Shown here: piece by piece, positions 1 to 40,721 of the stretch
How positions within the stretch are numbered: the first letter of the stretch is position 1
Layout: each line of letters starts with the position of its first letter
Source: an uncultured Prevotellaceae bacterium
GTDB taxonomy: Bacteria > Bacteroidota > Bacteroidia > Bacteroidales > Bacteroidaceae
Assembly: GCA_902769805.1 (NCBI GenBank)
Contig: CACXQL010000053.1
Span: forward strand, 1 to 40,721
Direction of reading: 5' to 3'
Length of the DNA: 40,721 bases
Translations under genes and position numbers: made by a program
The notes under the pieces: generated by a model
Database searches by the model: none
What the model saw: the letters and a program-made list of their open reading frames with translations, nothing else
What the model was told of the DNA's origin: nothing

Positions 1-125
1 GCACTGACAGGTCCGTACTCCATCTGCAGGCCTGTCTGAGAAAAAATTTCAGAAAGTGTGCTTCCAATGCGTACATCTAAAATTTTTTTATTATTTTTGC
101 AACGGATTTGGATAGTTTGTTCCAT
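1..125 (-). CDS. Nucleoside (uridine) kinase-like protein, N-terminal fragment
   Basis: Reading leftward from an ATG at 125-123 gives an open frame of 41 codons that runs off the window edge. It starts MEQTIQIRCKNNKKILDVRI and continues with GSTLSEIFSQTGLQMEYGP. From memory of the family, this resembles the TGS-like N-terminal domain of the roughly 550-residue Bacteroidetes nucleoside kinases, in which a TGS-like segment precedes a uridine kinase P-loop domain. Only the N-terminal part is visible, so no catalytic motif can be checked. A TACTTTTG box (146-153, minus strand) lies just upstream and could be its -7 element. The gene is divergent from the phosphate symporter. An alternative is another TGS-domain protein; the kinase assignment is an inference. 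Confidence 0.5.
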   Translation of the reverse strand, partial: MEQTIQIRCKNNKKILDVRIGSTLSEIFSQTGLQMEYGPVS

Positions 126-158
126 ATAGCAAGTTTTTAGTACTGCAAAAGTACGAAA

Positions 159-186
159 AAAAGTGAAAAGTGAAAAGTGAAAAGTG
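159..186. repeat. Tandem 7-bp repeat (AAAAGTG x4)
   Basis: Four exact head-to-tail copies of the heptamer AAAAGTG fill the gap between the divergent kinase-like gene and the Na/phosphate symporter, ending about 27 bp before the symporter ATG. The repeat is purine-only apart from its T. It would be prone to slippage and could alter promoter or leader spacing. No function can be shown from sequence. Confidence 0.8.
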
Positions 187-213
187 AAAAATTAAGAGAA
201 AGAGATATAATTT

Positions 214-1959
214 ATGTCGATTTGGGTATTTTTTAAGTTGTTAGGCTCCCTCGCCTTGCTGATGTTTGGTATGAAGTCGATGAGTGAGGCTTTGCAGAAA
301 CTGGCGGGACCACAACTGCGCCATGTCCTTGGCGCTATGACGACGAATCGCTTCACAGGTATGCTAACGGGTACCCTTGTGACAGCCAGTGTACAATCGA
401 GTACGGCAACAACCGTGATGACCGTCTCGTTTGTGAATGCAGGACTCCTGACACTCGCCCAGGCTATCTCCGTTATCATGGGTGCGAACATCGGAACGAC
501 CCTCACGGCTTGGATTATGTCGGCAGGCTTCTCGTTCAATATCACCGACTTCGTCTATCCTGCTTTCTTCATCGCTATCATCCTGATTTACTATAAACAG
601 AAACGTTTTATCGGCGACTTCCTCTTTGGTATCGCGTTTATGTTTCTGGGATTGGGTACTCTCCGCCAGACAGGTATCGACATGCACTTAGGCGAGAACC
701 AGGCAGTCCTTGACTTCTTCGCCTCCTTCGACCCTAACTCGTTTGGCACCACCCTTCTCTTCTTGCTGTTAGGCGGCATCCTGACATTCTGTGTACAGTC
801 GTCTGCTGCGGTAATGGCTATCACGATGATCCTCTGTTCAAGTGGCGTCCTGCCTATCTACCAGGGTATCGCCTTGGTGATGGGTGAGAATATCGGAACC
901 ACCGTGACTTCTAATCTGGCAGCACTCTCAGCGAACACACAGGCACGAAGGGCAGCCCTTGCACACATGTTCTTTAATGTCTTCGGCGTCATCTGGATAT
1001 TATTTATCTTCCGTCCCTTTGTGGATATGGTCTGCGGCTTCGTGGGCTATGATGTCACGATGACAAAGGAGGCTGTAGGTGCTGAGGCGTTCCTTGCCAA
1101 TGCCGCCAAACTGAGTTTCGTACTGGCAGCCTTCCATACATGCTTTAATGTGGTGAACACGTTCATCCTGATATGGTTTATCCCACAGATAGAGAAATTC
1201 GTGTGCTGGGTCATCAAACCAAAGAAGGTGGACGAGGAAGAGGATTTCCGTCTGCATTTCATTACCGCTGGCTTCATGAAGACTCCAGAGCTTTCTGTCC
1301 TTGAGGCACAGAAGGAGATACAGTCGTTCTCCGAGCGTATGCAACGGATGTTTAACATGGTACGTGAACTGCTGACGCTGAGTAGTAGTGAGACTGCTAA
1401 GAAGAACAGCGCACAGGTGGGTGACTTCAATAAGCTCTATACACGCATCGAGAAATACGAGGGTATCTCTGATAACATGGAACTGGAGATTGCGAAATAT
1501 CTTGATTCTGTCAGTGACGCACACCTCTCCGACGATACAAAGGCGAAGATTCGTGCAATGCTGCGTGAGATATCTGAACTGGAGTCTATCGGTGATGCCT
1601 GCTTTAATATGGCTCGCACCATCTCTCGCAAGTACCAGGGCAAACAGGATCACTTCAATGAGAAACAATACGACCATATCCACCAGATGATGGATCTTAC
1701 GGATGAGGCTCTGGGACAGATGAACACCTTGATGTTAGGACGCAAGGATTCTTACGATGTCAATCGCTCCTTCAACCTCGAGAACGAGATTAATAACTAT
1801 CGTAACCAACTCAAGTCGCAGAACATCATGGATATCAATAACCATGAGTACACCTACGCCGTAGGTACCATCTACATGGATATCATCAACGAGTGCGAGA
1901 AGTTGGGCGACTATGTGGTGAATGTCGTCGAGGCTCGTATGGGTATGCGCAAGCATTAA
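214..1959 (+). CDS. Na+/phosphate cotransporter with C-terminal PhoU-like domain
   Basis: This 581-residue inner-membrane protein is a Na/Pi cotransporter of the NptA/PNaS family, importing phosphate with sodium. Residues about 1-330 hold two inverted repeats of membrane helices. Each carries the family's QSS motif: VQSSTATTVM near residue 60 and VQSSAAVMAI near 195. Each is followed by a G(A/E)NIGTT motif (GANIGTT, GENIGTT). Residues about 370-575 are soluble, helical and charged, matching the PhoU-like domain often fused to bacterial members. The ATG is preceded by an A-rich leader, as usual in Bacteroidetes. The next gene, a TonB-dependent receptor, begins 85 bp downstream after a 7-bp repeat array with no terminator seen, so read-through is possible. 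Functional linkage to that receptor is not shown. Confidence 0.93.
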   Translation: MSIWVFFKLLGSLALLMFGMKSMSEALQKLAGPQLRHVLGAMTTNRFTGMLTGTLVTASVQSSTATTVMTVSFVNAGLLTLAQAISVIMGANIGTTLTAWIMSAGFSFNITDFVYPAFFIAIILIYYKQKRFIGDFLFGIAFMFLGLGTLRQTGIDMHLGENQAVLDFFASFDPNSFGTTLLFLLLGGILTFCVQSSAAVMAITMILCSSGVLPIYQGIALVMGENIGTTVTSNLAALSANTQARRAALAHMFFNVFGVIWILFIFRPFVDMVCGFVGYDVTMTKEAVGAEAFLANAAKLSFVLAAFHTCFNVVNTFILIWFIPQIEKFVCWVIKPKKVDEEEDFRLHFITAGFMKTPELSVLEAQKEIQSFSERMQRMFNMVRELLTLSSSETAKKNSAQVGDFNKLYTRIEKYEGISDNMELEIAKYLDSVSDAHLSDDTKAKIRAMLREISELESIGDACFNMARTISRKYQGKQDHFNEKQYDHIHQMMDLTDEALGQMNTLMLGRKDSYDVNRSFNLENEINNYRNQLKSQNIMDINNHEYTYAVGTIYMDIINECEKLGDYVVNVVEARMGMRKH

Positions 1960-1960
1960 A

Positions 1961-2037
1961 AAGGTCGAAGGTCAAAGGACTAAGGTCAAAGGACTAAGGT
2001 CAAAGGACTAAGGACTAAGGTCGAAGGTAAAAGATTA
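1961..2037. repeat. Array of eleven in-phase 7-bp repeats (AAGGTCA / AAGGACT)
   Basis: The whole 85-bp gap between the symporter stop and the TonB-receptor start is built of eleven consecutive heptamers. All begin AAG, and most are AAGGTCA, AAGGTCG or AAGGACT in alternating order. Two degenerate units (AAGGTAA, AAGATTA) end the array 7 bp before the next ATG. No promoter consensus or terminator is visible inside. Copy-number change here would alter the leader of the receptor gene. Confidence 0.85.
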
Positions 2038-2044
2038 AAACACT

Positions 2045-5000
2045 ATGATAAAGAGATTCTTTCTAATGATGGTGATGGTGATGGGCGCAGCACTGACTGC
2101 CTTCGCGCAGGTCACCACGTCTGGTATCAATGGTATCGTGACAGCAGGTAATGAGGAGGCAATAGGCGCGACGATTACTGCAAAACATGTCCCCTCAGGA
2201 ACTATCTATCGTGCCATCACGAACATCGACGGACGCTATACCCTTACCGGCATGCGAACAGGAGGACCCTATGAGGTGGAAATCTCCTATATCGGTTTCC
2301 AGACACAGAAGTTCACGGACATCCAACTGGCACTGGGTCAGAATACCGTCCTTGACGCAGCTCTCTCCGAAAACAGCGAGATGCTGAAAGAGGTGGTGGT
2401 GGTGGCAAAGGCTAACAACACCATGCACTCTGACCGCTCTGGTGCCGTCACTAACCTCAACGCACAGGCGATGGCTGTCGTTCCGACGGTAGGACGTAGT
2501 CTGACGGATATCATGAAGATGACGCCACAGTCGAGTTCCGCCAGTGGTATGGCTATCGGTGGTGGTAACTACCGCCAGTCGAGTGTCACCGTCGATGGTG
2601 CCTCATTCAACAACGCCTTCGGATTAGGCGGCTCACCCCTCCCTGGTGGTGGTACGCCTATCTCCATGGATGCCCTCGACCAGATGACTATTAGCATCAC
2701 TCCCTATGATGTGCGGCAGAGCGGCTTCACTGGCGGCGGCATCAATGCCGTCACTAAGAGTGGTACCAACGAGTTCAGGGGCAGTGCCTATACCTACCTC
2801 ACCTCCAGCAGTCTGAAGGGTGCCCGTGTAGGTGATATCTCACTACCTGTAGATAATGGACATAACAATACCTTCGGACTGACTTTCGGAGGACCTATCA
2901 TCAAGGATAAGCTCTTCTTCTTCGTCAATGGTGAGATAGAGGATAATGTCACTACGGGTCCTGCCTCACGTGCTGGCGACGGCAGCATTCCCTATACCAC
3001 GACAAACAGCCGTCCGCAACTCAACGAACTGGAAAGCCTCTCGGATTATCTGCAGAAGACCTATGGCTTGACGACGGGATCCTGGCAGGGGTATCATGTC
3101 AAGACACCAGCCTACCGCATCCTTGCACGTGTGGACTGGAACATCAACGACAACCATAAGTTCAATATCCGCTTCACAAAGTCTAACCGTAAGGAGTCGA
3201 AGGGTGCCTCTGCCTCTCGTGCTATCGGTAGCAATCAGTCGAATATCATCTATGGCGGCAACCAGAATACCTACGGAAGTCTGACGACCTATTCCATGAA
3301 TTCCCTCTCCAGCCGCTATTATACAGAATACCGCTTCACCTCCATAGCTGCTGAGTTGAACAGTACGTTCGGCATCTTCCGTAACACACTGCGTGGCACC
3401 TATTCCTTCCAGGACCAGCCACGCTCTACAGAATATGGCGATAACTACCCTGTCATTGAGATCGTCATGAACGACGGACAGGACCACTACCCCTCATGGG
3501 CGCTGACAGGTGATATCTTCACATACGGCAACCTCACCCAGACGAAGAATACTGTCATCACTGATGAACTCAACGTCACCCTTGGTAAACACAACCTCTT
3601 CGCTGGTCTCCAGTATGAGCATAACTATGCCGCCAACGGCTATGCGCAGGCTGCCGCAGGCTACTATGTCTATGAGGCAACACCAGAGCAGGTGCACCAG
3701 GGCAACTGGGGTGCCGTCTTCGGAGCTAAGCCTCGTTATTTCGGCATCACCTACGGTAATAACGACAACCACTCGATGTTCACCTCGGAGATGAAGACCA
3801 ACCAGTGGTCACTCTACTTCCAGGATAACATCAGCTGGTCTGACCGTTTCCGTACCTCCATAGGCGTACGCCTCGAACTGCCTTCCTATCCCTCCTTGAC
3901 AAACAACTATAACGAGGAGTTCTATCAACTGGACTTCGGCGGCAGACACTTTCGTACTGATGCCGTACCCAAGACAAGTGTCAGCGTATCACCACGTATC
4001 GGCTTCAACTGGGACATCACAGGTGATCGTAAGTATATCCTGCGAGGCGGTACAGGCCTCTTCGTCGGTCGTATGCCCTTCGTATGGCTCGTCTCCGCTG
4101 TCGGTAACTCAGGCATGGGACAAACCTCCTATATCGCCTATGCCGCCAACGGCAAGACACTGCCGTCCTTCACTATGAGCCAGTCGGAGATGCTCAAGCA
4201 GATCAATGCCACCAGCGCCACCTCCGTACCAAGTGGACCTACCATCCTCAGTGAGAGCCTCCGCATGCCAAAGACATGGAAGGCATCCCTTGCCTTCGAT
4301 GCGAAGCTGCCATGGGATATCGACTTCACACTGGAGGGTATCTATAACCGCGACATCAACCCCGTCGTCGTATCGAATGCCAACGTTTACTGGGACGGCA
4401 GCTCCACCGTCGACCTCGGACACGGAGATGTGAGACACATGCTGTCTATCTATAACCCGGACTACTCTGCCTACGTCCTTGAGAACGCAGGCTCCAAGGC
4501 ATACTATTTCTCTCTGAGTGCCCAGCTACGTAAGTCCTTCGACTTCGGACTCGACCTCGCTGCATCCTATACTTACTCTACCTCTAAGGTATATGGAGAG
4601 GGTATCGGTGACCAGGTGACGGCAGCATATAACAACTACCGCAACTCCGTCCATGCCGTCAACGACCAAGAGATGGGCTATGCTACCTATGTGGCACCTA
4701 ACCGCCTGCTGTTGTCTGCCAGCTACAAGCTTAAGGAGAGCAAATACTCCACCTCTACCTTCAGCATCATCTATGACGGCTACCAGAACGGCTTCTTAGG
4801 CGCTTACTCCTTCAACCGCTACTCCTATATCTTCAATAACTGCATCAATGGCGACAAATGGGCTCCTGGTAACCTCATCTATGTCCCTGCATCACGTGAG
4901 GAACTCAATGGATGGGACTTCGCTGACAACGGGGAGGTCAACGGTGAGACTTATACCGCCAATATGCAGCGTGACGACTTCTGGGCGTATATCCAACAGG

Positions 5001-5353
5001 ATGACTACCTGAAAGACCGCCTCGGACAGTATGCTGAGCGTGGCGGTGCGAAGATGCCTTGGCACTACCAGATAGACTTCAAGTACCTGCGTGAGATGAG
5101 TCTCAAGATTGGAAAGCACCGCCATACCCTCCAGTTAGGTCTCGACATCCTGAACCTTCCGAATTTCCTCTGTAAGGACTGGGGTATCTACAAACAGATT
5201 ACAGGCAACACCTTGCTGACATATAATACGAAGACGAACCAGTACACTTATAACCTGGTCAACGGAGAGCGACACCTCTTTACTTCGCAGAACTACCTCA
5301 GCGGAGCCTCCAGCTACCAGATGATGTTCACCATCAGGTATTTGTTCAATTAA
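2045..5353 (+). CDS. TonB-dependent outer-membrane receptor, Oar-like
   Basis: This 1102-residue outer-membrane receptor/transporter would be energised by TonB. Residues 1-21 form a signal peptide ending ALTAFA before Q. Residues about 25-110 are a carboxypeptidase-regulatory-like beta-sandwich (GINGIVTAGNEEAIGATI, then DGRYTLTGMRTGGPY), typical of Bacteroidetes receptors. The plug follows, with VDGASFNNAFGLGG and FTGGGINAVTKSGTNEFRG, motifs shared with the Oar/TonB group. The remainder to the C-terminal IRYLFN is an aromatic-rich beta-barrel. No SusD-like partner follows; the next gene is convergent mutS. The substrate therefore cannot be inferred, and this is not a canonical SusC/D locus. 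The base composition is noticeably C-rich compared with the A+T-rich genes at 13-18 kb. Confidence 0.93.
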   Translation: MIKRFFLMMVMVMGAALTAFAQVTTSGINGIVTAGNEEAIGATITAKHVPSGTIYRAITNIDGRYTLTGMRTGGPYEVEISYIGFQTQKFTDIQLALGQNTVLDAALSENSEMLKEVVVVAKANNTMHSDRSGAVTNLNAQAMAVVPTVGRSLTDIMKMTPQSSSASGMAIGGGNYRQSSVTVDGASFNNAFGLGGSPLPGGGTPISMDALDQMTISITPYDVRQSGFTGGGINAVTKSGTNEFRGSAYTYLTSSSLKGARVGDISLPVDNGHNNTFGLTFGGPIIKDKLFFFVNGEIEDNVTTGPASRAGDGSIPYTTTNSRPQLNELESLSDYLQKTYGLTTGSWQGYHVKTPAYRILARVDWNINDNHKFNIRFTKSNRKESKGASASRAIGSNQSNIIYGGNQNTYGSLTTYSMNSLSSRYYTEYRFTSIAAELNSTFGIFRNTLRGTYSFQDQPRSTEYGDNYPVIEIVMNDGQDHYPSWALTGDIFTYGNLTQTKNTVITDELNVTLGKHNLFAGLQYEHNYAANGYAQAAAGYYVYEATPEQVHQGNWGAVFGAKPRYFGITYGNNDNHSMFTSEMKTNQWSLYFQDNISWSDRFRTSIGVRLELPSYPSLTNNYNEEFYQLDFGGRHFRTDAVPKTSVSVSPRIGFNWDITGDRKYILRGGTGLFVGRMPFVWLVSAVGNSGMGQTSYIAYAANGKTLPSFTMSQSEMLKQINATSATSVPSGPTILSESLRMPKTWKASLAFDAKLPWDIDFTLEGIYNRDINPVVVSNANVYWDGSSTVDLGHGDVRHMLSIYNPDYSAYVLENAGSKAYYFSLSAQLRKSFDFGLDLAASYTYSTSKVYGEGIGDQVTAAYNNYRNSVHAVNDQEMGYATYVAPNRLLLSASYKLKESKYSTSTFSIIYDGYQNGFLGAYSFNRYSYIFNNCINGDKWAPGNLIYVPASREELNGWDFADNGEVNGETYTANMQRDDFWAYIQQDDYLKDRLGQYAERGGAKMPWHYQIDFKYLREMSLKIGKHRHTLQLGLDILNLPNFLCKDWGIYKQITGNTLLTYNTKTNQYTYNLVNGERHLFTSQNYLSGASSYQMMFTIRYLFN

Positions 5354-5406
5354 GACGGACTTCCCAATATATTAATAAGGTGAAAACTCAATACGGATAC
5401 TTCATA

Positions 5407-8022
5407 TTATTTCCCTGAGACGATTTTCTTGATGTCGTTGAGCTTGTTGAGCGCCTCAACGGGAGTGAGATTGTTGATGTCCAATCCTAATATCTCATCA
5501 CGGATTTGACTGAGGACGGGGTCATCCAACTGGAAGAACGAGAGTTGCATACCTTCACGACTCTGGGCTATCTCTGCCGTCGGCTTGCCTACGCCACCAA
5601 CCTGTGCGTTATCTGCCTCCAACTGTTTCAGGATGACGTTGGCTCGCTTGACAATAGACTTCGGCATACCTGCGATGTCTGCTACATGAATACCAAACGA
5701 GTGCTCACTCCCACCCTTCTCTAACTTACGCAGGAAGATAACCTTACCATCGACCTCCTTCACACTCACGTTATAGTTACGGATGCGACTGAAGTTCTTC
5801 TCCATCTCATTCAACTCATGATAGTGGGTGGCAAAGAGTGTACGCGCTTGTGCCTTGGGCTGTTCATGAAGGTATTCGACTATCGCCCAGGCGATAGAGA
5901 TACCATCGTAAGTTGAAGTACCACGTCCTAACTCATCAAAGAGTACTAAAGAGCGTGGCGTGACATTATTCAGGATATTCGCTGCCTCCGTCATCTCCAC
6001 CATGAAGGTCGACTCGCCCAAAGAGATATTATCGGAAGCCCCTACCCTCGTAAAGATCTTATCCACCAAACCGATTCTCGCACTCTCTGCCGGCACAAAG
6101 GAACCTATCTGGGCAAGTAGTACGATGAGGGCTGTCTGACGCAACAGCGCCGATTTACCTGCCATATTCGGACCCGTGATGATGATAATCTGTTGGTGCT
6201 CGTTATCCAACAACACATCATTAGGCACATAACGCTCATCCATCGGCAACTGTGTCTCGATGACAGGATGGCGACCTTGTTTGATGTCTATCACATTACT
6301 CTCGTCAATCTGCGGACGGATATAATGATGTTCCTCTGCTGTCTTCGCGGCAGACAACAGACAATCCAGACGGGCAATGATAGCAGCATTGGTCTGTATC
6401 TGTGGGATATACTCCTGCATGGCAACAACCAACTCGTTGAAGAGACGTTGCTCCAAGGCGAGGATCTTGTCTTCTGCACCTAATATCTTCTCTTCGTACT
6501 CCTTAAGTTCCTGTGTGATATAGCGTTCTGCCTGCGCCAATGTCTGCTTGCGCACCCAGTCTGCAGGAACCTTGTCCTTATAGGTATTACGTACCTCCAA
6601 ATAATAGCCGAAGACGTTGTTATAGCCAATCTTCAAGGATGCGATACCTGTTGCCTGCATCTCACGCTCCTGTATCTGTATAAGATAATCCTTACCAGAA
6701 TAGGCAATATGGCGTAACTCATCCAACTCAGCATTTACACCATCACGGATGACTCCACCCTTGGCTACTAACTGAGGCGGGTCATTAGTGACCTCATGGT
6801 CGATACGGTCACGGATAACCTCACAGGGACTCAGTCGCTCCCCTACTCTCTTCAGGGATTCGTTCTTCGCACAGAGACAAGCGGTCTTGATAGGCTCAAT
6901 AGCCTGCAAGGCAGTCTTCAACTGTACCACCTCACGCGGCGTTACGCGTCCTACGGCTACCTTAGAGATGATACGCTCCAGATCACCGATACGATGCAGC
7001 TGGTCGTCAATACACTGACGATATTCTGGTTCACGGAAGAAATAGTCCACGATATCCAGGCGGTCGTTGATGGGTTTCACCTCCTTCAAGGGAAATGTCA
7101 GCCAACGGCGTAACAGTCTGCCGCCCATTGGCGACACCGTATGGTCGATAACATCCAACAACGACTTACCACCTTCCTGCATCGTACCCACCAACTCCAA
7201 TGAGCGCACCGTGAACTTATCCAGTCGTACATAACGTTCTTCCTCGATACGGGTAAGTGTGGTAATATGGGCTATTTGAGTGTGCAGTGTCTGGTCAAGA
7301 TACTGTAGAATGGCACCAGAGGCTATCATACCGTTTTTCAGATGATCCACCCCAAAACCCTTCATCGTCTTCACATGGAAGTGTTTCAGCAGTTTCTGAT
7401 GAGCCGTCTGCTCCGTAAACACCCAGTCATCGAGCTCAAAGGTACAGTAACGTGATCCGAAATATTTTAGGAAATCAAGTTTGTGCTGACGGTCATATAA
7501 CACTTCTTTTGGCTGAAAACTACCCAGCAACTTCTCCACATGGTCGTAAGTACCCTCACCTGTCAGGAACTCACCTGTTGAGATATCGAGGAAAGAAACG
7601 CCACAGGCTCCCTTTCCGAAATGCACAGCGGCAAGGAAGTTGTTCTCCTTATAGTTCAGCACATTATCTTGCATCGCCACACCAGGAGTCACCAATTCTG
7701 TGATGCCACGCTTCACCAGTTTCTTGGTGAGTTTCGGATCCTCTAACTGGTCGCAGATAGCCACACGCTTACCAGCACGAATCAGTTTGGGAAGATAAGT
7801 GTCAAGGGCGTGATGCGGAAAGCCTGCCATCTCGTCGCCTCTCGTCCCTGCCCCATTGTTACGGCGCGTCAGTGTGATACCCAATATCTGGGAGGCAATA
7901 ATGGCATCCTCACAGTATGTCTCATAGAAGTCACCACATCGAAACAGCAACACGGCCTCAGGGTATTTCGCCTTGAAGTCGAAAAACTGCTTCATCATCG
8001 GGGTAAGTTCCTTCTTTGCCAT
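5407..8022 (-). CDS. mutS: DNA mismatch repair protein MutS
   Basis: This 871-residue ATPase recognises base mismatches and small loops and recruits MutL. The mismatch-binding domain I starts [20 protein letters not shown] and has the conserved GDFYE, where the Phe stacks on the mismatch and the Glu contacts it. The C-terminal ATPase has Walker A GPNMAGKS, Walker [13 protein letters not shown] and a FATHYHEL segment. The length is normal for MutS. The start ATG follows a possible minus-strand -7 element (TAACTTTG, 8060-8067). The gene converges on the TonB receptor with a 53-bp gap that has no clear hairpin. Confidence 0.98.
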
Positions 8023-8105
8023 TGCTTGATCCTATGCCTGAATTCTCAATAACATTTGGCAAAGTTACGAATATTTTTTGAATTAGGTCCCTTTTTAGTC
8101 AAAAA

Positions 8106-8384
8106 TCACAATGCAATTTGATTGCATATTTCTTCCGCCATAGCATTGAGCGCCATACAATCCGCCCTACTGATATGCCGTTTTCCTGCATCATACGACC
8201 AAGGACTGAGGATAAGCATACGCCCTGCAGCACAAGCATCAAAAAGGGCATCAGTAGGCTTATAATATTCACGAAAACCATTATCCGTGAGATAAATGAA
8301 TGACAACTGCTCATGTAGCAATACCTGCATCACTTGCTTTTCCACGCAAGGATTTCGATAGAAATTTTGAGCAAGCGATGACAC
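8106..8384 (-). pseudogene. Small uncharacterised protein, probable C-terminal remnant (DprA/Rossmann-like)
   Basis: The open frame encodes about 92 residues but has only a GTG near its left limit; an in-frame stop lies at 8394-8396. It reads CVEKQVMQVLLHEQLSFIYL, then KPTDALFDACAAGRMLILSP, then HISRADCMALNAMAEEIC. The arrangement (hydrophobic strand, short variable segment, AAGRMLILSPW strand, then a helix with MAEEIC) resembles the C-terminal part of DprA-like Rossmann-fold proteins of Bacteroidetes, which are usually over 200 residues. The coding similarity runs almost exactly to the edge of the nested inverted repeat that starts at 8399, suggesting the N-terminal part was lost there. A genuine short protein is the alternative. 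The family assignment is tentative. Confidence 0.45.
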
Positions 8385-8398
8385 CGATTTTGCTTAAA

Positions 8399-8808
8399 GC
8401 GTTTCAGATTTCAGTTGTTTCAGTTTTTATTTTCAGTTTTTAGTATGGAAGCTATGACAAATGACAGATGACAGTTTTGACAGTTGACAGTTTGACAATT
8501 AATTGAATGGCTATTTTTACCCTGAACAGAATTTTTATTATATTATATATTATATATAATATATATATAATAATATATATATAGATATAGATATTAATTT
8601 CTATCTTAGTTCATCATCTCCATTTTACTAACTGTCAACTGTCAAACTGTCAAAAAACTAAACTGTCATTTGTCATTTGTCACAGAACAAACTGAAAATC
8701 GCGTTTAAGCGAGTACAGACCAAGTTTGCTTGAAGTCTGTCGAGCGTGAGCGATTTGGACGAAGTCAAAAACTGAAAAAAATAACTGAAACAACTGAAAC
8801 TGAAACGC
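8399..8808. repeat. Nested imperfect inverted repeat with an A/T-only core
   Basis: This gene-free stretch has concentric inverted arms. The outer arms are 8399-8442 (begins GCGTTTCAGATTTCAG) and 8767-8808, whose reverse complement begins GCGTTTCAGTTTCAG and keeps the same order of TTTCAG units. The inner arms are 8456-8496 (GACAAAT, GACAGAT, then GACAGTT units) and 8631-8682 (AACTGTC units then two ATTTGTC). Between the inner arms lies an almost pure A/T tract at 8532-8595. The right side also has a compact hairpin at 8715-8740 (ACAGAC...GTCTGT with an inner CAAG/CTTG pair). No coding potential is seen. It could be a degenerate miniature transposable element or a structured intergenic repeat. 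Confidence 0.75.
8532..8595. repeat. A/T-only low-complexity tract (TA-rich)
   Basis: About 60 bp made almost wholly of alternating TA runs sit at the centre of the nested inverted repeat. Such DNA melts easily and can extrude as a cruciform together with the flanking arms. It is distinct in composition from everything else in the window. No DnaA boxes or promoter consensus were seen in it. Confidence 0.7.
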
Positions 8809-8836
8809 CTGGATTTTTTGACGGCGCAAACAAAGG

Positions 8837-8954
8837 AATGCCTTCTATCACTTGTTCGAGGGCTTGGAACACCTCGTACTAAAGCCTTGTATGAGTGAAG
8901 GGAGGCTTTCCTTTACCCCCAAAGAAGGCTTTGGAACGAGTGAAAGAAGGCATT
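8837..8954. repeat. Second inverted repeat with nested hairpin upstream of leuS
   Basis: Left arm 8837-8865 (starts AATGCCTTCTATCACTTG) pairs with right arm 8925-8954 (reverse complement starts AATGCCTTCTTTCACTCG). Inside, AAAGCCT (8881-8887) pairs with AGGCTTT (8903-8909), so the unit could fold as a branched stem. It ends about 24 bp before the leuS promoter -33 box, so it is probably upstream of, not in, the leuS leader. Confidence 0.65.
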
Positions 8955-8977
8955 AGAACAAAAATGTTGCGCAAATT

Positions 8978-9009
8978 TTTGCTCAATTCATTTCTTTTGT
9001 CTATCTTTG
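8978..9009 (+). promoter_or_regulatory. Bacteroidetes-type promoter for leuS
   Basis: TTTG at 8978-8981 (-33) and TATCTTTG at 9002-9009 (-7, consensus TAnnTTTG) are separated by 20 bp. Transcription would begin near 9016, about 55 nt before the leuS ATG. The sequence match and spacing are seen directly; activity is inferred. Confidence 0.7.
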
Positions 9010-9071
9010 CACTTTAACCCCACATCTTTGATGTGACTGAAAGTAAGAATCATAAATAAAAACAAGATACA

Positions 9072-11829
9072 ATGGAGTACAATTTTAGAGACATTGAACA
9101 GAAATGGCAGAAGCGATGGGTGGAGATGCAGACCTATCGTGTCACAGAGGATCCGACAAAGAAGAAATTCTATGTGTTGAACATGTTCCCCTACCCCTCT
9201 GGTGCAGGCTTGCATGTAGGTCATCCACTTGGTTACATCGCCAGTGATATCTATGCACGCTATAAGCGTCAACAGGGATATAACGTGCTGAATCCTATGG
9301 GTTATGATGCCTACGGACTGCCTGCAGAGCAGTATGCCATCCAGACGGGTCAGCATCCGGAGAAGACAACCTTTGAGAACATCGACCGCTATCGCTCACA
9401 GTTGGATAAGATCATATTACAGCACTTCATCACAAAAGGCACAGCCCACTATCAAACTCATTGAGCATTTTGAGTTGATGGGAACAGAGAATTGTGGTGC
9501 CTTGGGTACGGAAGAACTGCATTTTACCGCCTCAGAATGGGCAAACTTCTCTGAAAAGAAGAAACAGGAAGTGCTGATGAACTATCGTATTGCCTATCTT
9601 GCCGATACGATGGTGAACTGGTGTCCGAAACTGGGTACTGTACTTGCCAACGACGAGGTGGTAGATGGTGTCAGCGTACGTGGCGGCTATCCTGTAGTAC
9701 AGAAAAAAATGCGCCAGTGGTGTTTGCGTGTATCGGCTTATGCTCAGAGACTGTTGGACGGACTGGAGGAGATTGACTGGACAGAATCCCTGAAGGAGAC
9801 GCAGCGTAACTGGATCGGTCGCTCTGAGGGTACAGAGGTAGAGTTCAAGGTCGCAGACTCAGATAAACACTTCACCATCTTCACTACCCGTGCCGACACC
9901 ATGTTTGGTGTTACGTTTATGGTACTGGCTCCAGAGAGTGAACTCGTGGCAGAGCTTACCACTCCCGAACAGAAGGCAGAAGTTGAAAAATATCTTGACT
10001 ATGTCAAGAAGCGTACAGAGCGTGACCGTCAGATGGATCATAAGGTGACGGGTGTTTTCTCCGGAAGTTATGCCATTAATCCATTTAATGACGAGAAGAT
10101 TCCTATCTGGATAGCAGAATATGTGTTAGCCGGTTATGGTACAGGTGCTATCATGGCTGTCCCTGCCCATGACTCCCGTGACTATGCCTTTGCCAAGCAC
10201 TTTAACCTTCCTATCATCCCGTTGATAGAAGGTGCTGATGTCAGTGAGGAAAGTTATGATGCCAAAGAGGGTATCATGTGTAACTCTGCAAGTGCAAAGT
10301 TCAGCCTCAACGGATTGACAGTGAAGGAGGCTATTGCCGCTACGAAGAAGTTTGTCACGGAACAAGGATTAGGTCGGGTAAAGGTAAACTATCGCTTACG
10401 CGACGCCATTTTCTCACGTCAAAGATATTGGGGTGAGCCATTCCCTGTCTACTACAAGGACGACATGCCTTATATGATTCCTAAGGAGTGTCTGCCTTTG
10501 GAGCTGCCTGAGATTGATAAATACCAACCGACGGAGACGGGTGAGCCACCATTGGGACGTGCAAAGATATGGGCATGGGATACGAAAACAGACAAGGTCG
10601 TTGATAAGTCACTTATCGACAATAAGACCGTTTTCCCACTTGAACTTAATACCATGCCTGGCTTTGCAGGTTCCAGCGCTTATTATCTGCGTTATATGGA
10701 TCCCAAGAACGAAAAGGCACTCGTTAGTCGCGATGCGGATGAGTATTGGCGTAATGTCGACCTCTATGTCGGTGGTACAGAACACGCAACAGGTCACTTG
10801 ATTTATTCTCGTTTCTGGAACAAGTTCCTATATGACTCCGGCTATTCTTGTGAGGACGAGCCATTCAAGAAACTTGTCAATCAAGGTATGATTCAAGGAC
10901 GTTCTAACTTCGTATATCGTATTGAGGATGAGGGAGCCGATAAGGGTAAGTTCGTCAGTTTCGGTCTGAAGGATAAATACACCACCACTCCTATCCATGT
11001 CGATGTGAACATCGTTTCTGCCGATGTGCTTGATATTGATGCCTTCAAGGCTTGGCGTCCGGAATATGCCAATGCTGAGTTTATTCTTGAGAACGACAAA
11101 TATATCTGCGGATGGGCGATAGAAAAGATGTCCAAGTCGATGTTCAATGTCGTCAATCCAGATATGATCGTCGAGAAATATGGTGCCGATACCCTGCGTC
11201 TCTATGAGATGTTCTTAGGTCCTGTGGAACAGTCGAAGCCTTGGGATACCAACGGTATTGACGGTTGTCACCGCTTCTTAAAGAAGTTCTGGGCATTGTT
11301 CTATGGGAATACCCGTGAGAACCCAGACGGCAAATTACTGGTAGATGACGGAGAGCCTACGAAGGAGGCATTGAAAAGTGTTCATAAACTGATTAAGAAG
11401 GTTAGTCAAGACATAGAGATATTCTCCTATAATACCAGTATCTCCGCTTTCATGATTTGTGTGAATGAACTCGCACAGATGAAATGTCACAACCGTGAGA
11501 TGTTGAAGACACTCGTTATCCTCATTGCTCCGTTTGCTCCACATATTGCTGAAGAACTATGGGAGGCATTAGGAGAGCAGGGGAGTGTCTGTGATTCTCA
11601 ATGGCCCACATGGAATGAAGAGTATCTGGTAGAGGATACCATTAAGTTAGGCGTTGCCTTTAATGGTAAGACCCGCTTTGATATGGAGTTCCCTGCTGAT
11701 GCTGATAATGCCACTATTGAGAAGACGGTATTGGCTGACGAACGCGCTCCAAAGTATATCGACGGCAAACCAATCGTAAAGGTTATCATCGTCCCTAAGC
11801 GTATGGTGAACATTGTATTAGGTAAATGA
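9072..11829 (+). pseudogene. leuS: Leucyl-tRNA synthetase, interrupted by an internal deletion and frameshift
   Basis: LeuRS charges tRNA-Leu. Frame 1 (9072-9464) holds the N-terminal catalytic half, including [17 protein letters not shown] (the HIGH signature) and [14 protein letters not shown]. It runs in register with the family to SQLDKI, then goes out of frame and stops. The rest lies in the next frame (open from 9304, homologous from about 9415 to 11829). It begins [12 protein letters not shown], then [11 protein letters not shown], the editing domain ([16 protein letters not shown]) and the KMSKS loop ([14 protein letters not shown]). The segment normally between (GFSFDWSREVRTCDP... 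through the WTQW region, about 30 residues) is absent, so roughly 90 bp (3n+2) are missing at about 9411-9417. LeuRS is essential, so either another copy exists or the sequence is wrong here. All other motifs look intact. Confidence 0.9.
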
Positions 11830-12803
11830 CAGTTAATCATAAACATATATGGAATGAGACCAAGGACTATCTTTTCATAGCCCTTGGACTTGCCATGTAT
11901 ACTATTGCGTTTACGGTATTCCTAATGCCGTATCAGATTGTAGCAGGCGGTGTGACTGGTTTCTCAGCCATCATCTACTATGCTACCGGGTTCCATTTGG
12001 AGAACACTTATATCATCATCAACGGTATTCTGTTGATTGTAGCTCTGAAGATCTTAGGTGTGAAATTCCTGATGAAGACCATCTTTGCCATCTTCACCCT
12101 CTATTTCATGCTGATGTTTGCTCAGGAGATTATCCCCAAGCAACCCAACGGACTGCCTTTTAAGTTGATGGGAGAAGGGCAAGATTTCATGTCTATGATC
12201 ATTGGTTGTTCTATCACCGGTATTGCCCTTGCTACTGTATTCTTGAATAATGGTTCAACAGGAGGAACGGATATCATTGCTGCCGCCGTGAATAAATACC
12301 ATCCGAATGTGACACTTGGTAACGTACTGATAGCCGTAGATTTCTGTATCATCGGCTCCTGTATGTTCTTTCCACAATTCGGTACCTACCTGGAACGAGC
12401 CCATAAGGTGATGTTCGGCTTCTGTGTGATGGCAATGGAGAATTATGTGCTTGACTATGTGATGAATGCCAGGCGACAGTCCGTACAGTTTCTTATCTTT
12501 ACCAAGAAATGGCAGGAGATAGCCAATGCCATTGGTACGGAGATGAATCATGGTGTGACTATCCTTGACGGACATGGTTGGTATACTGGTGAGAAGATGA
12601 AAGTACTCTGTATCCTTGCTAAGAAAAATGAGAGTATCAACATGTTCCGCCTTATCAAAATGATTGACCCTAATGCCTTTGTAAGCCAGTCGAGCGTTAT
12701 TGGTGTCTATGGTGAGGGATTTGAAGAGATGTGGGTAAAGATTAAGCAAGAGAAAAAGAAGAATGAAGATAGTATTCGCGACGAACAACCAACACAAGCT
12801 TGA
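11826..12803 (+). CDS. YitT/DUF2179 family membrane protein
   Basis: This 325-residue integral membrane protein is of the YitT type. Residues about 15-220 hold five or six hydrophobic helices ([54 protein letters not shown] with the conserved GSTGGTD). A cytosolic DUF2179 domain follows ([17 protein letters not shown], then LCILAKKNE). The family is usually annotated as an uncharacterised membrane protein; transport is suspected but unproven. Its ATG overlaps the leuS stop by 4 nt (ATGA) and its 3' end overlaps rdgB by 41 nt, which suggests translational coupling along one transcript. Confidence 0.9.
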
Positions 12804-13374
12804 CGAAATCAGGAGTATCTTGGGTGAGGGCTTTGAGGTGGTCTCCTTAAATGATATTGGTTGTCATGAGGATATCCCAGAGACAGGTAAGACATTGGAG
12901 GAGAATGCCTTGCAGAAGGCACAATATGTCTATGACCACTACCATGTGAGTTGTTTTGCAGATGATACAGGACTGGAGGTTGATGCACTGAACGGTGCTC
13001 CTGGTGTCTATAGTGCCCGCTATGCCGGTGGTGATGGACATGACTCAGAGGCGAATATGACAAAATTGCTTCATGAATTAGGAAATAATAACAACCGTAA
13101 GGCAAGATTCCGCACTGTTATTGCGTTAATAGAGAAAAAGGATATATGCCCCTGTGGCTGCAACAGCATCAAGAAAGTCCATCAGTTTGAAGGTATCGTC
13201 AATGGTGTGATTATCCGGGAGCGTAGGGGAGGAGAGGGCTTCGGCTACGATCCCATCTTCCAACCAGAAGGTTACGACAAGACTTTTGCTGAATTAGGAA
13301 TGGATATCAAGAATACCATCAGTCATCGGGCACGCGCCACACAAAAATTGGCAGAGTATCTCAAAACGCTATAA
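12763..13374 (+). CDS. rdgB: Non-canonical purine NTP pyrophosphatase (RdgB/HAM1)
   Basis: This 203-residue cytosolic enzyme hydrolyses dITP, ITP and XTP to monophosphates, clearing deaminated purines before they enter DNA or RNA. Family motifs in order are [16 protein letters not shown] at the N-terminus, [20 protein letters not shown] (catalytic Asp region), [10 protein letters not shown] and [10 protein letters not shown] near the C-terminus. The length is normal. The start lies inside the 3' end of the YitT gene (41-nt overlap in another frame); the conserved FATNN motif begins at residue 5, so the overlapping start is well supported. An insert with CPCGCNS near residue 125 is unusual but lies in a known variable region. 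The porZ-like gene begins 3 bp downstream. Confidence 0.96.
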
Positions 13375-13377
13375 TAT

Positions 13378-15390
13378 ATGAAGAAATACATCATCATTCT
13401 TTTTTTGTCAATAGTCAACAGCCAATTGGCAAATGCTCAGATTGGCAAATGGAGAGCCTATATGGCTTATTATGATGTACAACAGATACAAAAGGCTGGT
13501 AATGAACTTTTTGTGATGGCAAGTAATGATCTCTATCAATATAATCTCAACGACCAGAGTATCTATACATACGACAAGACAAATGGTATGAGTGACACCT
13601 ATCTCACACATATCAAATGGTGTCCTAAGGCAGAACGTCTGATAGCTGTTTATCAAAACTCCAATATCGACCTGGTTAGCTTGGAGAATGATGTTGTCAA
13701 TGTTAGTGATCTATATACCAAGGTCATTACTGGAGATAAAACAATTAATCATATTACTATCTATGAACAATATGCCTATCTTGCATGCGGTTTCGGTATT
13801 GTGAAACTGGATGTTGCCAACTATGAGATCAGTGAGTCGTATATGCTCAAGCAGAATATTCAGAATATCGTTATCAAAGATAATGTCATCTATGCCAAGA
13901 CAGATAAAAATGTCATCTGTGGTTCTCTCAAGAAAAACCTGATAGACCCAAATAACTGGCAGACAACGACCATCTTTCCTCCCTTTGACGATGACAATAC
14001 CGACTATAACACTTATATTGAAACTGTCAGGAAATTGAATCCTGGAGGACCTAAATATAACCACTTCTTCAATATGCAAATGTATCATGGGAAACTGTAT
14101 ACAGTAGGAGGAGGGTGGTATCAATCTGCTAATTTCAGGAGACCTGGAACGGTTCAGGTATTAAACGAAGATAAAGACTGGATTATTTATCAGGATGATA
14201 TCAAACCTGCTTTTGCTCCAAGATATGAAGATATCAATTCTATCGCCATTGATCCTTTAAATGAGAATCATGTGATGGTTGCCTCCTGTTCAGGAGTCTA
14301 TGAGTTCCTTGATGGAAAATTCAAGAAAAACTATACTGCAGGAAACGTCAGTTATTTTGAATCCGCTGCCAGCAATGGAGATCCTAATTATGTTCGTACG
14401 GATGGTATCATCTACGACCAAGAAGGCAATCTCTATTGTTTAAATAGTGGTTCTAAGACTGGTATCATCAAACTAAGCAGTGATGGTAAATGGAGTGGAT
14501 TTATGAATAAGGCACTTATTGATAAACCAGAGCATGCTATGCGAGTGATGAAAGGCTCCATGATAGATAGTCGCGGACTATTATGGTTTGTCAATGCCCA
14601 TAGTGATCATCCTGCTTTTTTCTGTTATGACTACCAGAATAATGAGATTTTTAAATATGATAACTTCACCAATGAAGATGGAATCAGTCTGTCAAATAGT
14701 TGGACAGAATGTATTTGTGAAGATAAAGATGGAAATATTTGGGTAGGAACAGATAAGGGTCCTGTCTATATTACAACAACTGAAATGGCTGATCCATCCA
14801 TTGGAGTCATTCAATATAAAGTACCAAGAAATGATGGCACAGACTATGCCGATTACCTGCTGGCAGGGATATATATTACCAGTATAGCTATTGATGGTGC
14901 AGGACGCAAATGGTTTGGTACGAATGGCAATGGTGTATATCTCATCAGTGCTGATAACAATACTCAAATACAGCATTTTACGACTACTAACAGTCCATTA
15001 TTAAGTGATAATATTGAATCTATAGCCATTGATAATAAAACAGGTGAAGTATTCTTTGGAACAACAGCTGGTCTTTGTTCTTATATGAGTGATGCTATAG
15101 AACCCTCTGAAGAAATGACAGATGATAACGTGTATGCTTATCCTAATCCTGTGAATTTCAATGATTATAATGGACTTATTACTATCGTAGGTCTTACCTA
15201 TAATGCAGATGTAAAGATTACCAATGCTACAGGTTTCCTTATTGCTGAAGGACGTAGTAATGGTGGATTATTCACATGGGACGGCAAAGACAAAAAAGGT
15301 AATCGTGTAGCCAGTGGAGTCTATAACGTCATTACTGCTACAAAAGACGGAAAGAAAGGAACAGTATGCAGAATAGCTATCGTCAAATAA
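13378..15390 (+). CDS. porZ: PorZ-like type IX secretion system beta-propeller protein
   Basis: The 670-residue protein has a signal peptide (residues 1-20, ending LANA before QIGKWRAYM). Two beta-propeller domains follow, with repeating two-component-regulator-propeller strands such as WVGTDKGPVYI and WFGTNGNGVYLIS. The C-terminal sandwich domain (VYAYPNPV ... GLFTWDGKDKKGNRVASGVY ... CRIAIVK) looks like a type IX sorting domain. This layout is that of PorZ of Porphyromonas gingivalis, a surface component of the T9SS attachment complex that binds A-LPS. The N-terminal IGKWRAYMAYYDVQQIQKAG is a good family match. At 670 residues it is shorter than the roughly 780-residue P. gingivalis protein. 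The composition is markedly A+T-rich. It overlaps the following cotH-like gene by 25 nt. Confidence 0.8.
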   Translation: MKKYIIILFLSIVNSQLANAQIGKWRAYMAYYDVQQIQKAGNELFVMASNDLYQYNLNDQSIYTYDKTNGMSDTYLTHIKWCPKAERLIAVYQNSNIDLVSLENDVVNVSDLYTKVITGDKTINHITIYEQYAYLACGFGIVKLDVANYEISESYMLKQNIQNIVIKDNVIYAKTDKNVICGSLKKNLIDPNNWQTTTIFPPFDDDNTDYNTYIETVRKLNPGGPKYNHFFNMQMYHGKLYTVGGGWYQSANFRRPGTVQVLNEDKDWIIYQDDIKPAFAPRYEDINSIAIDPLNENHVMVASCSGVYEFLDGKFKKNYTAGNVSYFESAASNGDPNYVRTDGIIYDQEGNLYCLNSGSKTGIIKLSSDGKWSGFMNKALIDKPEHAMRVMKGSMIDSRGLLWFVNAHSDHPAFFCYDYQNNEIFKYDNFTNEDGISLSNSWTECICEDKDGNIWVGTDKGPVYITTTEMADPSIGVIQYKVPRNDGTDYADYLLAGIYITSIAIDGAGRKWFGTNGNGVYLISADNNTQIQHFTTTNSPLLSDNIESIAIDNKTGEVFFGTTAGLCSYMSDAIEPSEEMTDDNVYAYPNPVNFNDYNGLITIVGLTYNADVKITNATGFLIAEGRSNGGLFTWDGKDKKGNRVASGVYNVITATKDGKKGTVCRIAIVK

Positions 15391-16784
15391 ACATATTCTT
15401 TTTATTCTTTTTATTCTGTTTAAGTATAAACGCTCAAACAGACTTTAGTTTCGAGAATATCAGTCAGATAGGATTACCAGTAGTTAGTATTACCACTCTA
15501 AATGGTGAGGAACCTACATGTGAATATGTTGAGCATCCAGAAGGTTCTATGGGACAAGGCATTACAAATGCCACTAAGGTACCTTGTCGAATTATCATAA
15601 CTAAAAATAAAGAGGTACTATTTGATAGTGGTGAGTATGAGAAAAATATCAGTGGAGCCACTATTAAAATCAATGGAAATTCCAGTGCATATCATGATAA
15701 CAAACCCTACAAAATCAAACTACAAGTAAAAGAAGACCTTTTATTACGTGGAGATAAGAAATATAAGGATAAAGAATGGAGACTATTAAAAGATGCAAGA
15801 ACACTGAATACCATGATTGGTTTAAAGATGAATGAACTGATTGGTATGCCATGGACTCCATCATATATGTTTTGTAATGTATTTATCAACAATGACTACC
15901 GGGGTTGCTATCTACTCACCGAGTCAGTAAAGCGTAATTCAGATTGTCGCCTTGATGTTGATAAAAATACTGGATTTATTATTGAACGTGATGCTTATTG
16001 GTGGAATGAGGAAGTATATTTTGAAACTTCCTATTTCAGTCCTAAAATGCATTATCGTTATACATGGAAATATCCAGATGAAGAAGATGTAACAGAAGAA
16101 CAAACTCAATATGTTCAATCATATATTAATCAAGTAGAAAAGAGTATTGAAGAAGGTAATTATGATAAATATATTGATGTTAACTCATTTGCTTCATGGT
16201 TATTAGCACATGATATATTAGGGACGTGGGACTCTGGAGGTTCTAACTTATATGTTATGAGATATGATGATAACTCATTATTGGAGATGGCAAATATGTG
16301 GGATTTTGATACTATCTTTTGGATGGATAAGGATAGTTTTTCAAGATACCACACAGGAAATTATGATTTCTATTTTCCATCACTTTTAAATAATAGTAAT
16401 ACCTCATTCTTATATGCTTATATCAATAAATGGAATGATATAAAAGATATTATTCCACAACAAATCATTGACTATATAAAAGCATTTGCTGACAGTGAAG
16501 AAGGAAAAGCACTACAGTTATCAAGAGAATACTATACGAAACGATGGGACAAAGAACTTACTACTGTCAATGAAGATGTAGAGAAAATGATTGACTGGTT
16601 TAACGGTCATCTTCCCTGGCTTGATACTACTATCAGCGATATGGGTAAGCAAACAAGTATTTCAACAACTTATCTTTATCAAAATGATCACTCTTCACAT
16701 ATTTATGATATTCATGGAAAACAGTTAAAGATTCCTCAAAAAGGTATATGTATTATCAATAATAAAAAATATATCATTAAATAA
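15366..16784 (+). CDS. CotH-family secreted protein with short C-terminal sorting-like tail
   Basis: The protein has 472 residues. A signal peptide (IFFLFFLFCLSINAQ) is followed by a CotH kinase-like domain. It includes ATIKINGNSSAYHDNKPYKI near residue 98, KEWRLLKDARTLNTMIGLKM, YRGCYLLTESVKR and MANMWDFDTIFWMD; the DFD resembles the metal-binding part of CotH kinases, some of which phosphorylate secreted proteins. The C-terminus (HIYDIHGKQLKIPQKGICI then KKYIIK) resembles the short sorting-type tails common on Prevotella surface proteins, so export by the T9SS is plausible. The ATG lies inside the porZ-like gene (25-nt overlap), pointing to coupled translation. The gene is very A+T-rich. Kinase activity and substrate are not shown. 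Confidence 0.82.
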   Translation: MQNSYRQINIFFLFFLFCLSINAQTDFSFENISQIGLPVVSITTLNGEEPTCEYVEHPEGSMGQGITNATKVPCRIIITKNKEVLFDSGEYEKNISGATIKINGNSSAYHDNKPYKIKLQVKEDLLLRGDKKYKDKEWRLLKDARTLNTMIGLKMNELIGMPWTPSYMFCNVFINNDYRGCYLLTESVKRNSDCRLDVDKNTGFIIERDAYWWNEEVYFETSYFSPKMHYRYTWKYPDEEDVTEEQTQYVQSYINQVEKSIEEGNYDKYIDVNSFASWLLAHDILGTWDSGGSNLYVMRYDDNSLLEMANMWDFDTIFWMDKDSFSRYHTGNYDFYFPSLLNNSNTSFLYAYINKWNDIKDIIPQQIIDYIKAFADSEEGKALQLSREYYTKRWDKELTTVNEDVEKMIDWFNGHLPWLDTTISDMGKQTSISTTYLYQNDHSSHIYDIHGKQLKIPQKGICIINNKKYIIK

Positions 16785-16786
16785 AG

Positions 16787-16816
16787 AATGCTGGAGATTA
16801 ACTCAACTCCAGCATT
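16787..16816. terminator. Bidirectional hairpin terminator between cotH-like gene and nadA
   Basis: A perfect 10-bp stem, AATGCTGGAG (16787-16796) with CTCCAGCATT (16807-16816), has a 10-nt loop. It is followed by TTTCT on the plus strand and preceded by A-rich DNA, which reads as U-rich on the minus strand. It separates two convergent genes and overlaps the nadA stop codon and last sense codons. Confidence 0.85.
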
Positions 16817-17790
16817 TTCTCTATAGGTTTTACTGCCTTTTTAGCTATCTTAGTATCAACTTCAACTGTTGGCCACTCATATTTTAAAGTATTATAAATC
16901 TTCAACAGAGAATTCATCTTCATATAGTCACATTCGTTACAATGACAACCAATAGAACCTTCTGATACCTCTGGCGGTACTGGATAGAACTTGGTATCAG
17001 GACACTGACGTTGCATCTCATGTAAAATTCCAGCCTCTGTAGCCACGATATACTCTTCGGTGGGGTGTTCTACCGCATACTTCAAAAGAACGGCCGTAGA
17101 GCCTACTATATCGGCTATAGCGAGTACTGGACCTTTACATTCTGGATGAGCAAGTACTAATGCTTTAGGATGTTCTTCTTTTAGTTTAATAATCTCAGGT
17201 ACTGAGAAACGCTCATGTACATGACATCCACCATTCCATAACAACATTTTTCTGCCTGTTATCTCATTAATATAGGATCCTAAATTATAATCAGGACCAA
17301 AGATTATCTTAGCATCTTTAGGAAAGGTATCTACAATCTTCTTAGCATTACCACTGGTAACTACTACATCTGTTAATGCCTTAACAGCAGCTGTAGTATT
17401 GACATAACTGATTACTTGATAACCAGGATGTGCTTCCTTGTATTTCTTTAAATCATCTGCCTTACAACTGTCAGCAAGAGAACACCCAGCGTTCAGATCA
17501 GGACATAATACAAGTTTGTCTGGAGAGAGAATCTTACAGGTCTCAGCCATAAAATGAACTCCACACATTACTATTATTTTGGCATCTGTCTCTGCAGCCT
17601 TACGAGCCAATGCAAGAGAATCTCCTATAAAATCTGCAATCTCTTGTATCTCACCCTTCGTATAATAGTGAGCTAATATGACAGCATTCTTTTCTTCTGC
17701 CATACGACGAATTTCTTTTTGAAGATCAATACCTTCTGTAATAGGTTCGTCTATAAATCCTTGTTTAATCCATTCAGTTTTCAACTTCAT
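16798..17790 (-). CDS. nadA: Quinolinate synthase NadA
   Basis: This 330-residue [4Fe-4S] enzyme condenses iminoaspartate with dihydroxyacetone phosphate to quinolinate in NAD synthesis. Motifs are NAVILAHYYTKGEIQEIADF, VMCGVHFMAETCKIL (first cluster Cys region), CPDLNAGCSLADSC, WNGGCHVHERF and GSIGCHCNECDYMKMN (last Cys region). The open frame extends 26 codons further up, but the ATG at 17790 is chosen because conserved sequence starts there and an A-rich leader precedes it. No nadB or nadC is adjacent. The upstream gap carries DnaA boxes, so its promoter may lie within a candidate origin. Confidence 0.96.
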   Translation of the reverse strand: MKLKTEWIKQGFIDEPITEGIDLQKEIRRMAEEKNAVILAHYYTKGEIQEIADFIGDSLALARKAAETDAKIIVMCGVHFMAETCKILSPDKLVLCPDLNAGCSLADSCKADDLKKYKEAHPGYQVISYVNTTAAVKALTDVVVTSGNAKKIVDTFPKDAKIIFGPDYNLGSYINEITGRKMLLWNGGCHVHERFSVPEIIKLKEEHPKALVLAHPECKGPVLAIADIVGSTAVLLKYAVEHPTEEYIVATEAGILHEMQRQCPDTKFYPVPPEVSEGSIGCHCNECDYMKMNSLLKIYNTLKYEWPTVEVDTKIAKKAVKPIEKMLELS

Positions 17791-17898
17791 ATTATTATTA
17801 TCTTTTTTTATTTTTTCTTTTAAATTAAAAATGAAATGAGTATGATGATACAGCGTTGATAAGTGCAAAACTTTTTGCTAATTTTCTTGGTATTTTAT

Positions 17899-18161
17899 TT
17901 ATACACTAATATAACACTTGTTTTATACATACTCTGTGAATACTTTCTTATTGATTTATAATCATATAAGATATTTATCCACATTTTCTAATTTTGGTGC
18001 AAATATAATAAGTTTATAATTTTTTCTTGCAAAAAATAGGAGAAAAGTGAGTGAAATCCCTGTGATTTATGATTTTTATCCACTGATAGAGTAGGGGTGG
18101 TATGGGAAAAAAAATACTAATGCACAAGTTATAAACATACTTATCCACTAGTTTATCCACA
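17899..18161. other. Candidate chromosomal replication origin (DnaA-box cluster)
   Basis: The 376-bp gap between nadA and the TrmH-type gene is very A+T-rich and holds DnaA-box sequences. TTATCCACA occurs at 17975-17983 and 18153-18161, TTATCCACT at 18076-18084 and 18141-18149, and TTATACACT at 17899-17907. All share one orientation, and the last two are 12 bp apart centre to centre. A+T-rich segments between them could serve as an unwinding element. Two parS sites lie about 8-9 kb away, and polA and mnmG are nearby. The boxes are seen directly; origin function is inferred. The gap must also contain the nadA promoter. Confidence 0.55.
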
Positions 18162-18166
18162 TTTAT

Positions 18167-18703
18167 TTAATATCGTAAAATAAGTGTCTCTGCAAACTTA
18201 TAGATGATAATACCTGCTGTTACACTGACATTCATAGAGTGTTTAGTACCTAACTGTGGTATTTCCAGACAGCCGTCTGAAGCATCTACTACTTTCTGAT
18301 GTACTCCTTTTACTTCATTACCAAGAATAACAGCATATCGTTGTCCTTCTTGTGGAATAAAGGTCTGTAATTTCGTAGAGTGTTCTACTTGCTCTACAGA
18401 AAGTACTTGATAACCTTCATTTTTCAATTCATCTACAGCTTCTAATGCTGTCTTAAAGTATTTCCAGTTTACAGAATCCTCAGCACCCAATGCTGTCTTA
18501 TGTATTTCTGTTGCTGGTGGTGTACAACTGATACCACAGAGATAGACAGCTTCCACTCGAAAAGCGTCACAGGTACGGAAAACACTACCTACATTATACA
18601 TCGAACGTACATCATCAAGTACGACTATCAGTGGTAGTTTATCAGCTTCTTTAAATTCCTCAATGGAAAGTCGCTGCATTTCTATAGTACGTATTTTTCT
18701 CAT
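18167..18703 (-). CDS. TrmH/SpoU-family RNA 2'-O-methyltransferase
   Basis: This 178-residue SPOUT methyltransferase probably methylates a ribose 2'-OH in tRNA or rRNA using S-adenosylmethionine. The three family motifs are present: DVRSMYNVGSVFRTCDAF (motif 1), YAVILGNEVKGV (motif 2) and IPQLGTKHSMNVSVTAGI (motif 3, forming the knot). It lacks the N-terminal substrate-binding domain of RlmB-type enzymes, so it is a minimal TrmH-like member; the exact target base cannot be told. It lies 6 bp downstream of polA on the same strand and is probably cotranscribed with it. Its 3' end abuts the DnaA-box gap. Confidence 0.92.
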   Translation of the reverse strand: MRKIRTIEMQRLSIEEFKEADKLPLIVVLDDVRSMYNVGSVFRTCDAFRVEAVYLCGISCTPPATEIHKTALGAEDSVNWKYFKTALEAVDELKNEGYQVLSVEQVEHSTKLQTFIPQEGQRYAVILGNEVKGVHQKVVDASDGCLEIPQLGTKHSMNVSVTAGIIIYKFAETLILRY

Positions 18704-18709
18704 GTTCTT

Positions 18710-21475
18710 TTAATGTGCTTCCAACCAGTTTGTTCCAAAACCACTATCTGCTACAAGTGGAACTTTCATTTCAAAAGCATTCTGCATCTCTTCGAGTACG
18801 ATGCGCTCCACCTTTTCCTTCTCATCAGGATAGACGCTGAAGTTGAGTTCGTCATGTACCTGGAGAATCATCTTGGAACGGATATTCTCTTCCTTGAAAC
18901 GTTGGTAGATATGAATCATAGCTACCTTGATAATATCGGCAGCAGTACCCTGAATAGGAGCATTAATGGCATTTCGCTCAGCGAATCCACGCACTACAGA
19001 ATTCGCACTATTGATATCTGGTAGATAACGTCGACGACCAAATAGGGTAGTGACATAGCCCTGTTGGCGAGCTATTTCCTTGGATTTCTCCATATAATTA
19101 TGTACCTGTGGGAAAGTGTTGAAATAACCATCTATCAGCATCTTAGCTTCGTCTCGAGGAATATCCAAACGCTCAGCAAGTCCAAAAATAGTAATACCAT
19201 AGATAATACCAAAGTTAGCGCGTTTGGATTTTGTACGTTCATCACGTGTGACTTCTGAGATATCTTTCTTATAGATATTCGCAGCAGTTGCAGCATGCAA
19301 GTCCTTACCCTCACGGAAAACGTTGATCATATTCTCATCACCAGATAAGTGAGCCATCACACGAAGCTCTATCTGACTATAGTCTGCAGAGAAGAAAAGA
19401 CAGCCAGGCTCAGGGATGAAAGCCTTACGAATCTCTTTTCCATCTTCTCCGCGAATAGGGATATTCTGCAGATTAGGATCAGAAGAAGACAGTCGTCCTG
19501 TTGCTGTAATGGTCTGGTTAAACGAGGTATGGATATGTCCTGTACGCGGGTTAATCAATTTTGGAAGTGCGTCGATATAGGTTCCAATGAGTTTTTTTAG
19601 TCCACGATGTTCTAAGATGTCTGCAACAATCTCATGTTTGTTTTTTAATTGTTGCAGTACTTCCTCTGAAGTCACATACTGACCAGTCTTGGTCTTCTTT
19701 GCCTTCTCTACTATCTTGAGTTTGTCAAACAGTATCTCACCTACTTGTTTTGGTGATGCGATATTGAATGACTGACCAGCGAGTTCATAGATACGTTGCT
19801 CGATGTCATTCATCCGAGTGGTAAACTGTTTGGATGTCTCAGCAAGCGATGCTGTATCCAAACATACACCATTCATCTCCATCTCTGCCAAGACAGGCAT
19901 TAACGGCATCTCGATATCATAGAATAACTTTTCGCATTCGTGTTTCTTCAACTCTATTTCTAACTTGTTTTTGAGTTGAAGGGTGATATCTGCATCTTCA
20001 CAGGCATATTCGTAAATATCAATAGGGGAGAGGTCACGCATGGAACGCTGATTCTTTCCCTTGGGTCCTATCAGTTCATCAATATGGATAGTCTTATAAT
20101 GCAGGTATATTTCTGCCATATAGTCCATGTTATGATGCAGTTCGGGTTGAATGAGATAATGAGCTATCATAGTGTCCCACATCTTACCTTTGAGTTCGAT
20201 GCCATAGTTACGCAACACCTCTAAGTCATATTTCAGATTTTGACCTACCTTCATTATTTTCTCATTCTCATAAACAGGTCGGAAAATCTCAACTACTTTT
20301 AGAGCCTCTTCATGATCAACAGGTACAGGGACATAAAAAGCCTTGTGTTCTTCCACAGAGAAACTCAATCCAACCAATTCTGCGTCAATAGCGTTGGTTG
20401 AGGTAGTCTCTGTGTCTAGAGTGAGAAAATCTTTTGTCAAGAAAAAATCAGTTAATTTCTTCATTTCCTCCTCATTATCAATGAGTTGATATTCGTGAGG
20501 AGTCGATTTTAACGTCTCATAATTCGAAAATTCTGGCTCAACTGTCCCGTTGGTCGAAAAATCGGCAAACAAATCGAGTTGTCCATTTACAGGTGTTGAT
20601 ATTTTTTCAGGTTTTTTAAGAATCTTGTTAGCAAGCGTTTTAAATTCAAGTTCTTCCATCAACAGCCCTAATGCTTCCTCATTTGGTTCTGAGATTTTCA
20701 ATTCATCAAGATTCAGTTCGATGGGAACATCTGTTTTGATGGTTGCGAGGAATTTCGACATCTTAATATCATCCACATGTTCCTCGACTTTTGTCTTAAG
20801 TGCACCTTTCAGTTCAGAGGTACGACTCAATAGTTGATCAATGCTTCCAAATTCGTTGAGGAGTTTGACAGCAGTCTTCTCTCCAATTCCAGGACAACCC
20901 GGAAAGTTGTCTGCAGAGTCACCCATCAAAGCCAGCAAGTCAATGACAGCTGCTGTCGAAGGAATGCCGTATTTCTGTTTTACCTCTTCAGGTCCCATGG
21001 TCTCATAACCACCTCCATGACGAGGACGGAAGATGAAGACATTCTCTTTTACCAGTTGTCCATAGTCCTTATCGGGAGTGAGCATATAAGTCGTCACTCC
21101 TTGAGCACCAGCTTTGGTAGCAAGGGTGCCGATGATATCATCTGCCTCATAGCCGTCAACTTGCAAGATAGGGATATTCCATGCTTTCAACAGATCCTTG
21201 ATGATGGGTACAGCCTTACGGATATCTTCTGGGGTTGCTTCCCTTTGAGCTTTATATGCAGGGTAGGTCTCACTGCGAAAAGTAGGGCCATGTGGATCAA
21301 AGGCGACACCCAGATGGGTGGGTTGTTCTTTAGTGAGTACTTCTTGCAGGGTATTGACAAATCCCACAATAGCTGATGTATTCAAGCCCTTTGAGTTGAT
21401 ACGTGGGTTCTTGATAAAGGCGTAATACGAGCGATAGATGAGCGCATAAGCGTCTAAAAGGAAGAGTTTTTCCAT
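18710..21475 (-). CDS. polA: DNA polymerase I
   Basis: This 921-residue enzyme works in Okazaki-fragment maturation and excision repair. Residues 1-290 are the 5' nuclease (LLDAYALIYRSYYAF, QVDGYEADDIIGTLA, DSADNFPGCPGIGEKTA). Residues about 340-520 are a 3'-5' exonuclease domain that keeps the DxE signature (LTLDTETTSTNAID) and GQNLKYDLEVL, so proofreading is likely active. The rest is the family A polymerase: SADYSQIELRVMAHLSGD (motif A), DERTKSKRANFGIIYGI (motif B) and LQVHDELNF (motif C). The length is normal. It is divergent from the polyprenyl synthetase gene with an 87-bp shared gap. Confidence 0.98.
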   Translation of the reverse strand: MEKLFLLDAYALIYRSYYAFIKNPRINSKGLNTSAIVGFVNTLQEVLTKEQPTHLGVAFDPHGPTFRSETYPAYKAQREATPEDIRKAVPIIKDLLKAWNIPILQVDGYEADDIIGTLATKAGAQGVTTYMLTPDKDYGQLVKENVFIFRPRHGGGYETMGPEEVKQKYGIPSTAAVIDLLALMGDSADNFPGCPGIGEKTAVKLLNEFGSIDQLLSRTSELKGALKTKVEEHVDDIKMSKFLATIKTDVPIELNLDELKISEPNEEALGLLMEELEFKTLANKILKKPEKISTPVNGQLDLFADFSTNGTVEPEFSNYETLKSTPHEYQLIDNEEEMKKLTDFFLTKDFLTLDTETTSTNAIDAELVGLSFSVEEHKAFYVPVPVDHEEALKVVEIFRPVYENEKIMKVGQNLKYDLEVLRNYGIELKGKMWDTMIAHYLIQPELHHNMDYMAEIYLHYKTIHIDELIGPKGKNQRSMRDLSPIDIYEYACEDADITLQLKNKLEIELKKHECEKLFYDIEMPLMPVLAEMEMNGVCLDTASLAETSKQFTTRMNDIEQRIYELAGQSFNIASPKQVGEILFDKLKIVEKAKKTKTGQYVTSEEVLQQLKNKHEIVADILEHRGLKKLIGTYIDALPKLINPRTGHIHTSFNQTITATGRLSSSDPNLQNIPIRGEDGKEIRKAFIPEPGCLFFSADYSQIELRVMAHLSGDENMINVFREGKDLHAATAANIYKKDISEVTRDERTKSKRANFGIIYGITIFGLAERLDIPRDEAKMLIDGYFNTFPQVHNYMEKSKEIARQQGYVTTLFGRRRYLPDINSANSVVRGFAERNAINAPIQGTAADIIKVAMIHIYQRFKEENIRSKMILQVHDELNFSVYPDEKEKVERIVLEEMQNAFEMKVPLVADSGFGTNWLEAH

Positions 21476-21603
21476 AACAAGTTCTATTTTCTGCGTAAAA
21501 TTACAAAAATATTTCGCAATATCCCGATATTTTCACTATTTTTGTAACAAAATTCAATGAAAATGGATTATTTGTCACTCATTAAGCAACCAATAGAAAA
21601 GGA

Positions 21604-22488
21604 TTGCTCTCAGAGGCCTTGTCGCATATCTGTCAACGGGGTGGTAAACGGATGCGTCCAATGTTAATGCTGTTGACAGCGAAGAACTATGGGGGAGTGT
21701 CGAGAGTTACCCAGTATTCTGCTGTTGGATTGGAGCTTTTGCATACGGCATCTCTGGTGCATGATGATGTGGTGGATGAGAGCGGAGAGCGTCGTGGTCA
21801 GGCATCAGTGAATGCTACCTATAATAATAAGGTAGCTGTCTTGGTAGGTGACTATATCCTTTCAACGGCTCTTCTGAAGGTAGCTCAGACAGGCAATCAG
21901 CGTATTATCGAGTATCTTGCCGAACTGGGTCGTACCTTGGCTGCTGGTGAGATTCTGCAGCTTTCGAATATTCAGAATCAGGAATTAAGCGAGGAGGTAT
22001 ACTATCAGGTTATCAAACAGAAAACGGCAGCCTTGTTTGAGGCTTGTGCCGCTATTGGTGCTATCTCTGCCGGTGCTTCTGACGAGGAGATAAAGAAGGC
22101 TTCAGATTTTGGACAGACCTTAGGTATCATGTTCCAGATTCGTGATGATATCTTCGATTATTATGACTCTAAGGAGATTGGTAAACCTACTGGTAATGAC
22201 ATGACAGAAGGTAAGTTGACACTGCCTGTTATCTATGCTTTGAATAATTCTGATTTTGAATCCATGCATACGCTTGCTAAAAAGGTTAAGGCTGGCACGA
22301 TTAATCCTGACGAGATAGCCGTATTGGTGGAGTTTACCAAGCAGCAAGGAGGTATTGAATATGCTGAGAAACGCATGCAGGAATTCAGTCAGATATGTAT
22401 GAACTACATCAACGGCAGTGTCCATGAAAAAGCTGTCAAGGATGCCTTGACAGCCTATGTGGATTACGTGATAGAACGTAGACTTTAG
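21604..22488 (+). CDS. Polyprenyl diphosphate synthase, N-terminus disrupted
   Basis: A trans-prenyltransferase that chains isopentenyl diphosphate units, giving quinone or undecaprenyl-type precursors. The aspartate-rich motifs are LVHDDVVDESGERRG (FARM) and FQIRDDIFDY (SARM). GGKRMRP near the N-terminus and GKPTGNDMTEGKLTLP near the C-terminus are also present. The frame opens without a proper ATG; TTG at 21604 is the first plausible start. Just upstream, ATG at 21563 encodes MDYLSLIKQPIEKD, the usual start of Bacteroidetes homologues, but in another frame. About 20 residues that normally lie between are missing, so a deletion with frameshift near 21598-21604 is likely. The gene overlaps deoC by 4 nt at its 3' end. 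Confidence 0.88.
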   Translation: MLSEALSHICQRGGKRMRPMLMLLTAKNYGGVSRVTQYSAVGLELLHTASLVHDDVVDESGERRGQASVNATYNNKVAVLVGDYILSTALLKVAQTGNQRIIEYLAELGRTLAAGEILQLSNIQNQELSEEVYYQVIKQKTAALFEACAAIGAISAGASDEEIKKASDFGQTLGIMFQIRDDIFDYYDSKEIGKPTGNDMTEGKLTLPVIYALNNSDFESMHTLAKKVKAGTINPDEIAVLVEFTKQQGGIEYAEKRMQEFSQICMNYINGSVHEKAVKDALTAYVDYVIERRL

Positions 22489-23378
22489 AAAAATTTCGTT
22501 TCTTCTCCTACAATCTCACTGAGTAACAGATTGGCTAATCTTGAAGTACCCATGCGGAACCATTGGTTTGTTAGCCAACGCTCACCCAATACTTCCTTGA
22601 CGATAGTGTAGTAGATGAGTGTGTCCATCACACTATTTAAGCCGCCAGCGGGTTTGAAACCAATCTGGATACCAGTCTTGGTGAAGTATTCCTTAATAGC
22701 CTGACACATGACGTAAGCTGCCTCTGGGGTAGCCGCAGGTTCTAACTTACCTGTAGAGGTCTTGATATAGTCAGCTCCGCCATACATCGCAAGGATGGCT
22801 GCCTTCTTGATATTGCTGGCAGTCTTTAGACAGCCAGTCTCCAAGATGACTTTCATCTTGTGGTCACCACATACAGCCTTCATCTCTGCAATCTCATCAG
22901 CCACATCCTCGTAATTACCACTGAGGAATTTGCCTACGGGTAATACCATGTCTATCTCTGTGGCTCCATCCTTGATAGCTAATGCTGTCTCGGCAATCTT
23001 AATCTCTGGGAAGGTCTGTGAGGATGGGAAACTGCCTGATACACAAGCAATTTCGACTCCGTCAACCTCTAATGTTTCACTCACAGTCTTGGCAAAACAG
23101 GGGTATACGCATATGGTGGCGACATGGGGCAGGTCAGGGTAGGTCTCGTCAAACTGGTTGACACGCTCTGTGAAAGCCATCACACTCTCTTCTGAGTCGG
23201 TGGTCTTGAGGGTCGTCAACTCGACACTTCCCATGAGGAATTTCTTCACCTCAGGAGTGTCGTTCTCATGCACTTTCTCTGCGATGATCTTGCGGACGGC
23301 ATTGCTTACTTCCTCGTCGCTGATATTGGTATCGTAAAGGTTTAAAGCCTTCTCATACTTATTCTCTGTCTGTTCCAT
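22485..23378 (-). CDS. deoC: Deoxyribose-phosphate aldolase
   Basis: This 297-residue class I aldolase cleaves 2-deoxyribose 5-phosphate to acetaldehyde and glyceraldehyde 3-phosphate in deoxynucleoside catabolism. Key segments are VATICVYPCFAKTV, GATEIDMVLPVGKFLSGNY, KVILETGCL and DYIKTSTGKLEPAA, whose Lys forms the Schiff base, then IGFKPAGGL. The frame stays open 69 codons upstream through the mazG region, but that extension is not protein-like; the ATG at 23378 (MEQTENKYEKALNLY), 4 bp after mazG, is the start. It is last in a leftward cluster running from sodB. Confidence 0.95.
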   Translation of the reverse strand: MEQTENKYEKALNLYDTNISDEEVSNAVRKIIAEKVHENDTPEVKKFLMGSVELTTLKTTDSEESVMAFTERVNQFDETYPDLPHVATICVYPCFAKTVSETLEVDGVEIACVSGSFPSSQTFPEIKIAETALAIKDGATEIDMVLPVGKFLSGNYEDVADEIAEMKAVCGDHKMKVILETGCLKTASNIKKAAILAMYGGADYIKTSTGKLEPAATPEAAYVMCQAIKEYFTKTGIQIGFKPAGGLNSVMDTLIYYTIVKEVLGERWLTNQWFRMGTSRLANLLLSEIVGEETKFF

Positions 23379-23382
23379 CTTC

Positions 23383-23703
23383 TTATAATTTGTCGTTGTT
23401 GATATGTCGTGTTTTGTCTCTCTTTGTCTTCTTCTCGATATTCTTCTGGAGTTCCTCTGTGAGATCAATGCCGGTCTGGTTGGCAAGGCAGAGCAGTACC
23501 CACAGCACGTCAGCCATCTCGTCTCCCAGGTTGTCTTTCTCTCCTGGTTTAAAGCTCTGGTCACCATATTTTCGTGCGATGACACGAGCCAATTCTCCTA
23601 CTTCCTCTGTTAATACTGCCATATTGGTCAGTTCAGAGAAATAACGAACGCCATAGGTCTTGATCCACTTGTCAACAGTGTCTTGGGCTTCTTTAATAGT
23701 CAT
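23383..23703 (-). CDS. MazG-type nucleotide pyrophosphohydrolase
   Basis: A 106-residue all-alpha NTP pyrophosphohydrolase of the MazG/dUTPase-2 superfamily. The metal-binding pattern is visible as LTEEVGELARVIARKYG (ExxE) and LGDEMADVLWVLLCLAN (ExxD), preceded by TIKEAQDTVDKWI. Such small members hydrolyse non-canonical or excess NTPs. The ATG at 23703 is chosen over the longer open frame because the conserved helix starts there and a 2-bp gap separates it from the upstream gene. The C-terminus is basic (EKKTKRDKTRHINND). With deoC next door, a nucleotide clean-up role is plausible. Confidence 0.88.
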   Translation of the reverse strand: MTIKEAQDTVDKWIKTYGVRYFSELTNMAVLTEEVGELARVIARKYGDQSFKPGEKDNLGDEMADVLWVLLCLANQTGIDLTEELQKNIEKKTKRDKTRHINNDKL

Positions 23704-23705
23704 TA

Positions 23706-23942
23706 TTAGAGAATATTTGTAGTTAGGAGTACTGATAGTGCTATAAGCAATATGAGGGCGATGGCACAATAGTTTGAAGCCTTGTTGTTTTGTTTCCAGT
23801 GGGTAAGGGTCCAAATAGCGGTAAAGATCATGATACCACAACCAATCCAATAAGAATAATAGATATTATCCCATTGGCGTCCTATAAAATATAAGATGAG
23901 TCCAATAACAAACAAACCGTTATTAATTCTGCTTTTATTCAT
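23706..23942 (-). CDS. Small hypothetical inner-membrane protein
   Basis: A 78-residue protein from the ATG at 23942 (MNKSRINNGLFVIGLILYFI). It has three hydrophobic segments: residues about 8-20, about 30-44 (YWIGCGIMIFTAIWTL) and 55-75 (YCAIALILLIALSVLL). No family recognised. It sits between dtd (4-bp gap) and mazG (2-bp gap) on the same strand, so it is almost certainly translated from the shared message. Function unknown. Confidence 0.75.
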   Translation of the reverse strand: MNKSRINNGLFVIGLILYFIGRQWDNIYYSYWIGCGIMIFTAIWTLTHWKQNNKASNYCAIALILLIALSVLLTTNIL

Positions 23943-23946
23943 ATCA

Positions 23947-24399
23947 TTACTCCTTATTTTTTGTATCCATACATATCGTAACTGGTCCGTCATTCAATAG
24001 TTCTACCTTCATGTCTGCTCCGAATTCACCTGTGCCTATAGGTTTGCCTAAAGCATTGCTTAACTGCTTGCAAAATGCTTCATAGAGTGGGATAGAGTGC
24101 TCATGGCTGCCTGCTCTTAACCAGGAAGGACGATTTCCTTTTTTATAACTTGCATAGAGCGTGAATTGACTTACGACTAAAACCTCACCATCAACATCCA
24201 TGATAGAGCGATTCATGACGTGATTCTCGTCGTCAAACACACGCAGTCCTATCACTTTATGCACCAGCCAGTCAACATCCTCGCTGGTGTCTTCCTCACA
24301 GATACCTAACAGGATCAGATAACCCTGTCCGATACTCGAATGCATTTTTCCATTGATAGTAACACTTGCATGCGTTACTCGCTGTATAACGATTCTCAT
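23947..24399 (-). CDS. dtd: D-aminoacyl-tRNA deacylase
   Basis: A 150-residue cytosolic enzyme that removes D-amino acids (and glycine) mischarged on tRNA. The start MRIVIQRVTHASVTI is typical, as are the active-site SQFTLYASYKKGNRPSW and NDGPVTICMDT, which corresponds to the cross-subunit GP motif. Normal length. Forty-five bp separate it from uvrC; a minus-strand TACCTTTG (24404-24411) in that gap could be a local -7 element, though no -33 partner is clear. Confidence 0.96.
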   Translation of the reverse strand: MRIVIQRVTHASVTINGKMHSSIGQGYLILLGICEEDTSEDVDWLVHKVIGLRVFDDENHVMNRSIMDVDGEVLVVSQFTLYASYKKGNRPSWLRAGSHEHSIPLYEAFCKQLSNALGKPIGTGEFGADMKVELLNDGPVTICMDTKNKE

Positions 24400-24444
24400 A
24401 TTGCAAAGGTACGTAAAAACTATGAATTAGTGTGTCATTTAACG

Positions 24445-26268
24445 CTATTTATGAAAATAGTCAAAGACAATCTTTCCTTTGGCTGTACCAAGTGTTTCAA
24501 TGAGGGAAGGAAGTGTTGCCTCCTTGATTCGTTTGACACTCTTATATGTTGTTAAAAGTATTTCTTTTGTCTTGGGACCTACACCTTTGATGTTGTCTAA
24601 CTCACTGTGCAGCGCATGTTTAGAGCGTTTGTCGCGATGGAAAGTGATGGCAAAACGATGTACTTCGTCTTGTAGATGTGTCAAGACGCGGAAGAGTTCA
24701 GAGTCTGTCTTCATACCGATCACTCTTGCAGGAAAACCATAGAGTAGTTCATTGGTTCGATGGCGGTCGTTTTTAGCAAGTCCTGCAATAGGGATATCAA
24801 GCCCTAACTCGTCCTGAACAGCCTGTCGAATTACTTCCATTTGTCCTTTACCACCATCTGCCACAATGAGGTCGGGTAGGGGTTGACCTTCTTCTATCAG
24901 ACGATGATACCGCCTCCATACTACTTCTTTCATAGATGCGTAATCATCTAGACCCACTACAGTTTTAATATTATATTTGCGATAGTCTGTCTTTGAGGGT
25001 TTCATCTTCTTGAAGACGACACAGGCTGCAACAGCATCGGAACCACTGATATTCGAATTGTCGAAACATTCTATCTGGTAAGGTAGTTTGGGCAGATGTA
25101 ATAGATCTTGCAACTCTTTCATTAAGCGAACGGATTTCTGTTCTGGATTGAGTTTCTCCGCTTGTTTCAGTCGGTCGAATTGATACTGTTTTCCATTCAT
25201 TAATGAGAGATCGAGAAGCTTCTTCTTGTCACCTCTCTGAGGTACTGTGATGGTAACCCCTTCGAGGTCTACATCTATCTCTTGGGATAGGATAATCTCC
25301 TTAGCACGACTTTTGAAACGCTCTCGCATCTCTACGATACCTAATTGTAATAATTCTGCATCTGTTTCATCGAGTTTTTTCTTGTATTCAAAAGTGAAAC
25401 TCTGGTTAATTTGACCATTGGAGACGTGAATATAGTTGATGTAAGCGACTTTCTCGTCATTAGTAATCGAGAGAACATCGACATTGTCAATAGTCTGGCT
25501 GACAACCTCACTTTTGGTGGCAAATTGATCGACAAGAATGTATCTTCGCTTGAGTTCTTCTGCTTCCTCAAAACGTAACTCCTCTGCAAGACGCATCATC
25601 TCGTCTTTCATTTGTCGCAGTACTTCACGTGTGTTGCCTTTAAGAATCTCTTTCGCTTGTTCGATATTCTTCAGGTAGTCTTCATGAGACTGCTTAGCAA
25701 TACAAGGAGCTTGACAGTTTTTGATATGATACTCTAAACAAACCTGATATTTCTGTTGTTCGATACCTTCTTTTGTGATAGGGAATCGACAAGTTCTCGG
25801 ATGATATAGTTTCCTGATAAGGTCGAGAACGGTATGCATGCTACCTACATGGGAGTAAGGACCATAATATGTGCCCCACTTTTTATTTATGGTACGCGTG
25901 GAAAAGATACGGGGTAAATACTCTTTGGTGATACAGATAGAAGGATAGGTCTTACCATCTTTCAATAACACATTATAGCGAGGATTATACTTCTTGATGA
26001 GTGCATTCTCTAAGAGTAATGCATCCTCTTCTGTATTCACTACTGTATAACTGATATCATGAATCTTCGATACTAAGACTTTGGTTTTGAAGCGATCAAC
26101 TTCTGTATGAAAATAGGAAGATACACGAGACTTCAGGTTCTTTGCTTTACCTACATAGATAATGATACCTTCAGCATCGTAATACTGATAGCTGCCGGGC
26201 TTTTCGGGCAGGGCACTCACAATGCTCTTGAGCCTCTTCAAGCGTTCCTCGTTCTCTTCCTTTGTCAT
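24445..26268 (-). CDS. uvrC: Excinuclease ABC subunit C
   Basis: A 607-residue nuclease of nucleotide excision repair that cuts on both sides of a UvrAB-marked lesion. Residues about 15-95 are the GIY-YIG domain (EKPGSYQYYDAEGIIIYVGK, KNLKSRVSSYF). A UVR helix follows (EMMRLAEELRFEEAEELKRR), then the RNase H-like domain (IECFDNSNISGSDAVAACVV, DLIVADGGKGQ). A C-terminal helix-hairpin-helix (LDNIKGVGPKTKEILL) completes it. Length normal. A parS palindrome lies in the 23-bp gap between its ATG and the end of apt. Confidence 0.98.
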   Translation of the reverse strand: MTKEENEERLKRLKSIVSALPEKPGSYQYYDAEGIIIYVGKAKNLKSRVSSYFHTEVDRFKTKVLVSKIHDISYTVVNTEEDALLLENALIKKYNPRYNVLLKDGKTYPSICITKEYLPRIFSTRTINKKWGTYYGPYSHVGSMHTVLDLIRKLYHPRTCRFPITKEGIEQQKYQVCLEYHIKNCQAPCIAKQSHEDYLKNIEQAKEILKGNTREVLRQMKDEMMRLAEELRFEEAEELKRRYILVDQFATKSEVVSQTIDNVDVLSITNDEKVAYINYIHVSNGQINQSFTFEYKKKLDETDAELLQLGIVEMRERFKSRAKEIILSQEIDVDLEGVTITVPQRGDKKKLLDLSLMNGKQYQFDRLKQAEKLNPEQKSVRLMKELQDLLHLPKLPYQIECFDNSNISGSDAVAACVVFKKMKPSKTDYRKYNIKTVVGLDDYASMKEVVWRRYHRLIEEGQPLPDLIVADGGKGQMEVIRQAVQDELGLDIPIAGLAKNDRHRTNELLYGFPARVIGMKTDSELFRVLTHLQDEVHRFAITFHRDKRSKHALHSELDNIKGVGPKTKEILLTTYKSVKRIKEATLPSLIETLGTAKGKIVFDYFHK

Positions 26269-26275
26269 ATAAAAC

Positions 26276-26289
26276 GTTTCACGTGAAAC
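26276..26289. promoter_or_regulatory. parS site (ParB-binding palindrome) 1
   Basis: GTTTCACGTGAAAC is a perfect 14-bp palindrome, flanked by C and G. It matches the widely conserved parS consensus (TGTTTCACGTGAAACA) except at the outer bases. It fills the gap between the uvrC start and the apt stop. ParB/Spo0J would load here to organise origin DNA for segregation and recruit SMC. parS sites usually cluster near oriC. Confidence 0.85.
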
Positions 26290-26291
26290 GA

Positions 26292-26822
26292 TTATGTTGT
26301 CATGATAGTTGTCACATCTACCAAACCTTTAAACAAATCTCTTCCGTGCAGTCCCTCATCCCTTATCTCAATGATAAAGTTCATGTAGATTTCTTTGGGT
26401 TTAAAGTACTTTACTAATTTGTATGTTGCCAAGGCCGTTCCTCCTGTAGCGAGGAGATCATCATGAATCAAGACGACATCGTCTTTTTGAATAGAGTCTA
26501 AATGCATTTCAATCGTATCAACACCATATTCTTTCGAAAAGGATTCCTTGATAACAGTAGATGGCAGTTTGCCGGGTTTTCTTGCCAACACAACTCCCGT
26601 ACCTAATTTGGCAGCAAGGGCTGCTGCCATGACAAAGCCACGGCTTTCGATACCAACAATTTTTGTGATGCCCTTGTCTTTGTACAACTCGTACATCTCG
26701 TCAAGTATGGTTTTCATACACTCAGCACTCTTAAACAGTGTTGTAACATCTCGGAAATTAATACCTTTCTTGGGAAAGTCTGGAATACAACGAAGATTCT
26801 CTAGTAATACTGGATTATTCAT
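26292..26822 (-). CDS. apt: Adenine phosphoribosyltransferase
   Basis: A 176-residue enzyme that salvages adenine with PRPP to AMP. It has PDFPKKGINFRDVTTLF, GIESRGFVMAAALAAKLG, ARKPGKLPSTVIKESFS and the PRPP loop VVLIHDDLLATGGTALATYK (DDLLATGGT). ATG at 26822 (MNNPVLLENLRCIPDF) is preferred over an in-frame ATG 12 codons earlier, because the family starts near here. The gene is bracketed by two parS palindromes, one in each flanking gap. Confidence 0.96.
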   Translation of the reverse strand: MNNPVLLENLRCIPDFPKKGINFRDVTTLFKSAECMKTILDEMYELYKDKGITKIVGIESRGFVMAAALAAKLGTGVVLARKPGKLPSTVIKESFSKEYGVDTIEMHLDSIQKDDVVLIHDDLLATGGTALATYKLVKYFKPKEIYMNFIIEIRDEGLHGRDLFKGLVDVTTIMTT

Positions 26823-26851
26823 AAGCATATATAATATTATTAATCGTAAAT

Positions 26852-26865
26852 GTTTCACGTGAAAC
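26852..26865. promoter_or_regulatory. parS site (ParB-binding palindrome) 2
   Basis: A second perfect GTTTCACGTGAAAC, preceded by T, giving 15 of the 16 consensus bases. It lies 576 bp from the first, in the gap between mnmG and apt, and abuts the mnmG stop codon (26866-26868). Two sites this close in one orientation-neutral pair are typical of a parS cluster. Confidence 0.87.
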
Positions 26866-28785
26866 CTATCGACCCATTAAGACCAACATAACATTAATGT
26901 CGCTAGGGGAAACGCCAGGAATTCTACTGGCCTGCGCAAGCGTTTCTGGATCAACAGCAGTCAGTTTTTGACGAGCCTCCGTACTAAGTTGTTGCATTTC
27001 GTTGTAGTTGAAGTGTCCTTTGATTTTAATATTCTCTAGACGATGCATCTTATCTGCAACGATTCTTTCGCGTTCAATATAGCCTTTGTATTTAATATGT
27101 ACTTCGGCAGCTTCTGCGATTTCTTCTTTCCGTTGAGACGGATGGTTTAGTATTTCTTTTAATTCTGGGATAACTTCTTGTAGTTTTTCGAAGTTTAATT
27201 CTGGACGTGCTATCAAGTCTTCGAGTTTACAACCATAGACGAGTGGAGTTGAGCCTAATGCCTCCAAAGCGCCATTGATGGTTTTGGGTTTGATGTGGTA
27301 TTCTTTACAGAAGGTCTCAATATTCTCAATCCATGATTTCTTTTGTGTCCACCAATCGTATCTATCCTTTTTGGCAATGCCTATCTGGTAAGCTCTTTCT
27401 GTAAGTCGTGCATCCGCATCATCCTGGCGAAGCAAGATACGATATTCTGCACGAGAAGTAAACATACGATATGGCTCATCGACACCCTTTGTCACTAAGT
27501 CATCAATTAACACCCCAATATAAGCTTCGTCGCGATGCAACACGAACGTTGCGGCTGATGCTGTGTCACAGCAACCACCAGTACCAGCAAACAATGCAGC
27601 ATTGATACCAGCAATTGTTCCCTGTCCTCCAGCTTCCTCATATCCAGTGGTGCCATTGACCTGTCCCGCCATGAATAATCCCTTTATAATTTTCGATTCC
27701 AACGAGTGTTTCAACTGGGTAGGATCGAAGAAATCGTATTCGATGGCATAGCCTGGACGATATACTTTTAAGTCTCTGAAAGCAGGAATATGCCGTAAGG
27801 CGGAAATCTGTATGTCCATCGGAAGAGAAGAAGAAAAACCATTCAAATACATCTCATTGGTGTCTGTTCCTTCTGGTTCCAAGAATAAAGGATGTTGCTC
27901 TCTGTCAGGGAAGGTCATCAGTTTTGTCTCTATCGAAGGACAATAGCGTGGTCCGATAGACTGAATCTGTCCGTTATAGAGTGGGGAGTCTTTGAGACCA
28001 AAACGTAATGTCTCATGGACAGCGGTGTTAGTATTACATGTCCAACAGGTCAGTTGAGGCAGTGGGCGTGGCTCACTGATATATGAGAACCGATGGAAGT
28101 CATGTTCTCCCTCTTGTATTTCTAAATCCTCGAAATGAACGGAACGTTTGTCGATGCGTACAGGGGTACCTGTCTTCATACGTTCAGAACGGATACCATG
28201 ACGAGTAATGCTTTCTGTGAAATGTGGAACAGCAGGTTCTGCAATACGTCCACCAGGTATCATCTTGCGCCCGATATGCATCAGTCCGTTTAAGAAAGTG
28301 CCTGCTGTTATAATGACAGCCTTTGCCCTCAACTCAACTCCCCAGATGGTTTTCACGCCCACAACCTGTTTTGTTTGTTGCGACTCATTCGCAAAAGACT
28401 CAACCAGCAGTTCATCGGCCTGGTCTTGCCAGACATCGAGATTATCAGTATGGTCAAGAACGCTTCTCCATTCCCAGATGAATTTTCCGCGATCACACTG
28501 GGCACGAGGACTCCACATCGCTGGTCCTTTGCTACGATTCAGCATCCGGAATTGGATGGCGGTGGCATCTGTCACCAAACCCATCTGTCCGCCTAAAGCA
28601 TCAATCTCTCTGACGATCTGTCCCTTGGCAATGCCTCCAACGGCTGGATTGCACGACATCTGTGCTACCTTGTTCATGTCCATTGTGACAAGACACGTCT
28701 TTGCTCCCATGTTAGCAGCGGCACATGCTGCCTCGCAACCAGCGTGACCTCCTCCAATGACCAGTACGTCGTATTTCAATATCAT
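26866..28785 (-). CDS. mnmG: tRNA uridine-34 carboxymethylaminomethyl enzyme MnmG (GidA)
   Basis: A 639-residue FAD protein that, with MnmE, installs the cmnm5 group at wobble uridine 34. The N-terminus is the dinucleotide-binding fold YDVLVIGGGHAGCEAACAAA, then SCNPAVGGIAKGQIVREIDA and GTFLNGLMHIGRKMIPGGR. The insert Cys region includes CWTCNTN. The C-terminal helical domain, which binds MnmE, ends LAQASRIPGVSPSDINVML. Length normal. mnmG adjoins the origin in many bacteria, which fits the parS sites and the candidate oriC here. Only 3 bp separate its ATG from the sodB stop. Confidence 0.98.
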   Translation of the reverse strand: MILKYDVLVIGGGHAGCEAACAAANMGAKTCLVTMDMNKVAQMSCNPAVGGIAKGQIVREIDALGGQMGLVTDATAIQFRMLNRSKGPAMWSPRAQCDRGKFIWEWRSVLDHTDNLDVWQDQADELLVESFANESQQTKQVVGVKTIWGVELRAKAVIITAGTFLNGLMHIGRKMIPGGRIAEPAVPHFTESITRHGIRSERMKTGTPVRIDKRSVHFEDLEIQEGEHDFHRFSYISEPRPLPQLTCWTCNTNTAVHETLRFGLKDSPLYNGQIQSIGPRYCPSIETKLMTFPDREQHPLFLEPEGTDTNEMYLNGFSSSLPMDIQISALRHIPAFRDLKVYRPGYAIEYDFFDPTQLKHSLESKIIKGLFMAGQVNGTTGYEEAGGQGTIAGINAALFAGTGGCCDTASAATFVLHRDEAYIGVLIDDLVTKGVDEPYRMFTSRAEYRILLRQDDADARLTERAYQIGIAKKDRYDWWTQKKSWIENIETFCKEYHIKPKTINGALEALGSTPLVYGCKLEDLIARPELNFEKLQEVIPELKEILNHPSQRKEEIAEAAEVHIKYKGYIERERIVADKMHRLENIKIKGHFNYNEMQQLSTEARQKLTAVDPETLAQASRIPGVSPSDINVMLVLMGR

Positions 28786-28788
28786 GTT

Positions 28789-29376
28789 TTATCTTTTGTA
28801 TCGCTGTTCGATAATCTCCCAGTTAACAATCTGCCAAAGGGTGGCAAGGTGATCAGGACGACGGTTTTGATAATCCAAATAGTAGGCATGTTCCCACACG
28901 TCGAAAGTAAGCAAGGGCTTTAATCCTTTTAGAATAGGATTACCAGCGTTCTGTTCCTGTGTGATAACGAGTTTTCCTTCTTTGTCAGCTGATAGCCACA
29001 CCCAACCTGATCCGAAAAGAGTAACCCCTTTCTTTTGGAATTCTTCCCTGAAAGCGTCAAAAGAACCGAATTGTTTTTCAATAGCCTCAGCAACAGTTCC
29101 TATTGGGATGTTATTCTCTTGAGGAGCATGGAACTGTGTGAAATACAGGTTGTGGTTCAGAATTTGTCCGGCATTGTTGAAAATACCACCCTCGCTTCTC
29201 TTCACGATATCCTCTAGAGAAGCCTCTTCCAACCCACTACCTGGCAATAGTCCGTTTAAGTTGTTTACATATGCTTGTAAGTGTTTCCCATGATGGAAGT
29301 GAATTGTCTCTGCACTAATTACTGGTTCCAGCGCATTAGGAGCATACGGTAATTGAATTAATTCAAATGTTGCCAT
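28789..29376 (-). CDS. sodB: Superoxide dismutase (Fe/Mn)
   Basis: A 195-residue cytosolic enzyme that dismutates superoxide. Metal ligands are visible in ETIHFHHGKHLQAYVNNLNG (first His), ILNHNLYFTQF (second His) and TFDVWEHAYYLDYQNRRPDH (Asp and third His). FGSGWVWLS and NAGNPI are typical of Fe or cambialistic enzymes of Bacteroidetes. ATG at 29376 (MATFELIQLPYAPNALEP) is chosen over one 8 codons earlier. It is the promoter-proximal gene of the leftward sodB-mnmG-apt-uvrC-dtd-mazG-deoC cluster, and is divergent from sdhCAB. Confidence 0.97.
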   Translation of the reverse strand: MATFELIQLPYAPNALEPVISAETIHFHHGKHLQAYVNNLNGLLPGSGLEEASLEDIVKRSEGGIFNNAGQILNHNLYFTQFHAPQENNIPIGTVAEAIEKQFGSFDAFREEFQKKGVTLFGSGWVWLSADKEGKLVITQEQNAGNPILKGLKPLLTFDVWEHAYYLDYQNRRPDHLATLWQIVNWEIIEQRYKR

Positions 29377-29397
29377 AATTTTTAAGTTTTGTTGGTG

Positions 29398-29428
29398 CAA
29401 AGATACGAATTAGCGAGAAAAGAACAAA
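29398..29428 (-). promoter_or_regulatory. Promoter for sodB
   Basis: On the minus strand, TTTG (29425-29428) and TATCTTTG (29398-29405) are 19 bp apart, a full match to the Bacteroidetes TTTG / TAnnTTTG promoter. Start of transcription would be near 29391, leaving a leader of only about 15 nt to the chosen ATG at 29376. Confidence 0.75.
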
Positions 29429-29437
29429 ATAAATGTA

Positions 29438-29469
29438 TTTGTTTTTTCTTTTGAACGAAAGTATCTTTG
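29438..29469 (+). promoter_or_regulatory. Possible distal promoter for sdhCAB
   Basis: TTTG (29438-29441) and TATCTTTG (29462-29469) are 20 bp apart on the plus strand, only 10 bp from the opposing sodB -33 box. It would give a leader of about 130 nt to sdhC. Back-to-back placement suggests shared control of sodB and sdh. Confidence 0.6.
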
Positions 29470-29513
29470 AAACGCTCAAATATACAAAAATAATACAATT
29501 TATGAGGAAAACG

Positions 29514-29545
29514 TTTGCAGATTTCATTATTTTGTATTAAATTTG
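29514..29545 (+). promoter_or_regulatory. Proximal promoter for sdhCAB
   Basis: TTTG (29514-29517) and TAAATTTG (29538-29545) are separated by exactly 20 bp. Initiation near 29552 would give a roughly 58-nt leader that begins with a small TACAC/GTGTA hairpin (29555-29568). With the upstream match this makes a tandem promoter pair. Confidence 0.65.
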
Positions 29546-29609
29546 TAGCCTCGATACACGTATGTGTACCTAATATTTAGTATTTTCTATTAATTAAATT
29601 CAATAATTT

Positions 29610-30263
29610 ATGTGGTTAATCAATTCATCAATTGGTCGTAAGGTTGTAATGTCCGTAACGGGTATTGCGCTGATTCTGTTCTTGACATTCCACGGTTGCA
29701 TGAACGTTGTCGCGCTATTCTCTGGGGAGGCTTACAACATGATTTGCGAATTGCTGGGTGCTAACTGGTATGCTATTGTGGCTACACTGGGTCTTGCTGC
29801 CCTTGCAGTGATTCACATTGTTTTTGCATTCATCCTGACTGCGCAGAATCGTACTGCAAAAGTAGAGTGGGCTTCGCAGAATATGCTTGTACTAGGCATC
29901 ATTATCTTGCTGGGTCTGTTACTCCACTTGTTTAACTTCTGGTACAACATGATGTTTGCCGAGATTATGGGTTTCACAAATGGTCATCTGCCCTCTGACG
30001 GCTTTGCCTTTATTGTTGACACTTTCAGCAATCCCGTCTATGTTGTATTGTATGTGATTTGGCTCTGCGCTATCTGGTTCCACCTGACTCACGGTTTTTG
30101 GTCGGCTATGCAGACTCTGGGTATCAGTGGTAAGATTTGGTTCTGTCGCTGGCGTGTCATCGGCATCATTTATGTGACGCTGCTGATGCTTTGCTTCTTG
30201 GTTGTAGTACTGGCTTTTGCTTTTAAGTGTGCTCCGAGCCTTTGCAACTATGCAGGTTGCTAA
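29610..30263 (+). CDS. sdhC: Succinate dehydrogenase/fumarate reductase cytochrome b subunit
   Basis: A 217-residue membrane anchor of the b558 type, carrying heme b and the menaquinone site of the three-subunit SdhCAB/FrdCAB complex. Five hydrophobic helices are visible: ALILFLTFHGCMNVVALF; ANWYAIVATLGLAALAVIHI; VLGIIILLGLLLHLFNFWY; NPVYVVLYVIWLCAIWFHL; and a last one around YVTLLMLCFLVVVLAFAF. His residues in FHGCMN, VIHIVF, LLHLFNF and WFHLTHG are candidate heme ligands. In gut Bacteroidetes this complex mainly reduces fumarate to succinate. The sdhA ATG follows 27 bp downstream. Confidence 0.94.
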   Translation: MWLINSSIGRKVVMSVTGIALILFLTFHGCMNVVALFSGEAYNMICELLGANWYAIVATLGLAALAVIHIVFAFILTAQNRTAKVEWASQNMLVLGIIILLGLLLHLFNFWYNMMFAEIMGFTNGHLPSDGFAFIVDTFSNPVYVVLYVIWLCAIWFHLTHGFWSAMQTLGISGKIWFCRWRVIGIIYVTLLMLCFLVVVLAFAFKCAPSLCNYAGC

Positions 30264-30290
30264 TTGTTAACTTTTAAATCTGAAAGAATT

Positions 30291-32189
30291 ATGGCAAAAG
30301 TATTAGATTCTAAGATTCCCGCAGGTCCAGTACCTGAGAAATGGAAGGAATATAAGGCTCATCAGCGTCTCGTGAATCCTAAGAACAAGCTGAAGCTCGA
30401 CGTGATTGTCGTAGGTACCGGTCTTGCCGGTGCATCGGCTGCTGCTTCATTAGGTGAGATGGGCTTCAATGTGATTAACCTGTGTATCCAGGACTCTCCC
30501 CGTCGTGCACACTCTATCGCTGCACAGGGTGGTATCAACGCCGCCAAGTGTTATCAGAACGATGGTGACTCTGTCTATCGTCTGTTCTACGACACTGTAA
30601 AGGGTGGTGACTACCGTGCTCGTGAGGCTAACGTATATCGTCTTGCCGAGGTCAGCAACAATATCATCGACCAGTGTGTGGCTCAGGGTGTTCCCTTTGC
30701 CCGTGAGTATGGTGGTATGCTTGCCAACCGCTCATTCGGTGGTGCTCAGGTAAGCCGTACATTCTATGCCAAGGGTCAGACTGGTCAGCAGCTCCTTTTG
30801 GGTGCTTACTCTTCTCTCTCTTGTCAGGTGAAGGCTGGTAAGGTAAAACTCTACACTCGTTATGAGATGGAGGACGTGGTTATCGTTGACGGTCGTGCCC
30901 GTGGCATCATCGCCAAGAACCTCGTTACCGGTGAGCTGGAGCGTTTCAGTGCCAATGCCGTTGTCATCGCCACTGGTGGTTATGGAAACACCTATTTCCT
31001 CTCTACCAATGCCATGGGTTGCAACTGCACCGCTGCCGTTCAGTGCTATCGTAAGGGTGCTTACTTTGCTAATCCCTCTTACGTTCAGATTCACCCCACC
31101 TGTATCCCCGTTCATGGTGACAAGCAGTCTAAGCTGACGCTGATGTCTGAGTCACTGCGTAACGACGGTCGTCGCGACTACTATCTGGAGCGCCGTTATC
31201 CTGCATTCGGTAACCTCGTTCCCCGTGACGTTGCCTCTCGTGCTGCCAAGGAGCGTTGCGACAAGGGCTTTGGTGTGAATAACACTGGTCTTGCTGTGTT
31301 CCTCGACTTCTCTGAGTCTATCAACCGCCTCGGCCTCGATGTTATCATGCAGCGTTATGGTAACCTCTTCGAGATGTACGAGGAGATCACCGACGTGTTC
31401 CCTGGCGATGTCGCTAACGAGATCAATGGCGTGAAGTATTATAAGCCCATGATGATCTATCCTGCTATCCACTACACGATGGGTGGTATCTGGGTAGACT
31501 ATGAGCTGCAGACCACTATCCCAGGTTTGTTCGCTATCGGTGAGTGTAACTTCTCTGACCACGGTGCTAACCGCCTGGGTGCTTCTGCACTGATGCAGGG
31601 TCTTGCCGATGGTTACTTCGTACTGCCTTACACCATCCAGAACTACCTTGCCGACCAGGCTGTATGGCCGAAGGTTCCGACAGACCGTCCTGAGTTCGAT
31701 GAGGCAGAGAAGGGTGTTGCCGCAGAGATTGACCGTCTGATGAATATCAAGGGTAAGCGTTCTGTTGACTCTATCCATAAGGAGCTCGGTCACATCATGT
31801 GGGAGTATGTTGGTATGGGTCGCACCGCTGAGGGTCTGAAGACAGGTCTGAAGAAGATGCACGAGCTGGAGAAGGAGTTTGACACCAACCTGTTCGTTCC
31901 TGGAACGAAGGAGGGTCTGAATGTGGAGCTCGACAAGGCTATCCACCTGCGTGACTTCTTCACCATGGGTCAGCTCGTCGCTTTCGATGCTCTCTCTCGT
32001 AACGAGTCTTGTGGTGGTCACTTCCGCGAGGAGTATCAGACGGAGGAAGGCGAGGCCAAGCGCGACGACGAGAACTACTTCTATGTAGGCTGCTGGGAGT
32101 ATAAAGGCAAGGGCAACGAGCCTGAGCTGATTAAGGAGCCACTGGAGTATGAGGCTATTAAGGTACAGACACGTAACTATAAAAACTAA
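30291..32189 (+). CDS. sdhA: Succinate dehydrogenase/fumarate reductase flavoprotein subunit
   Basis: A 632-residue catalytic subunit with covalent FAD. It shows [19 protein letters not shown] (FAD fold), [20 protein letters not shown] (flavin-attachment His region), [30 protein letters not shown] and [21 protein letters not shown] at 30291 ([12 protein letters not shown]) is preferred to the open frame that starts 9 codons earlier, because it has an A-rich leader. The C-terminal [20 protein letters not shown] region is typical. Length fits the Bacteroidetes type. sdhB follows after 6 bp. Confidence 0.97.
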
Positions 32190-32195
32190 GAAATT

Positions 32196-32954
32196 ATGGC
32201 TAAGAATATAAGCTTTACAATAAAGTTCTGGCGTCAGAATGGTCCGAAAGACGCGGGTCACTTCGATAGCTACGATATGAAGGATATTCCCGATGACACC
32301 TCTTTCCTGGAGATGCTGGATATCCTGAACGAGAACCTGATCAACGAGGGCAAGGAACCTTTCGTCTTCGACCACGACTGCCGCGAGGGCATCTGTGGTA
32401 TGTGCTCTCTGTATATCAACGGTACACCTCATGGCAAGACAGAGCGTGGTGCTACCACCTGTCAGCTCTACATGCGCCGCTTCAACGATGGTGACGTGAT
32501 TACTGTTGAGCCTTGGCGCTCCGCAGCCTTCCCAGTGATCAAGGACTGTATGGTTGACCGTAACGCCTTCGATAAGATTATCCAGGCTGGTGGCTATACC
32601 ACTATCCGTACCGGTCAGGCTCAGGATGCCAACGCCATCCTTATTCCCAAGGAGGATGCTGACGAGGCAATGGACTGCGCTTCCTGCATCGGCTGCGGTG
32701 CTTGCGTCGCTGCTTGTAAGAACGGCTCTGCCATGCTCTTCGTATCCAGCAAGGTATCTCAGCTCGCCCTGCTTCCTCAGGGTCGCGTAGAGGCTGCCCG
32801 CCGCGTGAAGAACATGATTGCCAAGATGGATGAGCTGGGCTTTGGTAACTGTACCAATACCCGTGCCTGCGAGGCTGTATGTCCGAAGAACGAGACCATC
32901 AGCAACATCGCTCGTCTCAACCGTGAGATGATCAAGGCTAAGATGGCTGACTAA
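32196..32954 (+). CDS. sdhB: Succinate dehydrogenase/fumarate reductase iron-sulfur subunit
   Basis: A 252-residue electron-transfer subunit. The [2Fe-2S] ferredoxin domain has [20 protein letters not shown]. The C-terminal part has the [4Fe-4S] and [3Fe-4S] ligands in [20 protein letters not shown] and [15 protein letters not shown]. Length normal. The last 128 bp (32827-32954) recur as a partial copy at 37366-37493, 8 of 9 differences being synonymous. A strong hairpin terminator follows the stop. Confidence 0.97.
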
Positions 32955-32977
32955 TCCACCTTATTAATATAATAAAG

Positions 32978-33009
32978 GCACCACAGGCTCAAAACCTGTG
33001 GTGCTTTTT
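32978..33009 (+). terminator. Intrinsic terminator after sdhB
   Basis: A perfect 10-bp stem, GCACCACAGG (32978-32987) with CCTGTGGTGC (32995-33004), 7-nt loop CTCAAAA, followed by five T. The T run overlaps the -33 TTTG of the murQ promoter. Confidence 0.93.
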
Positions 33010-33037
33010 GTTGTTTCAGAATTATTTCGTACTTTTG
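33007..33037 (+). promoter_or_regulatory. Promoter for murQ embedded in the sdhB terminator tail
   Basis: TTTG (33007-33010) and TACTTTTG (33030-33037) are 19 bp apart. The -33 box uses the terminator's T tract. Initiation near 33044 gives an 18-nt leader to the murQ ATG at 33062. Confidence 0.7.
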
Positions 33038-33061
33038 CATCGTCACCTGAACAAAAGGGTT

Positions 33062-33883
33062 ATGAATCATCAAGATAAAATCACAGAACAACAGTCACGC
33101 TTCGACCATCTGGAACAGATGTCCGTGGCGGAATTACTACGGCATATCAATGAGGAGGACGCATTGGTGGCTGAGGCTGTGCAGAGGGCTATCCCACAGA
33201 TAGAGGCATTGGTGGAAGCCATCGAGCCAAGACTTAAACGGGGAGGACGACTCTTTTATGTGGGTGCCGGAACCAGTGGGCGGCTTGGCGTGCTGGATGC
33301 CAGCGAACTGCCTCCTACATTCGGTGTTCCTGCCGACTGGGTCATTGGCATCATTGCTGGTGGTGACGAGGCTCTGCGGCATGCGGTGGAGAAGGCTGAG
33401 GATGACTCTAAAAAGGGGTGGCAGGACATTCTTTCGTATCAGCCTACGGCAGATGATACCGTCATCGGTATCGCGGCATCAGGTACTACTCCCTATGTGG
33501 TGGGAGCGGTCAAAGCGTCCAGGAAACAAGGGCTGTTAACGGGTTGTATCACCAGTAACCCCCATACACCTTTGGCAGAGGCAGTGGAATTCCCTGTCGA
33601 GACCATCGTAGGTCCTGAGTTCGTAACGGGCTCCAGCAGGATGAAAAGCGGCACGGCGCAGAAGATGGTGCTGAACATGATATCCACCTCTCTGATGATT
33701 CGTTTAGGACGTGTCAAAGGCAACAGGATGGTGAAGATGCAACTGACCAATGCCAAACTGGTGGACCGTGGTACCCGGATGATTCAGGAGTCACTGGGCA
33801 TCCCCTATGATGAAGCCGAACACTATCTGTTGGAGGAGGGTAGTGTCGATCGGGTGCTCAAGCGGAAACTTACCAGCCGTTAG
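33062..33883 (+). CDS. murQ: N-acetylmuramic acid 6-phosphate etherase
   Basis: A 273-residue SIS-domain lyase that removes the lactyl ether from MurNAc 6-phosphate, giving GlcNAc 6-phosphate in cell-wall recycling. Motifs: RGGRLFYVGAGTSGRLGVLD, ASELPPTFGVP, GIIAGGDEALRHAVEKAEDD, and the catalytic/substrate region TIVGPEFVTGSSRMKSGTAQ. ATG at 33062 (MNHQDKITEQQSRFDHLEQM) is chosen; the open frame begins earlier but overlaps the promoter. No anmK or transporter gene is adjacent. A convergent HAD gene ends 14 bp downstream. Confidence 0.96.
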   Translation: MNHQDKITEQQSRFDHLEQMSVAELLRHINEEDALVAEAVQRAIPQIEALVEAIEPRLKRGGRLFYVGAGTSGRLGVLDASELPPTFGVPADWVIGIIAGGDEALRHAVEKAEDDSKKGWQDILSYQPTADDTVIGIAASGTTPYVVGAVKASRKQGLLTGCITSNPHTPLAEAVEFPVETIVGPEFVTGSSRMKSGTAQKMVLNMISTSLMIRLGRVKGNRMVKMQLTNAKLVDRGTRMIQESLGIPYDEAEHYLLEEGSVDRVLKRKLTSR

Positions 33884-33897
33884 CATCCATCTTAAAA

Positions 33898-34686
33898 TCA
33901 GACAATACCATAGTAGCGGAGGGCATTGAGAACACCGTCATCATCGACAGAGGTGGTGACATAGTCTGCCTGGTGTTTTAACTCGTCAATGGCATTTCCC
34001 ATGGCGATGCCGATACCTGCCTGCAGAATCATGGATGTGTCATTGCCACCATCACCAAAAGCGATCGTCTGGCTGATATCGAGACCGTCGTGACGGGCAA
34101 TGGCGACAATACCCTTTCCTTTATCTGCCCCGTTTGCCGTGATATCCGTAAACTCAGGATGCCAACGACCCGAGATGCATTGGGGTAAGCGTGCCATCAG
34201 TTGCAGCTCATAATCAGCAGGGAAGAAGGGGGTCAGTTGCAGGATATCCTGCTTCAGGACCTCTTCCAAAGGTGAAGCCTTGTCCAGATTCTTGACGGCA
34301 AGCATTTGCTGGAAGATGCGGTCCACATCACCTGTGGGGTCAAGGACGGCAACGTCTTTCTTGCCAACAACGATGAGGCTATATCCCTTAGCTTTCGAAT
34401 CCTCAACGACGGTCATCACGTCACTCTTGGGAATGGGCTGGCAGGTCACAAACTCGTCACCGACGAAACACAAGGCTCCATTCGTCGTGATATATCCGTC
34501 AATGAGGTGTTCGATGGCACCAAGGTTCGTAAGGATAATCGGCGGTCGACCTGTAGCGATATACACGTGGTGTCCGTTAGCCTTTGCCTGTGTCAGCGCA
34601 AGGATGGTAGACGGCGGTATCTCATGTGTCTTGAAACTAACCAGCGTACCATCGATATCGAAGAAAAGGGCATATCTTTTACTCAT
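33898..34686 (-). CDS. HAD-superfamily (Cof-type) sugar phosphatase
   Basis: A 262-residue HAD hydrolase, subclass IIB (Cof/YbiV-like). The nucleophile motif is YALFFDIDGTLVSF (DxDGT). Motif II is HVYIATGRPP. The cap domain follows, then the Lys of NGADKGKGIVAIARHDGL and motif IV IAFGDGGNDTSMILQAGIGI. It probably dephosphorylates sugar phosphates or a similar small metabolite; the substrate cannot be told. A minus-strand TATCTTTG (34711-34718) upstream may be its -7 box. Confidence 0.92.
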   Translation of the reverse strand: MSKRYALFFDIDGTLVSFKTHEIPPSTILALTQAKANGHHVYIATGRPPIILTNLGAIEHLIDGYITTNGALCFVGDEFVTCQPIPKSDVMTVVEDSKAKGYSLIVVGKKDVAVLDPTGDVDRIFQQMLAVKNLDKASPLEEVLKQDILQLTPFFPADYELQLMARLPQCISGRWHPEFTDITANGADKGKGIVAIARHDGLDISQTIAFGDGGNDTSMILQAGIGIAMGNAIDELKHQADYVTTSVDDDGVLNALRYYGIV

Positions 34687-34769
34687 ACAAAGTGACTATT
34701 AAAATTGTTGCAAAGATACGATTTTTTCTCCAAATGATGGCATGTTCCCATCAAGTTTTAGGGTACACT

Positions 34770-35408
34770 TCATTTGTCACTTTCATTCGGTTTTAATGAA
34801 TCATCTACCAAAGATTTATAATTTTCCATAGATAATTCATCCTCATCAAAATAACGATAAATATTTCTACAATTCTTGTCCATAAAATAGTAATATGTCC
34901 CTATTGTTGAATTTCCACCTTTTGTCTTGCATCTGAATTTGTGTGTAACAAGCCAACCATAAAACTGTCCATCACATTTCTTTTCCAATGTTCTCACTAT
35001 GGTTGATAAAGAATCCATTATAGCGATATAGTCATTCATTTCTACATAGCATTTATTCATGGTTTCTTGAGCTTCTATATATTTCTTGCTGCTGAAACTT
35101 GACGGATTATATGTAGGTCTATATATTTCTGCTGTCTCCCTTGCTTTTTCAAATTCTTCTTTTGCCTTGTCAAAATCATCCATAGCGTATTTTATCATCA
35201 TTACATTGGAGAATATTAGTGTATCTCCATATTTATCTTTCTTTAAACTATCAAACTTAGTCTCAATTGGCTCATAACTCTTAAAATCATAGAGGGTTTT
35301 AAACATGTTATTATTTATGGTTTCTAATGCATTATCTTCTTTTGAAGAGCATGCAGATAGTATAGAAATAATTATAATGGAATAAAATAAAAGTTTTAAT
35401 GTTTTCAT
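34770..35408 (-). CDS. Hypothetical lipoprotein
   Basis: A 212-residue protein from the ATG at 35408 (MKTLKLLFYSIIIISILSAC). It has a type II signal peptide with lipobox LSAC followed by SSKEDN, so it should be lipid-anchored; the acidic residues after Cys are compatible with surface-exposed Bacteroidetes lipoproteins. The mature part is charged and helical (DDFDKAKEEFEKARETAEIY) with no recognised domain. The frame extends 13 codons upstream but the signal peptide fixes the start. Strongly A+T-rich and isolated. Function unknown. Confidence 0.75.
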   Translation of the reverse strand: MKTLKLLFYSIIIISILSACSSKEDNALETINNNMFKTLYDFKSYEPIETKFDSLKKDKYGDTLIFSNVMMIKYAMDDFDKAKEEFEKARETAEIYRPTYNPSSFSSKKYIEAQETMNKCYVEMNDYIAIMDSLSTIVRTLEKKCDGQFYGWLVTHKFRCKTKGGNSTIGTYYYFMDKNCRNIYRYFDEDELSMENYKSLVDDSLKPNESDK

Positions 35409-35459
35409 AATCTTTATTGTTAGGTTTAAATAAATGTTTGAATGCATACAAAATAAAAA

Positions 35460-35603
35460 CGTGGACTACTTACTTCGTCTACGTATTCTGAGGTATTGGG
35501 GATAACCTATTTGTCTTAAACGAGTAAATGCCCACGCTTGTTTAGCGTGAACTATCTACTTCAGTTCTTGACAAATTCATCTAATTCCCCAATTGTCAGA
35601 ATA
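35460..35603. repeat. Structured inverted-repeat unit upstream of the REP-type transposase
   Basis: This gap has no gene. It contains a hairpin at 35460-35483 (CGTGGAC with GTCTACG) and imperfect inverted arms 35484-35515 (starts TATTCTGAGGTATTGGGG) and 35570-35603 (reverse complement starts TATTCTGACAATTGGGG). Inside is a 5-bp hairpin CACGC/GCGTG (35533-35549). GGATG/CATCC (35619-35630) follows. The transposase gene starts 188 bp downstream, so these may be its cognate REP-like hairpins. The rest of 35604-35790 shows nothing except a TAACTTTG box (35759-35766). Confidence 0.6.
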
Positions 35604-35790
35604 CAAGAATCTAAAAGTGGATGTTCATCCTATATGTCCTTTTCTTAAAATTCTATCTCAGCCCATAGGCAATATCATTTTAGGGTTATACAATATGATT
35701 CCGTTTGCAAATATAGTAAATATTTCCGGATTGACAATTACGGTTGGGGAAAAATTAGTAACTTTGTAGAATGGAAACTATGAGTCAACT

Positions 35791-36174
35791 ATGGATAAAG
35801 CAACATTTGAAAGGCAGAAGGCTTTTGCAGGGGAGAAGAAACCCTCGATGCAACGTCGCTGTGTGGATTATGATTACACAGAGCGACGGATGTATATGAT
35901 CACGATGGTGACAGAGGGACGGAAACCCCTCTTCGGCAAAGTGGTGGGACATAGTGAGGCAGTAGAGCCGTCGACGGAGGTTCCTCATATTGAGTTGTCG
36001 CCTTTAGGGAAAGCTGTGGAACAGATATGGCAGACAATAGGTGTTCATCATCCAGAGGTGCAAGTGGTTGCCTTACAGATGATGCCTGACCATCTGCATG
36101 CGATACTCTTTGTGAAGGAAAGGTTAGAGAAGCCGTTAGGGAAGGTGCTACTAGAAAGCTGGGGACGGTTCTGA
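35791..36174 (+). pseudogene. REP-associated tyrosine transposase (Y1_Tnp), C-terminally truncated
   Basis: The 127-residue frame begins MDKATFERQKAFAGEKKPSM. It carries YMITMVTEGRKPLFGKV and the HUH metal site MPDHLHAILFV, both typical of TnpA-REP/RAYT single-strand transposases. In the family the catalytic Tyr lies in a helix well after the HUH motif. Here the frame ends shortly after it (KPLGKVLLESWGRF, stop), and the last codons fall in an inverted repeat (36160 onward). The protein is therefore probably a dead 5' fragment. A TAACTTTG box precedes it. Confidence 0.8.
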
Positions 36175-36330
36175 ATGATCCATTTTCTTGTGAAATATTT
36201 TGTTCTATGAAATAAAAGAAATACCTTTGCACAGTATTAATTAATATAACATGACAAAAATTTGTTTCCAAATATACAAAAGGAGTTCATCTATCCTTAG
36301 GAGAAGTGGATCATTGAGAACCGTCCCCAA
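36160..36330. mobile_element. About 170-bp MITE/REP-like unit with 25-bp inverted ends
   Basis: Left end 36161-36188 starts GGGGACGGTTCTGAATGATC. Right end 36300-36326, read in reverse complement, starts GGGGACGGTTCTCAATGATC. The first 22 bp match at all but one position. The 110 bp between are non-coding and contain a promoter consensus (36199-36229). The left end truncates the transposase gene and the right end lies 59 bp from the truncated end of an aldo/keto reductase gene. It may be a REP pair mobilised by the RAYT family or a miniature element. Confidence 0.65.
36199..36229 (+). promoter_or_regulatory. Outward-facing promoter inside the inverted-repeat unit
   Basis: TTTG (36199-36202) and TACCTTTG (36222-36229) are 19 bp apart, an exact consensus. 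It points right, into the antisense strand of the aldo/keto reductase fragment. An ATG at 36251 follows but the frame behind it is only a shadow of the reductase, so the promoter now seems orphaned or antisense. Confidence 0.55.
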
Positions 36331-36389
36331 ATTTCCAGTTCACAATTCAGTGACAGATACCAAAAGGAGGATGCGCGACAGTCCAACGC

Positions 36390-37169
36390 TCAGACAAAGC
36401 ACGTCATGGCCATCGGACGGAGAAGGACACGCGAGGTGGCATCGTATTTCATCTTGGCCACACCGTCTTCTTCCTGGCGTTTGGAAGTTTCACCCGAGCG
36501 TTTGGAGAGACGCCCACCCGCCAATGCGCTGTAAGGAGTCAGGGCGATATTGTCCTCCTCACAAAGGGGAACCATTTCACGTTCTTCCTCACGGAACAGC
36601 AGGTTGTAATGCCCTTGCACGGATACGAACTTCGCCCAACCGTTACGTTCGGCAATGGCATTGGCTTTGGCAAGCTGCCAGGCGAAACAGTTGGAGATGC
36701 CGATGGCACGCACCTTGCCTACTTTCACGGCATTGTTCATACCCTCCATGATTTCCTCGATGGGCGTGTTGTAGTCCCACATGTGGCAGATATACAAGTC
36801 CACGTAATCCATGCCGAGGTTTTCAAGGCTCTTGTTGAGCATATGTTCTACATGTTGCTGCCCGGTTATCCCGGCGGCAATCTCATCAGCGGTCCGTGGC
36901 AGGAACTTGGTGGCAACTACCACATCTTCCCGTTTGGCGAGGGAGCGGAGAGCACGCCCCACGTACTGTTCACTTGTACCGCTTTGATACGCGATGGCGG
37001 TATCAAAGAAGTTTACGCCCAGTTCCAATCCCCGTTTAATGATTTCTTTTGATTGTTCTTCACCGATAGTCCAGGTGCAGGCCCCTTGTGTAGGGTCGCC
37101 GAATCCCATACATCCCATACAGATGCGGGACACGTTCAAGTCTGAATTTCCAAGTTTGATGTATTCCAT
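36390..37169 (-). CDS. Aldo/keto reductase, C-terminally truncated
   Basis: The 259-residue frame is an NAD(P)H-dependent TIM-barrel reductase. It has the start MEYIKLGNSDLNVSRICMGC, the active-site NFFDTAIAYQSGTSEQYVGR (Asp, Tyr), VVVATKFLPRT (Lys), YVDLYICHMWDYNTP (His) and VRAIGISNC. The family normally runs to about 320-330 residues. Here it matches to YDATS, then reads an unrelated RVLLRPMAMTCFV and stops. Traces of the lost part (codons for LSERxGLSRI with small indels) remain beyond the stop, so the 3' end has decayed next to the inverted-repeat unit. Probably not functional, because the C-terminal part helps bind the cofactor. Confidence 0.8.
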   Translation of the reverse strand: MEYIKLGNSDLNVSRICMGCMGFGDPTQGACTWTIGEEQSKEIIKRGLELGVNFFDTAIAYQSGTSEQYVGRALRSLAKREDVVVATKFLPRTADEIAAGITGQQHVEHMLNKSLENLGMDYVDLYICHMWDYNTPIEEIMEGMNNAVKVGKVRAIGISNCFAWQLAKANAIAERNGWAKFVSVQGHYNLLFREEEREMVPLCEEDNIALTPYSALAGGRLSKRSGETSKRQEEDGVAKMKYDATSRVLLRPMAMTCFV

Positions 37170-37187
37170 AATGATAAGTTTGAATGA

Positions 37188-37367
37188 TTAATAATCGAAT
37201 TGTGCCTCGCAAATCATCTTGACGCAAGCCGGGTCGCGGTGGTCAAAAATGGTGCTGCGTCCAGTATCGAGTTTAGCAATGGCCGCCATGTCGTCGGCAT
37301 CCAACTCGATGTTCTCGCGCAGCCGTTCGGTGTGCGTCGATTTAGTAAGGACGATGATGTTGCGTTG
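37188..37367 (-). pseudogene. Aldo/keto reductase, C-terminal fragment
   Basis: The minus strand reads [19 protein letters not shown], then [20 protein letters not shown], then [12 protein letters not shown] and a stop at 37188-37190. This is the C-terminal 59 residues of a 2,5-diketo-gluconate-reductase-type aldo/keto reductase (the STH...R cofactor region is clear). The 5' part is absent: at 37366 the sequence switches abruptly to the sdhB 3' copy on the other strand. It lies 18 bp upstream of the second reductase, so the two were once an operon. Confidence 0.8.
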
Positions 37368-37493
37368 GATGAGCTGGGCTTTGGTAACTGTACCAATACC
37401 CGTGCCTGCGAGGCTGTATGCCCGAAGAACGAGACTATCAGCAATATCGCCCGCCTCAACCGTGAGATGATTAAGGCAAAGTTGGCAGACTAA
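37366..37493 (+). pseudogene. Partial second copy of the sdhB 3' end
   Basis: These 128 bp align without gaps to 32827-32954. They encode the sdhB C-terminus ([18 protein letters not shown], then [23 protein letters not shown]). The first 55 bp are identical; the other 73 bp hold nine substitutions, eight silent and one Met-to-Leu. So this is a different allele, not a fresh duplicate. It is followed by its own terminator of different sequence. No sdhB sequence lies upstream. Confidence 0.88.
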
Positions 37494-37515
37494 GGTTTCA
37501 CCTTATTATAATAAT

Positions 37516-37545
37516 AGCGCTGCAGATTTCCTGCGGCGCTATTTT
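37516..37545 (+). terminator. Terminator following the partial sdhB copy
   Basis: AGCGCTGCAG (37516-37525) pairs with CTGCGGCGCT (37531-37540), one G-U pair, 5-nt loop, then ATTTTGTTTT. It occupies the same place relative to the stop as the true sdhB terminator and shares the preceding ACCTTATTA stretch, but has a different stem, consistent with a related organism's allele. Confidence 0.85.
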
Positions 37546-37583
37546 GTTTTATTCGCAAATACAAAGAAAAAAGTATTTTCCTT

Positions 37584-37614
37584 TTGTATTTCAATCACTT
37601 AATTGTACCTTTGC
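37584..37614 (+). promoter_or_regulatory. Promoter for the EamA-type exporter
   Basis: TTTG (37584-37587) and TACCTTTG (37607-37614) are 19 bp apart. Initiation near 37621 leaves a leader of about 16 nt before the ATG at 37637. Confidence 0.72.
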
Positions 37615-37636
37615 AGGCTGTTAAACGGACTTGACA

Positions 37637-38557
37637 ATGATGTACTTAGGTGAACTGATATCTATTGGAGTAGCATTCTCGTGGACGGCAACGGCATTGC
37701 TGAGTGAGTTTGGCAGCAAACGGTTGGGTAACCTGACACTGAATGTGTTGAGGATGGCATTGGCACTGCTGTTCTCACTGGTTCTGTTTGGTGTGGTAAC
37801 TGGAAATCTCTTGCCTGCAGGTGCTTCGGCTGAGGCCTGTGGTTGGATGCTGTTGTCAGGCATTGTAGGGTATGTGATAGGTGACTTCTGCCTCTTTCAG
37901 TGTTATATCATCATTGGTTCCCGTTTTGGACAACTCTTCATGACACTGGCTCCTATCTCGGCTGCTCTTATGGCTTGGGTGACGCTGGGTCAGCAAATGA
38001 CTCTGATGAGTGTTGTAGCGATGTTGGTGACGCTCGTTGGAATCGGCATTTCTGTACTCGGACGAGGTGAACATCATAAGGTTTCACTGAAACTACCTCT
38101 CAATGGTGTTCTTTTCGCTATAGGGGCAGCAGTATGCCAAGGTGTAGGACTGGTATTGAGCAAGATAGGTATGGATCATTATGAACCCTCGACGACGATG
38201 CCCGAATGGCTGATACCCTTCAGTGCCAACTTCTATCGTTGTGTGGCTGGCATCATTGGCTTTACCTTATTATTATATTTTCGTGATGGAATGGGACAAT
38301 TACGTGATGCGATGCATGACAGGAAGGGACTTTCTGTTGCTATTGCTACCACTATCTTTGGTCCTTTTGTAGGTGTTGGTTTCTCCTTGATGGCAGTTCA
38401 ATATACGGCAGCAGGTATTGCCTCCACGCTGATGGCGATGACCCCTATCATCATTATCCTTCCGTCTTATTGGCTTTTCCATGAGAAAATCACATGGCGT
38501 GCCGTGATAGGAGCAGTTATATCTGTTCTGGGAGTTAGCCTGTTCTTTCTCATATAA
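37637..38557 (+). CDS. DMT-superfamily (EamA) transporter
   Basis: A 306-residue inner-membrane protein with about ten helices in two homologous halves, as in EamA/RhaT-type drug/metabolite exporters. Examples are GELISIGVAFSWTATALLSE, VGYVIGDFCLFQCYIIIG, FGQLFMTLAPISAALMAWV and the second-half AGIASTLMAMTPIIIILPSY. There are two adjacent ATGs (37637 and 37640); the first is used. The substrate is unknown. It stands alone, with its own promoter, after the partial sdhB copy. Confidence 0.92.
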   Translation: MMYLGELISIGVAFSWTATALLSEFGSKRLGNLTLNVLRMALALLFSLVLFGVVTGNLLPAGASAEACGWMLLSGIVGYVIGDFCLFQCYIIIGSRFGQLFMTLAPISAALMAWVTLGQQMTLMSVVAMLVTLVGIGISVLGRGEHHKVSLKLPLNGVLFAIGAAVCQGVGLVLSKIGMDHYEPSTTMPEWLIPFSANFYRCVAGIIGFTLLLYFRDGMGQLRDAMHDRKGLSVAIATTIFGPFVGVGFSLMAVQYTAAGIASTLMAMTPIIIILPSYWLFHEKITWRAVIGAVISVLGVSLFFLI

Positions 38558-38745
38558 TTTCGACATACGAGGTCTTTAGTCTATTCTGGCTCCCAAAGGA
38601 AACGTGACATATATATTATATCACTACTGTCCCGTTAAAGTGGACTAATCGCTCTTTGAAATAATTGAAATTCAGTCTATTAGGTAGTTTTTTGAAATGA
38701 AACGGACTTGATTTTGTTATATTAGTAGAAGGTTAAGAAAGTAGA

Positions 38746-39303
38746 ATGACAGAAACAGACATAAATCTGATATTGGGACTGCGGGAACAAAGTTCCAAAG
38801 CTCAAAGGCAGACGCTCGAACGCTACGGCAACGATGTCTTCGCACAAGTGGCGAGGATGTTGCCAGCAGTAGAAGATGCTGAGGAGGTGTATCAGGACGT
38901 GTTTGTCAAGGTCTTCAAGAATATTAATATGTACGACGCAGAGAAATCGTCGTTGAAGACATGGATCTCACGAATCGCCTATAATGAGTCCATCAGCTTC
39001 TTGAGGCACAAGAGCATGCCAGTAATCTACTACGAGGACCGCGAGGGTGAGGCAGAAAAGCTTTCTGAAAAAGAGGTGGAGGCAACATTCGGACAACCGA
39101 ATCCGGAAACGGTGCAGTTAATCAGGGCAGCCCTGAAGCATTTACCACCTGACGAGCGCGCCATCATCACTTTGTTCTACTACGAGGAGCTTAGTTTGAA
39201 GGAGATAGCCTACGTGACGGAATCAATACCAACGACGGTGGCTTCGAAGCTGAGCAGAACGAGAAAGAAATTATGTAAAATCATCAAAATGTTGCAATCA
39301 TGA
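38746..39303 (+). CDS. ECF-type RNA polymerase sigma factor
   Basis: A 185-residue sigma-70 family protein with only regions 2 and 4. Region 2 (about residues 20-95) includes VEDAEEVYQDVFVKVFKNIN and TWISRIAYNESISFLRHK. Region 4 (about 125-182) includes HLPPDERAIITLFYYEELSL, KEIAYVTESIPTTVASKLSR and RKKL, a helix-turn-helix for -35 recognition. It overlaps the next gene by 4 nt (ATGA), the usual sigma/anti-sigma coupling. The 188-bp upstream gap has an ACTGTCCCGTTAAAG stretch (38622-38636) that might be an insertion-sequence end, but no transposase. Confidence 0.95.
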   Translation: MTETDINLILGLREQSSKAQRQTLERYGNDVFAQVARMLPAVEDAEEVYQDVFVKVFKNINMYDAEKSSLKTWISRIAYNESISFLRHKSMPVIYYEDREGEAEKLSEKEVEATFGQPNPETVQLIRAALKHLPPDERAIITLFYYEELSLKEIAYVTESIPTTVASKLSRTRKKLCKIIKMLQS

Positions 39304-39998
39304 CAGAGGAGAAATTAAACGCATTACGACAAGCAGACATCAACCTGCGCGACGCCATCAGGCAGGACGAGGCAGAAAGCCCGCAAATGCCTGCCGACCT
39401 CAACGGACGACTGATGCAGCGCATGGCCAACAAAGAAGAGAAGAAGCCACGTCGCATCGTGTGGCCTTGGATGGCTGCTGCTTGTGTGGCTGGTGTCATG
39501 ATGATATGGCTCATGCCGCCTAAGGATTTTTCTGCGGATGTCGTTGCAGAGAATACGGTCATCGGGCAGCCTGTCAATAGTAATAAGGTGGAAGAAACCT
39601 CAGTGGAAAAGGTAGAAACCTCTGTGGAGAAGGTAGAAACGGAACCCCCGGCACCAATAGACGCTCCAGTGAAGGTGAAGAAAGTCAAGGTGAAAACCAC
39701 CATCGTAAAAAGCGACGCTGCCCTCTTGGCACAAGAGACGAAGACCGAGGATTCTGCTGCTACATCTGTCATTGACGAAGTTCACCAGGACCTGGCTGTT
39801 GTCGAGACCGAAAAAACTCAGGAAAAGGTGGTAACGCTCACCGAACGCGACATTCCGATAACCCGTCCGGAGAACTACAAATACACTCCCGAGGAGCTCG
39901 CCCTGATGAAGAAGCAGGCCAACGAAGCCTACCTGAAATGGGCGCAACTGGAACTTGAAATCGCAAAATATAATTTGGAACAAACAGCTCAAAAATAA
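39300..39998 (+). CDS. Probable membrane anti-sigma protein
   Basis: A 232-residue bitopic protein. Residues 1-50 are charged and cytosolic (LRDAIRQDEAESPQMPADLN), residues about 53-72 form one membrane helix (VWPWMAAACVAGVMMIWLM), and the rest is periplasmic. The periplasmic part has a duplicated SVEKVET heptad (about residues 100-114), a Pro/Lys-rich linker, and a C-terminal helix (YTPEELALMKKQANEAYLKW). There is no HxxxCxxC zinc anti-sigma motif. The role is inferred from the 4-nt overlap with the sigma gene and the topology. The next gene starts 7 bp after the stop. Confidence 0.7.
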   Translation: MTEEKLNALRQADINLRDAIRQDEAESPQMPADLNGRLMQRMANKEEKKPRRIVWPWMAAACVAGVMMIWLMPPKDFSADVVAENTVIGQPVNSNKVEETSVEKVETSVEKVETEPPAPIDAPVKVKKVKVKTTIVKSDAALLAQETKTEDSAATSVIDEVHQDLAVVETEKTQEKVVTLTERDIPITRPENYKYTPEELALMKKQANEAYLKWAQLELEIAKYNLEQTAQK

Positions 39999-40005
39999 GA
40001 ATCAT

Positions 40006-40458
40006 ATGAAACGCTTTTTTATCATGCTGCTTATAGCTTGCAGCGCCATAACAACCGCCAGTGCCGATCCTACGGCTACCCCGCAGAAGAAGGCAGAGAG
40101 TGTCAGCCAGAGTCTGGAAGGTATCATCGCATTTTATGCTGAGGAGGGAGGCCAGACACTGTCCGTCATCAAGAATCCTGAAACAGGTCTTGTTGAGGCA
40201 AGTGAACGCATCGCACCATTCACCTGTGAGAAAGAAAACCTGTGGAGCATACCCATCGGATTCCGCGTTGATGAGCCTTTGTCGTATCAATACATGCACC
40301 TGCTGCCAGGCAATACAGAACTATTCACCCTGAAGGTGGTGACTAACAACGGACAGAAGAGCAAGGATGTACGTATTCGCACCAATAGTAAGCAGGAGAT
40401 GTGGTTCATGTGCTGCAAGAACCCTGAAATAATAATGTCGCGGGTACCGTCTATATGA
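40006..40458 (+). CDS. Secreted hypothetical protein, first part of a frame-broken gene
   Basis: The ATG at 40006 starts a clear signal peptide (MKRFFIMLLIACSAITTASA). The mature part reads KKAESVSQSLEGIIAFYAEE, then LWSIPIGFRVDEPLSYQYM and KQEMWFMCCKNPE. After CCKNPE the frame gives only IIMSRVPSI and stops. One extra A in the AAA run at 40427-40429 would join it to the long frame that continues to the window edge, so the stop is probably due to a single-base loss. No family recognised for this part. It is third in the sigma/anti-sigma operon. Confidence 0.65.
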   Translation: MKRFFIMLLIACSAITTASADPTATPQKKAESVSQSLEGIIAFYAEEGGQTLSVIKNPETGLVEASERIAPFTCEKENLWSIPIGFRVDEPLSYQYMHLLPGNTELFTLKVVTNNGQKSKDVRIRTNSKQEMWFMCCKNPEIIMSRVPSI

Positions 40459-40721
40459 TTACCTCGCTGCGTCCTGACATGTACGAGAAAAACATGACTG
40501 GAGCAAGTCTCGTGAGCGACAATAAAAACACGTTCACGATTGACGGACGTGTGGGCTATGACCTGAACGATTCCCTTTATGTGGTCTATATGGCTGATTC
40601 AGCTGAAGAACTGGACAATGTGGCTGACGATGCCTATGTTGCAACGATGCCTGTGGTGAACAAACGCTTCAGCTTCAGTGTGCAGCTCGACAAGCCCAAG
40701 GTGGGTCGTATCCGTACCGTG
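40428..40721 (+). CDS. Continuation of the secreted protein in the shifted frame (partial)
   Basis: Frame open from 40428 to the window end without a stop. It reads NNNVAGTVYMITSLRPDMYE, then GASLVSDNKNTFTIDGRVGY and DLNDSLYVVYMADSAEELDN, ending LDKPKVGRIRTV. The FTIDGRVGY...DSLYVVYM pattern resembles the DUF4369-type domain that precedes thioredoxin-like domains in Bacteroidetes secreted proteins; this is tentative. Its real start is the upstream signal-peptide ATG at 40006; the first in-frame ATG here (40455) is unlikely to be used. Confidence 0.55.

Follow-up and report, generated by a model that had tools for sequence, protein, structure and literature searches.

The window, that is the whole stretch of 40,721 nucleotides analysed here, contains a gene-free gap of 376 bp with an A+T content of 76%. 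The gap is bounded by the start of nadA at 17790 and by the end of a TrmH-type open reading frame at 18167. The original prediction had described a 376-bp, A+T-rich and gene-free gap between nadA and a TrmH-type gene, and the sizes and neighbours found here agree with it. All five sequences that it had claimed for this single gap, four TTATCCACA/T boxes together with one TTATACACT, were recovered where it had placed them, and all lie in one orientation, on the + strand. Although the earlier coordinates begin at TTATACACT, it is probably the gap as a whole that functions as the unit. The features of the locus are as follows, with the basis of each assignment in brackets.

16798..17790, − strand: nadA, quinolinate synthase, left neighbour of the proposed origin (NCBIfam, 431 bits, cut-off 294)
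17791..18166, no strand: predicted oriC, the gene-free A+T-rich gap between nadA and the TrmH-type gene (gap sequence; skew flip in the window and in the nadA gaps of relatives)
17899..17907, + strand: DnaA-box-like TTATACACT (sequence; box-like word ~105-114 bp from nadA in some relatives)
17921..17929, + strand: TTTTATACA, a decayed copy of a box column (column consensus TTaTccACA over 35 aligned gaps)
17974..18025, + strand: conserved origin block of box, spacer and GGTGCAAAnnTAATAAGTTTATATCTTTTT (gap alignment and core searches)
17975..17983, + strand: DnaA box TTATCCACA, conserved better than any other box; proposed to be R1-like and to adjoin the unwinding element (conservation in relatives)
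18000..18007, − strand: possible −7 promoter element for nadA, TATATTTG, overlapping the block (sequence and known consensus)
18005..18025, no strand: proposed DNA unwinding element, 95% A+T, with TAATAAG inside at 18006-18012 (putative function)
18039..18046, − strand: reverse-oriented box-like site, decayed, GGAGAAAA in the window versus GTGGAAAA in relatives (alignment)
18076..18084, + strand: DnaA box TTATCCACT (sequence)
18129..18137, + strand: weak box-like TTATAAACA, site 1 of 3 at 12-bp spacing (sequence and alignment)
18141..18149, + strand: DnaA box TTATCCACT, site 2 of 3 of the 12-bp array (sequence and relatives)
18153..18161, + strand: DnaA box TTATCCACA, site 3 of 3 of the 12-bp array (sequence and relatives)
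18167..18703, − strand: TrmH/SpoU-type RNA 2′-O-methyltransferase, right neighbour (profile matches)

The TrmH-type frame matches models of rRNA and tRNA 2′-O-methyltransferases, every match lying below the cut-off. In the window this gene (18167-18703) is codirectional with nadA. Of the nadA-linked block loci that have the gene close to the core, 22 show the divergent arrangement and three the codirectional one. Its orientation in the window apparently reflects a local inversion at the origin. A neighbouring trmH is dispensable, since many loci keep boxes beside nadA without it. Further away, a PorZ-type gene (type IX secretion) is located at 13378-15390 and mnmG (gidA) at 26866-28785, 8.7 kb from the gap. 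The latter gene adjoins oriC in E. coli and is a common oriC neighbour in other phyla. An A+T-rich stretch is present beside the conserved box (95% A+T at 18005-18025), while the least stable DNA of the window is the intergenic segment 8531-8630 between the mutS and leuS frames; the gap is less weak.

The box cluster beside nadA

The source assembly (2.67 Mb, 97 contigs, 85% complete) contains 44 copies of TTATCCACW, four of which occur within 187 bp in the gap. The next closest pair in the whole assembly is 967 bp apart. The genome-wide box count proposed with the original prediction thus reveals no equal or denser TTATCCACW cluster elsewhere in this 85% complete assembly. Dinucleotide shuffles of the gap never reached four copies (0 of 5000; largest count, 1) and the genome-wide rate leads to an expectation of ~2e-7 clusters as tight in the genome. 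Relaxed searches are less striking than the exact one: over the whole window, 25 sites with at most one mismatch were found versus 12.8 expected, roughly a two-fold excess. For TTATNCACA alone, four copies in the window compare with 1.9 expected and 11 of 100 shuffles reach four, so that no clear enrichment is seen.

A search for nadA in 100 genomes gave matches in 73; the comparison with relatives comprised the loci of the 30 best matches and 11 further chosen loci, a selection in which the more distant members are poorly represented. A box word is found 179-185 bp from the nadA start in 35 of 37 genus loci, counted with the window included and two two-contig species (G056 and G092) set aside. 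It is an exact TTATCCACA in 23 of them and a variant in the other 12. Many loci have additional box words at about +125 and, spaced by ~12 bp, at about +333 to +370. The sampled relatives thus retain the box cluster beside nadA; the original prediction had asked for this comparison. Variation exists nonetheless: G150 carries TTATGCACA at the usual +180 position, without an exact TTATCCACA, and none of the searched box words is present beside nadA in G009, despite a skew flip there. Overall, the position is conserved among related chromosomes, the exceptions being G056, G092 and seven loci at which the core described below lies beside a DUF3108 gene.

A two-box pattern searched in the family matched only 11 of 151 genomes; this pattern is too strict because boxes vary. 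Clusters fitting it are present in G031, G066, G098, G120, G124 and G148. In G148 and G120, which belong to another genus of the family, two DnaA-box pairs are found within ~300 bp per genome (L009, L010, L012 and L013), with no nadA match. These pairs are possibly the origins of the two genomes.

Strand composition and the position of dnaA

Skew was measured at the third codon positions of long open frames, as plain GC skew is too noisy owing to gene orientation. In the window the plain skew is near zero (left −0.003, right +0.016) and the genes beside the gap mostly point towards it; the signal therefore needs third positions. At these positions, the skew left of the gap is −0.14 for + genes and −0.16 for − genes, and right of the gap it is +0.05 for both. 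The switch is therefore independent of gene direction. These figures derive from 27 hand-listed frames and cover the source genome within the 40.7-kb contig.

Complete chromosomes of the same genus extend this picture. An origin at the nadA gap predicts the sign of the skew in 18 of 20 samples in G005, 20 of 20 in G150 and 18 of 20 in G194. In G009, from another genus of the family, 19 of 20 samples fit an origin upstream of nadA. On a 10-kb grid the nadA gap is the best-scoring origin in all four, and the opposite switch occurs about half a chromosome away in the complete relatives. The samples, mostly of 20 kb, were spread around the chromosome; resolution is finer at the predicted origin because samples were placed flush against it. 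In G149, a member of another genus, four stretches of one contig agree weakly (left −0.03 and −0.25; right +0.01 and +0.16). The skew minimum, which the original prediction had named as a check, thus falls at the gap as a third-position flip in the window, and at the nadA gap as best origin in G005, G150 and G194.

The dnaA gene was not found in the 85% complete source assembly; it is above the cut-off in all eight relatives searched. In the DnaA proteins of four inspected relatives, RDHSTV is retained, aligned to RDHTTV of E. coli. An origin beside dnaA was considered and rejected: ~0.59-0.84 Mb separate the gene from the nadA gap in G005, G150, G194 and G210, and in G056 and G092 dnaA and the conserved block are on different contigs. 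The expectation in the original prediction that the origin need not adjoin dnaA is in keeping with the large distances in the complete relatives.

A conserved block in two genomic settings

The best conserved part of the aligned gaps is a block of ~50 bp, which is more than an isolated box. The alignment comprises 35 of the 41 loci (L025, L042 and L121-L124 were left out). Across these 35 gaps the order is TTTATCCACA, a variable spacer, GGTGCAAAnnTAATAAGTTTATATCTTTTT and then the reverse box-like site GTGGAAAA. This block was overlooked in the original prediction. The copy in the window ends in GTTTATAATTTTTT and has two differences from the consensus within its last 19 bp.

Of 200 genus genomes, 59 contain the exact 19-base core AATAAGTTTATATCTTTTT, and the backward control matched in none; the exact core is therefore common in the genus, not universal. 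The source genome lacks it. When up to two mismatches were allowed, 120 of 200 genomes matched; this figure was set aside because the backward control then hits too often (62 of 200, counted by hand). In G166, a complete one-contig genome of the genus, neither a nadA match nor the core was found. The exact core occurs once per genome except in G193, which has three copies. There, contigs C13, C26 and C30 carry three nadA genes with the exact core ~215-235 bp upstream of each, which may reflect origin copies or mixed strains in the assembly.

Furthermore, a 24-base form of the core was scanned against one genome for each of 84,980 species and yielded at least 120 loci. Among the matches listed (80 titles), nearly all are from Prevotella, Prevotellaceae, Segatella, Hoylesella, Xylanibacter, Leyella or Marseilla; the rest of those listed comprise two named only as Bacteroidales, one Bacteroidaceae and one Bacillota. 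We take Segatella, Hoylesella, Xylanibacter, Leyella and Marseilla to be relatives or splits of Prevotella. In the 120 listed loci the core is fixed by the search itself, and the surroundings are free to vary. A forward box word stands just before the core in 106 of the 119 listed loci that are long enough, and in 87 it is an exact TTATCCACA. Around the core, 234 exact TTATCCACA copies occur in 82.3 kb versus 27 in 791 kb elsewhere in the same 120 loci, an enrichment of ~80-fold. Among these loci, 63 have 1.5 kb on both sides and could be used for skew. The sign changes from negative to positive across the block in 45 and in the reverse sense in one. The other 17 do not change sign (14 negative on both sides, three positive on both), and the pooled skew passes from −0.15 to +0.07.

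The core lies within 600 bp of nadA in 103 of the 120 listed loci. Among the 17 without a nearby nadA, nine loci end less than 330 bp to the left of the core, seven have a DUF3108 gene and one (L214) fits neither case. These seven include Prevotella multiformis, P. bivia and P. dentasini. The same neighbour is met in the two-contig genus members. In G056 and G092, the region upstream of nadA has neither the searched boxes nor the block; the block is found on the contig that does not carry nadA, with two adjacent TTATCCACA boxes and beside a DUF3108 gene (identified as such for G056). On the far side of the block in G056 lies a gene for the small chain of ribonucleotide reductase. Skew in G056 flips at the block, with agreement of 11 of 11 samples, and does not flip at nadA, where both flanks are negative (−0.15 and −0.12). 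The flip, the boxes and the block thus coincide away from nadA in this genome, and in species with this arrangement the block goes with the origin and not with nadA. In both genomes (L125 and L128) the contig that bears dnaA is not the one with the box cluster and the block. Nine samples of that second contig in G056 gave no clean skew switch.

Interpretation and comparison with known systems

We propose that the gap is the oriC of the main chromosome of a Prevotella-group bacterium, and we assign a probability of about 0.94 to this predicted replication start. The original prediction of oriC or an origin-linked DnaA locus gains strong support from the unique cluster, the skew flips, the kept position and the block accompanying the origin.

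Two other accounts of the boxes deserve consideration. A cluster produced by chance or by local composition has a negligible probability. It would draw on the A+T-richness of intergenic DNA and on the near-box words that are common in the window, and we reject it because it is contradicted by the shuffle test, in which none of the 5000 sequences gives four TTATCCACW, and by the box positions kept among the sampled relatives. DnaA-box clusters outside oriC are known, and the boxes here are upstream of nadA, so that DnaA could regulate this gene from a titration or regulatory locus of the datA kind which would not be a replication start. This we regard as very improbable: the skew flip, on which we reject such a site, falls exactly where an origin would be expected, at the gap in the window and at the gap upstream of nadA in the complete relatives, and the assembly has no second TTATCCACW cluster to serve as the origin.

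A further question concerns the block itself. It might mainly be the promoter of the left gene (nadA, or elsewhere the DUF3108 gene), the origin using only the boxes. The Bacteroidetes −7 promoter element has the consensus TANNTTTG, and the block holds its reverse complement, CAAANNTA. In either setting the left gene points away from the core, its start lying at a distance of ~200-240 bp. In addition, TGCAAA words followed by TTAA-like letters are found upstream of nadA in some other genera; we dropped these words as origin evidence, as they may be promoter elements only. We nevertheless consider this account unlikely. In G056 and G092, nadA is away from the block and has no such upstream sequence (at least 11 of 30 positions mismatch). 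Across the 35 gaps, the possible −7 element and the stretch that follows it, TAATAAGTTTATATCTTTTT, vary about equally little, and a forward box stands on one side and a reverse box-like site on the other. Given the match of CAAANNTA to the complement of the −7 element, a promoter for the left gene may overlap the block, and both roles could be true.

Under the oriC reading, DnaA would bind the box at 17975 and the array spaced by 12 bp at 18129-18161. The duplex could then open over the 95% A+T stretch at 18005-18025, where the strand carrying TAATAAG would act like the region after box R1 in E. coli. R1 is the name of the E. coli box next to the unwinding element. The helicase would be loaded next and forks would leave in both directions, the leftward one through nadA and the rightward one through the TrmH-type gene and polA.

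In this scheme the block would be the unwinding module. A broader proposal, which we put forward tentatively as somewhat less probable than its negation, is that the block is a lineage-specific and nearly invariant unwinding module made of the box, GGTGCAAAnnTAATAAGTTTATATCTTTTT and the reverse box-like site. It would be a transferable cassette in many Prevotella-group origins, marking oriC beside nadA or DUF3108, including in two-contig genomes with dnaA on the other replicon. The two settings of one module, nadA and DUF3108, constitute a natural experiment on which part of the origin matters. Prevotella-group bacteria are abundant in the gut, rumen and mouth, and the origin position must be known if growth rates are to be estimated from metagenomes. 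With a sequence tag for oriC in many of these bacteria, origins could be located even when the assembly is fragmented, a situation in which dnaA does not help.

The locus resembles the E. coli oriC in having the TTATCCACA box, a short spacer and TAATAAG on the same strand. The spacer to TAATAAG measures 14 nt in E. coli, 22 nt in the window and 13 nt from the nearer of the two adjacent boxes in G056 and G092; 22 nt equals 13 nt plus one box length. The two origins differ in their neighbour genes and in the bases after TAATAAG.

In the accessible part of PMC8287927, the basal unwinding system is described as a DnaA box, a spacer and DnaA-trios. The window has a box and a spacer of similar length, and the A-centred triplets AAA TAT AAT AAG can be read by eye at 18001-18012. 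The basal unwinding system calls for three or more such triplets no further than 16 nt from the box; in the window, four triplets can be read in one frame with a 17-nt spacer, 1 nt above this limit, and the reading depends on the choice of box and frame. The window triplets also differ from those described there in not being of the GAT type (PMC8287927), and the main text of that article contains no word beginning with ‘bacteroid’.

For the first chromosome of Prevotella intermedia OMA14, the accessible part of PMC4755523 places a predicted oriC far from dnaA, at a GC-skew transition (476 bp) with multiple DnaA boxes. The locus described here shares these traits; in contrast, the conserved block is not described and the neighbour genes are not given in that part of the report (PMC4755523). 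The literature searched, in the accessible portions of PMC4755523, PMC8287927, PMC8235120, PMC13342612, PMC6323995 and PMC7111523 among others, contained neither a Prevotella origin at nadA nor the block; subscription journals and DoriC fall outside this search, and entries for such origins may exist in DoriC. As a class, chromosomal origins like this one are well known; what is added here is a well-marked lineage-specific module.
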